From the NCBI GenBank assembly GCA_017618135.1, contig JAFZUV010000001.1, positions 65,627 to 122,377 of the forward strand: a stretch of DNA of 56,751 nucleotides, written 5' to 3'. Shown here one piece after another: positions 1 to 56,751 of the stretch. The notes under the pieces were generated by a model. It did not search any database. It was not told where the DNA came from and saw nothing but the letters and a program-made list of their open reading frames with translations. Source of the DNA: Clostridia bacterium (lineage in GTDB: Bacteria > Bacillota > Clostridia > Oscillospirales > Acutalibacteraceae). The translations under genes and the position numbers were made by a program. How positions within the stretch are numbered: position 1 is the first letter of the stretch; the number at the start of each line of letters is the position of its first letter.

Positions 1-145
1 TGAGCTTATAGCGGAGGAAACCGGTATGCCGGTAACGGTTGCGGCAAATCCGATTGACTGCGTAGTTCTCGGAACAGCTAAACGGCTTGAAGCAAACAGC
101 GGTTTTGAAAATTATGTTTTCAGGAGAGGTAAACGATTCAGATAA
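1..145 (+). CDS. mreB: MreB rod-shape protein, 3' end only
   Basis: Reading from base 2, the last 47 codons of a gene that begins upstream are visible. The segment ETGMPVTVAANPIDCVVLGT matches the conserved C-terminal end of MreB, where family members carry a similar PxxVAxxPxxCVxxGT run, and it ends in a basic tail. MreB is the actin-like ATPase that guides lateral wall synthesis under the membrane. The gene lies 17 bases before mreC, the usual mreBCD order, which supports the call. Nothing can be said about its N-terminal ATPase motifs. Confidence 0.9.
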   Translation, partial: ELIAEETGMPVTVAANPIDCVVLGTAKRLEANSGFENYVFRRGKRFR

Positions 146-162
146 TCCGGAGGTAATCGAAA

Positions 163-1017
163 ATGAGGTTTTTCTTTAAAAGCCGACAGTTTAAAATAAT
201 TGCCGCAGTAGTTGCTGCGGTTTTGGTGCTTACGCTCATTTTCGGCATAACAGGAACCCGTATGGCACCGCAAACCGATATTTTAGGCTCAATAATTCAA
301 CCGTTCCGAGCTGTAGCAAGCAGTATAGGAGAGGCTATCGGCGATATTGCTTCCGCATATAACGAGGGAAACGCTCTGATGATAGAGAATGCACAGCTTC
401 GCGCGCAGATTGATGGGCTTAACGACAAGCTTGCCGATTATGAAAAAATCACCACCGAAAACGAAACATATAAAAAGTACTTAAGTATAAAAGAAACGCA
501 TGATGATTTCACCTTTGTATCCGCTAATCTTATAGCGCGCGACAGTGATGATCCCTACCTTGGATTTACCATAAACAAAGGTTCAATGTCCGATATAAAA
601 AAATATGATCCTGTCATAACCGACAGCGGCGTTGCAGGGTATGTGACCGAAGTGGGACTTACAAGCTCTAAGGTTACTACGATTTTAAGCCCTAAAATCA
701 TTATGGGTGCGATTGATAACCGTTCAAACGATTCGGGTGTTGTGACAGGCAGGTTAGAGTTTGCAAAGGACGGAAAATGCGTATTTAAAAACCTTGCGCG
801 CTCAAGCTCGGTAGCCATTGGCGATTATGTATCAACATCGGGTGAGGGAGTTTTTCCACAGGGACTTTTGATAGGTTCTATTGAGTATATCGGTACCGAC
901 AGTGTAAACTCATCAATTTACGCTGAAATAAAACCGTTTACAGATGTGTCGGAAATAAGAGATGTTATGGTTATAACTTCCTTTGCCGGACAACTCTCGG
1001 ATAAAGAGGGTAAATGA
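163..1017 (+). CDS. mreC: Rod shape-determining protein MreC
   Basis: This 284-residue protein has one N-terminal membrane helix (about residues 11-31), a coiled-coil stretch (about 67-105) and a beta-rich extracytoplasmic domain ending near FTDVSEIRDVMVI, the normal MreC plan and length. MreC links the MreB filament on the inside to PBP2 and MreD in the elongation complex. The start is backed by a GGAGG site nine bases upstream. It follows mreB and precedes mreD with almost no gap, so the genes are probably co-transcribed from a promoter outside the window. Confidence 0.96.
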   Translation: MRFFFKSRQFKIIAAVVAAVLVLTLIFGITGTRMAPQTDILGSIIQPFRAVASSIGEAIGDIASAYNEGNALMIENAQLRAQIDGLNDKLADYEKITTENETYKKYLSIKETHDDFTFVSANLIARDSDDPYLGFTINKGSMSDIKKYDPVITDSGVAGYVTEVGLTSSKVTTILSPKIIMGAIDNRSNDSGVVTGRLEFAKDGKCVFKNLARSSSVAIGDYVSTSGEGVFPQGLLIGSIEYIGTDSVNSSIYAEIKPFTDVSEIRDVMVITSFAGQLSDKEGK

Positions 1018-1018
1018 T

Positions 1019-1534
1019 ATGATTGCTCGGAAAAACACTTTTTTACTGTTTGTATTTAATGCGCTGTTGTTTTTGTTCCTTATCCTCTTTCACTATTCGG
1101 GCATATCAATTAAGATTTCAAGCGCAAATCCTATATCGGCTCTGGCGCTTTTAGTGGCGATAATAATGTTTTCTGGTGAGGTATCAGGTGTGATTACCGG
1201 TGCGGTACTTGGGATAATTCTTGACAGTGTGACAGCCACTCCTGTCGGATTTAATACCGTAACGCTTATAGTTATATCGTTTTTTGCTGTGTTGGTTTCT
1301 CACTATCTGTTTAATCGAAATCTAAAATCGGCGGTGGTTCTTTGTCTTATTTGCGCCGCGTTGTATTTTGCCGCAAGATGGCTTGTGGGTTTCGCTTTCA
1401 GCGGAGACATAAAGGGTAGTTTCAACTATCTTTTGAGATATGCCGCGGGAAGCTCGATATACACCGCTTTGTTTGTAATACCGTTTTATTATATCGAAAA
1501 AAGACTGTTTTTTAAGTTCGGAACAGTGAGGTGA
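1019..1534 (+). CDS. mreD: Rod shape-determining membrane protein MreD
   Basis: This 171-residue protein is almost wholly hydrophobic, with about five membrane segments and no soluble domain. Size, composition and place between mreC and mrdA identify MreD, the least conserved elongasome subunit. The frame is open from 983, inside mreC, but I chose the ATG at 1019. It has a GAGGG site eight bases upstream and gives a start (MIARKNTFLL) close to the first membrane helix. The ATG begins one base after the mreC stop, consistent with translational coupling. Confidence 0.92.
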   Translation: MIARKNTFLLFVFNALLFLFLILFHYSGISIKISSANPISALALLVAIIMFSGEVSGVITGAVLGIILDSVTATPVGFNTVTLIVISFFAVLVSHYLFNRNLKSAVVLCLICAALYFAARWLVGFAFSGDIKGSFNYLLRYAAGSSIYTALFVIPFYYIEKRLFFKFGTVR

Positions 1535-1538
1535 GTAT

Positions 1539-3512
1539 ATGCCTTTTACAAAAAAACGCCAAACGGCGCTGAATGTTTTATCGGTGCTTCTGGCGCTGGT
1601 TTTACTGCTTTATATTGCGCGCATTTACTCGCTTCAAGTTGTAAACGCCGATAAGTATTCATCAGCCGCAAAAGGCAGCGCCGTCACGAGAATATCAGTG
1701 CTTAAAGCATCAAGGGGAGAAATACTTGACCGGTACGGCAGGCAAATTGCGGTGAACCGCGACGGATATAATATAGTTTTCAACAAGGCGTATGTTAAAG
1801 AAAATCTTAACGATGTTATATTGAAGCTCACCCGGATTTTAAATGAGAACGGAACAGAATACATAGACAAATTACCGCTTAACAAAACCGCTCCTTATGA
1901 TTTTAACGGCGAGAACACCGATAAGCTGATTAAAACGCTTGAGCTTGCGCATTTCGCGACAAGTGAGGACTGCTTTAAGCGGCTTGTGGAAAAGTATGAA
2001 CTCGAAGAATATAAGCCGGACGAACAGCGCGCCATAATGGCGGCGCGATACGGTATGGATATATCGGACTTTTCACTTTCATACCCTTATACTTTTGCAG
2101 AGGATATACCCACAGAGCTTATGCGAAAGGTATCCGAGCTGGGGCTTTTTTTGGACGGGGTCACGGTTGATGTGGTTCCGTTCAGGCAATATTCTGATAC
2201 TTCGCTTGCTGTTAATCTGATTGGTACGGTAGGACCAATATATGAAGAAGATTGGGAGAGCTTTAAGAAAAAAGGTTATTCTTTTGGAGACAAGGTAGGA
2301 AAAAGCGGAATTGAGCTCTGGGCTGAGGAGTATCTGCACGGTACTGACGGAGAAATCACCTATTACATTGACGCAAAGGGAAATATAGTAGACAGTCGCG
2401 TAACCAAAAAACCCATATCCGGGAAAACGGTGGTTTTAACGATTGATAGTGTAATTCAGAGGAAAACGCAGGATATGCTCGCGGAGTCGGTAAGACTTCA
2501 ACAGGCTTTAGGCGGCACCGCTACTGCGGGAAGCGCTGTTGTTATAGACATAAACTCCGGAGGAGTTATTTGCTCGGCAAATTACCCCACATACGATTCG
2601 GCAACGCTTTCGGAAAATTATAATGAGTTGTTACAGGATAAAAGGAAACCTCTTACCGACCGTGCGTTTCAAGGTGTTTATCCGATAGGCTCAACTATAA
2701 AACCGGCGGTGGCGACGGCGGCGCTTGAAACGGGTAAATACAACCTGGGAGATACGGTGTTCTGTTCTCAGGTCTATAATTATTTTGAAGATTATAAGCC
2801 GAAATGTATGCATTATCACGGAACAATGAATCTCAGGACCGCGCTCTCAAAAAGCTGTAACTATTTCTTTTTTGACCTCGGCAGAAGAGTGGGTGCCACC
2901 ACTCTTACCGATTATTTCAAGCAATTTGGTTTAGGCGTTAAAACCGGCGTTGAGGTTGACGATAGCGCGGGAATACTCGTAAATCCCGCTTCCGACGGTT
3001 TCGGCGGCGACACTTTGCAGATTTCGATAGGTCAGTTAAACGCTTTTACTCCGCTTCAAATGGCAAACTATGTGGCAACCTTTGCAAACGGCGGAAAGCA
3101 TTACAGAGCCACACTTATTCAAAAAATAGTGTCTTACGATTTGAAAAAAACCTACGACGAATGCGAGCCGGAGGTTGTAAATGAGATTGCAATAAAACCC
3201 CAAAACATCAATGCAATCAAGGAGGGTATGCTGTCGGTTACGGTAGACGGAACCGGTCGCGCCGCTCTTGGAGATTATCCGATAAAAATAGGCGGCAAAA
3301 CCGGAACATCACAGACTAACAGCGGTGCGGATCACAGCACATACATAGTTTTCGCTCCCTACGATAATCCGGAAATAGCAATATCTGTGGTGCTTGAGCA
3401 CGGGCATTCCGGATATGCTTCGGGTACAATAGTAAGAAACATACTTGATTACTGTTTCTTTTCGGATGATAACGCCTCTGAAGATACCCGATTCGGCACC
3501 GTTCTTAATTGA
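1539..3512 (+). CDS. mrdA: Penicillin-binding protein 2 (elongasome transpeptidase)
   Basis: This 657-residue class B PBP has a short cytoplasmic N-terminus, a membrane anchor (about residues 11-27), a dimerisation/pedestal domain and a C-terminal transpeptidase domain. The three active-site motifs are present: STIK (Ser385 nucleophile, Lys388), SCN (439-441) and KTG (587-589). The enzyme cross-links peptidoglycan in the periplasm-equivalent space as the partner of RodA. Directly following mreD is its usual position in Clostridia. A good GAGGTGAG site lies just before the ATG. Confidence 0.95.
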   Translation: MPFTKKRQTALNVLSVLLALVLLLYIARIYSLQVVNADKYSSAAKGSAVTRISVLKASRGEILDRYGRQIAVNRDGYNIVFNKAYVKENLNDVILKLTRILNENGTEYIDKLPLNKTAPYDFNGENTDKLIKTLELAHFATSEDCFKRLVEKYELEEYKPDEQRAIMAARYGMDISDFSLSYPYTFAEDIPTELMRKVSELGLFLDGVTVDVVPFRQYSDTSLAVNLIGTVGPIYEEDWESFKKKGYSFGDKVGKSGIELWAEEYLHGTDGEITYYIDAKGNIVDSRVTKKPISGKTVVLTIDSVIQRKTQDMLAESVRLQQALGGTATAGSAVVIDINSGGVICSANYPTYDSATLSENYNELLQDKRKPLTDRAFQGVYPIGSTIKPAVATAALETGKYNLGDTVFCSQVYNYFEDYKPKCMHYHGTMNLRTALSKSCNYFFFDLGRRVGATTLTDYFKQFGLGVKTGVEVDDSAGILVNPASDGFGGDTLQISIGQLNAFTPLQMANYVATFANGGKHYRATLIQKIVSYDLKKTYDECEPEVVNEIAIKPQNINAIKEGMLSVTVDGTGRAALGDYPIKIGGKTGTSQTNSGADHSTYIVFAPYDNPEIAISVVLEHGHSGYASGTIVRNILDYCFFSDDNASEDTRFGTVLN

Positions 3513-3552
3513 CACAGGACGGGTTTTGTGATAATATTTACGAGGTGAGAAT

Positions 3553-4278
3553 ATGAGTATTACCGTATGTACGGTATCCGGTAAAGGCGGCACCGGAAAG
3601 TCTACTGTTTGCTCAGGATTGGCTATGACGGCCGCCGCCGGCGGTGCACGGGTTTTGATTATTGACCTTGACGCCGGATTTCGCTGTCTTGATACCATTT
3701 TCGGCATTGATGACCGCGTTGTTTTCGACCTTGCGGATGCTTTAAAAGAAATGGATATCAAAAAAGCCCTGTACACTTCAAAGTGTTACAAGAATATATT
3801 TATAATTCCGGCTCCTTCGGTAAAAAAAGCGATAGATTTCAACAGTCTGTGCTCGCTTATTGAAACGGCAAAAGACGATTATGATTATATTTTTCTCGAT
3901 TTTCCCGCCGGTGCCGATTTTGAGGCTTACAGTTATTTTAAGGATGCGGTATTTTTAATAGTTACCGGCGCCGATGCTGTTTCCCCTAAAGCGGCGGCGG
4001 TAATCTCCGGCGGATTAGAACCGAATGTAACCGCCAGACTAATAATCAACAGATTTGATAAGGATATGATAAGAGCTGGCTTTTATCGGAATATCGACGA
4101 TATAATTGATACGGCTCTTACAAGGCTTATAGGTATTGTCCCGGCGGACGGGGAGTTATTACTTATCAGTCAAAATCACAAAATAAAGGCTAAAGGAAGG
4201 TCGGCTAAGGCTTTTAATCGCATTGTCCGACGCATATCCGGAGAAGATGTGTTTTTGCCGGACTTTAAAAAAATATAA
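3553..4278 (+). CDS. minD: MinD-like ParA/MinD-family ATPase
   Basis: This 241-residue P-loop ATPase has a deviant Walker A motif (SGKGGTGKST, residues 9-18), a VLIIDLDAG A'-like motif and a switch/Walker B strand YDYIFLDFPAG. It resembles MinD, which sits on the membrane and recruits MinC to block polar division. Its place between mrdA and mgsA is the normal clostridial site of the min genes. Oddities: no minC precedes it, no minE follows it, and the C-terminus (AFNRIVRRISGE followed by 12 more residues) is only loosely like the amphipathic membrane helix of MinD. It could be a diverged MinD with another partner. Confidence 0.75.
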   Translation: MSITVCTVSGKGGTGKSTVCSGLAMTAAAGGARVLIIDLDAGFRCLDTIFGIDDRVVFDLADALKEMDIKKALYTSKCYKNIFIIPAPSVKKAIDFNSLCSLIETAKDDYDYIFLDFPAGADFEAYSYFKDAVFLIVTGADAVSPKAAAVISGGLEPNVTARLIINRFDKDMIRAGFYRNIDDIIDTALTRLIGIVPADGELLLISQNHKIKAKGRSAKAFNRIVRRISGEDVFLPDFKKI

Positions 4279-4299
4279 TTTCTGAAAGGATAATATGTT

Positions 4300-4701
4300 A
4301 TGACTATTGCTCTTATAGCCCACGATTCAAAAAAAGAACTGATGGTGCAATTCTGCATCGCATATTGCGGAATACTCAGCCATCATACTCTTGTTGCCAC
4401 GGGAACGACCGGTAGAACAGTATCTGACGCTACAGGTCTTGAAATAAATAAATTTTTAGCCGGTTCCCAAGGCGGCTCTCAACAGATAGCATCAAGGATC
4501 GGATGTGACGAGATCGACCTGCTTTTATTGTTCAGGGATCCGCTCAATCCTAAACCGCACGAGCCGGATGAAGCGTCGCTTTTAAGGCTTTGCGATGTTC
4601 ATAACATACCGGTTGCCACCAATATTGCTACCGCCGAGGTTCTTATTCACGGTCTTGAACGCGGCGATCTTGAATGGCGCGAAATAGTTAAAAATTCTTG
4701 A
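4300..4701 (+). CDS. mgsA: Methylglyoxal synthase-like protein with altered active site
   Basis: This 133-residue protein is of normal length for methylglyoxal synthase, which converts dihydroxyacetone phosphate to methylglyoxal and phosphate. It keeps the phosphate-site AHD (H8, D9), the TGTTG loop, RDPLNPKPHEPD (D80, H87, D90) and NIPVATNIATAE. However, the family motif GGDQQ, whose Asp is the catalytic base (Asp71 in E. coli), reads GGSQQ here with Ser60, and the following Gly is Ala. The fold is certain; the activity is not. Synteny with mre/min genes is typical. Confidence 0.85.
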   Translation: MTIALIAHDSKKELMVQFCIAYCGILSHHTLVATGTTGRTVSDATGLEINKFLAGSQGGSQQIASRIGCDEIDLLLLFRDPLNPKPHEPDEASLLRLCDVHNIPVATNIATAEVLIHGLERGDLEWREIVKNS

Positions 4702-4719
4702 GATTTCGGAGAAATAAAA

Positions 4720-6033
4720 ATGGCAGAAATAAATCGCGCTGTAAAAGGCACTAACGATATATTACCCGACAAATCTTATAAATACAGATTTGTGGAAGAA
4801 AAAATGTTGGAGATAGCTTCGCTTTACGGCTTTCGTGAAATTCGTGTACCCGTTTTTGAGCATACGGAGGTTTTCAGCCGTAATGTCGGGGAGGACACAG
4901 ATGTCGTTCAAAAAGAAATGTATACATTTCTTGATAAAGGCGGCAGGTCTGTTACCCTTCGTCCCGAGCTTACCGCGGGGGTGGTAAGAAGCGTTATAGA
5001 GCACGGGGTGCTTGCCGGTGCTCTTCCGGCTAAAGTTTGTTATGTAGGCGGCTGTTACCGCTATGAGAAACCTCAGGCCGGGCGCCTTCGCGAATTTCAT
5101 CAGTTCGGTGTTGAGTGCTTCGGCGCTGACAGTCCCGCGGCGGACGCAGAGATTATAGCGTTGGCTCAACAGATACTTTTTACGCTTGGCATTACCGGTA
5201 TAAGTCTTAAAATAAACTCAATAGGTTGTGAGAAGTGCCGCAAGGAGTATGTGAATGCGCTTAAAGGTTATTTTGAAGGCAGGAAGCAGGACCTTTGCGA
5301 TACATGTAAAGAAAGACTTGGCAGAAACCCTTTAAGAATACTCGATTGCAAGTCGCCGATATGCTCAAAAATAGCTCAAGAAGCGCCGGTAATTACAGAT
5401 TATCTTTGTGAGGATTGTCAAAGCCACTTTAATCTTGTTAAAGAAAATCTCGCGGCGCAGGGCATTTTGTTTGAAATTGATCCCCATATTGTAAGAGGGC
5501 TTGATTATTACAGTAAAACCGTCTTTGAGTTTGTTTCGGGTGATATTGGCGCACAGTCTACAGTTTGCGGCGGCGGGCGGTATGACGGTTTAGTTGCGAA
5601 AATGGGCGGTAGGAATACGCCGGCACTCGGATTTGCCATAGGTATCGAAAGACTTATGATGTTGCTTGAAAATATGTCGGTTAATTTGCCCGAAGGAAAA
5701 GAGTGTATTTTGTTTGTTGCTTCAATTGGTGAGAAAGCGCAGATCGCCGCTGGAAAGATTTGCAGACTTATGCGCGACGAGGGGCATGAGGCGCTTTGCG
5801 ATCTGTGCGGCAGAGGACTTAAAGCTCAGCTTAAATATGCCGATAAAACAGGTGCGAAGTTTACCGTTGTTTTAGGTGAGGATGAGCTGGATAGCGGCAA
5901 GGTGATTATAAAGGAAATGAAGTCGGGCGATATGCACGAATGTAATATAAACGCGATACCCGAAAAGGTAACCGAATTAAGTTTAAAAGCGGCGCTTGGC
6001 TCGCTTGAAGATTCGGTGCTTAATAACGGTTGA
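4720..6033 (+). CDS. hisS: Histidyl-tRNA synthetase
   Basis: This 437-residue class II synthetase charges tRNA-His. Visible motifs are the N-terminal GTNDILP, motif 2 (CYRYEKPQAGRLREFHQFGVE), shown here only by its key CYRYE and REFHQFG parts, the histidine-A region VRGLDYYSKTVFEF and motif 3 GFAIGIERL. The C-terminal anticodon domain is present. A GGAG-type site precedes the ATG. It sits 18 bases after mgsA and is tightly joined to aspS, a common Bacillota pairing. Confidence 0.97.
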   Translation: MAEINRAVKGTNDILPDKSYKYRFVEEKMLEIASLYGFREIRVPVFEHTEVFSRNVGEDTDVVQKEMYTFLDKGGRSVTLRPELTAGVVRSVIEHGVLAGALPAKVCYVGGCYRYEKPQAGRLREFHQFGVECFGADSPAADAEIIALAQQILFTLGITGISLKINSIGCEKCRKEYVNALKGYFEGRKQDLCDTCKERLGRNPLRILDCKSPICSKIAQEAPVITDYLCEDCQSHFNLVKENLAAQGILFEIDPHIVRGLDYYSKTVFEFVSGDIGAQSTVCGGGRYDGLVAKMGGRNTPALGFAIGIERLMMLLENMSVNLPEGKECILFVASIGEKAQIAAGKICRLMRDEGHEALCDLCGRGLKAQLKYADKTGAKFTVVLGEDELDSGKVIIKEMKSGDMHECNINAIPEKVTELSLKAALGSLEDSVLNNG

Positions 6034-6053
6034 TTTCAAGAGGTGTTTTACAG

Positions 6054-7850
6054 TTGAAACTTGATAGGATGGACGGTATGAAGCGTACCCATTATTGCGG
6101 TACGTTGAGAAGCGATAATGCAGGCGATACTGTCGTAGTATGCGGCTGGGTCGGGCGGCAACGCGATTTGGGTTCGCTTATCTTTATAGACTTGCGCGAC
6201 AGAAGCGGTATAGTTCAACTTGCGTTTGACGATAGCACAGATAAGGAAGTTTTCAAAAAGGCGTTCAGCGTGAGAAGTGAATTTGTGCTTATGGCTAAGG
6301 GAAAGGTTCGTGTGCGTTCGTCGCTAAATCCCGAATTACCTACCGGGGATGTAGAAATTGAGGTGTCAGAGCTTAAAATTCTCGGTGCTTCTCTGACGCC
6401 GCCTTTTGATATTGCCCCCGATACAAACGCGGGCGAAGAATTGCGGCTTAAATATCGTTATCTTGATCTGCGCAGAAGTAATTTGCAGAAAAATATAATT
6501 ATGCGGCATAAGATTGCCAAAGTTACCCGTGATTATTTTGATGAGAACGGTTTTTTGGAGATAGAAACACCTACCCTTATAAAATCCACTCCTGAGGGAG
6601 CGAGAGATTATCTTGTGCCGTCAAGGGTACATAAAGGCAGCTTTTTTGCTCTGCCTCAGTCGCCGCAGATGTATAAGCAACTGCTTATGCTTTCAGGATT
6701 TGACCGCTATATGCAAATTGCGCGTTGTTACAGAGATGAGGACTTGCGCGCCGACCGTCAACCTGAGTTTACGCAGGTTGACCTTGAGATGTCATTTGTA
6801 GACCGGGAGGACATTTTCAGCATAGCTGAAGGTTATGTAAAACGCTTGTTCAGTGAGGTTTTAGGGATTGATATTGAAACTCCGCTTCCGAGAATGACAT
6901 ATAATTTTGCTATGGATAACTACGGTACCGATAAACCGGATACCCGTTTTGATATGAAAATAGAGGACATTTCGGATATTACAGAGAATTGCGGCTTCGG
7001 TGTGTTTGCAAACACGGTAAGGGAAGGCGGCACTGTGCGGGCTATAAACGCTAAAGGCGCCGCTCAGGTTTACACGAGAAAGGAAATAGATAAGCTGACG
7101 GATGACGCTAAGGGTATTGGTGCTAAGGGACTTGCTTTTATCCGATGGGTAGAGGATGAACCTTCCTGTTCGTTCTCAAAGTTTATGACCGGGCAGGAAA
7201 TGGAAGCAATTTATGACCGTCTTGATGCACAAAAGGGTGATGTCATATTCATCGTTGCAGATAAAAAGCCGCTGGCGCTGTCGGTGCTTGGCGCTATCAG
7301 ACTAACTGTGGCAAAGCGACTCGGTATAATACCTCAAAAGCAGTTTAATTTCGTTTGGATAACCGAGTTTCCGTTTTTTGAATACAATGAGGAAACTGGC
7401 TCGTATGACGCTATGCATCATCCGTTCACGGCGCCGCTTGACGAGTGCATAGAGTATCTTGATACAGAGCCCGAAAGAGTATATGCCGATGCTTACGATT
7501 TAGTTCTTAACGGTGTTGAGCTATCAAGCGGATCACTTCGTATTACCGATCCCGAGCTTCAAGCTCATATGTTCTCTGCGTTGGGACTTACAGATGAAGA
7601 GGCGGAACAAAAATTCGGATTTTTAACAGGAGCGTTCAAATACGGTGCTCCTCCGCACGGAGGTATGGGTATCGGGCTTGACAGAATATGTATGATTATG
7701 ACCGGATCGGATAGCCTTCGTGATGTTGTAGCGTTCCCGAAGGTTGCAACCTCCGCAGAGCTTATGTCGGGCGCGCCGTCGGGTGTAGACGAGGCTCAGC
7801 TTAGAGATTTGGCTATTAAAATTGATATAAAAGCGGAAGACAGGAATTAA
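6054..7850 (+). CDS. aspS: Aspartyl-tRNA synthetase
   Basis: This is a bacterial-type AspRS of about 598 residues: N-terminal OB-fold anticodon domain (CGWVGRQRDLG, FIDLRDRSGIVQ), catalytic class II core (RYLDLRR, TPEGARDYLVPSR, FRDEDLRADRQPEFTQ as CYRDEDLRADRQPEFTQ) and the bacterial GAD insertion. The frame opens at 6030 in the end of hisS, but the TTG at 6054 has AGAGGTG eight bases upstream and is the best-supported start. An ATG at 6078 (MKRTHYCG) is also possible and lies closest to the conserved N-terminus. Confidence 0.95.
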   Translation: MKLDRMDGMKRTHYCGTLRSDNAGDTVVVCGWVGRQRDLGSLIFIDLRDRSGIVQLAFDDSTDKEVFKKAFSVRSEFVLMAKGKVRVRSSLNPELPTGDVEIEVSELKILGASLTPPFDIAPDTNAGEELRLKYRYLDLRRSNLQKNIIMRHKIAKVTRDYFDENGFLEIETPTLIKSTPEGARDYLVPSRVHKGSFFALPQSPQMYKQLLMLSGFDRYMQIARCYRDEDLRADRQPEFTQVDLEMSFVDREDIFSIAEGYVKRLFSEVLGIDIETPLPRMTYNFAMDNYGTDKPDTRFDMKIEDISDITENCGFGVFANTVREGGTVRAINAKGAAQVYTRKEIDKLTDDAKGIGAKGLAFIRWVEDEPSCSFSKFMTGQEMEAIYDRLDAQKGDVIFIVADKKPLALSVLGAIRLTVAKRLGIIPQKQFNFVWITEFPFFEYNEETGSYDAMHHPFTAPLDECIEYLDTEPERVYADAYDLVLNGVELSSGSLRITDPELQAHMFSALGLTDEEAEQKFGFLTGAFKYGAPPHGGMGIGLDRICMIMTGSDSLRDVVAFPKVATSAELMSGAPSGVDEAQLRDLAIKIDIKAEDRN

Positions 7851-7897
7851 AAAACAACAATTTATTTTCAGACTTGTTTTGTCCGAGGTGATGGGGA

Positions 7898-8434
7898 ATG
7901 GAAGAGAGAATTTTAAGCTGTTGCTTTACCGGATACAGACCTCAAAAATTTCCTTTTGCTCTTGATCATAACAATCCTCAGTATCGCGAATTTGAAAACA
8001 GACTTATTTCTGAAATCTCCGGACTGATAGGAGCCGGTTGCCTTAATTTTTATACCGGTATGGCAATGGGTTTTGATATAGTCGCGGCTGAATGTGTGCT
8101 TATACTGGCAAAGGCTTTTAAAAATTCCGCCGTGCGCCTTATATGCGCTATACCTTTTACAGGTCAGTCGGCAAAGTATCCGCTCGAATGGAAGGAAAGA
8201 TATGAAAACATACTGTCCGCCGCGGATCAGAAAGTGCTTATATCCGACAGATATTACCGTAATTGTTATTTTGAACGGAACCGTTTTATGGTGGATAACA
8301 GCGACTTTGTACTTACTTGGTTTGACGGTAGTCCGGGCGGGACCAGGAATACAATAAGATATGCTGAGTCTGTTTTCAGAAAAGTTATAAATCTATACAC
8401 GGGGTGTGAAGATGACCGAAGTTACAGTGAATAA
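7898..8434 (+). CDS. SLOG-family (DUF1273/YpsA-like) protein
   Basis: This 178-residue protein begins with CCFTGYRPQKF and contains TGMAMGFDIVAAE and a late SDFVLTWFDGSPGGT motif. That pattern is typical of the SLOG superfamily, DUF1273/YpsA branch, whose Rossmann-like fold is thought to bind nucleotides or related ligands. No catalytic role is established. GAGGTGAT lies about seven bases before the ATG. It overlaps the next gene (HTH-membrane regulator) by 23 bases, so the two are translationally linked and may work together. The pair sits between two synthetase genes. Confidence 0.8.
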   Translation: MEERILSCCFTGYRPQKFPFALDHNNPQYREFENRLISEISGLIGAGCLNFYTGMAMGFDIVAAECVLILAKAFKNSAVRLICAIPFTGQSAKYPLEWKERYENILSAADQKVLISDRYYRNCYFERNRFMVDNSDFVLTWFDGSPGGTRNTIRYAESVFRKVINLYTGCEDDRSYSE

Positions 8435-8987
8435 AATCCGGGAAAACTTTGCAAGGAATTTGGCTTTCTATCGAAAAACCGCAAAGAAAACGCAGCTTGA
8501 ATTGGCAAATGCTCTTAATTATTCGGATAAGTCAGTGTCAAAGTGGGAGAGAGGCGAAGGATTACCGGATTTGGAGGTTACGGCTAAAATTGCTAATATT
8601 CTCGGCGTATCCGTAAGCGATCTTATTGCCGATAAAGTAAAACGCAGAATACTTATAACGAGGAATAAAGCACTTATAACGGGTCTTTCGGTGGGAGTGG
8701 TCTGGCTTATTGCCGCAATTCTGTTTTTCCTTTTTCAATTCGTTTTGCCGGACATTCGTTCTTGGCTCATCTTCATTTATGCGTTGCCTGTAAGCTCGAT
8801 AGTATCCATAGTTTTTTGCGGTATCTGGTGGAAGAAAATACATATACTTTTAAGCGTAACGGCGCTTATATGGTCGGCGGGATTATGCACCTGCCTTTCC
8901 TATCCGAATCCCAAAGTGTTTTTGATATTCATTATTGCGGCAATACTGGAGCTTTTATCGCTCCTTGCATTCTTTATTAAAAAATAA
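8412..8987 (+). CDS. XRE-type HTH regulator with four membrane segments
   Basis: This 191-residue protein has an N-terminal Cro/C1-type HTH (about residues 9-64, with ALNYSDKSVSKWERGEGLPD as the recognition region). It is followed by four hydrophobic segments (about 80-104, 115-138, 144-163, 168-189). This is a membrane-tethered transcription-factor plan seen often in Clostridia. ATG 8412 is preferred over the GTG at 8406 because the GGGGTG run then serves as ribosome site. It overlaps the SLOG gene. Its target is unknown; the SLOG gene or an outside signal at the membrane are possible. Confidence 0.8.
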   Translation: MTEVTVNKIRENFARNLAFYRKTAKKTQLELANALNYSDKSVSKWERGEGLPDLEVTAKIANILGVSVSDLIADKVKRRILITRNKALITGLSVGVVWLIAAILFFLFQFVLPDIRSWLIFIYALPVSSIVSIVFCGIWWKKIHILLSVTALIWSAGLCTCLSYPNPKVFLIFIIAAILELLSLLAFFIKK

Positions 8988-9000
8988 AAAGGTGTTTTAA

Positions 9001-9993
9001 ATGAGTGATGAAAAAAGAGTTTTAAGCTGCATACAACCGAGCGGTATGCTTACTCTCGGTAACTATTTAGGTGCGCTTAAAAACTGGCTTTATATGCAGG
9101 ATAAATTCTGCTGCACTTATGCGGTAGCCGATCTGCATGCGATAACTGTGCGTCAGGAACCGCAGAAATTTAAAGGTCAGGTTTATTCCACATTTGCTTT
9201 ACTGTTGGCACTCGGTATAGACCCCGAAAAGTCAACCTTGTTTATACAATCTCACCTTCCCGAGCATACGGCGCTTACCTGGGCGCTTTCATGCGTCACG
9301 CAATTCGGTGAGCTGTCAAGGATGACTCAATTCAAGGCAAAATCAGCTTTGCATGCCGATAATATAAATGTAGGGCTTTTTTCCTATCCTGTGCTTATGG
9401 CGGCGGACATTCTTCTTTATCAGCCGGATTTTGTGCCTGTAGGAGCAGACCAGAAACAGCATCTTGAAATTGCGCGTGATATTGCTGTCAGATTTAATCG
9501 GCTGTATGGCGATGTTTTCAAGGTGCCGGAGCCTTATATTCCTGAAATCGGCGCAAGGGTTATGTCGCTTCAGGACCCGCAAAAAAAGATGTCAAAGTCA
9601 GATGAAAACATCAATTCCTTTGTAGCAATTCTTGATGACCGCGACACTATAATTCGTAAATTTAAGCGTGCGGTCACCGATAGCGAAGCCTGTGTTCGCC
9701 TGTCTGACGATAAGCCGGGAATATCTAATTTAATAGGAATTTACAGCGCTATAACGGGCAAGTCATCAGGCGAGATAGAAAAAGAGTTTGACGGCAAGGG
9801 TTACGGAGAGTTCAAACTGGCGGTTGGAGAAGCGGTAGCGGATGAATTGGCGCCGATAAAGGAAAGATACGAGAAGATTATTACTGATAAGGCGGAGCTT
9901 GAACGTATTTTCAGAGCCGGTGACGAGCGTGCCGAAAAGGTTGCGAGAAAAACATACTTTAAGGCAATGAAAAAGATGGGATTTGTATTATGA
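9001..9993 (+). CDS. trpS: Tryptophanyl-tRNA synthetase
   Basis: This 330-residue class I synthetase charges tRNA-Trp. The signature near the N-terminus is PSGMLTLGNYLGAL (the TxGN form of HIGH), followed by PVLMAADILLYQ, VPVGADQKQHLE and KKMSKSDEN (KMSKS). Length matches the bacterial family. AAGGTG lies directly upstream of the ATG. The stop codon overlaps the start of holB (ATGA), so trpS and holB are coupled. No T-box leader is visible before it. Confidence 0.97.
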   Translation: MSDEKRVLSCIQPSGMLTLGNYLGALKNWLYMQDKFCCTYAVADLHAITVRQEPQKFKGQVYSTFALLLALGIDPEKSTLFIQSHLPEHTALTWALSCVTQFGELSRMTQFKAKSALHADNINVGLFSYPVLMAADILLYQPDFVPVGADQKQHLEIARDIAVRFNRLYGDVFKVPEPYIPEIGARVMSLQDPQKKMSKSDENINSFVAILDDRDTIIRKFKRAVTDSEACVRLSDDKPGISNLIGIYSAITGKSSGEIEKEFDGKGYGEFKLAVGEAVADELAPIKERYEKIITDKAELERIFRAGDERAEKVARKTYFKAMKKMGFVL

Positions 9994-10910
9994 TATTTCC
10001 ACTCATTGGAAACGAAGGGGTAAAAGACAGCGTTATCGGTATGCTGTCCTCCGGGCGAATTCCTCACGCTATACTTATAGAGGGTGAGGCCGGCTGCGGA
10101 AAAAGTGAGCTTGCAAGGTTTATATGTAAAGGTATAATTTGCAGAAAAAACAACCGTCCGTGCGGCGATTGCTCCGGTTGCAGGCATTTCGAAAGCGGTA
10201 ATCACCCCGATGTTTTATTGGTTTCACCTGCAAAGGAAAGAAAAACCGTATCAGTAAATCAGATAAGGGAAATAATAGCTGACGCGGCAATTCTTCCTCA
10301 GGAAAGCGACAGAAAGGTATTTATTATAGACCCGGCGGATATCATAACCCCGCAAGCGCAAAACGCGCTTTTAAAGGTGCTTGAAGAGCCGCCGGAAAGC
10401 GTAGTGTTTATTCTTACCGCCGTGTCAAAGAATAATCTTTTAAGTACAATAGTGTCCCGTTGTACCGTGCTTACTCTCGGTCAACCGGAAAAGAGTGCGG
10501 CAATTGAGTATATTTCGTCGGTTTCTAAAAAGGAAACAGAGATTATAAAAGAAGCCTTAAACGCCTCGCACGGAAGTATAGGCGGTGCTCTTAACATACT
10601 CAAGCGTAAATCGGCAACAAAATCAAGCGATTTGGCTGACAGTTTTCTTAACGCCGTTAAAAGCGGTAATCGTTATGAGCTTATGAGGGTTGTGCTGCCT
10701 CTTGAAAAAGACCGGGCAAAAACGCTTGATTTTTATAACGAGCTTGAATACAAAGTGGTTTTGTGTCTGCGTGAATGCAATTCTCCTACACTGGTAAAGC
10801 GGTATGACCGCATTTACGATGTAATAACAGAGCACAAGCGGCTTTTAAAATCAAATGTAAACATTTCATTGCTTACAAGTTTGCTTGCAATAGAAACTAC
10901 GGAAAGGTAA
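9990..10910 (+). CDS. holB: DNA polymerase III delta' subunit
   Basis: This 306-residue AAA+ protein belongs to the clamp loader that places the sliding clamp on primed DNA. The N-terminal region has a P-loop (GEAGCGKSELA) and a four-cysteine zinc module (CRKNNRPCGDCSGC), followed by FIIDPADIITPQAQNALLKV and the SRC (sensor-1 region) IVSRCTVL. It lies in the usual Bacillota order holB then ricT (yaaT). Its start overlaps the trpS stop by four bases. A dnaX-like paralogue is unlikely given its length and neighbours. Confidence 0.9.
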   Translation: MIFPLIGNEGVKDSVIGMLSSGRIPHAILIEGEAGCGKSELARFICKGIICRKNNRPCGDCSGCRHFESGNHPDVLLVSPAKERKTVSVNQIREIIADAAILPQESDRKVFIIDPADIITPQAQNALLKVLEEPPESVVFILTAVSKNNLLSTIVSRCTVLTLGQPEKSAAIEYISSVSKKETEIIKEALNASHGSIGGALNILKRKSATKSSDLADSFLNAVKSGNRYELMRVVLPLEKDRAKTLDFYNELEYKVVLCLRECNSPTLVKRYDRIYDVITEHKRLLKSNVNISLLTSLLAIETTER

Positions 10911-10916
10911 ACGCAT

Positions 10917-11774
10917 ATGGTAAATGTAGTATCGGTAAAATTTAAGGATATAGGACGAAGCTATTATTTTGATCCGAACTTTTTGGATTTGAATGTCGGT
11001 GATAAGGTGATAGTGGAATCTGCCGGGGGACTCAGTCTCGGTACTATATCCGGCGAAATACACAAGGTGACCGAAGACAGAATAGTTAAAGAGCTTAAAA
11101 AAGTATTGAGAAAAGCCACCGATAAGGATTTAGGACAACTGCAGGAAAACCGTAAAAAAGAAGCGGAAGCGTTTAAAATATGCGAGCGTAAAATTTCAGA
11201 GCATAATTTAGAGATGAAACTTATAAGCGTTGAATACTCGTTTGACGCAAGCAAAATCACCTTTTTCTTTACTGCAGACGGCAGAGTCGATTTCAGAGAG
11301 CTTGTAAAAGACCTTGTTTCACAGTTTCATACAAGAATTGAGCTTCATCAGATAGGTGTCAGAGATGAGGCAAGAATGCTCGGGGGCCTGGGCGTTTGCG
11401 GCAGACCTTATTGCTGTAAACAGTTCTTGAATGACTTTGAGCCCGTATCAATTAAAATGGCAAAGGAGCAAGGATTGTCGCTTAATCCCGCAAAAATTTC
11501 CGGCAGCTGCGGCAGACTTATGTGTTGTCTGAAATATGAACAGAACGCATATGATGATCTTATGAAAATAACTCCTAATGTCGGAGCAACCGTTAAGGTC
11601 AACGGAGAGGTTTGCTCGGTTTTAGACGCTAATCTCATAACCGGAAATCTTATCGTTAAGCCAAAGACGGAGGATTCTGTACCGTTTAAAACGAACCGAA
11701 AGGATGTAAAAATTCTTTCGCGCGGCAAAAAAACGAAAGAAAATGACGAAAAAGAGGAAAAAGCAGAAATATAA
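10917..11774 (+). CDS. ricT: RicT/YaaT, PSP1-domain regulator of RNase Y
   Basis: This 285-residue PSP1-domain protein has the family's cysteine pattern: GVCGRPYCCKQFL and SGSCGRLMCCLKYE. In Bacillus subtilis, RicT (YaaT) joins RicA and RicF in an Fe-S-containing complex that directs RNase Y and affects sporulation and competence. The position straight after holB is conserved. A low-complexity, Lys/Glu-rich tail ends the protein. rny is also in this window, about 38 kb away. Confidence 0.92.
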   Translation: MVNVVSVKFKDIGRSYYFDPNFLDLNVGDKVIVESAGGLSLGTISGEIHKVTEDRIVKELKKVLRKATDKDLGQLQENRKKEAEAFKICERKISEHNLEMKLISVEYSFDASKITFFFTADGRVDFRELVKDLVSQFHTRIELHQIGVRDEARMLGGLGVCGRPYCCKQFLNDFEPVSIKMAKEQGLSLNPAKISGSCGRLMCCLKYEQNAYDDLMKITPNVGATVKVNGEVCSVLDANLITGNLIVKPKTEDSVPFKTNRKDVKILSRGKKTKENDEKEEKAEI

Positions 11775-11775
11775 C

Positions 11776-11804
11776 TTGCTTTTTCTGGCGTTTGTTGTTA
11801 AAAT
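11776..11804 (+). promoter_or_regulatory. Sigma-A-type promoter for the ferredoxin gene
   Basis: TTGCTT, a 17-base spacer and TAAAAT lie between the ricT stop and the ferredoxin start. The predicted transcript begins about 45 bases before the ATG. This suggests the ferredoxin gene is a separate unit, closed by the hairpin terminator just after it. Confidence 0.6.
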
Positions 11805-11857
11805 ACAGTTGAGGCGTGATATTTTGCGCCGACGCTTGCATAAGGAGGGTATAGGTA

Positions 11858-12028
11858 ATGGCTTTTAAAATTTCAGACGAATGCATCAGTTGCGGTGCTT
11901 GCGCGGCAGGTTGCCCCTGTGAAGCTATCGCCGAAGGTGATGCTCATTACGAGATAGATGCGGAAAAGTGCATCAGCTGCGGTGCTTGCGCGGCAGGCTG
12001 CCCCGTAGAGGCTATTTCAGAGGATTAA
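11858..12028 (+). CDS. 2[4Fe-4S] ferredoxin
   Basis: A 56-residue protein carries two CxxCxxCxxxCP clusters (CISCGACAAGCP twice), the clostridial ferredoxin plan for two [4Fe-4S] clusters. It is a small soluble electron carrier. A strong AAGGAGGG site lies seven bases before the ATG. The two halves are nearly identical as DNA: 34 of 36 bases match between 11882-11917 and 11969-12004. That suggests a recent internal duplication or gene conversion. It has its own promoter and terminator. Confidence 0.95.
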   Translation: MAFKISDECISCGACAAGCPCEAIAEGDAHYEIDAEKCISCGACAAGCPVEAISED

Positions 12029-12041
12029 TAGCTACATATGA

Positions 12042-12074
12042 AGCGCACCGGCCAAAAAGGTCGGTGCGCTTTTT
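12042..12074 (+). terminator. Intrinsic terminator after ferredoxin
   Basis: A 12-bp stem (AGCGCACCG with CGGTGCGCT, plus three inner pairs including one G-T) with an A5 loop is followed by TTTT. It ends the ferredoxin unit and separates it from the convergent mnmA gene. Confidence 0.9.
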
Positions 12075-12102
12075 GTGTAAATATTTTATCCAAAAGGCAA
12101 AA

Positions 12103-13161
12103 TTAAACGATGGTTCCGCCGCCTAAAACCTCATCGCCGCGGTAAAGCACCACAGCTTGACCCGGCGTTATTGCTCGCTGAGGTTTTAAAAAATCAATAT
12201 GAACCTCATTGTCGCCTGTGGGTATTGCTCTTGCGGGTTTCAGCATCCCCCTGTATCTGACCGCCGCAAGGCAATCGACGGGTTCGCTCGGGACTTCGCC
12301 GGATATCCAATTAAAAACGGTTGCGTCAAGAGATGAGGAGTAAAGCTCCTCGTCTTTGCAGAGCACAACCTTATTGCTTATAACATCAATGCTTTTAACA
12401 TATGCCGGCGCACCGAGAGCAATCCCCAGCCCCTTTCGTTGACCTACGGTATAGTTAATTATACCTTTGTGTTTGCCTAAAACATTACCGGATGTATCAA
12501 TAAATTCACCCTCAGGGTATTCCTTTTTTGTTCTGCGGCGTATGAAGGCCGCGTAATCACCGTCAGGTATGAAGCATATATCCTGACTTTCAGGTTTATC
12601 GGATACACAAAAGCCTTGACTTTTTGCTATTTCTCTGGTTTTGTCTTTTGCAAGGTCGCCAAGAGGTAAGAGAATATGTGAGAGCAACTCTTGAGTAAGC
12701 GAATAAAGCACATAGCTTTGGTCTTTTCCGTAATCCTTAGCGCGAAAAAGATGAAACTTGCCGTCATCTTCGGTGATACGCGCATAATGGCCGGTTACGA
12801 TATATTCGCAGCCTAATGCGCACGCTCTTTCAAAAAGTGTGGCGAATTTAAGCCTTCTGTTACACTCTATGCATGGATTGGGCGTAGCTCCGCGCTCATA
12901 AGAAGATATGAACGGTAAAATAACTTCATTTTCAAAATCAGCCTTCAAATTAAATGTATGGTGAGGCATACCGATTTTCCTTGCAACACTCTTAGCGTCG
13001 AGCACATCGTCAAGGGAACAGCATTTACTCTCTCCAAAGCCGTTTTCTTCGCCGAAAAGCTTCATAGTAGCGCCGATACATTCGTATCCGGCCTGTTTCA
13101 CGAGATATGCAGCTACAGATGAATCGACGCCGCCGCTCATAGCTATAAGCGCTTTGCCCAT
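12103..13161 (-). CDS. mnmA: tRNA-specific 2-thiouridylase MnmA
   Basis: This 352-residue enzyme thiolates U34 of Lys, Glu and Gln tRNAs. It has the PP-loop SGGVDSSVAA near the N-terminus for ATP, the catalytic cysteine region TPNPCIECNRRLKF and the second cysteine in SQDICFIPDGD. A GGAGG site precedes the ATG. The next gene upstream on the same strand is a GtrA-like gene, with a weak hairpin between them. No iscS/nifS partner is adjacent. Confidence 0.96.
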   Translation of the reverse strand: MGKALIAMSGGVDSSVAAYLVKQAGYECIGATMKLFGEENGFGESKCCSLDDVLDAKSVARKIGMPHHTFNLKADFENEVILPFISSYERGATPNPCIECNRRLKFATLFERACALGCEYIVTGHYARITEDDGKFHLFRAKDYGKDQSYVLYSLTQELLSHILLPLGDLAKDKTREIAKSQGFCVSDKPESQDICFIPDGDYAAFIRRRTKKEYPEGEFIDTSGNVLGKHKGIINYTVGQRKGLGIALGAPAYVKSIDVISNKVVLCKDEELYSSSLDATVFNWISGEVPSEPVDCLAAVRYRGMLKPARAIPTGDNEVHIDFLKPQRAITPGQAVVLYRGDEVLGGGTIV

Positions 13162-13185
13162 ATCGACGCCTCCTTTTTAAAAAGA

Positions 13186-13208
13186 CAGTATATTACTATA
13201 CTGCCTGA
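13186..13208 (-). terminator. Weak hairpin between gtrA-like gene and mnmA
   Basis: CAGTATA and TATACTG pair around a four-base loop. Reading on the minus strand, TCTTTTT follows. The stem is short and AT-rich, so it is a weak terminator or attenuator for the gtrA-like gene. Confidence 0.4.
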
Positions 13209-13217
13209 AGTGTTATG

Positions 13218-13520
13218 TTATTTTTTTCGAAAAGCATAGATTTTAATAATTACATATGTTATAGGACCGCCTGCCGCTGCGGCAATAGCCGTAGCCCAGA
13301 ACTGGTGTAAGTGCCAGGTATTTATGGTAATAAAGGTTACAAGATAGAATATTATAAAATTCGGTATATACGAAATTATAAAACGCACATAGCTTTTGCC
13401 GCCCGGCTTGCTTTTAAATATCACCTTACAGGTGAGCAAATATGCAATACTCAGCGCGGTGGCGTAACCGAGCGCCGCCGCCAAGTTGCCGCGACCGACA
13501 AATGGAATAAGTGAATACAT
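13218..13520 (-). CDS. GtrA-family membrane protein, start unclear or frameshifted
   Basis: From the first ATG the product has 100 residues and three or four membrane segments with the C-terminal pattern of GtrA proteins. These move lipid-linked sugars or assist surface-polysaccharide glycosylation. Family similarity clearly continues upstream to about 13607 (IEFCVLGLINTFND aligns with the family's first helix), but no ATG, GTG or TTG is in frame there. A CTG at 13607 would give 129 residues, the usual length. Alternatively, the GTG at 13629 would serve if the T6 run at 13614-13619 lost one base. So this is a rare start codon, a frameshift, or a sequence error. Confidence 0.7.
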   Translation of the reverse strand: MYSLIPFVGRGNLAAALGYATALSIAYLLTCKVIFKSKPGGKSYVRFIISYIPNFIIFYLVTFITINTWHLHQFWATAIAAAAGGPITYVIIKIYAFRKK

Positions 13521-13694
13521 CCATGAAAAAAACGAATCGTTAAAGGTATTTATAAGACCGAGTACACAAAATTCAATAAATCCCTTGCTTAGAAATGTTC
13601 TTTTCAGCTTTTTAAAAAACTCCGTACACTCACCGCCTTTTTATACCTGCTACCGGATATTATATCAAATATTAAAGCAAAAAGCAAGTTGATG

Positions 13695-13723
13695 TTGACT
13701 TTTGCCGCCTTTTGAGCTAAAAT
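13695..13723 (+). promoter_or_regulatory. Sigma-A-type promoter for tRNA-Arg
   Basis: TTGACT, a 17-base spacer and TAAAAT end 20 bases before the mature tRNA start, a sensible distance for a tRNA promoter. Confidence 0.65.
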
Positions 13724-13743
13724 TAACTGGCTGAACTAAATAT

Positions 13744-13820
13744 GTCTTCGTAGCTCAGCTGGATAGAGCACTCGCCTCCTAAGCGAGGGGTCGGAGGTTC
13801 GAATCCTCTCGAGGACGCCA
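13744..13820 (+). tRNA. tRNA-Arg, anticodon CCT
   Basis: The 77-base cloverleaf has a 7-bp acceptor stem (GTCTTCG with CGAGGAC, one T-G pair), D arm TAGCTCAGCTGGATAGAGCA and anticodon stem CTCGC/GCGAG. The CCT anticodon is at 13778-13780. The T arm contains GGTTCGAATCC, and the 3' CCA is encoded. It decodes AGG. A strong hairpin terminator follows, then an unusual hairpin array. Confidence 0.97.
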
Positions 13821-13822
13821 TC

Positions 13823-13859
13823 AAAAACGCGTGATTTGTCTACCAAATCACGCGTTTTT
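13823..13859 (+). terminator. Bidirectional terminator after tRNA-Arg
   Basis: A perfect 15-bp stem has A5 on one side and T5 on the other and a seven-base loop (GTCTACC), starting two bases after the CCA end. It can stop transcription in both directions. It also marks the left edge of the hairpin array. Confidence 0.85.
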
Positions 13860-13861
13860 GT

Positions 13862-14022
13862 GTTTGTGTCCGCGAAGCGGCACAACATCGTTTTTCGCGT
13901 CAGCGAAAACATCGTTTGACAGGGCGAGCCCTGTCAACATCGTTCGGTCGTCAGACCGACATCGTTTCCCGCGGACACAAAACGAAGTTGCCTTCGGCAA
14001 ATGATGTTGCGCTTCGCGCAAA
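13862..14022. repeat. Hairpin array with repeated AACATCGTT linkers
   Basis: About 160 bases hold a regular structure. Direct copies of AACATCGTT(T) start at 13884, 13908, 13936 and 13958 (the last with GACATCGTTT). Between them are perfect hairpins with unrelated stems: TTTTCGC/GCGAAAA (loop GTCA), TTGACAGGG/CCCTGTCAA (loop CGAG) and TCGGTC/GACCGA (loop GTCA). A 12-bp outer stem (13863-13874 with 13970-13981) encloses them. It competes with a small CCGC-GAA-GCGG hairpin. Then come two TTC-loop hairpins (TTGCC/GGCAA, TTGCGC/GCGCAA). Inverted one-mismatch copies of the linker start at 13980 and 13999. The array lies immediately upstream of the four-helix-bundle gene. Function is unknown. Confidence 0.85.
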
Positions 14023-14056
14023 CTTATGGTAACATAAAGCCCAAGAGGTGATAGTT

Positions 14057-14410
14057 TTGAAAGAAGATACGCTTTTCGAGCTTTCAATGCAGTTGTCTGT
14101 GGATGTGTTGAAGCTTACCCGGGATCTTCGGGCAAAGCATGAAACAACCATTTCCAATCAAATCAGCAGGAGCGCTACCAGCGTTTGCGCCAATATTGCT
14201 GAAAGTAAATACGGTCATAGCCGCGCTGACTTTATCGCCAAACTCGAAATCGCCCTCAAAGAAGCAAACGAAACAAATTATTGGCTTAGACTTTTGCTTG
14301 ATACAAACAGAATCAGCGAAGAAGATTACAAAATCACCGATAAACTATGCGGCAATATCCGCAGACTTCTAATCGCCTCCTGCAAAACCGCTAAATCAAA
14401 TCAAAACTAA
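14057..14410 (+). CDS. Four-helix-bundle protein (TIGR02436/S23 type)
   Basis: This 117-residue all-helical protein has the family signature QISRSATSVCANIAES, then DFIAKLEIALKEANETNYWL. It belongs to the group first seen in 23S rRNA intervening sequences and related in fold to the Avd accessory protein of diversity-generating retroelements. No reverse transcriptase or template repeat is nearby, and there is no rRNA here. The TTG start at 14057 has AGAGGTG six bases upstream; a GTG at 14048 is also open. The biochemical role of stand-alone members is not known. The hairpin array directly upstream and a hairpin at each end suggest one genetic unit. Confidence 0.85.
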   Translation: MKEDTLFELSMQLSVDVLKLTRDLRAKHETTISNQISRSATSVCANIAESKYGHSRADFIAKLEIALKEANETNYWLRLLLDTNRISEEDYKITDKLCGNIRRLLIASCKTAKSNQN

Positions 14411-14420
14411 TAATAAACTC

Positions 14421-14449
14421 CCGGGCTTCCGATTATTCCGGAAGCCCGG
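14421..14449. terminator. Strong hairpin after the four-helix-bundle gene
   Basis: CCGGGCTTCCG pairs perfectly with CGGAAGCCCGG across a seven-base loop. The nearest T run begins about ten bases later, so it may be a terminator with a spacer or only a structural boundary. A second small hairpin, CCTCC-GAA-GGAGG, lies at 14488-14500. Confidence 0.6.
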
Positions 14450-14533
14450 CGGTGTTTCGCTTTTTTTCAAAAAGGTGAGGATGAGAACCTCCGAAGGAGG
14501 ATTCGTCGTGTACAGTCGTTTATAAATGTTTTA

Positions 14534-16216
14534 TCAGGGGACATTATTTATTGATGAATTGTCAGACGAATAATCGTTTTTACTGTCCGAATTATTGCTT
14601 GAAGAGTCCGTTGAGGTAGAATTATCGGAGCCGTCAGACTGTTCCGAACCGCCGGAATCAGTGTCGGAAGAATTTGTAGAAGCATCAGAATTTAAGGAAC
14701 TGCCCGAGCTGTTTGATGATGTGTCTACGGAAGGTATTATTTCGCTTGGTAACGCAGCGCCTGTTATAAGCTTATCTGCCTTTATATAACATATACTTCC
14801 TCCGTATTTTATTTCTGCCCATACGGTTCCCCAAATTCCTCTCACATCAAGAGCTGTACCTGCGGGAACTGCACCGCCTGTCTTGTATGAATTATCCGCT
14901 ACCGGATATTTGTATATTTCTTCCGCCGCGCCTGTTGTGTATTGGTTCGTAGGCGCCGCAAACGGTGCTGAAAGGCAGGATGTGGATACATAGCAATACT
15001 GACCGTCAATTTTCAACTCTTTAAAGTTGGCGTTATATGTATTGCGGTACAGATACATCTCGTTTGTGCTGAGAGTCAAAACTGTTTCTGATGAGGCGGA
15101 AGGAGCTTTATATGCAACAGCTCTGGGTGTGTTACAGATTGAAAACTTCAGAAGATTGTCATTATTTTCAAATCCACGCACATTCAGATCGACTCTGCCG
15201 CCGATTCCGTCTACCTGACCGGAGGAAGTAAACTGCCACATAAAAAACTTGCCTTCGTATTCGGTAGCATTTGCATAATTTGCAAGCCATACATTGTATT
15301 TTGAAGTTAGGTACTGTTCAAAATTGTTCTTAATGGGGCTTTTGCCGGCGTAAAACAGGGGTGAATATCCGGATGACTTTATATAGTCGAGAAAGGCGGC
15401 GGCGTCAGATGAAATCTGAGCTTTTGAAAGCGCCTTTGCCCGGGAACGGTCATCTGTATTATAGAATTCCTCAAAATCGTAAGCTATGGGATATGATATA
15501 CGGATTCCTTTATCGGCTTGAGTCTTTATAAGCTCTACCACATATGCCGCTTCCTGAATTGCCTCGGTTTCATTGGTGGCTGTGGAATAGAAATATACGC
15601 CCACGGGTATTCCGTTTGAATAGGCGTTTTGAATATTATATTCAAAGCAGGCGTCCATAACTATTTTTCCGGTAAGCCAGCCCCTGTATCCGCAGCGGAT
15701 CATAGCAAACTGAACGCCGCTTTGCTTTACCGCCGCCCAATCGATGCTTCCGTTATGACTTGAAACATCAATACCGTAAGTATAATTCTTAGGCCCTTTG
15801 CACTCGCTTATGGTAATTCCCGAAGCCATAGGCACCTTGGATGCTTTTTCTTTTGTATATTTTCCGTTTTTATTATCTTCTTGAGAGTTTGCTTTAGCAA
15901 CTTCAACTTTTGGTACTTTAATGTTTTTACCTTTGTATGAAACATTTTTGTTTACCGGTTGTTCAACAGGAGGTGCGACAACGGGGATTTCATCGGTTTT
16001 GCTTGAAAGATCTGATGTATTATCAGAGGCGCTGGAGCTTGCGGAGAGTGCAAAATACCTTTGGGGTGCTCCGGATTTATAATGCTTTACCACAATTGCA
16101 GTAACGGCGGTAGCGGCTGCCACGCCGAGTATCGCCGCGGGAATTGCGGCTGCAAACGGTTTTGATTTTAAAAAACGCAGAGCCGTACCAAAGACTTTTC
16201 TTATGATGTTTGACAT
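14534..16216 (-). CDS. Membrane-anchored GH25 lysozyme with SH3-like repeats
   Basis: This 560-residue protein has an N-terminal membrane segment (about residues 19-44) and a linker. A GH25 muramidase domain follows (from about 147), with YGIDVSSHNGSIDW, RCGYRGW and the acidic pair in YPIAYDFEEF. Two SH3-like stretches (WAEIKYGGSICYI in the second) come next, then a roughly 60-residue tail rich in Ser, Asp and Asn. It probably cleaves peptidoglycan glycan strands outside the membrane while tethered by its N-terminus. AGAGG precedes the ATG. It converges with the four-helix-bundle gene. Confidence 0.9.
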   Translation of the reverse strand: MSNIIRKVFGTALRFLKSKPFAAAIPAAILGVAAATAVTAIVVKHYKSGAPQRYFALSASSSASDNTSDLSSKTDEIPVVAPPVEQPVNKNVSYKGKNIKVPKVEVAKANSQEDNKNGKYTKEKASKVPMASGITISECKGPKNYTYGIDVSSHNGSIDWAAVKQSGVQFAMIRCGYRGWLTGKIVMDACFEYNIQNAYSNGIPVGVYFYSTATNETEAIQEAAYVVELIKTQADKGIRISYPIAYDFEEFYNTDDRSRAKALSKAQISSDAAAFLDYIKSSGYSPLFYAGKSPIKNNFEQYLTSKYNVWLANYANATEYEGKFFMWQFTSSGQVDGIGGRVDLNVRGFENNDNLLKFSICNTPRAVAYKAPSASSETVLTLSTNEMYLYRNTYNANFKELKIDGQYCYVSTSCLSAPFAAPTNQYTTGAAEEIYKYPVADNSYKTGGAVPAGTALDVRGIWGTVWAEIKYGGSICYIKADKLITGAALPSEIIPSVDTSSNSSGSSLNSDASTNSSDTDSGGSEQSDGSDNSTSTDSSSNNSDSKNDYSSDNSSINNVP

Positions 16217-16253
16217 AACTGAACCTCTTTTGGATTAAACTGTTGCGTTTGAT

Positions 16254-16282
16254 ATTTTATCACATATTATGCTGTTTTTCAA
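16254..16282 (-). promoter_or_regulatory. Sigma-A-type promoter for the GH25 gene
   Basis: On the minus strand, TTGAAA, a 17-base spacer and TAAAAT lie about 40 bases before the lysozyme start. It is back-to-back with the promoter of the glycosyltransferase operon. Confidence 0.6.
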
Positions 16283-16301
16283 CGAGTATCTGTTTTTTTT
16301 A

Positions 16302-16330
16302 TTGCCAATTTAATACATATGTTGTATAAT
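16302..16330 (+). promoter_or_regulatory. Sigma-A promoter for the GT2-rfbDBC operon
   Basis: TTGCCA, a 17-base spacer and a perfect TATAAT lie 28 bases before the TTG start of the glycosyltransferase gene. The leader is too short for a riboswitch. Confidence 0.75.
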
Positions 16331-16358
16331 ATATCCAGTAATATGCGGAGGTGTATAT

Positions 16359-17120
16359 TTGCCTGATAATTTTAAGATATCAGCCGCTATTGTAACCTAC
16401 AATGACGGGGATAAGGCGGCGGCGGCGGTTTCGTCTGTAATTGCGCATTGTAAAAAATATCCGCTTGATTTTTATATAATTGATAATAACTCGTCAGACG
16501 ATACGCTCAGTCGTATAGAGAAACTTATTCCTTCTGAAAATATAATACGACTCAAAAAGAATATTGGTTTCGGCGCGGCGCATAATAAGGTTCTTAATGT
16601 GATAAAAAGCCGGTATCATTTTGTTATCAATCCGGATATTACAGTGAATTATGATGTGTTTGCAGATATGGTCGATTTTTTTGAAAAAAATCCCGATGCG
16701 GTAATGCTGTCACCTTGTATTCTTAATACAGATAAAACGGTTCAGCAGCTTCCGAAATCAGTGCCTGATTTCAAAAAGTTGTTTTTAGGCAGGCTTTCAA
16801 AAAAAATCCGCTCCGAATATGTTTGGGCGGACAGAGAGATAACCGAACCGTGCGAAATAGATTTTTCCAGCGGGTGTTTCTTTTCAATAAAGAGTGAAGA
16901 GTTCAAAAAGCTTGCCGGATTTGATGAACGGTATTTTATGTACCTTGAGGATGCAGACTTGACCTTGAGAGCCAAAAACTTAGGCAAAGTGCTTTTTCTG
17001 CCGAGTGTAAAAGTAACCCATATTTGGGGTCGTGGGAGTCATAAGGATTTAAGGCTGTTATTTATTCACATCGCGTCTTGCTTTAAGTTCTTGATAAAAT
17101 GGAGGGGCTATAAAAAATGA
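16359..17120 (+). CDS. Family 2 glycosyltransferase, likely rhamnosyltransferase
   Basis: This 253-residue GT-A fold enzyme resembles WbbL/RfbF-type transferases. It has the N-terminal ISAAIVTYNDGD, the DNNSSDDT nucleotide region, FVINPDITVNYD (metal-site acidic cluster), FSSGCFFSIK and RYFMYLEDADLTLRAK (catalytic acidic residues). The start is TTG with GCGGAGGTG upstream. It overlaps rfbD by four bases and is co-transcribed with dTDP-rhamnose genes, so it probably transfers rhamnose to a surface polymer on the cytoplasmic face. The acceptor is unknown. Confidence 0.85.
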   Translation: MPDNFKISAAIVTYNDGDKAAAAVSSVIAHCKKYPLDFYIIDNNSSDDTLSRIEKLIPSENIIRLKKNIGFGAAHNKVLNVIKSRYHFVINPDITVNYDVFADMVDFFEKNPDAVMLSPCILNTDKTVQQLPKSVPDFKKLFLGRLSKKIRSEYVWADREITEPCEIDFSSGCFFSIKSEEFKKLAGFDERYFMYLEDADLTLRAKNLGKVLFLPSVKVTHIWGRGSHKDLRLLFIHIASCFKFLIKWRGYKK

Positions 17121-18001
17121 GAATAATGATTACCGGCGCTGCAGGGCAGCTTGGAAATGAGCTTATTTCCATAATAAAAAGCGGCAGTTCGGAAATCGGT
17201 GTTATTGACAGTGCTTATAATAACGCCGTAACTATACCGGCGGATATAGGCGAGTTTGATATAACAGATATGATTTCCGCAAGAGCGTTTATTAAAGAAG
17301 CAAAGCCGGATATAATAATAAACTGCGCCGCTATGACAAATGTTGACGGGTGCGGTGCAAACCCTGAGGCGGCGTTTAGCGTTAATGCTGAAGGCGTCAG
17401 AAATTTAGCCGTTTGTGCTAAAGAGACAGGCGCTAAATTTGTTCATATCTCTACTGATTATGTTTTTGCGGGTAACGCAAATGAACCGTACAGAGAGTGG
17501 GATATGATAAACCCTCAAAGTCCGTATGGCGCCTCGAAGGCTCTCGGCGAAAAATATGCAATGACATTTTGCGATAAAACCTTTATAGTCCGCACTTCGT
17601 GGCTTTACGGATATGTAGGCAAGAACTTTGTTAAAACAGTAAGGCGTGTTCTTAAGGAAAAAGGCAGTATAACTGTGGTAAATGACCAGCGGGGTAATCC
17701 TACCAATGCGAATGATTTGGCTCATCACATTTTAAAGCTTGCCTTGACGGAAGAATACGGCATTTATCATTGTACCGGCGAGGGCGAGTGTTCGTGGTAT
17801 GAATTTGCCCAAAAGATTGCAGAGTATTCGGGATATGCTTCCGGTGCTGTTTTACCTTGCACATCTGATGAGTATCCGAGCCCCACGAAAAGACCTGAGT
17901 ATTCTTCGCTTGATAATCTGGCGCTTAGATGCAGCGTAGGAAATCAAATGAGGCAATGGCAAACGGCGCTTAAAGAGTATATTTCAAAAGTCAAAGACTG
18001 A
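17117..18001 (+). CDS. rfbD: dTDP-4-dehydrorhamnose reductase
   Basis: This 294-residue extended SDR carries out the last step to dTDP-L-rhamnose, using NAD(P)H. Motifs are TGAAGQLGNEL for the cofactor, NCAAMTNVDGCG, STDYVFAG and YGASKALGE (YxxxK). Its ATG overlaps the glycosyltransferase stop. rfbB and rfbC follow in the same operon. Confidence 0.95.
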   Translation: MRIMITGAAGQLGNELISIIKSGSSEIGVIDSAYNNAVTIPADIGEFDITDMISARAFIKEAKPDIIINCAAMTNVDGCGANPEAAFSVNAEGVRNLAVCAKETGAKFVHISTDYVFAGNANEPYREWDMINPQSPYGASKALGEKYAMTFCDKTFIVRTSWLYGYVGKNFVKTVRRVLKEKGSITVVNDQRGNPTNANDLAHHILKLALTEEYGIYHCTGEGECSWYEFAQKIAEYSGYASGAVLPCTSDEYPSPTKRPEYSSLDNLALRCSVGNQMRQWQTALKEYISKVKD

Positions 18002-18016
18002 AAAGGAGTTTTAAAA

Positions 18017-19084
18017 ATGAAAACATATCTTGTTACCGGCGGCGCCGGATTTATCGGTTCTAACTTTGTTATTTATATGTTGGGCAAATATGATGATGTA
18101 CGCATAATAAATGTTGATAAGCTGACATATGCGGGGAATCTTGAAAATCTCAAGAGTGTTGAAAATAACCCGAACTATTCATTTATTCAGGCGGATATTT
18201 GCGATAAGGCGGCCATATCAAAGATATTTAACGAAAATGATATTGATTTCGTTGTAAATTTTGCCGCTGAAAGCCATGTTGACCGCAGTATTTCCAATCC
18301 TGAAATATTTGTTAAAACAAATGTTGAGGGTACCGTTAATATGCTGCAGTGCGCTAAAGAAGCGTGGTCTGTCGGCGACGATAAATATAAAGAGGGCGTT
18401 AAATATTTACAGGTTTCAACAGATGAAGTTTACGGCAGTCTTGGCGAGACCGGATACTTTATGGAGACAACGCCGCTTGACCCGCATTCTCCGTATTCAT
18501 CATCTAAAGCGGCGGCTGATTTCTTTGTTAAAGCTTTTGGTGATACATATAAATTTCCTGTGAATATCACCCGTTGCTCAAATAATTACGGACCGTTTCA
18601 GTTCCCTGAAAAGCTTATTCCGCTTATAATGAATAATACGCTTAAGCACAAAGACCTTCCGGTTTACGGAGACGGTATGCAGATTCGCGACTGGCTCTAT
18701 GTTGAGGATCACTGCAAAGCTATTGATATGGTAATCCGCGGTGGCAGACTTGGAGAGGTTTATAATGTAGGCGGTCACAATGAAAAGCCTAATATATTTA
18801 TCGTGAAATCCATAATTGAGTATATAAAGGAAAATGTTGACAGTACAGTCGGCGAGCATATGATAAAGCATGTCACCGACCGTAAGGGACATGACCGCCG
18901 TTACGGAATTGACCCCGAGAAAATTAAAAACGAGCTTGGCTGGTATCCGGAGACCTGCTTTGAAGTTGGAATTAAGAAAACGCTTAAATGGTATCTTGAA
19001 AACCGCGAATGGATGGAAAATGTTGTAAGCGGCGATTATATGAAGTATTACGACAAGATGTACTCCGCTAAGAAGGAGATATGA
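18017..19084 (+). CDS. rfbB: dTDP-glucose 4,6-dehydratase
   Basis: This 355-residue extended SDR makes dTDP-4-dehydro-6-deoxyglucose. Visible are TGGAGFIGSNFV for NAD, NFAAESHVDRSI, STDEVYGSLGE (active-site Thr-Asp-Glu), YSSSKAAAD (YxxxK) and RCSNNYGPFQFPEKLIP. Length is normal for RmlB. AAAAGGAG lies before the ATG. It is the second step of the rhamnose pathway, downstream of RfbA, whose gene is 28 kb away. Confidence 0.97.
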   Translation: MKTYLVTGGAGFIGSNFVIYMLGKYDDVRIINVDKLTYAGNLENLKSVENNPNYSFIQADICDKAAISKIFNENDIDFVVNFAAESHVDRSISNPEIFVKTNVEGTVNMLQCAKEAWSVGDDKYKEGVKYLQVSTDEVYGSLGETGYFMETTPLDPHSPYSSSKAAADFFVKAFGDTYKFPVNITRCSNNYGPFQFPEKLIPLIMNNTLKHKDLPVYGDGMQIRDWLYVEDHCKAIDMVIRGGRLGEVYNVGGHNEKPNIFIVKSIIEYIKENVDSTVGEHMIKHVTDRKGHDRRYGIDPEKIKNELGWYPETCFEVGIKKTLKWYLENREWMENVVSGDYMKYYDKMYSAKKEI

Positions 19085-19085
19085 T

Positions 19086-19640
19086 ATGGGGAAATTCAAT
19101 TTTATCAAAACTTCGATAGAGGGAGTAATTATAGTTGAGCCGACAGTTTACGGAGATAGTCGCGGATATTTTATGGAGACATATCAAAGGGAAGATTTTT
19201 ATGCCGGCGGAATAAAAGTTGATTTTGTGCAGGATAATCAGTCTATGTCTGCAAAAGGCGTCCTCAGGGGATTGCATTTTCAAAAGAAGTACAGTCAGTC
19301 AAAGCTTGTGCGCTGTATAAGGGGCGAAGTTTTTGATGTGGCGGTCGATTTAAGACCGGGATCGCCTACATTCGGGAAATGGGAGGGCGTTATCCTTTCA
19401 CAAGAGAACAAAAGGCAGTTTTTTATACCTAAGAATTTTGCTCACGGTTTTTTGGTGTTGTCGGATGAAGCTGAGTTTGTTTATAAGGTTGATGATTATT
19501 ATCATCCAAACGACGAAGGCGGACTTATGTGGAATGATAAGGATATAGGGATTGAATGGCCTGTTGATGAAGACTTTGAAATTAAATTGTCAGAAAAGGA
19601 TAAAATTCATCCTCCGTTTAGCGAATACAAAAATAATTAA
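19086..19640 (+). CDS. rfbC: dTDP-4-dehydrorhamnose 3,5-epimerase
   Basis: This 184-residue cupin-fold epimerase has DNQSMSAKGVLRGLHFQ (catalytic His), RCIRGEVFDVAVDLR and KNFAHGFLVLSDEAEF. It begins one base after the rfbB stop, with AAGGAG upstream. It provides the substrate of RfbD. A hairpin follows that also holds the ribosome site of the next small gene. Confidence 0.96.
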   Translation: MGKFNFIKTSIEGVIIVEPTVYGDSRGYFMETYQREDFYAGGIKVDFVQDNQSMSAKGVLRGLHFQKKYSQSKLVRCIRGEVFDVAVDLRPGSPTFGKWEGVILSQENKRQFFIPKNFAHGFLVLSDEAEFVYKVDDYYHPNDEGGLMWNDKDIGIEWPVDEDFEIKLSEKDKIHPPFSEYKNN

Positions 19641-19646
19641 ATAATA

Positions 19647-19692
19647 AACGCCTCCCTTGTTGGCAACAATAAGAAAAAAGGGAGGTGTTTTT
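19647..19692 (+). terminator. Hairpin after rfbC covering the next ribosome site
   Basis: AACGCCTCCCTT (19647-19658) pairs with AAGGGAGGTGTT (19678-19689) with one G-T pair; TTTTA follows. A small inner TTGTT/AACAA stem sits in the loop. It looks like an intrinsic terminator. However, its right arm is the GGGAGGTG site of the following 59-codon gene, so it could also control read-through translation. Confidence 0.65.
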
Positions 19693-19694
19693 AT

Positions 19695-19874
19695 ATGCAA
19701 AACGGTTCAATGAGTTTTATAAAAGGTATGGGCACCGGAATGGTCGCAGGGGCTGCCGTAGTAGTGGTAGGAAAGATGCTTACTCAAAACAAGCACAACA
19801 TAACTAAGGGTTCAACAAAGCTGATAAGAGCTATGGGCGAAATAGTTGACGGTGTGCAGACTATGTTTAAATAG
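19695..19874 (+). CDS. 59-residue small membrane protein, unknown
   Basis: I do not recognise this protein. It has a Gly/Val-rich hydrophobic stretch (residues 14-27, GTGMVAGAAVVVVG) followed by a basic, helical tail ending in VDGVQTMFK. A near-perfect GGGAGGTG site lies six bases before the ATG, which makes it a convincing gene despite its length. The site is inside the stem of the rfbC terminator-like hairpin. It may be read through from the rhamnose operon; no separate promoter is evident. Confidence 0.7.
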   Translation: MQNGSMSFIKGMGTGMVAGAAVVVVGKMLTQNKHNITKGSTKLIRAMGEIVDGVQTMFK

Positions 19875-19880
19875 AGGAAT

Positions 19881-19911
19881 AAAAACAGACCTATGCCGAA
19901 GCATAGGTCTG
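19881..19911 (-). terminator. Terminator of the minus-strand surface-protein gene
   Basis: CAGACCTATGC and GCATAGGTCTG form an 11-bp stem with a CGAA loop. On the minus strand it is followed by TTTTTATT, so it ends the convergent surface-protein gene. Confidence 0.85.
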
Positions 19912-19927
19912 AAAAATTATATGATGA

Positions 19928-20821
19928 TTATTTTGAAAGCTGACGCTTTGCACCGAAAACAACCGCACCTGCAATGAGTAAAGTGATTACCGCATACATA
20001 ACGCCTAAGTCGTTAGTTTTCGGAGAACCGTCCTCACTGCTACCCTTGAGCGGATCAGTGATCTTGTTAGCGTAATTACCGCAAATAGCAAGTTTCTTTG
20101 TGGAGAGAACTTTTATCTTAACGGTCTTGCTCTTAAGGCTACCATCTACAACGGTGTAATCGGTATTCGCCTTAGCCTTTGTAGCTTTCTGAGTAGCTGC
20201 AAGAGTTATAAGGCTTGCGCCGCCTGCTGTAGCACCTGTAGTGGTTGCATCTTCAATCACATAAATACTCCAGTTGTTGAATTTGCCGTAAGTGGCTTCA
20301 TCGGCAGTGGCTGTAACAGTTGAACCTACGGGAACATAAACAAAAGCGTCGGGGCGCATAGCTGTACCGTCTTCTCTTGTACCGTTACCTTTTCTTATAA
20401 CGACGTTTGTACCGATTTCATGAGTTTTACTATCAGCAACGGCACTGGCATAATTGGCGATAATAGCGAGCTTCTTGCCGCCTATAGGCTTGATCGTGGT
20501 CTCAGAAGAGGTTGAGCTACCGCTTACATACTCATAATCAACGCCTTCTCTTGCTTCGGTTTCGTTACCGTTTGCATCAATGATTACAAAGCTCCACTTT
20601 TCAAATTTACCATATGTTTGCTCATCCGCTACAACAGTAATTGTTTTACCGTCGGATACAGTGGTATATGTGTTGGATGAAATTGATTCACCGCCGCTGG
20701 TCTTGCCACTGCCGTTAAATACGGCAATATTGCTTTCAGGACTGCTTTCGGCAAAAGCGGATACCGTAACGGTAAGTGCTATGCATAAGCAAACAATAAC
20801 AGCTAATAATTTTTTCATCAT
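19928..20821 (-). CDS. Secreted repeat protein with SPKTND wall-sorting-like end
   Basis: This 297-residue protein has a signal peptide (about residues 1-24, ending near AFAES). Two tandem repeats of about 100 residues follow. Each has ADExTYGKFxxWS, an acidic xDYxxV turn and a KKLAIxxNYA close. The C-terminal signal is SPKTND (from 266), a hydrophobic helix and a basic KRQLSK tail. The repeats loosely resemble InlB-B-type bacterial repeats, but I cannot assign them. The end fits a class B sortase signal; a class B sortase is encoded at 54 kb. GGAGG precedes the ATG. Confidence 0.75.
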   Translation of the reverse strand: MMKKLLAVIVCLCIALTVTVSAFAESSPESNIAVFNGSGKTSGGESISSNTYTTVSDGKTITVVADEQTYGKFEKWSFVIIDANGNETEAREGVDYEYVSGSSTSSETTIKPIGGKKLAIIANYASAVADSKTHEIGTNVVIRKGNGTREDGTAMRPDAFVYVPVGSTVTATADEATYGKFNNWSIYVIEDATTTGATAGGASLITLAATQKATKAKANTDYTVVDGSLKSKTVKIKVLSTKKLAICGNYANKITDPLKGSSEDGSPKTNDLGVMYAVITLLIAGAVVFGAKRQLSK

Positions 20822-20862
20822 AATACCTCCACAGATATTTTTAGATAATTTTAGATATACAC

Positions 20863-20891
20863 ATTATAGCCTATAACTTTCAAAATGTAAA
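20863..20891 (-). promoter_or_regulatory. Sigma-A promoter for the surface-protein gene
   Basis: On the minus strand, TTTACA, a 17-base spacer and TATAAT lie 42 bases upstream of the ATG. It is divergent from the prfC promoter. Confidence 0.7.
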
Positions 20892-20918
20892 GCTTTTTTT
20901 TGTTTTTTTTTAATATTG

Positions 20919-20947
20919 TTGATAAACACTTGAATTTGTGGTAAAAT
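20919..20947 (+). promoter_or_regulatory. Sigma-A promoter for prfC
   Basis: TTGATA, a 17-base spacer and TAAAAT end 35 bases before the TTG start of prfC. Confidence 0.65.
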
Positions 20948-20982
20948 TTATCTGTTTTAACGAATACTTTGGAGGGATCAAT

Positions 20983-22572
20983 TTGGAGCTTTGCGACGAA
21001 ATAAGGCGAAGGCGAACATTCGCGATCATATCTCATCCGGACGCCGGCAAAACCACCCTTACCGAAAAACTGCTTTTATACGGCGGCGCAATACAAACAG
21101 CAGGGTCGGTAAAGGGTAAAGCAACCGCCAAGCACGCCGTGTCGGACTGGATGGAGCTTGAAAAGCAAAGAGGAATTTCGATAACTTCTTCCGTATTACA
21201 GTTTCAGTACGAAGGCTTTTGCATAAATATACTTGATACACCGGGGCATCAGGATTTTTCAGAGGACACCTACCGTACTCTTATGGCGGCGGACAGTGTG
21301 GTTATGGTTATTGACGCCGCGAAGGGAATTGAGCCGCAAACTCGTAAATTATTTAAAGTTACCGCAATGCGGCACATACCAATATTTACATTTATAAACA
21401 AGCTTGACCGTGACGCAAGGGATCCGTTTGAGCTTCTTGATCAGCTTGAAAAGGAATTCGGAATAGGCACATATCCTGTAAACTGGCCTATAGGAAGCGG
21501 TGTTGACTTCAAAGGTGTATTTGACCGTGAGGAGAGAAAAATCCTGGCATTCGGTGATATGCACAAAGGGCAAATGAGGCTTGACGCTGTAAAATGCGAC
21601 ATAACCGATACCGAAAAGCTTGATAATATAATAGGTGAGTATTTACGGCGTGAACTCGTAGACCAAATTGAGCTTTTAGACGGGGCGAGCTTTGAGTTTA
21701 ATATTGATGAAGTTCATAAAGGTAAGTTAACGCCTGTTTTCTTCGGCTCCGCACTTACAAATTTCGGAGTACAGCAGTTTCTTGAAAACTTTTTGAAAAT
21801 GACTACACCGCCGTTGCTGCGCGCGACGAGCAGCGGTGATATAACCCCTGAAGACGATCATTTTTCCGCGTTTGTTTTTAAAATTCAAGCTAATATGAAC
21901 AAGGCTCACCGCGACCGTATGACATTTATGCGCATATGCTCCGGTAAGTTTCAAAGAGACAAAGAGTATTTTCATGTACAATCGGGTAAAATGTTAAGAC
22001 TTTCTCAACCTCAGCAGTTAATGGCGGACAGCCGCCAGATAATCAACGAGGCATATGCCGGGGACATAATAGGCGTGTTTGACCCGGGTATTTTCTCAAT
22101 AGGAGATACCGTTTGTGAAAAGAGTAAAAAAGTGCAGTTTGAAGGTATACCTACTTTTGCACCGGAGCATTTTGCGGTTATAGAGCATAAGGACAGTCTA
22201 AAAAGAAAGCAGTTTGTAAAGGGCGTTGAGCAGATAGCGCAGGAAGGCGCAATACAAATTTTTCACGAGCCTAATACCGGTATGGAGAGAGTGATAGTCG
22301 GCGTTGTAGGAGTGTTGCAGTTTGAGGTACTCGAATATCGGCTCAAAAACGAGTATGGAGTCGAGGTAATAAGAAACAATATGCCTTATCAGTTTATCCG
22401 TTGGATAAAGTCGCCCGGAACAGATGTAAAAGCTCTTAATCTTACATCCGATACCAAATGGGTTCAGGATTTTAAGGGTAATGATTTGCTTATATTTACA
22501 AGCGATTGGAATATAAATTGGGCACTTGAAAAGAACGACGGACTTATCCTCGAAGAATTCAGCAAGGAATAG
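20983..22572 (+). CDS. prfC: Peptide chain release factor 3
   Basis: This is a translational GTPase of about 529 residues that removes RF1/RF2 from the ribosome after termination. G-motifs are SHPDAGKTTLTEKL (G1), DTPGHQDF (G3) and NKLDR (G4), with the RF3-specific AVSDWMELEKQRGISITSS region. The frame is open from 20938, but TTG 20983 has GGAGGG six bases upstream and gives the expected N-terminus (LELCDEIRRRRTFAIISHP). It has its own promoter. The SDR remnant follows nine bases later. Confidence 0.94.
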   Translation: MELCDEIRRRRTFAIISHPDAGKTTLTEKLLLYGGAIQTAGSVKGKATAKHAVSDWMELEKQRGISITSSVLQFQYEGFCINILDTPGHQDFSEDTYRTLMAADSVVMVIDAAKGIEPQTRKLFKVTAMRHIPIFTFINKLDRDARDPFELLDQLEKEFGIGTYPVNWPIGSGVDFKGVFDREERKILAFGDMHKGQMRLDAVKCDITDTEKLDNIIGEYLRRELVDQIELLDGASFEFNIDEVHKGKLTPVFFGSALTNFGVQQFLENFLKMTTPPLLRATSSGDITPEDDHFSAFVFKIQANMNKAHRDRMTFMRICSGKFQRDKEYFHVQSGKMLRLSQPQQLMADSRQIINEAYAGDIIGVFDPGIFSIGDTVCEKSKKVQFEGIPTFAPEHFAVIEHKDSLKRKQFVKGVEQIAQEGAIQIFHEPNTGMERVIVGVVGVLQFEVLEYRLKNEYGVEVIRNNMPYQFIRWIKSPGTDVKALNLTSDTKWVQDFKGNDLLIFTSDWNINWALEKNDGLILEEFSKE

Positions 22573-22580
22573 GTGATAAT

Positions 22581-23090
22581 ATGAAAACGGCGGTGATTAC
22601 CGGAGCTTCCTCAGGATTGGGAGTGGAATTTGTAAAGGCGGTAATAGAAAAACGCAGAGATATTGGTAAAATAATCGTTATAGCCAGAAGGGCTGAGCGT
22701 CTTTGGGAATTAAAGAAAATATACGGCGATATAATATATCCTCTGCCCCTTGATTTGACTGTGGACGGGGCGTTTCAGCAACTAAGCGAGACGCTTAAAG
22801 AACAAGAATGTCAGGTTACTCTCCTTATAAATAATGCCGGATTTGGGAAGCTTGGCAATTTTGATAGTATAAGCGAACACGATAACGCCCTTATGGTCAG
22901 ACTCAACTGTGAGGCGGTAAATCGGGTTACCGGCGTTTGCCTGCCGTTTATGCAGGGAGGCGAAATAATAAATACCTGTTCTATAGCTTCGTTTGCGCCC
23001 AATATAAGAATGGCGACATATTGTTCTACAAAGGCATATGTTATGAGTCTTTCAAGAGCGTTAAGGGAAGAACTTAAACCGCGTAAATAA
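22581..23090 (+). CDS. Short-chain dehydrogenase, N-terminal part before frameshift
   Basis: This 169-residue reading frame has the classic SDR elements: TGASSGLG (cofactor), LLINNAGFGKLG (NNAG), Ser in CSIASFAP and YCSTKAYV (YxxxK). It is an NAD(P)-dependent oxidoreductase of unknown substrate. It stops early, just after REELKPRK. The next part of the family sequence (NVLACCPGPMDTEFL) continues in another frame starting at about 23090. A one-base change in the AAATAAATG stretch at 23085-23093 would join them. It is either a recent pseudogene or an assembly error. Confidence 0.8.
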   Translation: MKTAVITGASSGLGVEFVKAVIEKRRDIGKIIVIARRAERLWELKKIYGDIIYPLPLDLTVDGAFQQLSETLKEQECQVTLLINNAGFGKLGNFDSISEHDNALMVRLNCEAVNRVTGVCLPFMQGGEIINTCSIASFAPNIRMATYCSTKAYVMSLSRALREELKPRK

Positions 23091-23335
23091 ATGTTCTCGC
23101 TTGTTGTCCGGGACCTATGGATACAGAGTTTTTGCCCATAGCCAATATTGAAAGAGGTACAAGCCGCACATTTGATACACTTCCCCGTGTTAATGTTGCT
23201 GATATGGCGAAAAAATCCCTCGATGCTTCGCACAGGGGAAAAGCTGTTTACACGAATAAACTGTTTTATAAATTTTACAGGTTGGTTGCAAAACTGTTGC
23301 CTCATTCGTTGGTTATGAAAATGGCAAAAACATAA
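23091..23335 (+). pseudogene. C-terminal remainder of the frameshifted SDR
   Basis: Read in the second frame, NVLACCPGPMDTEF is the substrate-loop motif (CPGPMxTEF) that always follows the YxxxK helix in this SDR group. It runs to a normal basic C-terminus (LVMKMAKT). An internal ATG at 23117 is open but has no good ribosome site, so independent translation is unlikely. Joined to the preceding frame, the protein would have about 250 residues, normal for the family. Confidence 0.75.
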
Positions 23336-23342
23336 AGACTAA

Positions 23343-23378
23343 AAAAACGCGGCGGTGAATTTTCACCGCCGCGTTTTT
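23343..23378. terminator. Bidirectional terminator between SDR and dockerin genes
   Basis: ACGCGGCGGTGAA pairs with TTCACCGCCGCGT around a two-base loop, with A4 and T4 extending the stem. It serves the plus-strand SDR and the convergent dockerin gene. Confidence 0.9.
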
Positions 23379-23415
23379 CATATACGGGTGTTCCGTTTTT
23401 TATACCTGATGTGTT

Positions 23416-25356
23416 TTAAAATATGCTTACATCCCAACCGCTTAAGTATTGGAATAATCTTGTTAAATCCCGATTGTCTGTATTCCCGTCTCCGTTGGTA
23501 TCAAGTGCTTTTTCATCCGTTTCAACACTCCAACCGGATAGCCTTTTGAAAAGTCGTGCAATATCAAGATTATTTAAGGTAAAATCACCGTTTATATCTC
23601 CTGCAAGGCGTATTTCAAGAAGGGGATCCCCCGTGCCGGAAATACTTTCTTTGGCTTTTTGAACAAGTGCAGCGGTATCCTTGACCGGCATATCATTAAA
23701 TGCTGCTTCGTAGAGAATTATCGAACCGTCGCCTAACACATTGCCGCTGTTTTCAAACCACATTCCGTCATTCCCGTCAAAGCCTATTGAACCGCAGTAA
23801 AACCTTCCTGAAATATGAAGAGAAGCACCTTGATTATTTATGACCGAAGCCCCCATCTGGCTTTTAAGCTCAGCTTTTTCACAAATTAAAATATTAGTGT
23901 AGTTCTCTATGTTTCCGCCCATGGTAGTATAAAGCTTTCCGTGGTTTTGTACATTTATAATACCGTGATTTTCAAGACTGCATTCCAAAAGGGCGCCTTC
24001 GCAAATGTTAAAGCGTTTGTTGCTGTCAATTATTACTTTACCCATTGTCATAATTGACTTACCCGTCGGCACATCGACATCCTCGGTCACGACAACAATT
24101 GTATCCATATTACCTTCTACTTTTTCGCCCGCAACGATACGCTCGGCGCTCAGGTATAATTCAAGCTCTTCAAATGTTGCGGCTTCTTCGAGCTTTAAAA
24201 TATTTATATCGTCCCAGCTTTCAAACCGCTTTTCCTGACCTAACTGTGCCATCATTTCCTCAATAAGCGGGTATTTGTCGCCTGCCGGCATTATTTCGGA
24301 ATCTGCCGCGGCTATTATAACATCGCCGTGGCCTTCTACCTCACCGTCGTTTTCAAACCATAAATGTCCGGTGCCTTCCATATCGAAGTAAGAATTGCAA
24401 CGGAATGTACCGTCAAGCACAAATTTGCCGTCATTACAGTTTATTATACTTGTACCGAAACGAGCCTCCATATAGCCGCCGTCGTTTATTATAACCGTGC
24501 CGTGATTTTGAGCGTCTGCGCCCTGGGTTGTCATATAGTTACCGCCGGACTCTACGGTTACGGTTCCGTAGTTTTTATTAACTACTACCGCGTTGCCGCC
24601 GTTCTTCACGATAATTGTGCCGTTATTTGTATCAAAGTCGGCTTTGGTGGCGCCGCCGTCATCCACTATTACTGTTCCGTTATTTACAATTTTTGCTTTG
24701 GGAAACGGAGGAGTTTCCCAGTCACCCTCGTATGAAGGCCAGAAGGAGCCGATACTGCCGCCGTTTCCGATTGTCAGCGTAACGCCTTCGTTTACAGTTA
24801 AAACGGTGTCGTGATGGCATTTCAAATTCTCGCCGTTAAAGTATATCATACAGTCTTTATCGACCGTAAAATCGGATATTATATTTAATTCACTTATGTG
24901 TGATTTCTGAGTGAGAGCGGTCTCAAGCGCAGATTGAGAGGATATATCATATACCTCCGGCGGCACAAAGAAAGTAACTTCGCGGTTACCGACGGATCCG
25001 TAGCAGCTGGTCGTCTTCCCGTTTACCGTAAAAGCGGTAGTGTAATCTATTGTATAACCGTCCAGCGGTGTGAATGTGATTCTTAAAGAGTAAGAGTGAC
25101 TACCCTCAAATATGCTTTCGGCAGTCAGCGACGGGTAAGGACTCTCATGCAAATACCAATCACTCACGCTGACACTGTATTTTTCCGGTTCGCTCGATAT
25201 TATGTTAAAATCCGGGTGTTCTCCGGCAAAGGGTTCCGTAACCGTAGCTGAAACGGATGCCAGTAAAATGTTGTCTGCAAAAGCAAAACTCGGCAGGACA
25301 GATATACATATCAAAACAGATACTATCAGTGCAAATGTTTTTTTAATATTATTCAT
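23416..25356 (-). CDS. Secreted protein with C-terminal dockerin module
   Basis: This 646-residue protein has a signal peptide (about 1-27) and an Ig-like/beta start. A long Asn/Gly-rich region follows, with repeated short beta units (NxGTxxVxxGG pattern, resembling right-handed beta-helix or cell-surface repeats). It ends with a type I dockerin (about 585-646). The two calcium loops are GDINGDFTLNNLDIARL and DTNGDGNTDNRDLTRL, each followed by LSGW. Dockerins bind cohesins in extracellular complexes; no cohesin is in the window. The ligand and any enzymatic function are not evident. GGAGGCGG precedes the ATG. Confidence 0.85.
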   Translation of the reverse strand: MNNIKKTFALIVSVLICISVLPSFAFADNILLASVSATVTEPFAGEHPDFNIISSEPEKYSVSVSDWYLHESPYPSLTAESIFEGSHSYSLRITFTPLDGYTIDYTTAFTVNGKTTSCYGSVGNREVTFFVPPEVYDISSQSALETALTQKSHISELNIISDFTVDKDCMIYFNGENLKCHHDTVLTVNEGVTLTIGNGGSIGSFWPSYEGDWETPPFPKAKIVNNGTVIVDDGGATKADFDTNNGTIIVKNGGNAVVVNKNYGTVTVESGGNYMTTQGADAQNHGTVIINDGGYMEARFGTSIINCNDGKFVLDGTFRCNSYFDMEGTGHLWFENDGEVEGHGDVIIAAADSEIMPAGDKYPLIEEMMAQLGQEKRFESWDDINILKLEEAATFEELELYLSAERIVAGEKVEGNMDTIVVVTEDVDVPTGKSIMTMGKVIIDSNKRFNICEGALLECSLENHGIINVQNHGKLYTTMGGNIENYTNILICEKAELKSQMGASVINNQGASLHISGRFYCGSIGFDGNDGMWFENSGNVLGDGSIILYEAAFNDMPVKDTAALVQKAKESISGTGDPLLEIRLAGDINGDFTLNNLDIARLFKRLSGWSVETDEKALDTNGDGNTDNRDLTRLFQYLSGWDVSIF

Positions 25357-25378
25357 ATTACCGCCTCCTTATTCTCTC

Positions 25379-25407
25379 ATTTTAACACCCGACTTCCTAA
25401 TAGTCAA
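25379..25407 (-). promoter_or_regulatory. Sigma-A promoter for the dockerin gene
   Basis: On the minus strand, TTGACT, a 17-base spacer and TAAAAT lie about 23 bases upstream of the ATG. Confidence 0.65.
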
Positions 25408-25452
25408 GATATCGGGGCACGCAATGTTTTGTTCTAAAATGGACTGGCCTTT

Positions 25453-25460
25453 CATACTAT
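25453..25460 (+). promoter_or_regulatory. Possible sigma-E -10 element for the spoIIIA operon
   Basis: CATACTAT resembles the sigma-E -10 consensus CATACANT with one mismatch and lies 37 bases before the likely spoIIIAA start. The spoIIIA operon is sigma-E-dependent in Bacillus. No convincing -35 is visible, so this is tentative. Confidence 0.35.
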
Positions 25461-25489
25461 TAACTGAGAGCTTAAAGGATGTGGTTTTC

Positions 25490-26386
25490 TTGGATGATAA
25501 CGGCGTTTATTCGTTTATCATGTCCGCGCTTCCCAAAAGGATTTCAACATTACTCAGAGAAGCCTTGCTTTCGGGTAAAATCTTTGAGGAAATAAGACTT
25601 CGTAGAAATATGCCGGTATCGGTGACCTGTAAGGGAAAATCATATTTTATCTCAAGCGGAGGAGAATTTTCCCTATATTCCGAAAACCCGATATACTGTT
25701 TAGATGATGAATTTGAAAACGCACTTCTCATATTGTGCGAAAATTCGGTTTTTGCGCATACAAAAGAGATAGAAAACGGGTATATTTCAGCACCCGGCGG
25801 TATCAGGGTGGGCGTTTGCGGTGACTTTTCGCCGTCGCTTTCCGGAATAGTATCGGCAAACATTCGCATTCCCCGTCAGATAAAGGGTTGCGCGGACGAG
25901 GTGTTTTTCCGCTTTAGCGGCGGTATGCTTTTGGCGGGTCCGCCGTGTTCGGGTAAAACTACGATGCTCAGGGAGCTTATAAGGAAGCTGTCTTTGTCGG
26001 GTTACAGAATATGCGTAATAGATTCACGCCGCGAAATTTCGGGCGGTATGATATTTGATTTAGGTCCGAATACCGACGCCATGTATGTTGCCGACAGGGC
26101 ATTTGGTGCCGCGAGCGCCCTTAAGACTATGTATCCTCAAATAATAGCCTTTGACGAAATAGGTACTTTAAAAGAAGCTCAAAGTGTGTTGGAGGCGTTT
26201 AATTCCGGAGTTTATATATTGACAACCGCTCACGCGTCAAGTGTGTCGGAGCTTACAAAGCGGCCGGCAACCGGAGAGTTGATTGCAAGCGGTGTTTTAA
26301 AAACCATAGTCTTGCTTTCGAAAAACATAGGTGAAAAACCGAGAATATATGATGTGCAGGAGATTATAAATGAAATTGACTGTTAA
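25490..26386 (+). CDS. spoIIIAA: Stage III sporulation protein AA (ATPase)
   Basis: This is a secretion-type ATPase of about 298 residues, thought to power the SpoIIIA-SpoIIQ channel between mother cell and forespore. It has the N-terminal EIRLRRNMPVSV typical of the family, Walker A GPPCSGKTTMLREL and Walker B-like IIAFDEIG. The frame is open from 25202, but that region overlaps the dockerin promoter. TTG 25490 has AAAGGA ten bases upstream and gives the normal length; an ATG at 25520 has no ribosome site. It is the first gene of the full AA-AH set. Confidence 0.9.
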   Translation: MDDNGVYSFIMSALPKRISTLLREALLSGKIFEEIRLRRNMPVSVTCKGKSYFISSGGEFSLYSENPIYCLDDEFENALLILCENSVFAHTKEIENGYISAPGGIRVGVCGDFSPSLSGIVSANIRIPRQIKGCADEVFFRFSGGMLLAGPPCSGKTTMLRELIRKLSLSGYRICVIDSRREISGGMIFDLGPNTDAMYVADRAFGAASALKTMYPQIIAFDEIGTLKEAQSVLEAFNSGVYILTTAHASSVSELTKRPATGELIASGVLKTIVLLSKNIGEKPRIYDVQEIINEIDC

Positions 26387-26828
26387 ACTTATCGGTGTAT
26401 TTCTGCTTTTTTTGAGCGTTTCTTTTTTAGGCTATTTAAAGGCGTATTCGAAAAGAGAATATATAAAGAGGCTTAAAGCTATAAAAGAGGCGCTTATTAA
26501 AACAGAGAACATGCTTAAAACGGGTGTTTTAAGCCGGAAGAAGATACTTACAACCGCGTTTAACCGCATAGATAGTTTTATCTGCTATTGTGACGGAGCT
26601 GTTATAGATGATAAGGCTATGAACGGTGAGCTTAAGAAAACACTTGAAAGCTTTTTTTATGAATTCGGGCGCGGTAATATGACCGCCGAGCTTACAAGAA
26701 TAGACGGGATTAAGGAGGCTTTAAGCTGTGAAATAAGCCTCAAAGAATCCGAATACAATAAGGGCGCCAAGCTTTGGCGCACATCCGGCGTTTGCGCGGG
26801 ACTTGCCATCGGCATAATGCTTATTTAA
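26370..26828 (+). CDS. spoIIIAB: Stage III sporulation protein AB
   Basis: This 152-residue protein has a hydrophobic N-terminal helix, a helical middle resembling GspF-like secretion proteins and a C-terminal membrane helix (CAGLAIGIMLI). It overlaps spoIIIAA by 17 bases and precedes spoIIIAC, which fixes its identity. It is a mother-cell membrane component of the feeding-tube channel. Confidence 0.9.
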   Translation: MKLTVKLIGVFLLFLSVSFLGYLKAYSKREYIKRLKAIKEALIKTENMLKTGVLSRKKILTTAFNRIDSFICYCDGAVIDDKAMNGELKKTLESFFYEFGRGNMTAELTRIDGIKEALSCEISLKESEYNKGAKLWRTSGVCAGLAIGIMLI

Positions 26829-26843
26829 TAAGTGGTGAAGCAA

Positions 26844-27038
26844 ATGGATGTAAATTTCATATTTAAAATTGCCGCAATAGGAATTATTGTTACGGTATTA
26901 AATCAACTGCTTATACGCTCGGGGCGCGAGGATCAGGCTATGCTTACATCACTGGCGGGGTTGATAGTGGTGCTCTTGATGATTGTTACGGCAATTGCGG
27001 ATTTATTTTCTACCATAAAAGGACTTTTCGGGTTATGA
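26844..27038 (+). CDS. spoIIIAC: Stage III sporulation protein AC
   Basis: This 64-residue protein has two membrane helices, normal for SpoIIIAC. The ATG at 26844 with GGTGAAG upstream is preferred over the GTG at 26832. It overlaps spoIIIAD by four bases. Place and size in the operon decide the call. Confidence 0.9.
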   Translation: MDVNFIFKIAAIGIIVTVLNQLLIRSGREDQAMLTSLAGLIVVLLMIVTAIADLFSTIKGLFGL

Positions 27039-27430
27039 CGGAAGTACTCATCAAAGCTCTGTGTATTTTACTTATTACCGCCGGACTGGCTATCAGCATA
27101 GGAAATCAGAAAAGGGAATACGCCTTTATTATGATTATTGCCTGCGGCGCGTTGGTACTTATAATGATGTTAGACGCCGTAATGCCCTACATACTTAGAG
27201 TTAAGACTGTACTCGGTAAAGCGTCCGGCGCGGCATCTTTTTTTTCGCTGCCGCTTAAGGCACTCGGTATAGCATACCTTACGGATTTTACAGCTGATAC
27301 CTGTCGGGATTTCGGTTTCTGCTCTTTAGCGGCTAAAGCCGAGCTTGCGGGAAAGTGCGCGATTTTTGTTTTATGCGTGCCGTCGGCTGTAAATATATTG
27401 GAGGTAGCTTTAAAATTTTCCGGACTATGA
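27035..27430 (+). CDS. spoIIIAD: Stage III sporulation protein AD
   Basis: This 131-residue protein has about four membrane helices and the family segment YLTDFTADTCRDFGFCSLAAKAELAGK, of which DTCRDFG and AKAELAGK are the recognisable parts. It lies between spoIIIAC and spoIIIAE and shares an ATGA overlap with the latter. It is a membrane component of the SpoIIIA complex. Confidence 0.92.
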   Translation: MTEVLIKALCILLITAGLAISIGNQKREYAFIMIIACGALVLIMMLDAVMPYILRVKTVLGKASGAASFFSLPLKALGIAYLTDFTADTCRDFGFCSLAAKAELAGKCAIFVLCVPSAVNILEVALKFSGL

Positions 27431-28548
27431 AAAAGGTATTTATAATTCTTACTACAATTTTTTTCATTATTCTTATACCGTTCTTTGTGTACGGTGAGGA
27501 GAGCGAATACAAAGATTTTTATGAGTATTCGGGAATTAAAGATATTGAGAACTCCATGAATGATGACACGAAAAGCTTATTGGAAACCGAGGGCATTTCT
27601 ATAGATGACAGCCGTTGGGTTGATAATTTAAAGACCGAAAATGTTTTTTCGCATGTATTTTATTTTTTGGAAAGCGGCATGAAAATTCCGGTTAAATGCG
27701 GCGCGTCTATAATAGCGGTAATACTTATAGCCGCTGTCTTTAAATATTACCGTAAGGATATGTCGACAAATACCGCGACAAAGCTTGCTGTGACGCTCGC
27801 CGTCATAAGTACCATGGCTTCCGGAATTTGGAGTAGTATCAGCGGGGCAATAAATGTTATAAAATCAAGTAGCTCATTCATGCTCTCTTTTGTGCCTGCG
27901 TATATGGGTATACTCAGTGTAACCGGAGCACCGGCGACCGCCGCGGCAAGCGGAGGTATGATTCTTTTATCGGCAGAGTTTACCGCGGCAGCCGCGGCTT
28001 TCGGACAGTCCGCGGTAATAGGCGCGTATTTGGCTCTGAGCATTGGCTCTGCTATATTGCCTGACGGTGGAAGAGCAAGTATCGCTGAAACCTTTAAAAA
28101 AGCGGGGATGTGGGCAATGTCGCTTTGCGCGACGGTGTTTTTAGGCGTTTTAGGCGCTAAGAATGCGATAAATTCCGCAGCGGATGGTATGGCAATCAGA
28201 AGTGCGAAATTTATACTCGGAACCTGTGTTCCGGTAGCCGGAAACGCACTTTCCGGCGCGGTAAACACCGTTTCAGCGTCGCTTTCGGTTTTAAAGTCAT
28301 CTGTTGGGATTTACGGTGTTTTAGCGCTTGCGGTTATGCTTTTGCCGGTGCTTTTTGAATTGCTTATCTGGCGGTTGGTTTTACTTCTTACGGGCGGCAT
28401 ATGCGAAATCTTCGGCTGTCAGGAAATATCAAAGCTTCTTAAATCAATTGACGGTGTATTCGCGCTTCTGCTTTTCGCTGTGCTTATAGTCGGAGCTACT
28501 TTTATAATTTCACTTTCAACTGTTGTGAGTGCCGGAAGGGGAATGTAG
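27427..28548 (+). CDS. spoIIIAE: Stage III sporulation protein AE
   Basis: This is a polytopic membrane protein of about 373 residues with a signal-like N-terminus (MKKVFIILTTIFFI) and roughly seven later membrane helices. It includes GILSVTGAPATAAASG, typical of SpoIIIAE. The frame is open from 27355, but the ATG at 27427 overlaps the spoIIIAD stop and gives the proper N-terminus. It forms part of the channel between the two sporangial membranes. Confidence 0.92.
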   Translation: MKKVFIILTTIFFIILIPFFVYGEESEYKDFYEYSGIKDIENSMNDDTKSLLETEGISIDDSRWVDNLKTENVFSHVFYFLESGMKIPVKCGASIIAVILIAAVFKYYRKDMSTNTATKLAVTLAVISTMASGIWSSISGAINVIKSSSSFMLSFVPAYMGILSVTGAPATAAASGGMILLSAEFTAAAAAFGQSAVIGAYLALSIGSAILPDGGRASIAETFKKAGMWAMSLCATVFLGVLGAKNAINSAADGMAIRSAKFILGTCVPVAGNALSGAVNTVSASLSVLKSSVGIYGVLALAVMLLPVLFELLIWRLVLLLTGGICEIFGCQEISKLLKSIDGVFALLLFAVLIVGATFIISLSTVVSAGRGM

Positions 28549-28549
28549 T

Positions 28550-28966
28550 GTGTTAGGCGCATTTATAACATCTTTCTGTGTTGGGTGTATAGCACTTGGC
28601 CTGTTATATGTACTGGTGCCGGGCGGCAATCTTTCAAATGCCGCAAAATACGCTTTCAGTCTTACTTTTCTTTGTATTGTTTTATCATCAGCGACATTTA
28701 TAAGTAAAGCTGATATTAAGCTTGACAATAAGCACAGCTTGGATTTTGGTGATGAGCGGCTCTCCGCCGCGTCCGCCCGACTGGTATTCAGCGAGGCTTT
28801 AAGCGCAGAAAAAATAAATTTTGATAAAATCGTGGTTTTTACGGATAAATCCGGGGCGGACAGCATAAATATTACTAAAGTTTATGTTTACACCGACGCC
28901 TCGGAACAACGAATAAATGAAGTAATAGGCTCAGACAGTTATGAGGTTGTGGTTGTAAATGAATAG
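28550..28966 (+). CDS. spoIIIAF: Stage III sporulation protein AF
   Basis: This protein of about 138 residues has two N-terminal membrane helices and a soluble C-terminal alpha/beta part. The GTG at 28550, one base after the spoIIIAE stop, has GGAAGGGGA seven bases upstream and is preferred over the open frame from 28529. The call rests mostly on operon position and the two-helix plus ring-domain plan. Confidence 0.88.
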   Translation: MLGAFITSFCVGCIALGLLYVLVPGGNLSNAAKYAFSLTFLCIVLSSATFISKADIKLDNKHSLDFGDERLSAASARLVFSEALSAEKINFDKIVVFTDKSGADSINITKVYVYTDASEQRINEVIGSDSYEVVVVNE

Positions 28967-29507
28967 AATGCTTAAAAAAATACCGGCAACAATGAGTCGC
29001 CCCAAATTGCTTTTAATACTGGGGATATCGGGTATAGTGCTGATTTTTCTTTCAAGCTTTATACCTTCCGGTAATAAGAGTAAAAAAGAGGTTGAGGATA
29101 TGAGTACCGATGACTATAGGAAGGTAATAAACGAAAGTGTTCGCAACATTGTCACCGGTATCACCGGAGATAAAGACCCTACGGTAGTTATAACACTTGA
29201 AAGCGGCGTAAGATATAATTACGCCGATTCAAAGGAGAGTGATACATCGGCTTCAAACAATAAAGGGTCGGAGGAAAACCGTAAGGCAACAAAACAGTCC
29301 TATATAACCGTAAAATCTTCGGACGGTGGCGAAGAACCGCTGATTGTCACCCGTATAATGCCCGATATAAGGGGCGTGGCGATAGTATGTAAATTCGGAG
29401 ACAGTCCCGCGGTTGCCGAAAAAATACAAAACGCCGTAACCGCGGCGCTCAATATTACATCACAAAGAGTATATGTATCAGGAGGAATATCAGATGAAAA
29501 AGGGTAA
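28959..29507 (+). CDS. spoIIIAG: Stage III sporulation protein AG
   Basis: This 182-residue protein has one N-terminal membrane helix, a variable charged linker and a ring-building domain (RGVAIVCKFGDSPAVAEKIQ and AALNITSQRVYVSGG), as in SpoIIIAG, which forms a large ring in the intermembrane space. It overlaps spoIIIAF by eight bases and spoIIIAH by fourteen. Confidence 0.92.
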   Translation: MNRMLKKIPATMSRPKLLLILGISGIVLIFLSSFIPSGNKSKKEVEDMSTDDYRKVINESVRNIVTGITGDKDPTVVITLESGVRYNYADSKESDTSASNNKGSEENRKATKQSYITVKSSDGGEEPLIVTRIMPDIRGVAIVCKFGDSPAVAEKIQNAVTAALNITSQRVYVSGGISDEKG

Positions 29508-30033
29508 GGTTTTCACAAAAGGTCAGGCAATACTGGTTTTAATGGTTTTATGTCTCGGAGCGGCGGTGTGGCTTAATATGAAGTTTTCATCAAGCGAGAA
29601 GTACTTAGGCGAGGCTACATATGTTAATAAGAAAACCTCTTCGGGCGAAACCGTCGCCACTTCCGCAAAGGTCAGCGAGACCGATAAAAATTATTTTGAC
29701 AACGCAAAAAAAGAGCGTAATGCAAACCTTAAAAAACAGCAGGAATTGGTAGAAGAAACTCTGCGTTCATCTTCACTAAACGACGATGAAAAGTCAGCCG
29801 CAACAGACGCCGTAAAAGCGCTTGTTTCAAGGCTTGAACAGGAAAACAACATTGAAACGCTGTTAAAGGCGAAGGATTTTGCCGACGCGCTTGTAGTTAT
29901 AGGTGATAAGGATGTAAATGTGATAGTAAAATCGGAAGGTCTTACCACCACTCAAACTATGCAGATTCAGGATATAATAACCGCGCAGACCAATATACCG
30001 CTTGCAAATATTAAAATTGTTACGGTAAAATAG
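29494..30033 (+). CDS. spoIIIAH: Stage III sporulation protein AH
   Basis: This protein of about 179 residues has one membrane helix (QAILVLMVLCLGAAVWLNM) and a long charged helix. A C-terminal EscJ/YscJ-like ring domain follows (DALVVIGDKDVNVIVKSEGL). It binds SpoIIQ from the forespore in Bacillus. The ATG at 29494 has AGGAGG upstream; the frame is open from 29473. It is the last gene of the operon. Confidence 0.93.
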   Translation: MKKGKVFTKGQAILVLMVLCLGAAVWLNMKFSSSEKYLGEATYVNKKTSSGETVATSAKVSETDKNYFDNAKKERNANLKKQQELVEETLRSSSLNDDEKSAATDAVKALVSRLEQENNIETLLKAKDFADALVVIGDKDVNVIVKSEGLTTTQTMQIQDIITAQTNIPLANIKIVTVK

Positions 30034-30062
30034 TTGTACTTTTTTGAAAACTATGATATAAT
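30034..30062 (+). promoter_or_regulatory. Sigma-A promoter for the Asp23/Gls24 gene
   Basis: TTGTAC, a 17-base spacer and a perfect TATAAT begin at the spoIIIAH stop. The Asp23-like gene therefore probably has vegetative expression separate from the sporulation operon. Confidence 0.7.
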
Positions 30063-30104
30063 TAGCAGCAGAAGTTAAAATACTCTATGGACGGAGGAAT
30101 AAAT

Positions 30105-30464
30105 ATGCAGGAAAACAAGACACAGCTCAGCGTATCTACGGCAGTGCTTGAAAAGATGGCTCAGATAGCCGCTTTAGAGGTTGAGGGTGTAACGGGCCTT
30201 TCAAAAAAAGCCATTGATATTAAAGGCACATTCAGAACAAAAAGCGCCTTTAAGGGAGTAAAGGCGGAAAGCATAAACGGCGCGATTGAAATTACGGTCT
30301 ATATATGCGTTGATAAAAACGCTAAGGTCCGCGAGGTTGCCGAAGCGGTTCAGTCAAATGTAAAGGATAAAATTCAGACTATGACCGGTACCGCGGTCAC
30401 CAAAGTAAATGTCAGCATAGCCGATATTTACTTTGAGGACGAAAGCGAAGCTTCTGGGGAATAA
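30105..30464 (+). CDS. Asp23/Gls24 family envelope-stress protein
   Basis: This 119-residue protein has the family pattern STAVLEKMAQIAALEVEGV near the N-terminus and VREVAEAVQSNVKDKI near the middle. Members associate with the membrane through partners and are linked to envelope stress. The ATG at 30105 with GGAGGA upstream is the best start. The position after spoIIIAH is common in Clostridia. It is followed by a strong hairpin. Confidence 0.92.
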   Translation: MQENKTQLSVSTAVLEKMAQIAALEVEGVTGLSKKAIDIKGTFRTKSAFKGVKAESINGAIEITVYICVDKNAKVREVAEAVQSNVKDKIQTMTGTAVTKVNVSIADIYFEDESEASGE

Positions 30465-30484
30465 ATACGGATAATAAAAAATAA

Positions 30485-30518
30485 GCCGGAAGGAATAAAT
30501 CCTTCCGGCACTTATTTT
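30485..30518. terminator. Bidirectional terminator between Asp23 gene and rpsT
   Basis: GCCGGAAGG pairs with CCTTCCGGC around a seven-base loop, with A-rich and T-rich flanks on the two sides. It fits both convergent genes. Confidence 0.8.
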
Positions 30519-30524
30519 GCCATA

Positions 30525-30782
30525 TTACGCCTTGTTAAGTTTTTTTACAAGCGCGCTTTTCTTTCTCGCGGCATTATTCTTATGAAGCAGGCCCTTTCCG
30601 GCTGCTCTGTCAATTTTAACAATAGCTTCCTTTACAGCCTCACTTGCCCCTTCGGCTTTTGACGCGGTAGCGGCATCAGCCTTTTTAATTGCCGTTCTGA
30701 GTGCTGAACGCACCGCCTTGTTACGCTCGTTATTTGCACGGCTTGATTGTACTCTTTTTTTTGCGGATTTAATATTCGGCAT
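30525..30782 (-). CDS. rpsT: 30S ribosomal protein S20
   Basis: This 85-residue, Lys/Ala-rich helical protein starts with MPNIKSAKKRVQ, the S20 signature. It binds 16S rRNA early in assembly. AGGAGGTG precedes the ATG. It sits directly downstream of rpoC but has its own promoter. Confidence 0.97.
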   Translation of the reverse strand: MPNIKSAKKRVQSSRANNERNKAVRSALRTAIKKADAATASKAEGASEAVKEAIVKIDRAAGKGLLHKNNAARKKSALVKKLNKA

Positions 30783-30812
30783 AGTTACACCTCCTGTTTC
30801 CCGTGTGGAACA

Positions 30813-30841
30813 ATAGTAATAATATCATAACTTGGTTACAA
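30813..30841 (-). promoter_or_regulatory. Promoter for rpsT
   Basis: On the minus strand, TTGTAA, a 17-base spacer and TACTAT lie about 30 bases before the rpsT start. No terminator hairpin is visible between rpoC and this promoter. Confidence 0.5.
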
Positions 30842-30858
30842 ATGCAAGATTTTTATAA

Positions 30859-33800
30859 TCAGTCGTCATAATCGGGATTTATTTCTGCTGATTTCATACC
30901 TGTACCGGCAGGAATAAGTTGACCGATAATGACATTTTCTTTAAGACCGAAGAGAGGATCGGTTTTTCCCTTGATAGCTGCTTCCGTGAGTACGCGGGTA
31001 GTTTCCTGGAAGGAAGCTGCCGACATAAAGGATTCAGTAGCAAGAGAAGCTTTTGTAATACCGAGCAGGGTGGGCTTATACACCGCCTTTTTAAGACCCT
31101 CTTCGCCGGCGGCGATGCGCTCGTCTATCTTAGCGTTTGCATCGGCAATATCCTTATACTCATAGGTAAGATCCTTAAGAAGCTCCGTATCGCCCGAATC
31201 AAGTATTCTAAGCTTCCTCATCATTTGACGAACGATTATTTCAATGTGCTTATCGTTGATATCAACACCCTGAGTTCTGTAAGCGTTCTGAATTTCAGCG
31301 ATGATATACTCTTCGACTGCTTCAGGTCCCTGAGCCTCAAGAATATCCTGCGGATATTTTGCTCCCGGGATAAGCAGGTCGCCGGCGTTTACATAATCGC
31401 CGTCATTTACAAGTATCCTCGAGCCATAAGGAATAGTGAGCTTCTCTTCCTCCATTGTTTCTTCATTATTTATAAAGAGAACATTGCTCTTCTTTTCCGC
31501 CACTATGCGTACTCTGCCCGAAATCTTTGCAATAAGACCGCAACGCTTTGGCTTACGTGCCTCAAACAGCTCTTCAACACGGGGAAGACCCTGCGTAATA
31601 TCTTCAGTTGACGCGATACCACCAGTATGGAAGGTACGCATTGTAAGCTGAGTGCCCGGCTCACCTATAGACTGCGCCGCTACTATACCGACTGCTTCGC
31701 CTACCGTAACAGGTTTGTTTGTCGCAAGGTTTGCACCGTAGCACTTGCGGCAAACGCCGTGATGAGAGTGGCAGGTCAGTATTGAACGGATTTCTATGCG
31801 ATCAATTCCGGCAGAAACTATATTCTTTGCGTCTTCCTTGGTCATCATATGATCAGTATCGCATATAACCTCACCGGTCTCGGGATGAACGGCGGGATGC
31901 AAAAGGTATCTGCCTACCAGTCTTTCCTCAAGTGTTTCAAGTATATGATTTCCGTCTTTTATATCGAATACCGTAAGACCTTCCTCGGTTCCGCAATCAT
32001 TTTCACGGACTATTACATCCTGCGAAACATCAACAAGCCGGCGTGTAAGATAACCGGAGTCGGCCGTGCGGAGCGCCGTATCGGCAAGGCCTTTACGCGC
32101 GCCTCGCGAAGAGATGAAGTACTCAAGAACATTAAGTCCTTCACGGTAATTAGCGCGAATGGGAACTTCAATTACCTTACCGGCGGTGTTGGCAATAAGT
32201 CCGCGCATACCTGCGAGCTGTCTTATCTGGCTCATCGAACCACGCGCACCGGAATCCGCCATCATAAATATCGGGTTGAACTCATCAAGATTGCCTCTCA
32301 GAGCATCCGCAACATCTTCTGTTGCCTTGTTCCATATTTCTATTACATGGCGGCTGCGTTCATCGTTGCTTAAAAGTCCTCTGTTGTACTGTGCTGTAAT
32401 AACATCAATACTCTTCTCTGCTTCGGCAAGGATTTCCGCCTTAGCCGGAGGAATGACCGCGTCGGTTACCGCAACCGTAACAGCGCCCTTGGTGGAATAC
32501 TTAAATCCGGTGGATTTGATTTTATCAAGCACAATAGACGAAACGCTCGTTCCGTGAAGATCAATACAACGTTCAATGATTTTTCCGAGCTGTTTTTTAC
32601 CAACCTTATTCGGGACAATATCGTCAATGCTGTCTATGGTATTCTTGGTAGGATCATTAACCTTAAAGGACCATTCGAGATCAAATTCATGACCCGGTAT
32701 TGTTCTGTCCACAAAACCGAGATCCTGAGGAATGGAATCATTGAATATTATATAACCTACAGTACACCATATAAGACCGTGATTTCCGTTTTCATCGGTC
32801 ATCCGAACTCTTATCGGCGCGTGCAGACCGATAATTCCGTCATTATAAGCCATAACGGCCTCATCTTTATCTCTGAATATCTTGTTTGCGCCCTTTTCAC
32901 CGCATTTTACAAGGGTGAGATAGTAGGAGCCGAGCACCATATCCTGTGTAGGTACGCTGACCGGTTTACCGTCAGAAGGCTTAAGCAGGTTATTTGCCGC
33001 AAGCATAAGGAAACGAGCCTCCGCTTGCGCTTCCGCAGAAAGCGGTATATGAATGGCCATCTGGTCGCCGTCAAAGTCTGCGTTATAGGCTGTACATACA
33101 AGCGGATGAAGCTTTAACGCTTTACCTTCCACAAGTACAGGCTCAAATGCCTGAATGCCGAGTCTGTGAAGTGTGGGGGCGCGGTTTAAAAGAACAGGAT
33201 GTTCTTTTATAACCATTTCCAGCGCGTCCCAAACCTCGGTGGAGGCTCGGTCAACCATTTTACGTGCCGTTTTAATATTAGTAACTGATTTGGTTTCAAC
33301 CAAACGCTTCATTACAAAAGGCTTAAACAGCTCAAGAGCCATTTCTTTCGGAACGCCGCATTGATACATCTTAAGCTCAGGACCTACAACTATAACCGAA
33401 CGGCCGGAATAGTCAACACGCTTACCAAGCAGGTTTTGGCGGAAACGCCCCTGCTTGCCCTTAAGCATATCCGAAAGGGATTTAAGCGCACGGTTATTAG
33501 GTCCTGTAACAGGCTTGCCGCGACGACCGTTATCAATAAGCGCATCAACCGCTTCTTGAAGCATTCTTTTCTCGTTGCGTACGATTATATCGGGCGCACC
33601 GAGGTCAAGAAGCCTTTTTAAGCGGTTATTGCGGTTTATTACTCTTCTGTAAAGGTCATTAAGGTCACTTGTGGCAAATCTGCCGCCGTCAAGCTGAACC
33701 ATAGGTCTGAGATCGGGCGGAATCACCGGAAGAACATCGAGAATCATCCATTCGGGGCGATTACCCGAGAGTCTGAAGGACTCTAAAACCTCAAGACGCT

Positions 33801-34428
33801 TTAACAGTCTTACTCTCTTTTGACCTGTCGCCTCTTCAAGCTCGGCTTTCAAATCATCACAGGTTTTATTAAGATCTATTTCGCAAAGAAGTTCCTTTAT
33901 GGCTTCAGCACCCATACCGGCTTTGAAGTCGTCCTCATACTTCTCGCGCATATCATTATACTGCTTTTCGTTCAAAAGCTGCTTTTTTTCGAGCGGCGTA
34001 GTGCCGGGGTCGGTTACTATATATTGTGAGAAATAAAGCACATGCTCAAGTGCCTTAGGAGAAATATCAAGCACAAGACCCATACGGGACGGTATTGTCT
34101 TAAAATACCATATATGAGAAACGGGAGCCGCAAGCTCAATGCTTCCCATACGCTCACGGCGCACTTTAGCGCTTGTAACCTCAACGCCGCAGCGTTCGCA
34201 GATTTTGCCCTTGTAGCGGATGCGTTTGTACTTTCCGCAATGGCATTCCCAGTCCTTTGTAGGTCCGAAAATCTTTTCGCAGAAAAGACCGCCGACCTCC
34301 GGCTTTAAGGAACGGTAATTTATGGTTTCGGGCTTGGTAACCTCGCCGTGCGACCAGTTTCTTATCTGTTCCGGTGAGGCAAGACCTATTCTTATAGACT
34401 CAAATTTTATATCGTTTTGAATTTCCAT
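30859..34428 (-). CDS. rpoC: RNA polymerase beta' subunit
   Basis: This 1189-residue beta' subunit has the N-terminal zinc site ([20 protein letters not shown], with its four cysteines), the catalytic [12 protein letters not shown] metal motif, the bridge-helix/trigger-loop region and a second cysteine cluster ([13 protein letters not shown]). Length is normal for Bacillota. It follows rpoB after 17 bases with AGGAGG upstream. Confidence 0.99.
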
Positions 34429-34445
34429 AACCTGTGCTTACCTCC

Positions 34446-37400
34446 TTATTGTTCCTCAATATAATTATCGGTTGCGACAATATCTTCACCGTTTTCATCC
34501 TGAAGCGCAAAGCCTTCAAGCTCGCTTTCAACCATAACGCTCTCATCCTCAAAATATGTGGGAGCAGGTCTCGGAAGACCGGTATCGTCATCGTCAAAGT
34601 TTTGTTTCAAGTCGATTTCAAATCCTTCTTTGTTGAGCACGCGGATATCGAGACCTAATGACTGAAGCTCTTTTATAAGAACCTTAAACGACTCAGGAGT
34701 GCCGGCTTTAGGAACATTCTGCCCCTTGACTATCGCCTCATAGGTCTTTACTCTGCCTATAACATCATCCGACTTAACAGTCAGTATTTCCTGCAGCGTA
34801 TATGCCGCACCATAAGCCTCAAGTGCCCAAACTTCCATTTCACCGAAACGCTGACCGCCGAATTGCGCTTTACCACCCAAGGGCTGCTGCGTTACAAGCG
34901 AATACGGACCGGTAGAACGGGCGTGAATTTTATCGTCAACCAGATGATGAAGCTTAAGATAGTACATATAACCTACGGTTACTCTGTTATCAAACGGTTC
35001 GCCTGTTCTGCCGTCATACAGTTGGATTTTACCGTCTTCAGGCATATTGGCAAGCCTAAAGCATTCACGTATATCAGACTCGTGCGCGCCGTCAAATACA
35101 GGAGTACAAATATTCCAGCCGAGTGCTTTTGCTGCATAGCCCAAGTGAACCTCGAGCACCTGACCGATATTCATACGGGAAGGAACGCCCAACGGGTTAA
35201 GAACTATGTCAAGCGGAGTACCGTCGGGTAAGAAGGGCATATCCTCACTCGGAAGTATGCGCGACACAACGCCCTTGTTACCGTGGCGACCCGCCATTTT
35301 ATCGCCTACCGATATTTTACGCTTCTGCGCTATATAGCAACGAACAACATCGTTAACGCCGGGGCTGAGTTCAGATGAATTTTCACGGTTAAACACCTTG
35401 ACATCAACTATTACGCCGTATTCGCCGTGGGGAACGCGGAGCGAGGTATCTCTTACTTCTCTTGCCTTCTCACCGAATATCGCGCGCAAAAGTCTTTCCT
35501 CTGCGGTAAGTTCGGTTTCGCCTTTAGGCGTTACCTTACCCACCAGAATATCGCCTGATTTAACCTCGGCGCCTATCCTTATAATACCGCGTTCGTCGAG
35601 ATCCTTAAGCGCGTCCTCACCTACATTCGGTATATCACGGGTTATTTCTTCTTTTCCGAGCTTTGTGTCTCTCGACTCAATCTCGTATTCTTCTATATGA
35701 ATAGAGGTGTAAACATCATCACGCACAAGACGCTCGTTTAAGAGTACGGCGTCCTCGTAGTTGTAGCCTTCCCAGGTCATAAAGCCTATAAGTGCATTTC
35801 TGCCAAGTGAAATTTCACCATTGCTCGTAGCCGGACCATCGGCAATTACTTCGTCGGCGGATACAGCTTGGCCGACTGATACTATCGGCTTTTGATTTAT
35901 ACAGGTAGCATGATTTGAACGCAGGAATTTAATGAGATTATACTCGTCAATCTCTCCGTTTTTAGCTCGGATTTTAATTGTATCGGCACTTACATAGGTA
36001 ACTGTGCCCGCGCGCTTTGAAAGCACTACAACGCCTGAGTCAATAGCCGCCTTGTATTCCATACCGGTAGCTACTATCGGATTTTCCGGACGCAAGAGCG
36101 GTACCGCCTGCTTCTGCATGTTAGAACCCATAAGAGCGCGGTTTGTATCGTCATTTTCAAGGAAAGGTATCATAGCTGTTGCAACAGATACTACCATTTT
36201 AGGTGATACATCCATAAAATCTGCACGACTGGCTTCCATTTCGTGGAAACCGTCTCTGTAACGGGCATTAACCTTTTTACGCACGAAGAAACCTTTTTCG
36301 TCAAGCGGCTCATTTGCCTGAGCAACCACATACTCGTCCTCTTCGTCGGCAGACATATATACAACCTCATCAAGGACTCTGCCGGTTTTTTTGTCCACAC
36401 GGCGGAAAGGAGCCTCTATAAAACCGTATTTATTGATACGGGCATAAGTTGCAAGGTAAGAGATAAGGCCTATGTTAGGACCTTCCGGAGTCTCGATAGG
36501 ACACATACGGCCATAATGTGTATAGTGAACATCACGCACCTCAAAAGAAGCGCGGTCACGCGACAAACCGCCCGGTCCGAGCGCCGACAAACGACGCTTG
36601 TGAGTAAGCTCCGAAAGAGGGTTGGTCTGGTCCATAAATTGAGAAAGAGGTGAAGATCCGAAGAACTCTCTGATAGCTGCTACTACCGGGCGTATGTTTA
36701 TGAGGGATTGAGGAGTGATACTGTCCGGGTCTTGGGATTGAAGCGTCATTTTTTCACGAACAACCCGTTCCATACGCGAAAAGCCGATACGGAACTGATT
36801 TTGTAAAAGCTCGCCTACCGAGCGGATACGGCGGTTGCCCAGGTGATCAATATCATCTGTTGAGCCGACATCATAGGGCAGACCTAAAATATAGTTGACG
36901 CTTGCAAAAATATCATCAAGAGTTATATGGTTGGGAACTAAAACATCAACGCTATCTATCAATGCCTCTTTAAGAGCCTTTTTATCAAGCTTTTCATCGA
37001 GAATTTCTTTGAGAACATCAAAGCTTACATTCTCGTTTATTCCTTTTTTATCAAGCTCGTCAAGCTCTTTGGCTGTAAGCTTTACAAAGTTTTTAAGCTC
37101 AACCATTTTGTTGGTGAGTATCTTAACTTCGGTTACCTTGCCCTCGAGATCGCTTACATTTATATAAGCTTCATAAACGCCGCGCTTTTCAAGCTCGGCG
37201 GCAAGATCCTTAGAAACCGTTGTTCCTGCGTCCGCCAATATCTCGCCGGTAAGCGGATCGGCAACCGGTCTTGAAAGCACCTTACCGCGTATGCGCGCAG
37301 TCAAAGACAGCTTTTTATTATATTTGTATCTTCCCACCCGGGAGAGGTCGTATCTGTGAACATCGAACAACATCTGCTCAATGTAAGCCTTTGCACCGTC

Positions 37401-38159
37401 AAGCGTTACGGGTTCGCTCGGACGGAGCTTCTTATAGACCTCAACCAAGCCTTCATCTGTATTCTTTGTTTCATCTGCTTCAAGGGTTGCGGCGAGGCGC
37501 TCGTCTTCCCCTAAAAGCTCGCGGATCTGCTGATTGGTACCGATTCCCAAAGCACGGACAAATGCGGTAACGGGCAGCTTTCTATTCTTATCGATACGAA
37601 CATAAATTACATCGTTCGGACTGGTTTCGTACTCAAGCCACGCGCCGCGGTTAGGAATGATAGTTGAAGAGAAAAGCCGCTTGCCGGTTTTATCGTCGAC
37701 TTTTTCCGCAAAGTATATACCGGGGGAGCGGACAAGCTGAGACACTATAGCGCGCTCAGCGCCGTTTATAACGAAGGTGCCGGAATCGGTCATAAGCGGA
37801 AAATCGCCCATAAATACTTCGCTTTCTTTAATTTCGCCGGTCTCATTATTTGTAAGGCGTGCGGTTACTCGAAGAGGAGCGGCGTAGGTTGTATCCCTTG
37901 CTTTACATTCTGCTACATCATACTTCGGCTGCTCGTCAATTCTGTAATCAACGAAGCTTAAAACGAGATTTCCGCTGTAATCGGTAATGGCTGACATATC
38001 CTCAAATACTTCTTTAAGACCCTCGTTTACAAACCAGTTGTAAGAGTCTTTCTGTACCTCAATGAGGTTAGGCATATCAATAACCTCATTGATTTTGGAA
38101 AATGTCATACGAGTGTTGTTACCCAGCTTTACAGGTTTAACCATTGCTGATTTCTCCAT
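34446..38159 (-). CDS. rpoB: RNA polymerase beta subunit
   Basis: This 1237-residue beta subunit contains the rifampicin-site region ([20 protein letters not shown]), [15 protein letters not shown], and [15 protein letters not shown] near the active site. It is the first gene of an rpoBC unit with a perfect sigma-A promoter and a leader of about 120 bases. The usual rplJ-rplL genes are not next to it; the divergent neighbour is the ATP synthase operon. Confidence 0.99.
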
Positions 38160-38286
38160 AGGTTCAAAATCACTCCTAAATAAAAATTACAAAAATGGGT
38201 CGAAAAACGCCGGGTTTTTCTATGTTTTTTACAATGAAAAACATAATACAGGCGCATATTACCCCATCATCTAATGGTAATAATTT

Positions 38287-38315
38287 ATTATAGACTAACT
38301 GCCGTTTTATGTCAA
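38287..38315 (-). promoter_or_regulatory. Consensus sigma-A promoter for rpoBC
   Basis: On the minus strand the elements are exactly TTGACA, 17 bases, TATAAT. This is a full consensus match, as expected for a very active housekeeping unit. Confidence 0.88.
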
Positions 38316-38421
38316 GGAAAATTTTGCAAATATTTACATTTTTTTAAAATGGAAGGAAAAATTCGGTAAGTACTGCAAGGCACGGCTTTTTTTCGTGTAA
38401 ATTCTGAGATTTGTCTTGCGG

Positions 38422-38449
38422 TTGACTTTTAAAAAAATAGTGATATAAT
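38422..38449 (+). promoter_or_regulatory. Sigma-A promoter for the atp operon
   Basis: TTGACT, a 16-base spacer and a perfect TATAAT lie 37 bases before the GTG start of atpB. Confidence 0.75.
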
Positions 38450-38486
38450 TTCTATGTTTAATTGTAATGGAAGCCAGGTGGTATGA

Positions 38487-39329
38487 GTGAGCAAAAAACG
38501 GCGGGTGATATTTGTGTCCGTTTGGATTTTATGTGCGGCGGCGTTCCTTTTTTCTTCGCTGATTATCGGTTCGCCCGGTAATGATGAAAGCATAAAGGAA
38601 ATAATGCGGGATGCCGTTATTCATGAAACAAACAAAATTGATTTTTTCGGACTCGGCTATGTAAATCCCGCGCTCGTTTCTGCATATACTGTTACATTTT
38701 TTCTGCTCTTGTTCGCGCTCATTGTGCGAATATTCGCAGTGCCGAGGTTCAAGTTTATTCCGGGCAAGCTTCAACTGCTTATTGAAGAGGCTGTGGGTTT
38801 TTTTGATAATCTTGCAAAATCAAACAGTCCGCACAAGAATTATTTTTTGGGTGCGTATGTGTTTACGGCGGGTACATACATATGTACAGGAACGCTTTTT
38901 GAGCTTATAGGGTTGCAGGCAGTCACAACACAGGGACGCAGTATTACGCTTCCCGCGCCGCTTTCAGATATAAACGGCGCGATAGCTATGGGCGTAACTT
39001 CCTATTTGATTATTCTTTCCGGCGGCATACTTGGTAACGGTTTTAGAGGAATACTCAGCACACTTAAGGAGTTCTCACTGCCTATATCAATGAGCTTTCG
39101 TCTGTTTGGAGCACTGCTTAGCGGGTTGTTGGTTACCGAGCTTGTCTATCATTATGTGGGCTTAAGCTTTGCATTGCCGGTGGTAGTAGGCGTACTTTTT
39201 ACGGCTTTGCACGCACTTATACAAACCTATGTTCTTACAATGCTTACGGCGGTTTTCTACGGAGAGGTTTCTGAGAAAACGCCCATAAAAGAAAAAGTCA
39301 AAAATGAAAAGCGGAGGATAAAACAATGA
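38487..39329 (+). CDS. atpB: F-type ATP synthase subunit a
   Basis: This 280-residue membrane protein forms the ion half-channels beside the c-ring. An N-terminal helix is followed by a periplasmic-side loop and the conserved helices with the essential arginine in SFRLFGALLSGLLV. The usual Asn of RLFGN is Ala here. The segment ALHALIQTYVLTMLTAVFYG resembles the family's late QxxxFxxLxxxY motif. The GTG start has AGGTGG upstream. The long positively charged tail ends at KRRIKQ and overlaps atpE by four bases. Confidence 0.92.
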   Translation: MSKKRRVIFVSVWILCAAAFLFSSLIIGSPGNDESIKEIMRDAVIHETNKIDFFGLGYVNPALVSAYTVTFFLLLFALIVRIFAVPRFKFIPGKLQLLIEEAVGFFDNLAKSNSPHKNYFLGAYVFTAGTYICTGTLFELIGLQAVTTQGRSITLPAPLSDINGAIAMGVTSYLIILSGGILGNGFRGILSTLKEFSLPISMSFRLFGALLSGLLVTELVYHYVGLSFALPVVVGVLFTALHALIQTYVLTMLTAVFYGEVSEKTPIKEKVKNEKRRIKQ

Positions 39330-39688
39330 AAACAATAATAAGACTTTCGGCTGTTATGGCGGTAATGCTATTGGTATTTACATTTTTTGCCGGCACTGTA
39401 TGTTTTGCTGAGAGCGAAGAAACGGCTTCCACTACCCAGTCGGTAGAAGAGAATGAGAATTCGGGAACTTCAAGCAAAGCAATGGCCGCAGCTGCTTGCG
39501 TGGCTGTTGTTGCCGCGGCGGGCGCTATCAGTATGGGCATAGCCATAGCCAGATCGGTTGACGGTATATCGCGTCAACCCGAAGCGGAGAGCAAAATAAG
39601 GACCGCTTTAATGCTTGGGCTTGTTTTTATTGAAACTGCGATAATTTATGCTTTGATTGTAGCAATACTTATCATATTTGTAATGTAA
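39326..39688 (+). CDS. atpE: F-type ATP synthase subunit c with N-terminal extension
   Basis: At 120 residues this is much longer than usual c subunits (70-90). The first 50 residues look like a signal peptide (helix at 8-26, ending VCFAES) plus an acidic, Ser/Thr-rich linker. The normal hairpin of two helices follows, with RQPEAE in the loop and the ion-binding Glu in FIETAIIY. The helix-1 Gln of known sodium-type c subunits aligns with Met here, while Thr follows the Glu, so ion specificity cannot be decided from sequence. Confidence 0.9.
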   Translation: MKTIIRLSAVMAVMLLVFTFFAGTVCFAESEETASTTQSVEENENSGTSSKAMAAAACVAVVAAAGAISMGIAIARSVDGISRQPEAESKIRTALMLGLVFIETAIIYALIVAILIIFVM

Positions 39689-39701
39689 GGGCGGTGTATT
39701 T

Positions 39702-40169
39702 ATGTCACTTCCGCTTAGTATAGATTTGCATCAAATATTGCTTCATATGTTTAACCTGTGTCTGCTTTTCGGCGGACTTTATCTGCTTTTGTATAAACCG
39801 GTAAAAAAGTTTATGGATGAAAGGACCGAAAAGTATAAAGCGATTGATAAAGAAGCCGGCGAAAAGCTGAACGCGGCGGAAATCGCTAAAGCAGAGGCAA
39901 ACGAACAGCTTATAAACGCAAAGGCACAGATTGAAAAAGATACGGCTAAAGCTCACATTGAGGCAGAAGAGGAAGCCGAGAAGATTATAAAAGAAGCAAA
40001 GAATATTAAAAAGAAGATGTTGCTTGACGCAGAGGAGGCCGCTGTTCATGAGAAGAACCGCATGATAAACGAAGCTCGTGAAGAAATAGCCGAGATTGCT
40101 GTAAAAGCGGCTGAGAAGGTGCTTTTTGAAAAATCGCCCAAGACCAAAAAGGAGAAAGCTAATGACTGA
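39702..40169 (+). CDS. atpF: F-type ATP synthase subunit b
   Basis: This 155-residue protein has an N-terminal membrane helix and a long, highly charged Ala/Glu/Lys helix, the peripheral stalk. It ends at EKVLFEKSPKTKKEK without any fused delta domain. Its last eight bases overlap atpA. The space normally held by atpH is absent. Confidence 0.92.
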   Translation: MSLPLSIDLHQILLHMFNLCLLFGGLYLLLYKPVKKFMDERTEKYKAIDKEAGEKLNAAEIAKAEANEQLINAKAQIEKDTAKAHIEAEEEAEKIIKEAKNIKKKMLLDAEEAAVHEKNRMINEAREEIAEIAVKAAEKVLFEKSPKTKKEKAND

Positions 40170-41723
40170 TTTACGCGCGAAAGAGCGCCTAAGTGAGCTT
40201 CGTGGCGTACTTGTAGGGCTTGCGTCAAACGAGGGGGATATGATATCCCTGATGCGCGACGCCATAGATAATTGGCAACCCTCCGATGAGTTTTCTGCTC
40301 GAGGAAAAGTGCTCACTGTAGGCGACGGGATAGCTACCGTTTGCGGTCTTGATAATGTGCGTTACGGCGAAATTCTCATATTTGCCGGCGATGTTCGCGG
40401 TATGGTTGAGGAACTGAAACGCGATTATGTTTGTTGCATACTTTTCGGTGATGATGAGCCAATAACCGAGGGCAGTCTTGTAAGAAGAACGGGAAAGACC
40501 GCGGGCATACCGGTGGGCGACGGTTTTTTAGGGCGCGTTGTGGATGCGCTCGGCGTACCGGTCGACGGTAAGGGAAATATCAAGGCACGCGGTTATATGC
40601 CGATAGAATATCCGGCTCCCCGTATAATAGACAGACAGCCGGTAAGCGTACCTATGCAGACCGGAATTTTATGCATAGATTCTATGTTTCCGATAGGCAG
40701 AGGTCAGCGCGAGCTTATAATAGGCGACCGCCAGACCGGAAAAACGGCTATTGCTGTAGATACTATTCTCAATCAAAAAGGCAAGGATGTCATATGTGTA
40801 TATGTGGCTATAGGTCAGAAGACTTCAAGTGTAGCTCAGATTTGTGACATACTCAGGGAGCACGGTGCCGATAAGTATACAATAGTTGTAAATTCTTCGG
40901 CAAGCGATTCCCCGTCGCTTCAATACATTGCTCCATATGCGGGATGTGCTTTGGCTGAGTACTTTATGTATGCCGGCAGGGATGTTCTGATAGTTTATGA
41001 CGATCTTTCAAAGCATGCCGTAGCTTACAGGACGATTAGCCTTCTGCTTGAGCGTTCACCGGGGAGAGAAGCATATCCGGGCGATGTGTTTTATCTTCAT
41101 TCACGCCTTTTAGAGCGTTCCGCGAGGCTTGCGGATAAGCTTGGCGGCGGTAGTATGACTGCGTTGCCTATCGTTGAAACTCAGGCGGGAGATGTTTCGG
41201 CATACATTCCTACAAATATAATATCCATTACAGACGGTCAGATTTTTCTTCAAAGCGACCTCTTTTTTGAGGGTCAGAGACCGGCGGTAAACATAGGACT
41301 TTCGGTATCGCGTGTAGGCGGCGCCGCGCAGACGGCGGCACTTAAAAAGGCGAGCGCGGGACTAAGGCTCACTCTTGCTCAATATAAGGAAATAGAAGTT
41401 TTCAATCAGTTTTCAAGTGACCTTGACGAGTCAACCGCCAGGCAACTAAATCGAGGGGAAAATTTACTTGCGCTTTTAAAACAGGGTCAGTATGAACCGT
41501 TGGCTCAATATGAGCAGGTCATACTGCTTGTCGCCGCTATGGCAAATATTTTTGACGGTGTGGCGGAAAGTAAAATAATGAGTCTTAAAACCGGATTGCT
41601 CGACTATATAAGGGAAGAATTACCCGATATTTGTGAAAATCTCGAGAAAAACGGCAGATTAAACAGTGCAGACAGACAAAGTATAATAGACGCGGCGGGG
41701 ATATTTGTAGAGCAGGTGCGGTA

Positions 41724-41724
<1 letters not shown>
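40162..41724 (+). CDS. atpA: F-type ATP synthase subunit alpha
   Basis: This 520-residue subunit has the Walker A GDRQTGKTAIAVD, VYVAIGQKTSSVAQ, the VIVYDDLSKHAVAYR Walker B region and the Arg finger region RSPGREAYPGDVFYLHSRLLER. The catalytic core is conventional. The first 50 residues (starting MTDLRAKERLSEL) do not resemble the usual delta-binding N-terminus, which is notable because atpH is missing. The ATG at 40162 has GGAGA upstream. Confidence 0.95.
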
Positions 41725-44421
<2,697 letters not shown>

Positions 44422-44423
44422 TT

Positions 44424-44466
44424 AAAACCTTTTTTGCAAATTGTATTTTGCGGGAAAGGTTTTTTA
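44424..44466 (+). terminator. Terminator of the atp operon
   Basis: AAACCTTT and AAAGGTTT pair, with an inner GCAAA/TTTGC stem, followed by TTTTTATT. The outer stem is AT-rich but the T tract is clear. Confidence 0.65.
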
Positions 44467-44495
44467 TTGCTTTTAAAAAGAATTTAGGATAAAAT
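44467..44495 (+). promoter_or_regulatory. Possible promoter for uvrC
   Basis: TTGCTT, a 17-base spacer and TAAAAT end 29 bases before the uvrC start. Confidence 0.5.
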
Positions 44496-44523
44496 AAAGA
44501 AAAACATCAGGGCAGGTGAAAAA

Positions 44524-46353
44524 ATGAACGAGGATACTTCCGCGCGCCTGAAAAGACTTAAAGCAAAAGCAAATGCTTTGCCTAAAACTCCCGGCGTTTA
44601 TATTATGCGTGACAAATCCGGTGAGATTATATATGTGGGCAAGGCAAAGGCGCTTAAAGCCCGGGTGACCCAATATTTCGGAAGCGGCAATCAGCATACC
44701 GAAAAAGTAAGCAGAATGGTATCGAATGTTGAAGATTTTGATTTTGTTTTATGTGACAGTGAGTTTGAAGCGCTCATTCTTGAAAACTCGCTTATTAAAC
44801 AAAATCAGCCAAAGTATAATATTCTTCTTAAGGACGATAAGGGCTACCATTATATAAGGATAACAGGTGACAGATGGCGCAAAATCACCACAAGTAAAGA
44901 TACATCTGACCGCCGCTCTTCATATATCGGTCCCTATTATTCGTCGCTTGTTGTAAAAGATACGGTTGACGAGGCAAACAAAATATTCCGTTTGCCTGAC
45001 TGCGGTCGTTCGTTTGACAAGCCTTCGAAGCCATGTCTTAATTTTCATATAGGCAGATGTTCTGCACCCTGTAAGGGTAAAATGACGCTTGCGGATTATA
45101 ACGAATCGGTTGACGAGGCAATATCGTTTATTAAAGGCGGCCTTGATACAAATACGGTAAAAGACTTGGAAAAAAGAATGCGGGAAGCGTCTGATAATCT
45201 TAATTTTGAATATGCCGCCAAGCTTCGCGACCGCATAAATGCTATAAAGAAACTGTCTGAGAAACAAAAGGTTGTTATGTGCGCTTATCCGTCACAGGAC
45301 GCTTTTGCGGTAGTATCAAGCGGTGATTTATGCTGTGCGGTAGTACTTATTTTCAGGAACAGCCGTCTCACCGATAAGCGTGTATTCTTTGTTGACGGAG
45401 AATACTCGAAAGATGAATTCTATGGTGAGTTTTTATACAGATACTACTCAGATGAGCAAGACCTGCCGCGTCGGATTCTGCTTGATTTTGATATAACCGA
45501 GCGTGAGCTTATCGGCAGTTGGCTTACTGAAAATTCGGGCAAGAAGATTGAAATATTGTGCCCTGAGCGCGGCGAACAAAAAGCAATCGTTGATATGTGC
45601 TCTCAGAACGCGGCTGAAAATTTAGCTTTGCGGCTTAATCGCACAGGTTCGCAAACGGCGGCGCTTTCTATGCTTAAAGAGCTTTTAAATTTAAAAGGCA
45701 CGCCCGAAATTATCGAGGCGTACGATATTTCCAATACCGCCGGCGGCGAAAATGTCGCCGGTATGGTGGTTTTCAAAGGCGGTAAGCCTGATAAGAAGCA
45801 TTATAAGCATTTTAAAATCAAAGGCTTCGCCGGGCAGGACGATTATCGCTCAATGGCTGAGGTTTTAGAAAGGCGTTTTATCGAATATGAAAAGGGGACG
45901 GACGAGGGCTTCAGCGTACTGCCTGACCTTATCTTGCTTGACGGTGCAGCGGGTCAGATATCTGCGGTCATACCGGTTATGGAGGCGCACAATATCAGTG
46001 TTCCGGTTTTCGGTATGGTAAAGGACTCAAAGCACAAAACCCGGGCTATAGCCACAACCGGCGAAGATATAGAAATCAAGGCAAATCGTGCGGTGTTCTC
46101 GTTTATCACCTCAATTCAGGATGAGGTGCATAGATTTTCAGTCAGCTATCATCGCAAAAAACGCAGTCAGAAAATGCTCGGTTCTTCACTTTTGGAAATA
46201 CCCGGCGTGGGTGAAAAAACGCTGAAGGCGCTTATAAAGCATTTTAAGACCGTTTCCGCTATAAAATCGGCAACAGAAGAAGAGCTTTCATCGGTAAAGG
46301 GAGTAAGCAAAGCCGCTGCACGTTCAATATACGGTTATTTTGACGATAAATAA
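44524..46353 (+). CDS. uvrC: Excinuclease ABC subunit C
   Basis: This 609-residue nuclease makes both incisions in nucleotide excision repair. It has an N-terminal GIY-YIG domain (PGVYIMRD and IIYVGKAKALKARV), a cysteine-containing middle (CLNFHIGRCSAPCKG) and a UVR motif. An RNase H-like endonuclease domain follows (EAYDISNTAGGENVAGM, LLDGAAGQ), with C-terminal helix-hairpin-helix motifs (IPGVGEKTLKALI). Full length. Confidence 0.97.
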   Translation: MNEDTSARLKRLKAKANALPKTPGVYIMRDKSGEIIYVGKAKALKARVTQYFGSGNQHTEKVSRMVSNVEDFDFVLCDSEFEALILENSLIKQNQPKYNILLKDDKGYHYIRITGDRWRKITTSKDTSDRRSSYIGPYYSSLVVKDTVDEANKIFRLPDCGRSFDKPSKPCLNFHIGRCSAPCKGKMTLADYNESVDEAISFIKGGLDTNTVKDLEKRMREASDNLNFEYAAKLRDRINAIKKLSEKQKVVMCAYPSQDAFAVVSSGDLCCAVVLIFRNSRLTDKRVFFVDGEYSKDEFYGEFLYRYYSDEQDLPRRILLDFDITERELIGSWLTENSGKKIEILCPERGEQKAIVDMCSQNAAENLALRLNRTGSQTAALSMLKELLNLKGTPEIIEAYDISNTAGGENVAGMVVFKGGKPDKKHYKHFKIKGFAGQDDYRSMAEVLERRFIEYEKGTDEGFSVLPDLILLDGAAGQISAVIPVMEAHNISVPVFGMVKDSKHKTRAIATTGEDIEIKANRAVFSFITSIQDEVHRFSVSYHRKKRSQKMLGSSLLEIPGVGEKTLKALIKHFKTVSAIKSATEEELSSVKGVSKAAARSIYGYFDDK

Positions 46354-46357
46354 GTTG

Positions 46358-46386
46358 TTGCCAAGAGAACAAAAAAATGTTAAAAT
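46358..46386 (+). promoter_or_regulatory. Sigma-A promoter for the cyclophilin gene
   Basis: TTGCCA, a 17-base spacer and TAAAAT lie between uvrC and the cyclophilin gene. The -10 abuts the alternative ATG at 46387, which argues for the later start at 46411. Confidence 0.6.
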
Positions 46387-46410
46387 ATGAAAAAGGATGT
46401 GAAAGCTTAT

Positions 46411-47010
46411 ATGTCTGCGTATCAACTTGAAAATGTAAAGTCGGGCGACACTGTCGCTCTGATACACACCAATATGGGGGACATTACGATTAAACTTTTT
46501 AAGGATAAGGCACCAAAAGCTTGTGAAAATTTTATTACTCATTCAAAAAACGGCTATTATAACGGTATAGTTTTTCACAGGGTAATAAAGGACTTTATGA
46601 TTCAGGGCGGCGATCCTACTGCTACGGGTATGGGCGGCGAGTCCATATGGGGCGGAAGCTTTGGGGATGAATTTGACCCCGAGCTTCATAATCTTCGCGG
46701 CGCCCTGTCTATGGCTAATGCCGGTCCGGGTACCAACGGCAGTCAGTTTTTTATTGTACAGGCAAAAACCGTTCCGGACAATATGATCTCCCAAATGGAA
46801 GAAATGGGCGGAAGAGGTTTTCCGGAAGATATCGTTGATGCATATCGCACTTTGGGCGGGACTCCGTGGCTTGATTTCCGCCATACGGTTTTCGGTCAGG
46901 TAACAGATGGTATGGATACAGTAGATAAAATTGCGGAAACTCCGGTAGGTGCCGGTGATAAGCCCGTCGATGATGTAATCATAGATTCTATTGATATAAA
47001 AGAATTATAA
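46411..47010 (+). CDS. Cyclophilin-type peptidyl-prolyl isomerase
   Basis: This protein of about 199 residues accelerates proline isomerisation during folding. Motifs are [15 protein letters not shown] (catalytic Arg region), [15 protein letters not shown] and [14 protein letters not shown]. It has no signal peptide, so it is cytoplasmic. The ATG at 46411 is eight bases after GGATGTGA, while the ATG at 46387 lies at the promoter -10. An insertion of about 25 residues between the two conserved blocks is usual for this PpiB group. Confidence 0.93.
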
Positions 47011-47021
47011 GGAGTGCTTTT

Positions 47022-47900
47022 ATGAAAGGTATTATTCTTGCAGGCGGCAGCGGAACAAGACTTTATCCGCTTACAATGGTAACTTCAAAGCAATTATTGC
47101 CGGTTTACGATAAACCGATGATTTATTATCCGCTTTCAACTCTTATGAGAGCGGGCATAAGGGATATTCTTATTATTTCCACCCCCGTTGATTTGCCGAA
47201 TTTTGAGAGGTTGCTCGGTGACGGCTCGCGTTACGGCGTAAATCTTTCATACGCTGAGCAGCCTTCGCCCGACGGTCTTGCGCAAGCCTTCCTTATCGGT
47301 GAAAGCTTTATAGCAGGGGATAGCTGCGCTATGGTTCTCGGGGACAATATATTCTACGGAAGCGGACTTAAAGCGCATTTACGCACGGCGGCTGCAAGGG
47401 AATACGGCGCGACCGTTTTCGGTTATTATGTCGATGATCCTCAGCGTTTCGGTATTGTTGAGTTTGATAAGGACGGTAAGGCAATATCCATTGAGGAAAA
47501 GCCGGAGCACCCGAAATCGAATTATTGTGTTACAGGTCTTTATTTCTATGATAACCGCGTTGTAGATTTTGCAAAACAGATAAAACCGTCCGCCAGAGGT
47601 GAGTTGGAAATTACCGACCTTAACCGTATGTATCTTGAAGAAGGGTCCCTTAATGTTATAACATTAGGTCACGGTTACGCGTGGCTTGATACCGGAACTA
47701 TGGATGCGTTAAGCGAAGCCAGCGAATTTGTAAAGGTGGTCGAAAAAAGGCAGGGCATACAGATTTCCGCTGTTGAGGAAATAGCCTATGTTAACGGTTG
47801 GATAGATAAAGATAAGCTTATTGAATCCGCCGAGCGTTACGGCAAATCTCCCTATGGCGAACATCTGAAAAATGTTGCCGACGGTAAATTTATTTATTAG
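47022..47900 (+). CDS. rfbA: Glucose-1-phosphate thymidylyltransferase
   Basis: This 292-residue nucleotidyltransferase makes dTDP-glucose, the first step of dTDP-rhamnose synthesis. It has [12 protein letters not shown] (nucleotide site), [10 protein letters not shown], and [20 protein letters not shown]. Length fits RmlA. It lies 12 bases after the cyclophilin gene, apart from rfbDBC at 17-19.6 kb, so the pathway is split over two loci. A strong terminator follows. Confidence 0.96.
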
Positions 47901-47910
47901 GACTACGGTA

Positions 47911-47940
47911 AAAACCCCGCCAAAAAGCCGGCGGGGTTTT
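47911..47940 (+). terminator. Terminator after rfbA
   Basis: AAAACCCCGCC pairs perfectly with GGCGGGGTTTT around an eight-base loop; T4 lies in the right arm. Confidence 0.9.
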
Positions 47941-48201
47941 GCTGTAGAAATTTTTGATATTTTTTTGTTGAAAACAGAGAAAAAAATTGTGGTTTTAATT
48001 TACATAATTCTTTATTCATTTTATTTTTGCATAAATGAGTATTACACTTTTTAACCGAGTTATCCACCGAGAAAAAGTCGAAAAATGGCGAAAACCGAAC
48101 TTCTTACCTGCAAAAGTGTTGATTACACGGTGGATAAGTTGAATAACTTTTAAGGTTAATTAAGTTTACATAATCACAAAAAATGCATTTTTTGTGCGTA
48201 T
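47941..48201. other. AT-rich intergenic region with DnaA-box-like pair
   Basis: No gene is seen here. Two copies of TTATCCACC, one per strand (48060-48068 and 48129-48137), match the DnaA-box consensus TTATNCACA at eight of nine positions. Runs of A and T fill the left part. A direct repeat TTTACATAAT occurs at 47999 and 48164. A 22-base perfect palindrome (48175-48196) lies at the right end, where it can act as terminator for the minus-strand small-gene cluster. Confidence 0.55.
48175..48196 (-). terminator. Perfect 22-base palindrome, likely terminator
   Basis: CACAAAAAATG and CATTTTTTGTG are exact reverse complements with no spacer. It lies just past the stop of the minus-strand cluster. 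Because the stem is AT-rich and lacks a GC core, its strength as a terminator is uncertain. Confidence 0.5.
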
Positions 48202-48507
48202 TTATAAAAGTATGTATAGCAGGGCCATAAGCAGCAATTTATCAGAGCGTTCTGATATTAAAATCAGCGCAAGACCTAAAATAAGTGATATATCCGGGTC
48301 GGAGTCCAATCCCTTCAAGAACGGTATATTAAATCGGGGCGGAAACGGGGAGCCCGTCGCGGCGTTTTGTTCCTTTCTCTCCCCTTTTTGAAGGTTTAAA
48401 TCGGTCCGGGCGTTTTGTTTGTATCTTGCGCGCGCATTCATTTCTTTCATTCGTTCTATCGCCCGCTGCTTTTCAGTGTTAAAACCTCCGCTTGAGGCTT
48501 CGTTCAT
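48202..48507 (-). CDS. Unknown 101-residue protein with hydrophobic tail
   Basis: I do not recognise a family. The first 50 residues are charged and helical (TEKQRAIERMKEMNARARYK), the middle is Pro/Phe-rich, and the last 30 are strongly hydrophobic (ISLILGLALILISE and KLLLMALLYILL), so it is probably tail-anchored in the membrane. It is the last of three closely spaced minus-strand genes, six bases after the previous one, suggesting one operon and a shared function. Confidence 0.7.
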   Translation of the reverse strand: MNEASSGGFNTEKQRAIERMKEMNARARYKQNARTDLNLQKGERKEQNAATGSPFPPRFNIPFLKGLDSDPDISLILGLALILISERSDKLLLMALLYILL

Positions 48508-48513
48508 AATGTA

Positions 48514-48870
48514 TCACCCAAAATTAAGTATCCCTGCTTCTTTCAGAAGCGGCAGGGCTTCTATTAGCTTTAAAAGCTTGACGGCGGAATCTACCTTTTC
48601 TCTTCGTAGAGGGCTTAAGTGGGGCTTTAGTGCTAACAGCAGTTTTGTGCGGTTATCGTTCTCCTTTTTTTGCAATTTACCGACTATGCCCATTATTTTT
48701 CCGATGTCGGCGCTGTCAAAAAACGAAGGATTATCACTGTTTTCGTGTTGTTCATTGCCGTTTTCGCCACTGCTTTCATCGCCCAAAAGGCTTTCCGCCA
48801 TCATTCGTACTTGCTTCATACTTTCAGGATCATTGAGTATTTCTTCAAGCTTAAGGTTCAGATCATCCAT
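48514..48870 (-). CDS. Unknown 118-residue acidic/helical protein
   Basis: The N-terminus NLKLEEILNDPESMKQVRMM resembles short conserved helical proteins of Clostridia of unknown function. A low-complexity Ser/Gly/Glu/Asn linker follows. Then comes a helical C-terminal half with repeated Leu/Lys patterns (LALKPHLSPLRREKVDSAVK). No signal peptide or membrane segment is evident. It overlaps the preceding gene (48863-49117) by eight bases. Confidence 0.75.
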   Translation of the reverse strand: MDDLNLKLEEILNDPESMKQVRMMAESLLGDESSGENGNEQHENSDNPSFFDSADIGKIMGIVGKLQKKENDNRTKLLLALKPHLSPLRREKVDSAVKLLKLIEALPLLKEAGILNFG

Positions 48871-49117
48871 TATTTGTTCCGCCCGATAGCTTTTTAATTA
48901 TTTCCTTTGCCTGCTTTGAGGCAAGTATTTCCCGTGCTTTCTTTTTATCGCTCAGCGCCGCCTTAAGGCTGTTTTTATCCTGTTGGCTTAAATTGCTTAC
49001 AAGATCGGATATGTCGCCGTTTTGCGCTCGCTCAATGGCGCTTTTATTGATTTTTTCGTTTCCGTTTAAAATGGCGTTAAAAAGCTTTTGTTTATCAATA
49101 TTCGTGTTATTACTCAA
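48863..49117 (-). CDS. Unknown 84-residue charged protein
   Basis: This is a small Lys/Asn/Asp-rich, helix-forming protein (KLFNAILNGNEKINKSAIER) with no membrane segment. The start is TTG with GGGGATGA upstream on the minus strand. It heads the three-gene unit and is divergent from the phosphoesterase gene. Function unknown. Confidence 0.7.
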   Translation of the reverse strand: MSNNTNIDKQKLFNAILNGNEKINKSAIERAQNGDISDLVSNLSQQDKNSLKAALSDKKKAREILASKQAKEIIKKLSGGTNNG

Positions 49118-49174
49118 ATTATCATCCCCAAAGTGTTTTGTTACTATTATATGTATGAATTCTAAGAGGTGTTT

Positions 49175-49648
49175 ATGAGATTAGTTGCGATTTCCGATAC
49201 CCACGGCAGGTCCTCAATTATTGGCCGTATATTAAGTCGTGAAGCTGAGGCTGACGAAGTGTTTTTCTTAGGCGATGTGGTAAGTGACATTTATGATATA
49301 ATGCCGCGCTTTCCGAATAAAAATTTTCATATTGTGCGCGGAAACTGCGATTACTTTTCCGATAGTCCGCTTTTTGATATTGTGGAATATAAGTACGCTA
49401 CGGTATATTTCACCCACGGTCATAAATTTTCGGTAAAATCCGGCACAAACGGTATTTTGGAGGCGGCGAAAGGCGTTGGCGCGAATATTGTCTTTTACGG
49501 GCACACGCATATACCGTCAATAGAGTATAAGGACGGCATATATTTAATAAACAGCGGATCGCCGGCTATGCCCCGAAACGGCTCGCCCTGTTATGCGGTT
49601 GTCGATATAAACGAAAGCGGTATTTTGCCCACAATAAAGTGTGTATAA
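49175..49648 (+). CDS. YfcE-type metallophosphoesterase
   Basis: This phosphoesterase of about 157 residues has the metal motifs AISDTHGR, FFLGDVVSD, VRGNCD, FTHGHKF and YGHTHIPS, plus NSGSPAMPR. This matches the YfcE/MJ0936 group, manganese-dependent enzymes with in vitro phosphodiesterase activity. The ATG at 49175 with AAGAGG upstream is preferred over the GTG at 49169. The natural substrate is unknown. Confidence 0.9.
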   Translation: MRLVAISDTHGRSSIIGRILSREAEADEVFFLGDVVSDIYDIMPRFPNKNFHIVRGNCDYFSDSPLFDIVEYKYATVYFTHGHKFSVKSGTNGILEAAKGVGANIVFYGHTHIPSIEYKDGIYLINSGSPAMPRNGSPCYAVVDINESGILPTIKCV

Positions 49649-49652
49649 AAGC

Positions 49653-49681
49653 TTGACAGATAGCTTATGTAGTGGTAATAT
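49653..49681 (+). promoter_or_regulatory. Strong sigma-A promoter for rny
   Basis: A perfect TTGACA, a 17-base spacer and TAATAT lie just after the phosphoesterase stop. Transcription would begin near 49688, giving a leader of about 150 bases before rny. Confidence 0.82.
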
Positions 49682-49687
49682 TACTTA

Positions 49688-49840
49688 GATGAGTTAGTCT
49701 TGTTTTTTGGTCTGATAAGGCGGTACCTTATTAGACTTGAGAAAAACTTCTGTCGCGGGGAAAACAGCGGTCCCCGGCGGATATTTATATATTGATACTT
49801 ATTCCGCAAAACCGCTTTGATTATATAAGGAGGGAATAAA
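49688..49840 (+). promoter_or_regulatory. Structured 5' leader of rny
   Basis: The leader contains GTCTGATAAGG/CCTTATTAGAC (49710-49736, 11 bp with one G-T pair, five-base loop). A second hairpin, CGGGGA/TCCCCG, lies at 49756-49776. Neither is followed by a T run, so they are not simple terminators. I do not recognise a known riboswitch. A role in feedback control of RNase Y or transcript stability is possible but is inference. Confidence 0.5.
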
Positions 49841-51397
49841 ATGCCACCTAAAATGTTGGAGTTTTTGATTTTCGGCGCTGTTTGTTTAGTGCTTGCCATA
49901 ATCGGTTTCTTTTTAGGCTCTGCTTTCCGCCGTCGTTCCGCGGAGAAAATGATAGGCTCCGCTGAGGAAGAAGCCAAGCGTATTTTAAATGACGCAATGA
50001 AAACCGCCGAAACCAGGAAAAAAGAAACTTTGCTTGAAGCAAAGGATGAGATTCATCAGCTGCGCCAGGATACCGAGCGCGATTTGCGTGAAAGAAGATC
50101 TGAGGTGCAACGGCAGGAACACAGAATTCAGCAAAAAGAAGAAAGCCTTGATAGAAAAGCTGATAATATTGAGGCAAAAGAGGAAAAATTAGCTCAAAGA
50201 GCAAAGGAGATTGACGCAAAGCTTGAAGAATGCGAGCAGATAAAGCGCGGTCAGCTTGAAATGCTTGAAAAAATATCAGGTCTCTCAAAAGAGCAGGCTA
50301 AAGCGCAGTTGCTCAATATGCTCGAAGGCGATCTGACTCACGAAAAGGCTGTTCGCATAATGGAGTATGAGCGCCAGATCAAAGATGATTCCGATAAGCT
50401 CGCGCGAGAGGTTTTAAGCCGCGCTATCCAGCGTTGCGCCGCGGATCATTCCTCAGAAATCACCGTATCGGTAGTACCGCTGCCAAACGATGAAATGAAG
50501 GGTAGAATAATCGGGCGTGAAGGCAGAAATATCCGTGCCATTGAGAATGCTACCGGAGTTGATCTTATAATTGACGATACCCCTGAGGCTATCACCGTAT
50601 CGAGCTTTGAGCCTATTCGCCGTGAAATTGCAAGGCGTACGCTTGAAAAGCTTATATCCGACGGAAGAATTCATCCTGCAAGAATAGAAGAGTCTGTTTC
50701 CAAAGCCACCGCCGAGGTTGAAGCGGTGATAAAGCAGGAGGGCGAACGCGCAATGATTGAATCGGGCGTGCACAATCTGCACCCCGAGCTTATCAAGCTG
50801 CTCGGTCGTCTTCATTACCGCACAAGCTACGGTCAGAATGTACTGAACCATTCGCTTGAGGTTTGCCATATATCGGGTCTCCTTGCCGCAGAGCTTGGTG
50901 CAGATGTGACGCTCGCTAAACGCGCGGGTCTTTTGCACGATATAGGCAAGGCAATTGACCATGAGCAGGAAGGTTCGCATATTCAGCTCGGTGTTGAGGC
51001 GGCTAAAAAGTATAAGGAAAGCGAAGCGGTTATCCACGCCATTCACGCGCATCATGGCGATATTGAGGCTAAAACCGTAATTGCCTGCATAGTCCAGGCG
51101 GCTGACGCTATTTCCGCTGCCCGTCCCGGGGCAAGGCGTGAAAATATTGAAAACTATATTAAGCGTCTTGAAAAGCTTGAAGAAATCGCAAATTCCTTTA
51201 AGGGCGTTGAAGGCTCTTATGCCATCCAGGCGGGCAGAGAAGTAAGGATACTTGTTAAACCCGAGGTTATCAGTGATGACCAAATGGTAATAATGGCGCA
51301 TGATATTGCCCAGAAAATCGAGAATGAGCTTGAGTATCCGGGGCAAATTAAGGTTAATGTTATAAGAGAAAACCGCGCCGCGGATTATGCGAAATAA
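49841..51397 (+). CDS. rny: Ribonuclease Y
   Basis: This 518-residue endoribonuclease starts bulk mRNA decay in many Bacillota. It has an N-terminal membrane helix (about 6-24) and a long coiled coil (about 35-200). A KH domain ([20 protein letters not shown]) and an HD domain ([12 protein letters not shown]) follow, with a normal C-terminus. AAGGAGGG precedes the ATG. RicT, which directs RNase Y in Bacillus, is encoded at 10.9 kb. Confidence 0.97.
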
Positions 51398-51414
51398 TAT
51401 TTCATAATAAAAAC

Positions 51415-51451
51415 AGCACCTGTCGGAATTCTCCGTCAGGTGCTATTCTTT
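51415..51451 (+). terminator. Terminator after rny
   Basis: AGCACCTG pairs with CAGGTGCT, with a T-T mismatch and then CGG/CCG inside. ATTCTTTT follows. It overlaps the end of the convergent small HTH gene. Confidence 0.75.
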
Positions 51452-51643
51452 TACAAATTCAATTATATCTTCAACCCTGCAATCAAGCGTGTAACAAAGC
51501 GCGTCAAGCGTTTTTGTGCTTATTGCCTCGCCTTTTTTTATTCTGTGTATCGTATTTGCCGAAAAACCCTGTTTGAATATGAGATTATACTCGGTAATTC
51601 CTCTTTTAAACAGCGTCTCGTAAAACGGCGCGTAACTAATCAT
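51443..51643 (-). CDS. Small XRE/Cro-type HTH protein
   Basis: This 66-residue protein is little more than a helix-turn-helix domain: FKQGFSANTIHRIKKGEAIS is the turn and recognition helix, and LDALCYTLDCRVEDIIEF the closing helices, as in YozG-like regulators. The ATG at 51643 follows GGTGAT; the frame opens at 51655. It is divergent from the LRR surface-protein gene across about 100 bases, so it may control that gene or itself. Confidence 0.85.
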   Translation of the reverse strand: MISYAPFYETLFKRGITEYNLIFKQGFSANTIHRIKKGEAISTKTLDALCYTLDCRVEDIIEFVKE

Positions 51644-51691
51644 TATTATCACCATTTTTTCGCTTTTTTTAATTCTAACATACTTAACCTC

Positions 51692-51720
51692 TTGACAACA
51701 CTCAATATATTGACTATAAT
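51692..51720 (+). promoter_or_regulatory. Consensus sigma-A promoter for the LRR gene
   Basis: TTGACA, exactly 17 bases and TATAAT form a full consensus. Only a 20-base leader separates the expected start from the ribosome site. An exact promoter suggests either high expression or regulation by a repressor, such as the divergent HTH protein. Confidence 0.88.
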
Positions 51721-51748
51721 TGTAATATCTTTTTAGGGAGGTATTAAA

Positions 51749-52585
51749 ATGAGGAACAAAAAATCAAAAATTATGGCGATAGCGCTTGTCACCGCATTAC
51801 TCTTGGCAATTATTCCGGTAGGCATATTTACAGTCAGTGCCGGTCCGGCAACTTACGGCGATTTCGGTTACTACTATAATTATGAAGGCGAAAGAAGAAA
51901 TGGCGTGGAAATAGGTTATTATCACGGTGACGGGGGAGAGGTAATTATTCCCGACAAGATAGAGGATTATCCCGTAAAAACAATAGGTTATGCCTTTATG
52001 GGCAACAAAAAAATCACCGGTGTAAAAATACCTGACGGTGTTACCAATATAGTTTACGGGGCGTTCATTGGATGCTCTGGGCTTGAAAAGGTTGAATTAC
52101 CGAGCAAAATAAAATCCATAGAAGAAAATACATTTATGGGTTGTGAAAGCCTTACCGAGATTAAAATACCCGAGGGCGTAACCACAATAAGCGCCGGAGC
52201 CTTTTCGATGTGTTCAAAGCTGGCGTCTGTCAGCCTGCCGGCAAGCATTAAAGAGATTGCTGTTAATGCTTTTGACGGTTGTGACGCGCTCACGGAGGTA
52301 ACATACGCCGGAACAGAGGAGCAAAAAAAGGCTATCAAAATTGCCGACAGTAATAACAGCCTGCTCTCCGCCAAATGGAGTTATAATAAAAATGAAGCAA
52401 AAGGCTCGGGCGAAAATAATACAGCGGCGGCTTCAAATGCGGTTAATTCCGAAAACGCCGGTAAAAAATCGCCTCCGATGAACGATGCTGAAACCGGAAC
52501 CGTTTCAGCCGCGCTTATGGCTGTTATGGGTGTGAGCGTATTTGCAGGTTCCGTATACCGTAAAAAGAAAACGGGAAATATTTAG
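51749..52585 (+). CDS. BspA-like LRR surface protein with SPPMND sorting-like end
   Basis: This 278-residue protein has a signal peptide (about 1-31, ending near TVSAG). About four or five LRR_5 units of the BspA type follow (IPDGVTNIVYGAFIGCSGLE, then LPSKIKSIEENTFMGCESL and IPEGVTTISAGAFSMCSKLA in similar phase). After a Ser/Asn/Ala linker comes SPPMND (from 241), a membrane helix and the basic tail RKKKTGNI. It is probably displayed on the cell surface. The C-terminal signal parallels that of the 19.9-kb surface protein. GGGAGG precedes the ATG. Confidence 0.85.
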   Translation: MRNKKSKIMAIALVTALLLAIIPVGIFTVSAGPATYGDFGYYYNYEGERRNGVEIGYYHGDGGEVIIPDKIEDYPVKTIGYAFMGNKKITGVKIPDGVTNIVYGAFIGCSGLEKVELPSKIKSIEENTFMGCESLTEIKIPEGVTTISAGAFSMCSKLASVSLPASIKEIAVNAFDGCDALTEVTYAGTEEQKKAIKIADSNNSLLSAKWSYNKNEAKGSGENNTAAASNAVNSENAGKKSPPMNDAETGTVSAALMAVMGVSVFAGSVYRKKKTGNI

Positions 52586-52592
52586 AACATAC

Positions 52593-52626
52593 AAAATTCG
52601 TACGGGACTTCCCCGTACGAATTTTT
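52593..52626. terminator. Bidirectional terminator after the LRR gene
   Basis: AAAATTCGTACGGG pairs with CCCGTACGAATTTT around a five-base loop: a perfect 14-bp stem with A and T flanks. It serves the LRR gene and the convergent 63-residue gene. Confidence 0.9.
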
Positions 52627-52816
52627 ACTGACGCTTCTTTTTGATTTCTTCCTGCCTTGGCAGACCTTGCGAAATGGCGGGAAAGAGATTTTTCGTATCG
52701 GCGGTAGGTTGAATATTATAGGTTCCGTATTTGTTTACTGTATCCTCCGCGTCATAGGCGTCTCCAAGCGGCTGTTTTACGGAGGATATTCTTTTATCCT
52801 CGTTATGCTTTTTCAT
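52625..52816 (-). CDS. Unknown 63-residue charged protein
   Basis: I cannot assign a family. The protein is hydrophilic, with KQPLGDAYDAEDTVNKYG and TYNIQPTADTKNLFPAISQG in the middle and a basic C-terminus (EEIKKKRQ). The composition is unlike a shadow frame, and the middle reads like a conserved motif. The ATG at 52816 is chosen over the earlier start at 52825. It lies alone between the LRR gene and serS, on the opposite strand. Confidence 0.6.
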   Translation of the reverse strand: MKKHNEDKRISSVKQPLGDAYDAEDTVNKYGTYNIQPTADTKNLFPAISQGLPRQEEIKKKRQ

Positions 52817-52863
52817 TTGTATCACCCGTAATTATTTTGTTCAAAAAAGGCGATTTAATACCC

Positions 52864-52892
52864 TTGATATTGATATTTATGTATGGTATAAT
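52864..52892 (+). promoter_or_regulatory. Sigma-A promoter for serS
   Basis: TTGATA, a 17-base spacer and TATAAT end 34 bases before the GTG of serS. The leader is too short for a T-box riboswitch. Confidence 0.72.
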
Positions 52893-52926
52893 ATAATGAA
52901 ATTTTATATCAAAGAGGACGATTACA

Positions 52927-54240
52927 GTGCTTGACATTAAGTTTATTTGCGAAAATCCGGAAATTGTTAAGGAGAATATAAGAAAAAAATTTGAGGACAG
53001 TAAGCTGCCGTTAGTAGATGAGGTCATTTCCCTTTACAACGAAAAAAAAGAAGTAAACAACCGCGCTAATGAATTGCGCGCAAACCGCAATAAGGTAAGC
53101 AAGCAGATAGGCGCTTTGATGGCTCAGGGCAAACGCGAAGAGGCGGAAGCTACAAAGAAATTAGTTACCGAGCAGGCTGAAGAGCTTAAACACCTTGAGG
53201 AAAAAGAAGATGAGCTTGCTTTAAAGGTACGCGAGATACAGATGAAAATACCGAATATTGTGGACAGCAGCGTACCGGTAGGCAGAGATGACAGTGAGAA
53301 TGTCGAGGTCAAACAGTACGGCGAACGATACATTCCCGATTTTCCGATACCGTATCATACGGATATTATGGCGCTTTTTAACGGTATAGATAAAGAATCG
53401 GCGGGCCGCGTTGCCGGTGAAGGATTTTACTATCTTATGGGCGATATAGCCCGTATGCACTCCGCAGTCACTGCTTATGCCCGTGACTTTATGATAGACA
53501 AGGGATTTATTTATCATATACCGCCGTTTATGATAAGGTCGAGCGTTGTAACAGGCGTTATGAGCTTTGAGGAAATGGACTCAATGATGTATAAAATCGA
53601 GGGCGAGGATCTTTATCTTATAGGAACATCTGAACACTCTATGATCGGCAAATTCATTGACACTATAACGGATGAGGAGAAGCTTCCCCTCACTCTTACG
53701 AGTTATTCGCCCTGTTTCAGAAAAGAAAAAGGCGCTCACGGTATAGAAGAGCGCGGAATTTACCGTATACATCAGTTTGAAAAGCAGGAAATGATAGTTA
53801 TATGTAAGCCTGAGGAAAGTATGGATTGGTTTAATAAAATGTGGGGCTACTCGGTAGAGCTGTTCCGCAGTCTCGACATACCGGTCCGCACTCTTGAATG
53901 CTGCACCGGCGACCTTGCCGATTTAAAGGTAAAATCCTACGATGTTGAGGCTTGGAGTCCTAAGCAAAAGAAGTATTTTGAAGTGTGCTCTTGCTCAAAT
54001 CTTGGCGACGCTCAGGCGAGGAGACTCGGTATCAGAGTGAAGGGAGCGGACGGTAAAAAGTATTTAGCCCACACTCTTAACAATACCGTTGTAGCTCCTC
54101 CGCGTATGCTTATAGCTTTACTTGAAAACAATTTAGAGTTTGACGGCGAATATTACAGCGTAAAAATTCCTGAGGCTTTGCGTCCGTATATGGGCGGAAA
54201 AGCTGTGATTAAGGCTGTAAATAAGTATACTGAGAGGTAA
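52927..54240 (+). CDS. serS: Seryl-tRNA synthetase
   Basis: This 437-residue class II enzyme charges tRNA-Ser. It has the N-terminal coiled-coil arm (about 30-105) that holds the long variable arm of the tRNA. Its catalytic core contains IGTSEHSMIGKF, CFRKEKGAHGIEERGIYRIH and HTLNNTVVAPPRMLIALLEN. The start is GTG with GAGG upstream. Sortase follows after four bases. Confidence 0.97.
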   Translation: MLDIKFICENPEIVKENIRKKFEDSKLPLVDEVISLYNEKKEVNNRANELRANRNKVSKQIGALMAQGKREEAEATKKLVTEQAEELKHLEEKEDELALKVREIQMKIPNIVDSSVPVGRDDSENVEVKQYGERYIPDFPIPYHTDIMALFNGIDKESAGRVAGEGFYYLMGDIARMHSAVTAYARDFMIDKGFIYHIPPFMIRSSVVTGVMSFEEMDSMMYKIEGEDLYLIGTSEHSMIGKFIDTITDEEKLPLTLTSYSPCFRKEKGAHGIEERGIYRIHQFEKQEMIVICKPEESMDWFNKMWGYSVELFRSLDIPVRTLECCTGDLADLKVKSYDVEAWSPKQKKYFEVCSCSNLGDAQARRLGIRVKGADGKKYLAHTLNNTVVAPPRMLIALLENNLEFDGEYYSVKIPEALRPYMGGKAVIKAVNKYTER

Positions 54241-54244
54241 TTTT

Positions 54245-55012
54245 ATGGCATACTCAGAGCGTAAAATAAACAAGCTCGTTTCAATAGTTTTGGGAATTAT
54301 CGCCGCGCTTTTGCTGGTGGCGGCGGTTGTTATTGCAATAAAGCACTACTGGCCTGAGAAGGAAAACTACAGTGAGTTTAAGAATAAGCCTGAAACAGTA
54401 GAGGAAAAGCTCAGCGAAAATCCTATAAACTTTGAAGCTCTAAAGGCGCAAAACGACGATGTGTGCGCGTGGATAAAGTTTGACAGTTCGGATATTGCTG
54501 TTGATTATCCGATAGTATGCGCAGGTGAGGGAAAAATCGAAGATTATTATCTCCGCCGAAATCTTGAAGGTGAGTACAGCACAGGCGGCACCGTTTATAT
54601 TCAAAAGGTGAATTCTGTTGATTTTAATGACCGCTGTACTTTGGTGTATGGGCATAATATGCGCAATCTCTCAATGTTCGGCACTCTTAAGTATTTAAGA
54701 GATAAGGAAAGCTTCGAAAGAAACAAGTTTTTCTATATCTACACTCCCGGCCATATTTTGAAGTATACCATTAAATCAGCGTTTGTTTACGATGACCGCC
54801 ATATTATGTACTCTTTTGATTTCTCAAGTGATCAAGGCTTTAAGGCGTTTGCAGATGAAGCTTCAAATCCGAAATCGCTTGTTAAAAATGTCAGGGACGA
54901 TGTCGAAATAAAGAACGACAGTAAGATAGTGGTTTTGTCTACCTGTACAAATATCGACCACGAGAGGTATCTGGTGGTAGGCGTACTTACTGAGGATACA
55001 AAAACAAAATAG
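54245..55012 (+). CDS. srtB: Class B sortase
   Basis: This 255-residue protein has an N-terminal membrane anchor (about 12-34) and a sortase domain. The catalytic residues are His in LVYGHNMRN, Cys in VVLSTCTN and Arg in DHERYLVVGVL. The TLVYGHNM plus STCTN form and the N-terminal helical part are typical of class B. The enzyme would join surface proteins to the wall or other acceptors. No substrate is next to it, but two proteins in the window carry SPxxND-type ends. Confidence 0.9.
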   Translation: MAYSERKINKLVSIVLGIIAALLLVAAVVIAIKHYWPEKENYSEFKNKPETVEEKLSENPINFEALKAQNDDVCAWIKFDSSDIAVDYPIVCAGEGKIEDYYLRRNLEGEYSTGGTVYIQKVNSVDFNDRCTLVYGHNMRNLSMFGTLKYLRDKESFERNKFFYIYTPGHILKYTIKSAFVYDDRHIMYSFDFSSDQGFKAFADEASNPKSLVKNVRDDVEIKNDSKIVVLSTCTNIDHERYLVVGVLTEDTKTK

Positions 55013-55022
55013 TTTTTCGGTT

Positions 55023-56735
55023 TTGGAGATGATTTTAATTAAAGAAAAAGTAAACTCCAATAAAAACATATTATCCACATCGCTTGCTTTTATTGTCGGT
55101 CTGTCACTGATTTGCGCAGGAGCCTTTTACGAATGGTTATCATGCATGATATCATTGCTTTTGATAGTATGGTTGTTCCTTAAAATCAAGGTTGATGGCA
55201 GACTTGCATTTCGCGCGGGTTTTACTTCGGTTTCTTGTGCGCTGATAGTGACAGGTTATTTGCTGAGCGTCTTTTGGGCGGTAGATCGGGGAATGGCGTT
55301 TGTAGGCTTTTTAAAATTTCTGCCGTTACCGCTGTTTCTTATATGCGTTTATTCCGAAAACAGAGCGGTACCGTATATTAAAAATACCATTCCTGTTTTA
55401 GCTGCTGTTATGGTTGCGGCTACCGCTGTGCTTATGCAGATTCCCCCGCTTAAAGACTATTTTTCGGTTGCCGAAAGGCTTTCCGGTACTTTCCAGTATC
55501 CCAACACCTTTGCGCTTTTTCTTTTGGTGGCGGAGCTTCTGGCTTTCGGTTTACAGATAAAAAAACACTTTAAAGCGATCATATTCGCTCTGCTTATATT
55601 TGGTATATTATATACCGGAAGCCGTACAGTTCTGGTTTTGGCGGCAGTAGCTAATATCGTTGTGATAATATGTTCAGTTCGGTTTTCAAAAAAATCCGCA
55701 CTTATATCAATCATTGCGTTTGTTGCCGTGATTGCTGTCGCAGGCGGTCTTGCGTTTTATGGAATTTCACCGTTTGACAGGCTGCTGAAAATAAACTTTA
55801 CATCGAGTACTTTTGTCGGTCGTATGCTTTATTTTAAAGACGCGTTGCCGGTAATACTGAAGCATCCGTTCGGGCTTGGCTATCTCGGGTACTTTTATAC
55901 TCAAACAACCTTTCAAACCGGCATTTATTCGGTCAAATACATACATAACGATATTTTACAGCTTTGTCTTGATATCGGGTGGATTCCGGCGGTCGGCTTA
56001 ACTGCGTCAGTCGTTAAATCCCTTTTTTCAAGAGGTGTATTATTGACCGACCGTATAATACTTGCCGTTATGTTTTTGCATATTCTTTTTGATTTTGACT
56101 TGCAGTTTATTGCTGTATTTATGCTTCTTTTCCTGTTTATGAAAAAAGACGGGGGAAAAGAGATAACAATAAACCGTAATAGCTTTTCTTTTTCCGCCGC
56201 GCTTGCCGTGTTCGCGGCGGTGTCGCTTTATTTTTCCGTAGCTCTGGGACTTTATTCATTCGGTGCGACGAATGCGGCTGACGCTATGTACAGTCTTAAT
56301 ACTGACAACAAAATAAAAATGCTTATATCCTTAAAACGGACTGACGGATTTGAGGAAGTGGCGGATAGTATTTTGGACCGCAACCCCTATGTGTACATAG
56401 CGTACGGCGAAAAGGCGCGCGCGGCGTATAAGGATGGGGATTTCGGCGAGCTTATAAAATATAAAAATCTTGTTTTCGAGTATGCGCCGCTTGTTTATGA
56501 CGAGTACGAGGAATACTGTTATATGCTTATAAACGGCGTAACTCTCTATGATGAGGCGAGTGATACGCACAGTGCCGAAATATGCAAAAAACAGCTTTTG
56601 GCTACCAAAGAAAAATTCGACGAAAACTTTAAAAAAATCGGAAAACTCGGTAAGATGATAAAGGATAAACCTCAGACCCGGTTCCCCGATGATATTGAGG
56701 ATTACATAAAAAAGCTTGATAAAGAGGGAATATAA
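55023..56735 (+). CDS. O-antigen ligase/polymerase-like membrane protein
   Basis: This 570-residue protein has about ten or eleven membrane segments. A large outer loop before YIHNDILQLCLDIGWIPAVG is typical of the Wzy/WaaL (O-antigen ligase) superfamily, including its conserved HNDxLQ motif. A soluble C-terminal part of about 150 residues follows. It likely joins or polymerises lipid-linked glycans outside the membrane. The start is uncertain: TTG 55023 or ATG 55029, both close to GGAG. Linkage to sortase and serS is by proximity only. Confidence 0.8.
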   Translation: MEMILIKEKVNSNKNILSTSLAFIVGLSLICAGAFYEWLSCMISLLLIVWLFLKIKVDGRLAFRAGFTSVSCALIVTGYLLSVFWAVDRGMAFVGFLKFLPLPLFLICVYSENRAVPYIKNTIPVLAAVMVAATAVLMQIPPLKDYFSVAERLSGTFQYPNTFALFLLVAELLAFGLQIKKHFKAIIFALLIFGILYTGSRTVLVLAAVANIVVIICSVRFSKKSALISIIAFVAVIAVAGGLAFYGISPFDRLLKINFTSSTFVGRMLYFKDALPVILKHPFGLGYLGYFYTQTTFQTGIYSVKYIHNDILQLCLDIGWIPAVGLTASVVKSLFSRGVLLTDRIILAVMFLHILFDFDLQFIAVFMLLFLFMKKDGGKEITINRNSFSFSAALAVFAAVSLYFSVALGLYSFGATNAADAMYSLNTDNKIKMLISLKRTDGFEEVADSILDRNPYVYIAYGEKARAAYKDGDFGELIKYKNLVFEYAPLVYDEYEEYCYMLINGVTLYDEASDTHSAEICKKQLLATKEKFDENFKKIGKLGKMIKDKPQTRFPDDIEDYIKKLDKEGI

Positions 56736-56751
56736 TGCCTAAAAGAACAAC
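56735..56751 (+). CDS. Start of a further gene, cut by the window end
   Basis: ATG at 56735 overlaps the previous stop by one base and has GAGGG nine bases upstream. Only MPKRT and part of a sixth codon are visible, too little to identify the product. Confidence 0.5.

Follow-up and report, generated by a model that had tools for sequence, protein, structure and literature searches.

The locus raises the question of why several copies of one short linker should alternate with hairpins whose stems are unrelated in sequence, and what such an array does between a tRNA gene and a small protein gene. The window, i.e., the whole stretch of 56,751 nucleotides that was analyzed, carries the array at positions 13863 to 14021, between a tRNA-Arg gene and a gene of the IVP type (Table 1). 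The original prediction, made from the letters alone, described four linkers 22 to 28 bases apart, three hairpins (7, 9, and 6 bp with loops GTCA, CGAG, and GTCA), a 12-bp outer stem, and two TTC-loop hairpins with inverted linkers, and all of these were recovered. Linker starts in the first half-array are spaced by 24, 28, and 22 bases, the outermost pairs of hairpins 1 to 3 overlap the linker ends, the outer stem pairs perfectly, and the inverted linkers are each one base off the exact inverse. What had been overlooked was the preceding tRNA, the IVP gene behind the array, and the cargo genes of its relatives.

Table 1. Features of the element and its tRNA neighbor (window coordinates)
Feature	Coordinates	Strand	Remarks
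tRNA-Arg (anticodon CCT), element adjoins its 3' side	13744..13820	+	ARAGORN; Rfam
Hairpin 0, 17-bp terminator-like stem, loop TCTAC, 3' of the tRNA CCA end	13822..13860	+	
Outer stem, 5' arm, 12 bp	13863..13874	+	
Linker copy 1, AACATCGTT	13884..13892	+	heptamer ACATCGT at 13885-13891
Hairpin 1, 7 bp, loop c(GTCA)g	13892..13909	+	
Linker copy 2, AACATCGTT	13908..13916	+	
Hairpin 2, 9 bp, loop g(CGAG)c	13916..13937	+	
Linker copy 3, AACATCGTT	13936..13944	+	
Hairpin 3, 6 bp, loop c(GTCA)g	13944..13959	+	
Linker copy 4, GACATCGTT	13958..13966	+	one change relative to AACATCGTT
Outer stem, 3' arm	13970..13981	+	
Second half-array, inverted linker	13981..13989	-	AACGAAGTT on +; one mismatch
Hairpin 4, TTC loop on +, c(GAA)g on -	13988..14000	-	
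Second half-array, inverted linker	14000..14008	-	AATGATGTT on +; one mismatch
Hairpin 5, TTC loop on +, c(GAA)g on -	14007..14021	-	
Weak promoter-like site, TTGCGC, 17 nt, TAACAT	14007..14035	+	by-eye reading; absent from promoter scan output
IVP / four-helix-bundle gene	14057..14410	+	TTG start proposed; ORF list, 14048-14410
Terminator-like hairpin closing the element	14421..14449		scan scored minus strand

The exact 9-mer AACATCGTT occurs six times in the window (three times in the array and three elsewhere) against 0.67 expected, and none of 100 shuffles reached six copies, so the array is not a product of chance. Its 119 nt fold with a z-score of -5.4 as DNA and -6.4 as RNA. As the original prediction had it, the array is neither a CRISPR, since its spacers are mostly hairpins and its halves are inverted, nor a plain terminator, a description that suits hairpin 0 (a GC stem followed by a T run, scored as an intrinsic terminator in the terminator scan) but not the array as a whole. 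A known RNA family was rejected as well, as nothing in Rfam besides tRNA was matched at the gathering score.

The IVP encoded behind the array has 117 residues and is a four-helix bundle of PF05635 ("23S rRNA intervening sequence protein"; E value of 1.1e-27, 96.7 bits against a curated cut-off of 33.8), also matched by TIGR02436 (E value of 5.9e-29, 100.5 bits, cut-off of 24). Its structure model (pLDDT of 94.3) has the fold of 2rld and 2gsc, placing it within the family, and also matches Avd and chains of diversity-generating retroelement (DGR) ribonucleoproteins; relatives of the protein crystallize as five chains. The S23 proteins were without known function according to the accessible part of a 2016 paper (PMC4990558).

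The same genome contains four IVP-type genes. One of them belongs to a second copy of the element on another contig (G000:C17), 86% identical over 654 bases, with identity running from the final CCA of the tRNA to slightly past the closing terminator. This copy retains all four linkers, and it sits elsewhere in the genome, adjoining a serine-recombinase-like ORF (L011, 524-2233) that runs directly into the array; its junction has CCATC in common with the tRNA end at copy 1. Between the two copies, hairpin 0 shows a double compensatory change (GA/TC to CT/AG), while hairpin 1 and the last hairpin have each lost one pair in copy 2. Hairpin 0 probably travels with the element.

To compare the insertion site among congeners, 11 tRNA-Arg(CCT) loci were fetched, of which 10 were readable. 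None of the 10 had an array with the window-type linker or a nearby IVP gene in the stretch fetched, and the presence of the element is thus sporadic. These loci were rejected as clean empty sites because they carry other repeats or hairpins or their sequence stops early. In five of the ten (L166 and L173 to L176), different repeated words exceed the shuffle maximum behind the tRNA, namely CCTGCACA in L166 and TTAGCAA in L173, L174, L175, and L176, and no IVP gene was found in these five stretches. In L169, the tRNA-Arg is followed by hairpins spaced by TATGTTA or TATGTAA, perhaps a decayed or different array; in L168 no tRNA was predicted, and an IVP-like fragment lies at a distance of 1.3 kb, while L170 ends 25 bases past the tRNA. 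At two other loci (L004, 1001-1240, and upstream of L030), tRNA-like stretches are followed by GC-rich segments sharing GGGCACCGCAAGAGGG, which look like another inserted element.

Relatives are numerous, so that the search for further copies suggested by the original prediction ended far from the single occurrence that would have spoken against it. Within the family, 141 of the 300 genomes searched carry IVP-like genes, as do 57 of 196 genomes of the class, and a scan of named genomes retained the best 80 of at least 562 relatives. The exact linker pattern matched 21 of the 300 family genomes; by eye, about seven besides the source are hairpin arrays, and the other matches examined are coding sequence. 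The linker word varies among elements. Of the 123 loci for which 150 or more upstream bases were available, 109 had three or more occurrences, within 330 bases ahead of the gene, of one of twelve words (among them ATATCAT, ACATCAT, ACTTCAC, GCTTCAT, ATTTCAT, and ACATCGT), a list compiled from the same data. The shuffles for the linker-word count, as for the hairpin, promoter, and cargo-ORF counts below, preserve base composition only. Exactly two linker runs in opposite orientation were present in 128 of the 137 arrays counted, mostly with three or four linkers per half, and we rejected the idea of five linkers per half matching a pentamer.

In 99 of the 148 arrays with enough upstream sequence to judge, a same-strand tRNA or tmRNA gene ends less than 120 nt before the array; none had one in antisense, and 49 had no tRNA just upstream. 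The genes represented comprise 31 anticodon types plus tmRNA. Of 98 element tRNAs, 32 are followed within 60 nt by the word TTGTCTA, compared with none of 95 other tRNAs. Several loci hold two elements or arrays in succession (e.g., L177 and L178), and in L150, L152, and L103 the arrays are duplicated in tandem, with a broken IVP in between in L150. Six arrays (L048, L054, L055, L061, L063, and L064) had no IVP gene within reach; L048, L054, and L064 lie behind tRNAs, with the IVP gene missing or truncated.

An ORF of at least 60 codons starting between -32 and +60 of the IVP stop was found in 83 of 150 loci, against 9 of 150 when the downstream bases were shuffled. Some of the 83 look doubtful, and 37 have a four-base overlap with the IVP gene. 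When 70-residue fragments of 20 picked ORFs were compared with Pfam, 11 had matches (two NUDIX, two AAA-type, and one each of GNAT, histidine phosphatase, glyoxalase, nucleotidyltransferase, dCMP deaminase, pyrophosphatase, and epimerase) and nine had none. The window copy lacks a cargo gene. Such diverse cargo on one vehicle, together with tandem elements such as L177 and L178, is what one would expect if the heptamer arrays were recombination sites resembling integron attC, which act as a folded single strand, used by an unspecified recombinase with the IVP as an accessory or passenger; the serine-recombinase-like ORF beside copy 2 fits this too. However, no recurring integrase was seen by eye in 20 layouts, and the protein whose residues match the sites is the IVP (see below). 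We regard recombination sites of this kind as a possible explanation, though not the one we favor.

The hairpins themselves are kept under sequence change. The 156 arrays provided 426 segments flanked by same-sense linkers. A stem of at least 4 bp adjoining the linkers (G-T pairs permitted) can form in 340 of them, compared with 15.7% of shuffled segments, and 348 of the 426 are distinct, which bears out the earlier suggestion that structure rather than stem sequence is maintained. The loops have a clear polarity. On the strand reading TCA in the linker, 136 of the 207 triloops fit c(GNA)g, and 64 of the 106 tetraloops fit c(GNNA)g; read on the opposite strand, 3 of the 207 and none of the 106 do so. 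With distinct segments only, the values are 87 of 154 and 55 of 89 (3 and 0 on the other strand), and in new loci the favored loops made up 6 of 11 triloops and 5 of 10 tetraloops, with none on the other strand. For DNA mini-hairpins, a d(gCNNGc) loop rule is also known. GNA and GNNA mini-hairpins closed on G-C pairs are described in the accessible text of PMC4686876 as extraordinarily stable, nuclease-resistant DNA. The window loops GTCA, CGAG, and GTCA, as well as the minus-strand GAA in the second half, conform to the DNA loop rule. Because the loops obey the rules for DNA mini-hairpins on one strand only, we read the hairpins as DNA rather than RNA structures, and at the level of sequence the loop rule points to folded single-stranded DNA. 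Both half-arrays share one single strand, and when it is folded, as either RNA or DNA, 50 to 54% of 5,425 linker bases pair with inverted linkers, so the linkers need not remain open.

If the array were instead a structured RNA, transcribed by read-through from the tRNA and bound by the IVP as Avd works with RNA, either for movement by reverse transcription or for regulation, the likeness of the IVP fold to Avd and to DGR ribonucleoprotein chains would be accounted for, as would the same-strand position of most arrays behind tRNA genes. Gut-1, to which half-arrays of some relatives belong, was published as an RNA, marked as certainly RNA in a table of the accessible part of the report (Weinberg 2010, PMC2864571). 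This interpretation seems doubtful to us, given that the loops follow the DNA rule, with GNYA (38) as common as GNRA (28), no C(UUCG)G loop at all, and triloops that are mostly GNA. The favored strand also flips between the halves, so a single transcript cannot hold both in the favored sense, and the recognizable promoters lie 3' of the array. Of the three possibilities in the original prediction (structured RNA, recombination target, or mobile repeat), an apparently mobile element holds up, while the RNA does not look like the right molecule for the hairpins.

Heptamers also accompany IVP genes without hairpins. In the same genome, the other two IVP genes have heptamer tandems, with lag-7 identities of 24 of 28 (L003) and 21 of 28 (L004) and best identities at other lags of at most 15 and 16 of 28. 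We fetched 17 of the 30 plasmid records matched, from five phyla, comprising 12 cyanobacterial loci (three of them near-identical Planktothrix), two from Chloroflexota, and one each from Spirochaetota, Bacteroidota, and Clostridia. Exact 7-base tandem repeats were present in 29 of the 34 IVP flanks of these 17 named loci, while only 7 of 119 control windows had heptamer tandems and none of the 34 flanks had tandems at other lags from 4 to 12. The two flanks are often mutually inverse, as in Nostoc N6, with CAATTCGCAATTCG before the IVP and TTGCGAATTGCG after it. Some plasmid IVP genes (L262, L268, L261, L260, and L270) lie amid defense genes, in settings that include cas2/cas1 (with the IVP on the opposite strand), drmD/pglX, hsdS/hsdR, and DUF1156/Swt1-HEPN.

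A sigma-70-like promoter precedes the IVP gene in 96 of 156 loci, compared with 8% of shuffles, and in 35 loci the -35 box overlaps an exact linker copy. The site in the window is weak, with its first hexamer within the last hairpin plus linker, and relatives often have fuller sites. Such an overlap would suit an operator, in which the IVP, bound to double-stranded heptamers, represses the promoter of its own gene, with the hairpins as incidental features, but we find it improbable that this is all the array does, as it leaves unexplained the kept hairpins with DNA-rule loops, the inverted halves (128 of 137), the heptamers on both sides of the IVP gene in other phyla, and the six arrays without a reachable IVP gene.

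The linker word follows the IVP protein. On a tree of 105 IVPs with 12 linker classes, obtained from 123 labeled loci after omitting 18 (no clear linker, stop codon, short protein, or duplicate), the linker changes 18 times, compared with a mean of 71.3 for shuffled labels, and none of 200 shuffles was as low. Excluding three ATTTAGC loci left 102, in 13 of which residue 3 was unaligned. Residue 63 was E in 61 of the 62 loci with A at linker base 3 and Q in 37 of the 40 with T (the rest being H, H, and R), while at residue 3 all 14 loci with C at base 7 had S and all 75 with T had N or D. From these loci we derived a rule, fixed in writing before fresh loci were fetched, in which E or Q at residue 63 predicts A or T at base 3 and N or D, or S, at residue 3 predicts T or C at base 7.

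For the same family, 60 fresh loci were fetched, of which two were already in the discovery set and seven of the remaining 58 had no clear linker, leaving 51. Base 3 was correct in 50 of 50 proteins with E or Q (one gap) and base 7 in all 49 whose residue 3 is N, D, or S, whereas shuffled linkers scored at most 39 and 41; two K3 proteins, not covered by the rule, both had C at base 7. Other families of the class provided 28 loci, 18 with clear linkers and 10 without, and here the rule was right in 13 of 13 (base 3) and 17 of 17 (base 7) covered cases, with H63 accompanying T four times, one gap accompanying T, and K3 accompanying C once. Altogether, every covered case agreed (63 of 63 for base 3, 66 of 66 for base 7), for a chance expectation of about half per call, since the linker-calling pattern allowed only A/T and T/C. 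L037 is an exception within the clade. Outside it, the cyanobacterial L156 carries E63 with A at the corresponding base and does not obey the code; because of this failure, and because most cyanobacterial IVPs carry other residues, extending the code to them was rejected. Residue 102, a candidate reader of linker base 2 with an agreement of 0.99 in the discovery set, was discarded after the fresh loci L207 and L219 broke the pattern.

The match between residues and linker suggests that the IVP family reads the linker word. The linker called constant in the original prediction is indeed constant within an element, but across elements its sequence follows the neighboring protein, and it is probably a binding site. 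As linker and protein are part of one element, shared descent accounts for some of the match; the tree shows only three changes at linker base 3, and a phylogeny-controlled sign test had one or two independent pairs on supported branches (3, 8, and 11 when all branches are counted), a number too small for its use. That joint descent on one element, with so few supported-branch pairs, would explain everything is nevertheless the least probable of the alternatives, because two residues independently sort two linker bases, with all four combinations present, and because exact linkers in an element share the variant while the intervening hairpins differ, for which unit duplication is insufficient.

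Given the observed anatomy and spread, the pairing kept under sequence change, the residue-to-base rule, and the loop rule, we think it likely that the element is a mobile cassette and that its IVP binds the heptamers, with DNA hairpins setting their spacing. From these patterns we infer that the protein physically binds, that the array acts as DNA, that it forms a platform for a ring, and that the cassette moves. Small, apparently mobile cassettes would settle behind tRNA and tmRNA genes, a typical member consisting of a terminator-like hairpin, two opposed heptamer half-arrays, an IVP gene, often with a promoter of its own, and often, at the end, a cargo gene abutting or overlapping the IVP gene. 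Each IVP would recognize the heptamer that its element carries, and the hairpins would serve as spacers that, on an exposed single strand, fold into very stable DNA mini-hairpins and draw the heptamers together into a multi-site platform for an IVP ring, a role that plain heptamer tandem repeats may play in other phyla. The IVP-heptamer complex would most likely handle the single-stranded DNA of the element during transfer to a new site, although the route of movement is the most speculative part of the proposal, and a second role of the complex may be repression of the IVP promoter, where the -35 box and the last linker sometimes overlap. A more ambitious version is tentative. It would have a transposase-free cassette in which a pentameric ring reads heptamers displayed by mini-hairpins through an amino-acid-to-base code and brings interchangeable cargo to tRNA 3' ends, with the heptamer tandems of cyanobacteria and other phyla as its hairpin-free form. 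Since the two-residue code was right in all covered blind cases, the function of the IVP is readily testable. If the proposal is true, Gut-1 and the unexplained heptamer repeats gain a partner protein, and a system in which cassettes load genes behind tRNAs comes to light in gut bacteria; its importance would be lesser if the linker-residue match were inherited linkage only.

Parts of this system have been seen before. STRR-type heptamer tandem repeats of cyanobacteria and other phyla have long been known. Those reported (STRR, TAACTGA, and GGGAATC) have 7-nt units and come from overlapping bacterial groups, and here tandems of this kind flank IVP genes in named plasmids; neither "S23" nor "four helix" occurs in the main text of the reports as far as accessible (PMC4679880 and PMC4692102). 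Gut-1 (RF01706) is an orphan Rfam family of three hairpins spaced by UGAAAU-like linkers and covers half-arrays of some relatives, which exceed its gathering cut-off of 50 (59.7 and 57.7 in L033 and 58.4 in L074), while the window array gave no match at the gathering score. It spans 77 nt of one half, and the accessible part of its description (PMC2864571) mentions no protein, second half, tRNA, or linker code. The intervening sequences of 23S rRNA that encode S23 share the protein family and the character of a selfish element in a stable RNA gene but lie inside rRNA and are excised by RNase III, with no heptamer array mentioned in the accessible text (PMC4990558). The present elements, in contrast, lie behind tRNA genes, often with cargo-like genes, and an assignment to rRNA intervening sequences does not hold, as the window copy is behind tRNA-Arg and copy 2 beside a serine-recombinase-like ORF. 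In the few element flanks read, we noticed no reverse transcriptase such as accompanies Avd in DGRs. Integron cassettes carry diverse cargo, and REP/RAYT systems have palindromes read as folded single-stranded DNA; unlike either, the elements examined had no integrase or Y1 transposase noticed beside them, but a four-helix-bundle gene instead. No report tying the IVP to an array or heptamer was found in a literature search that covered mainly open-access journal papers. The IVP, the rRNA intervening sequences, and the heptamer repeats are thus separately known, and a system that combines them would be new in kind.
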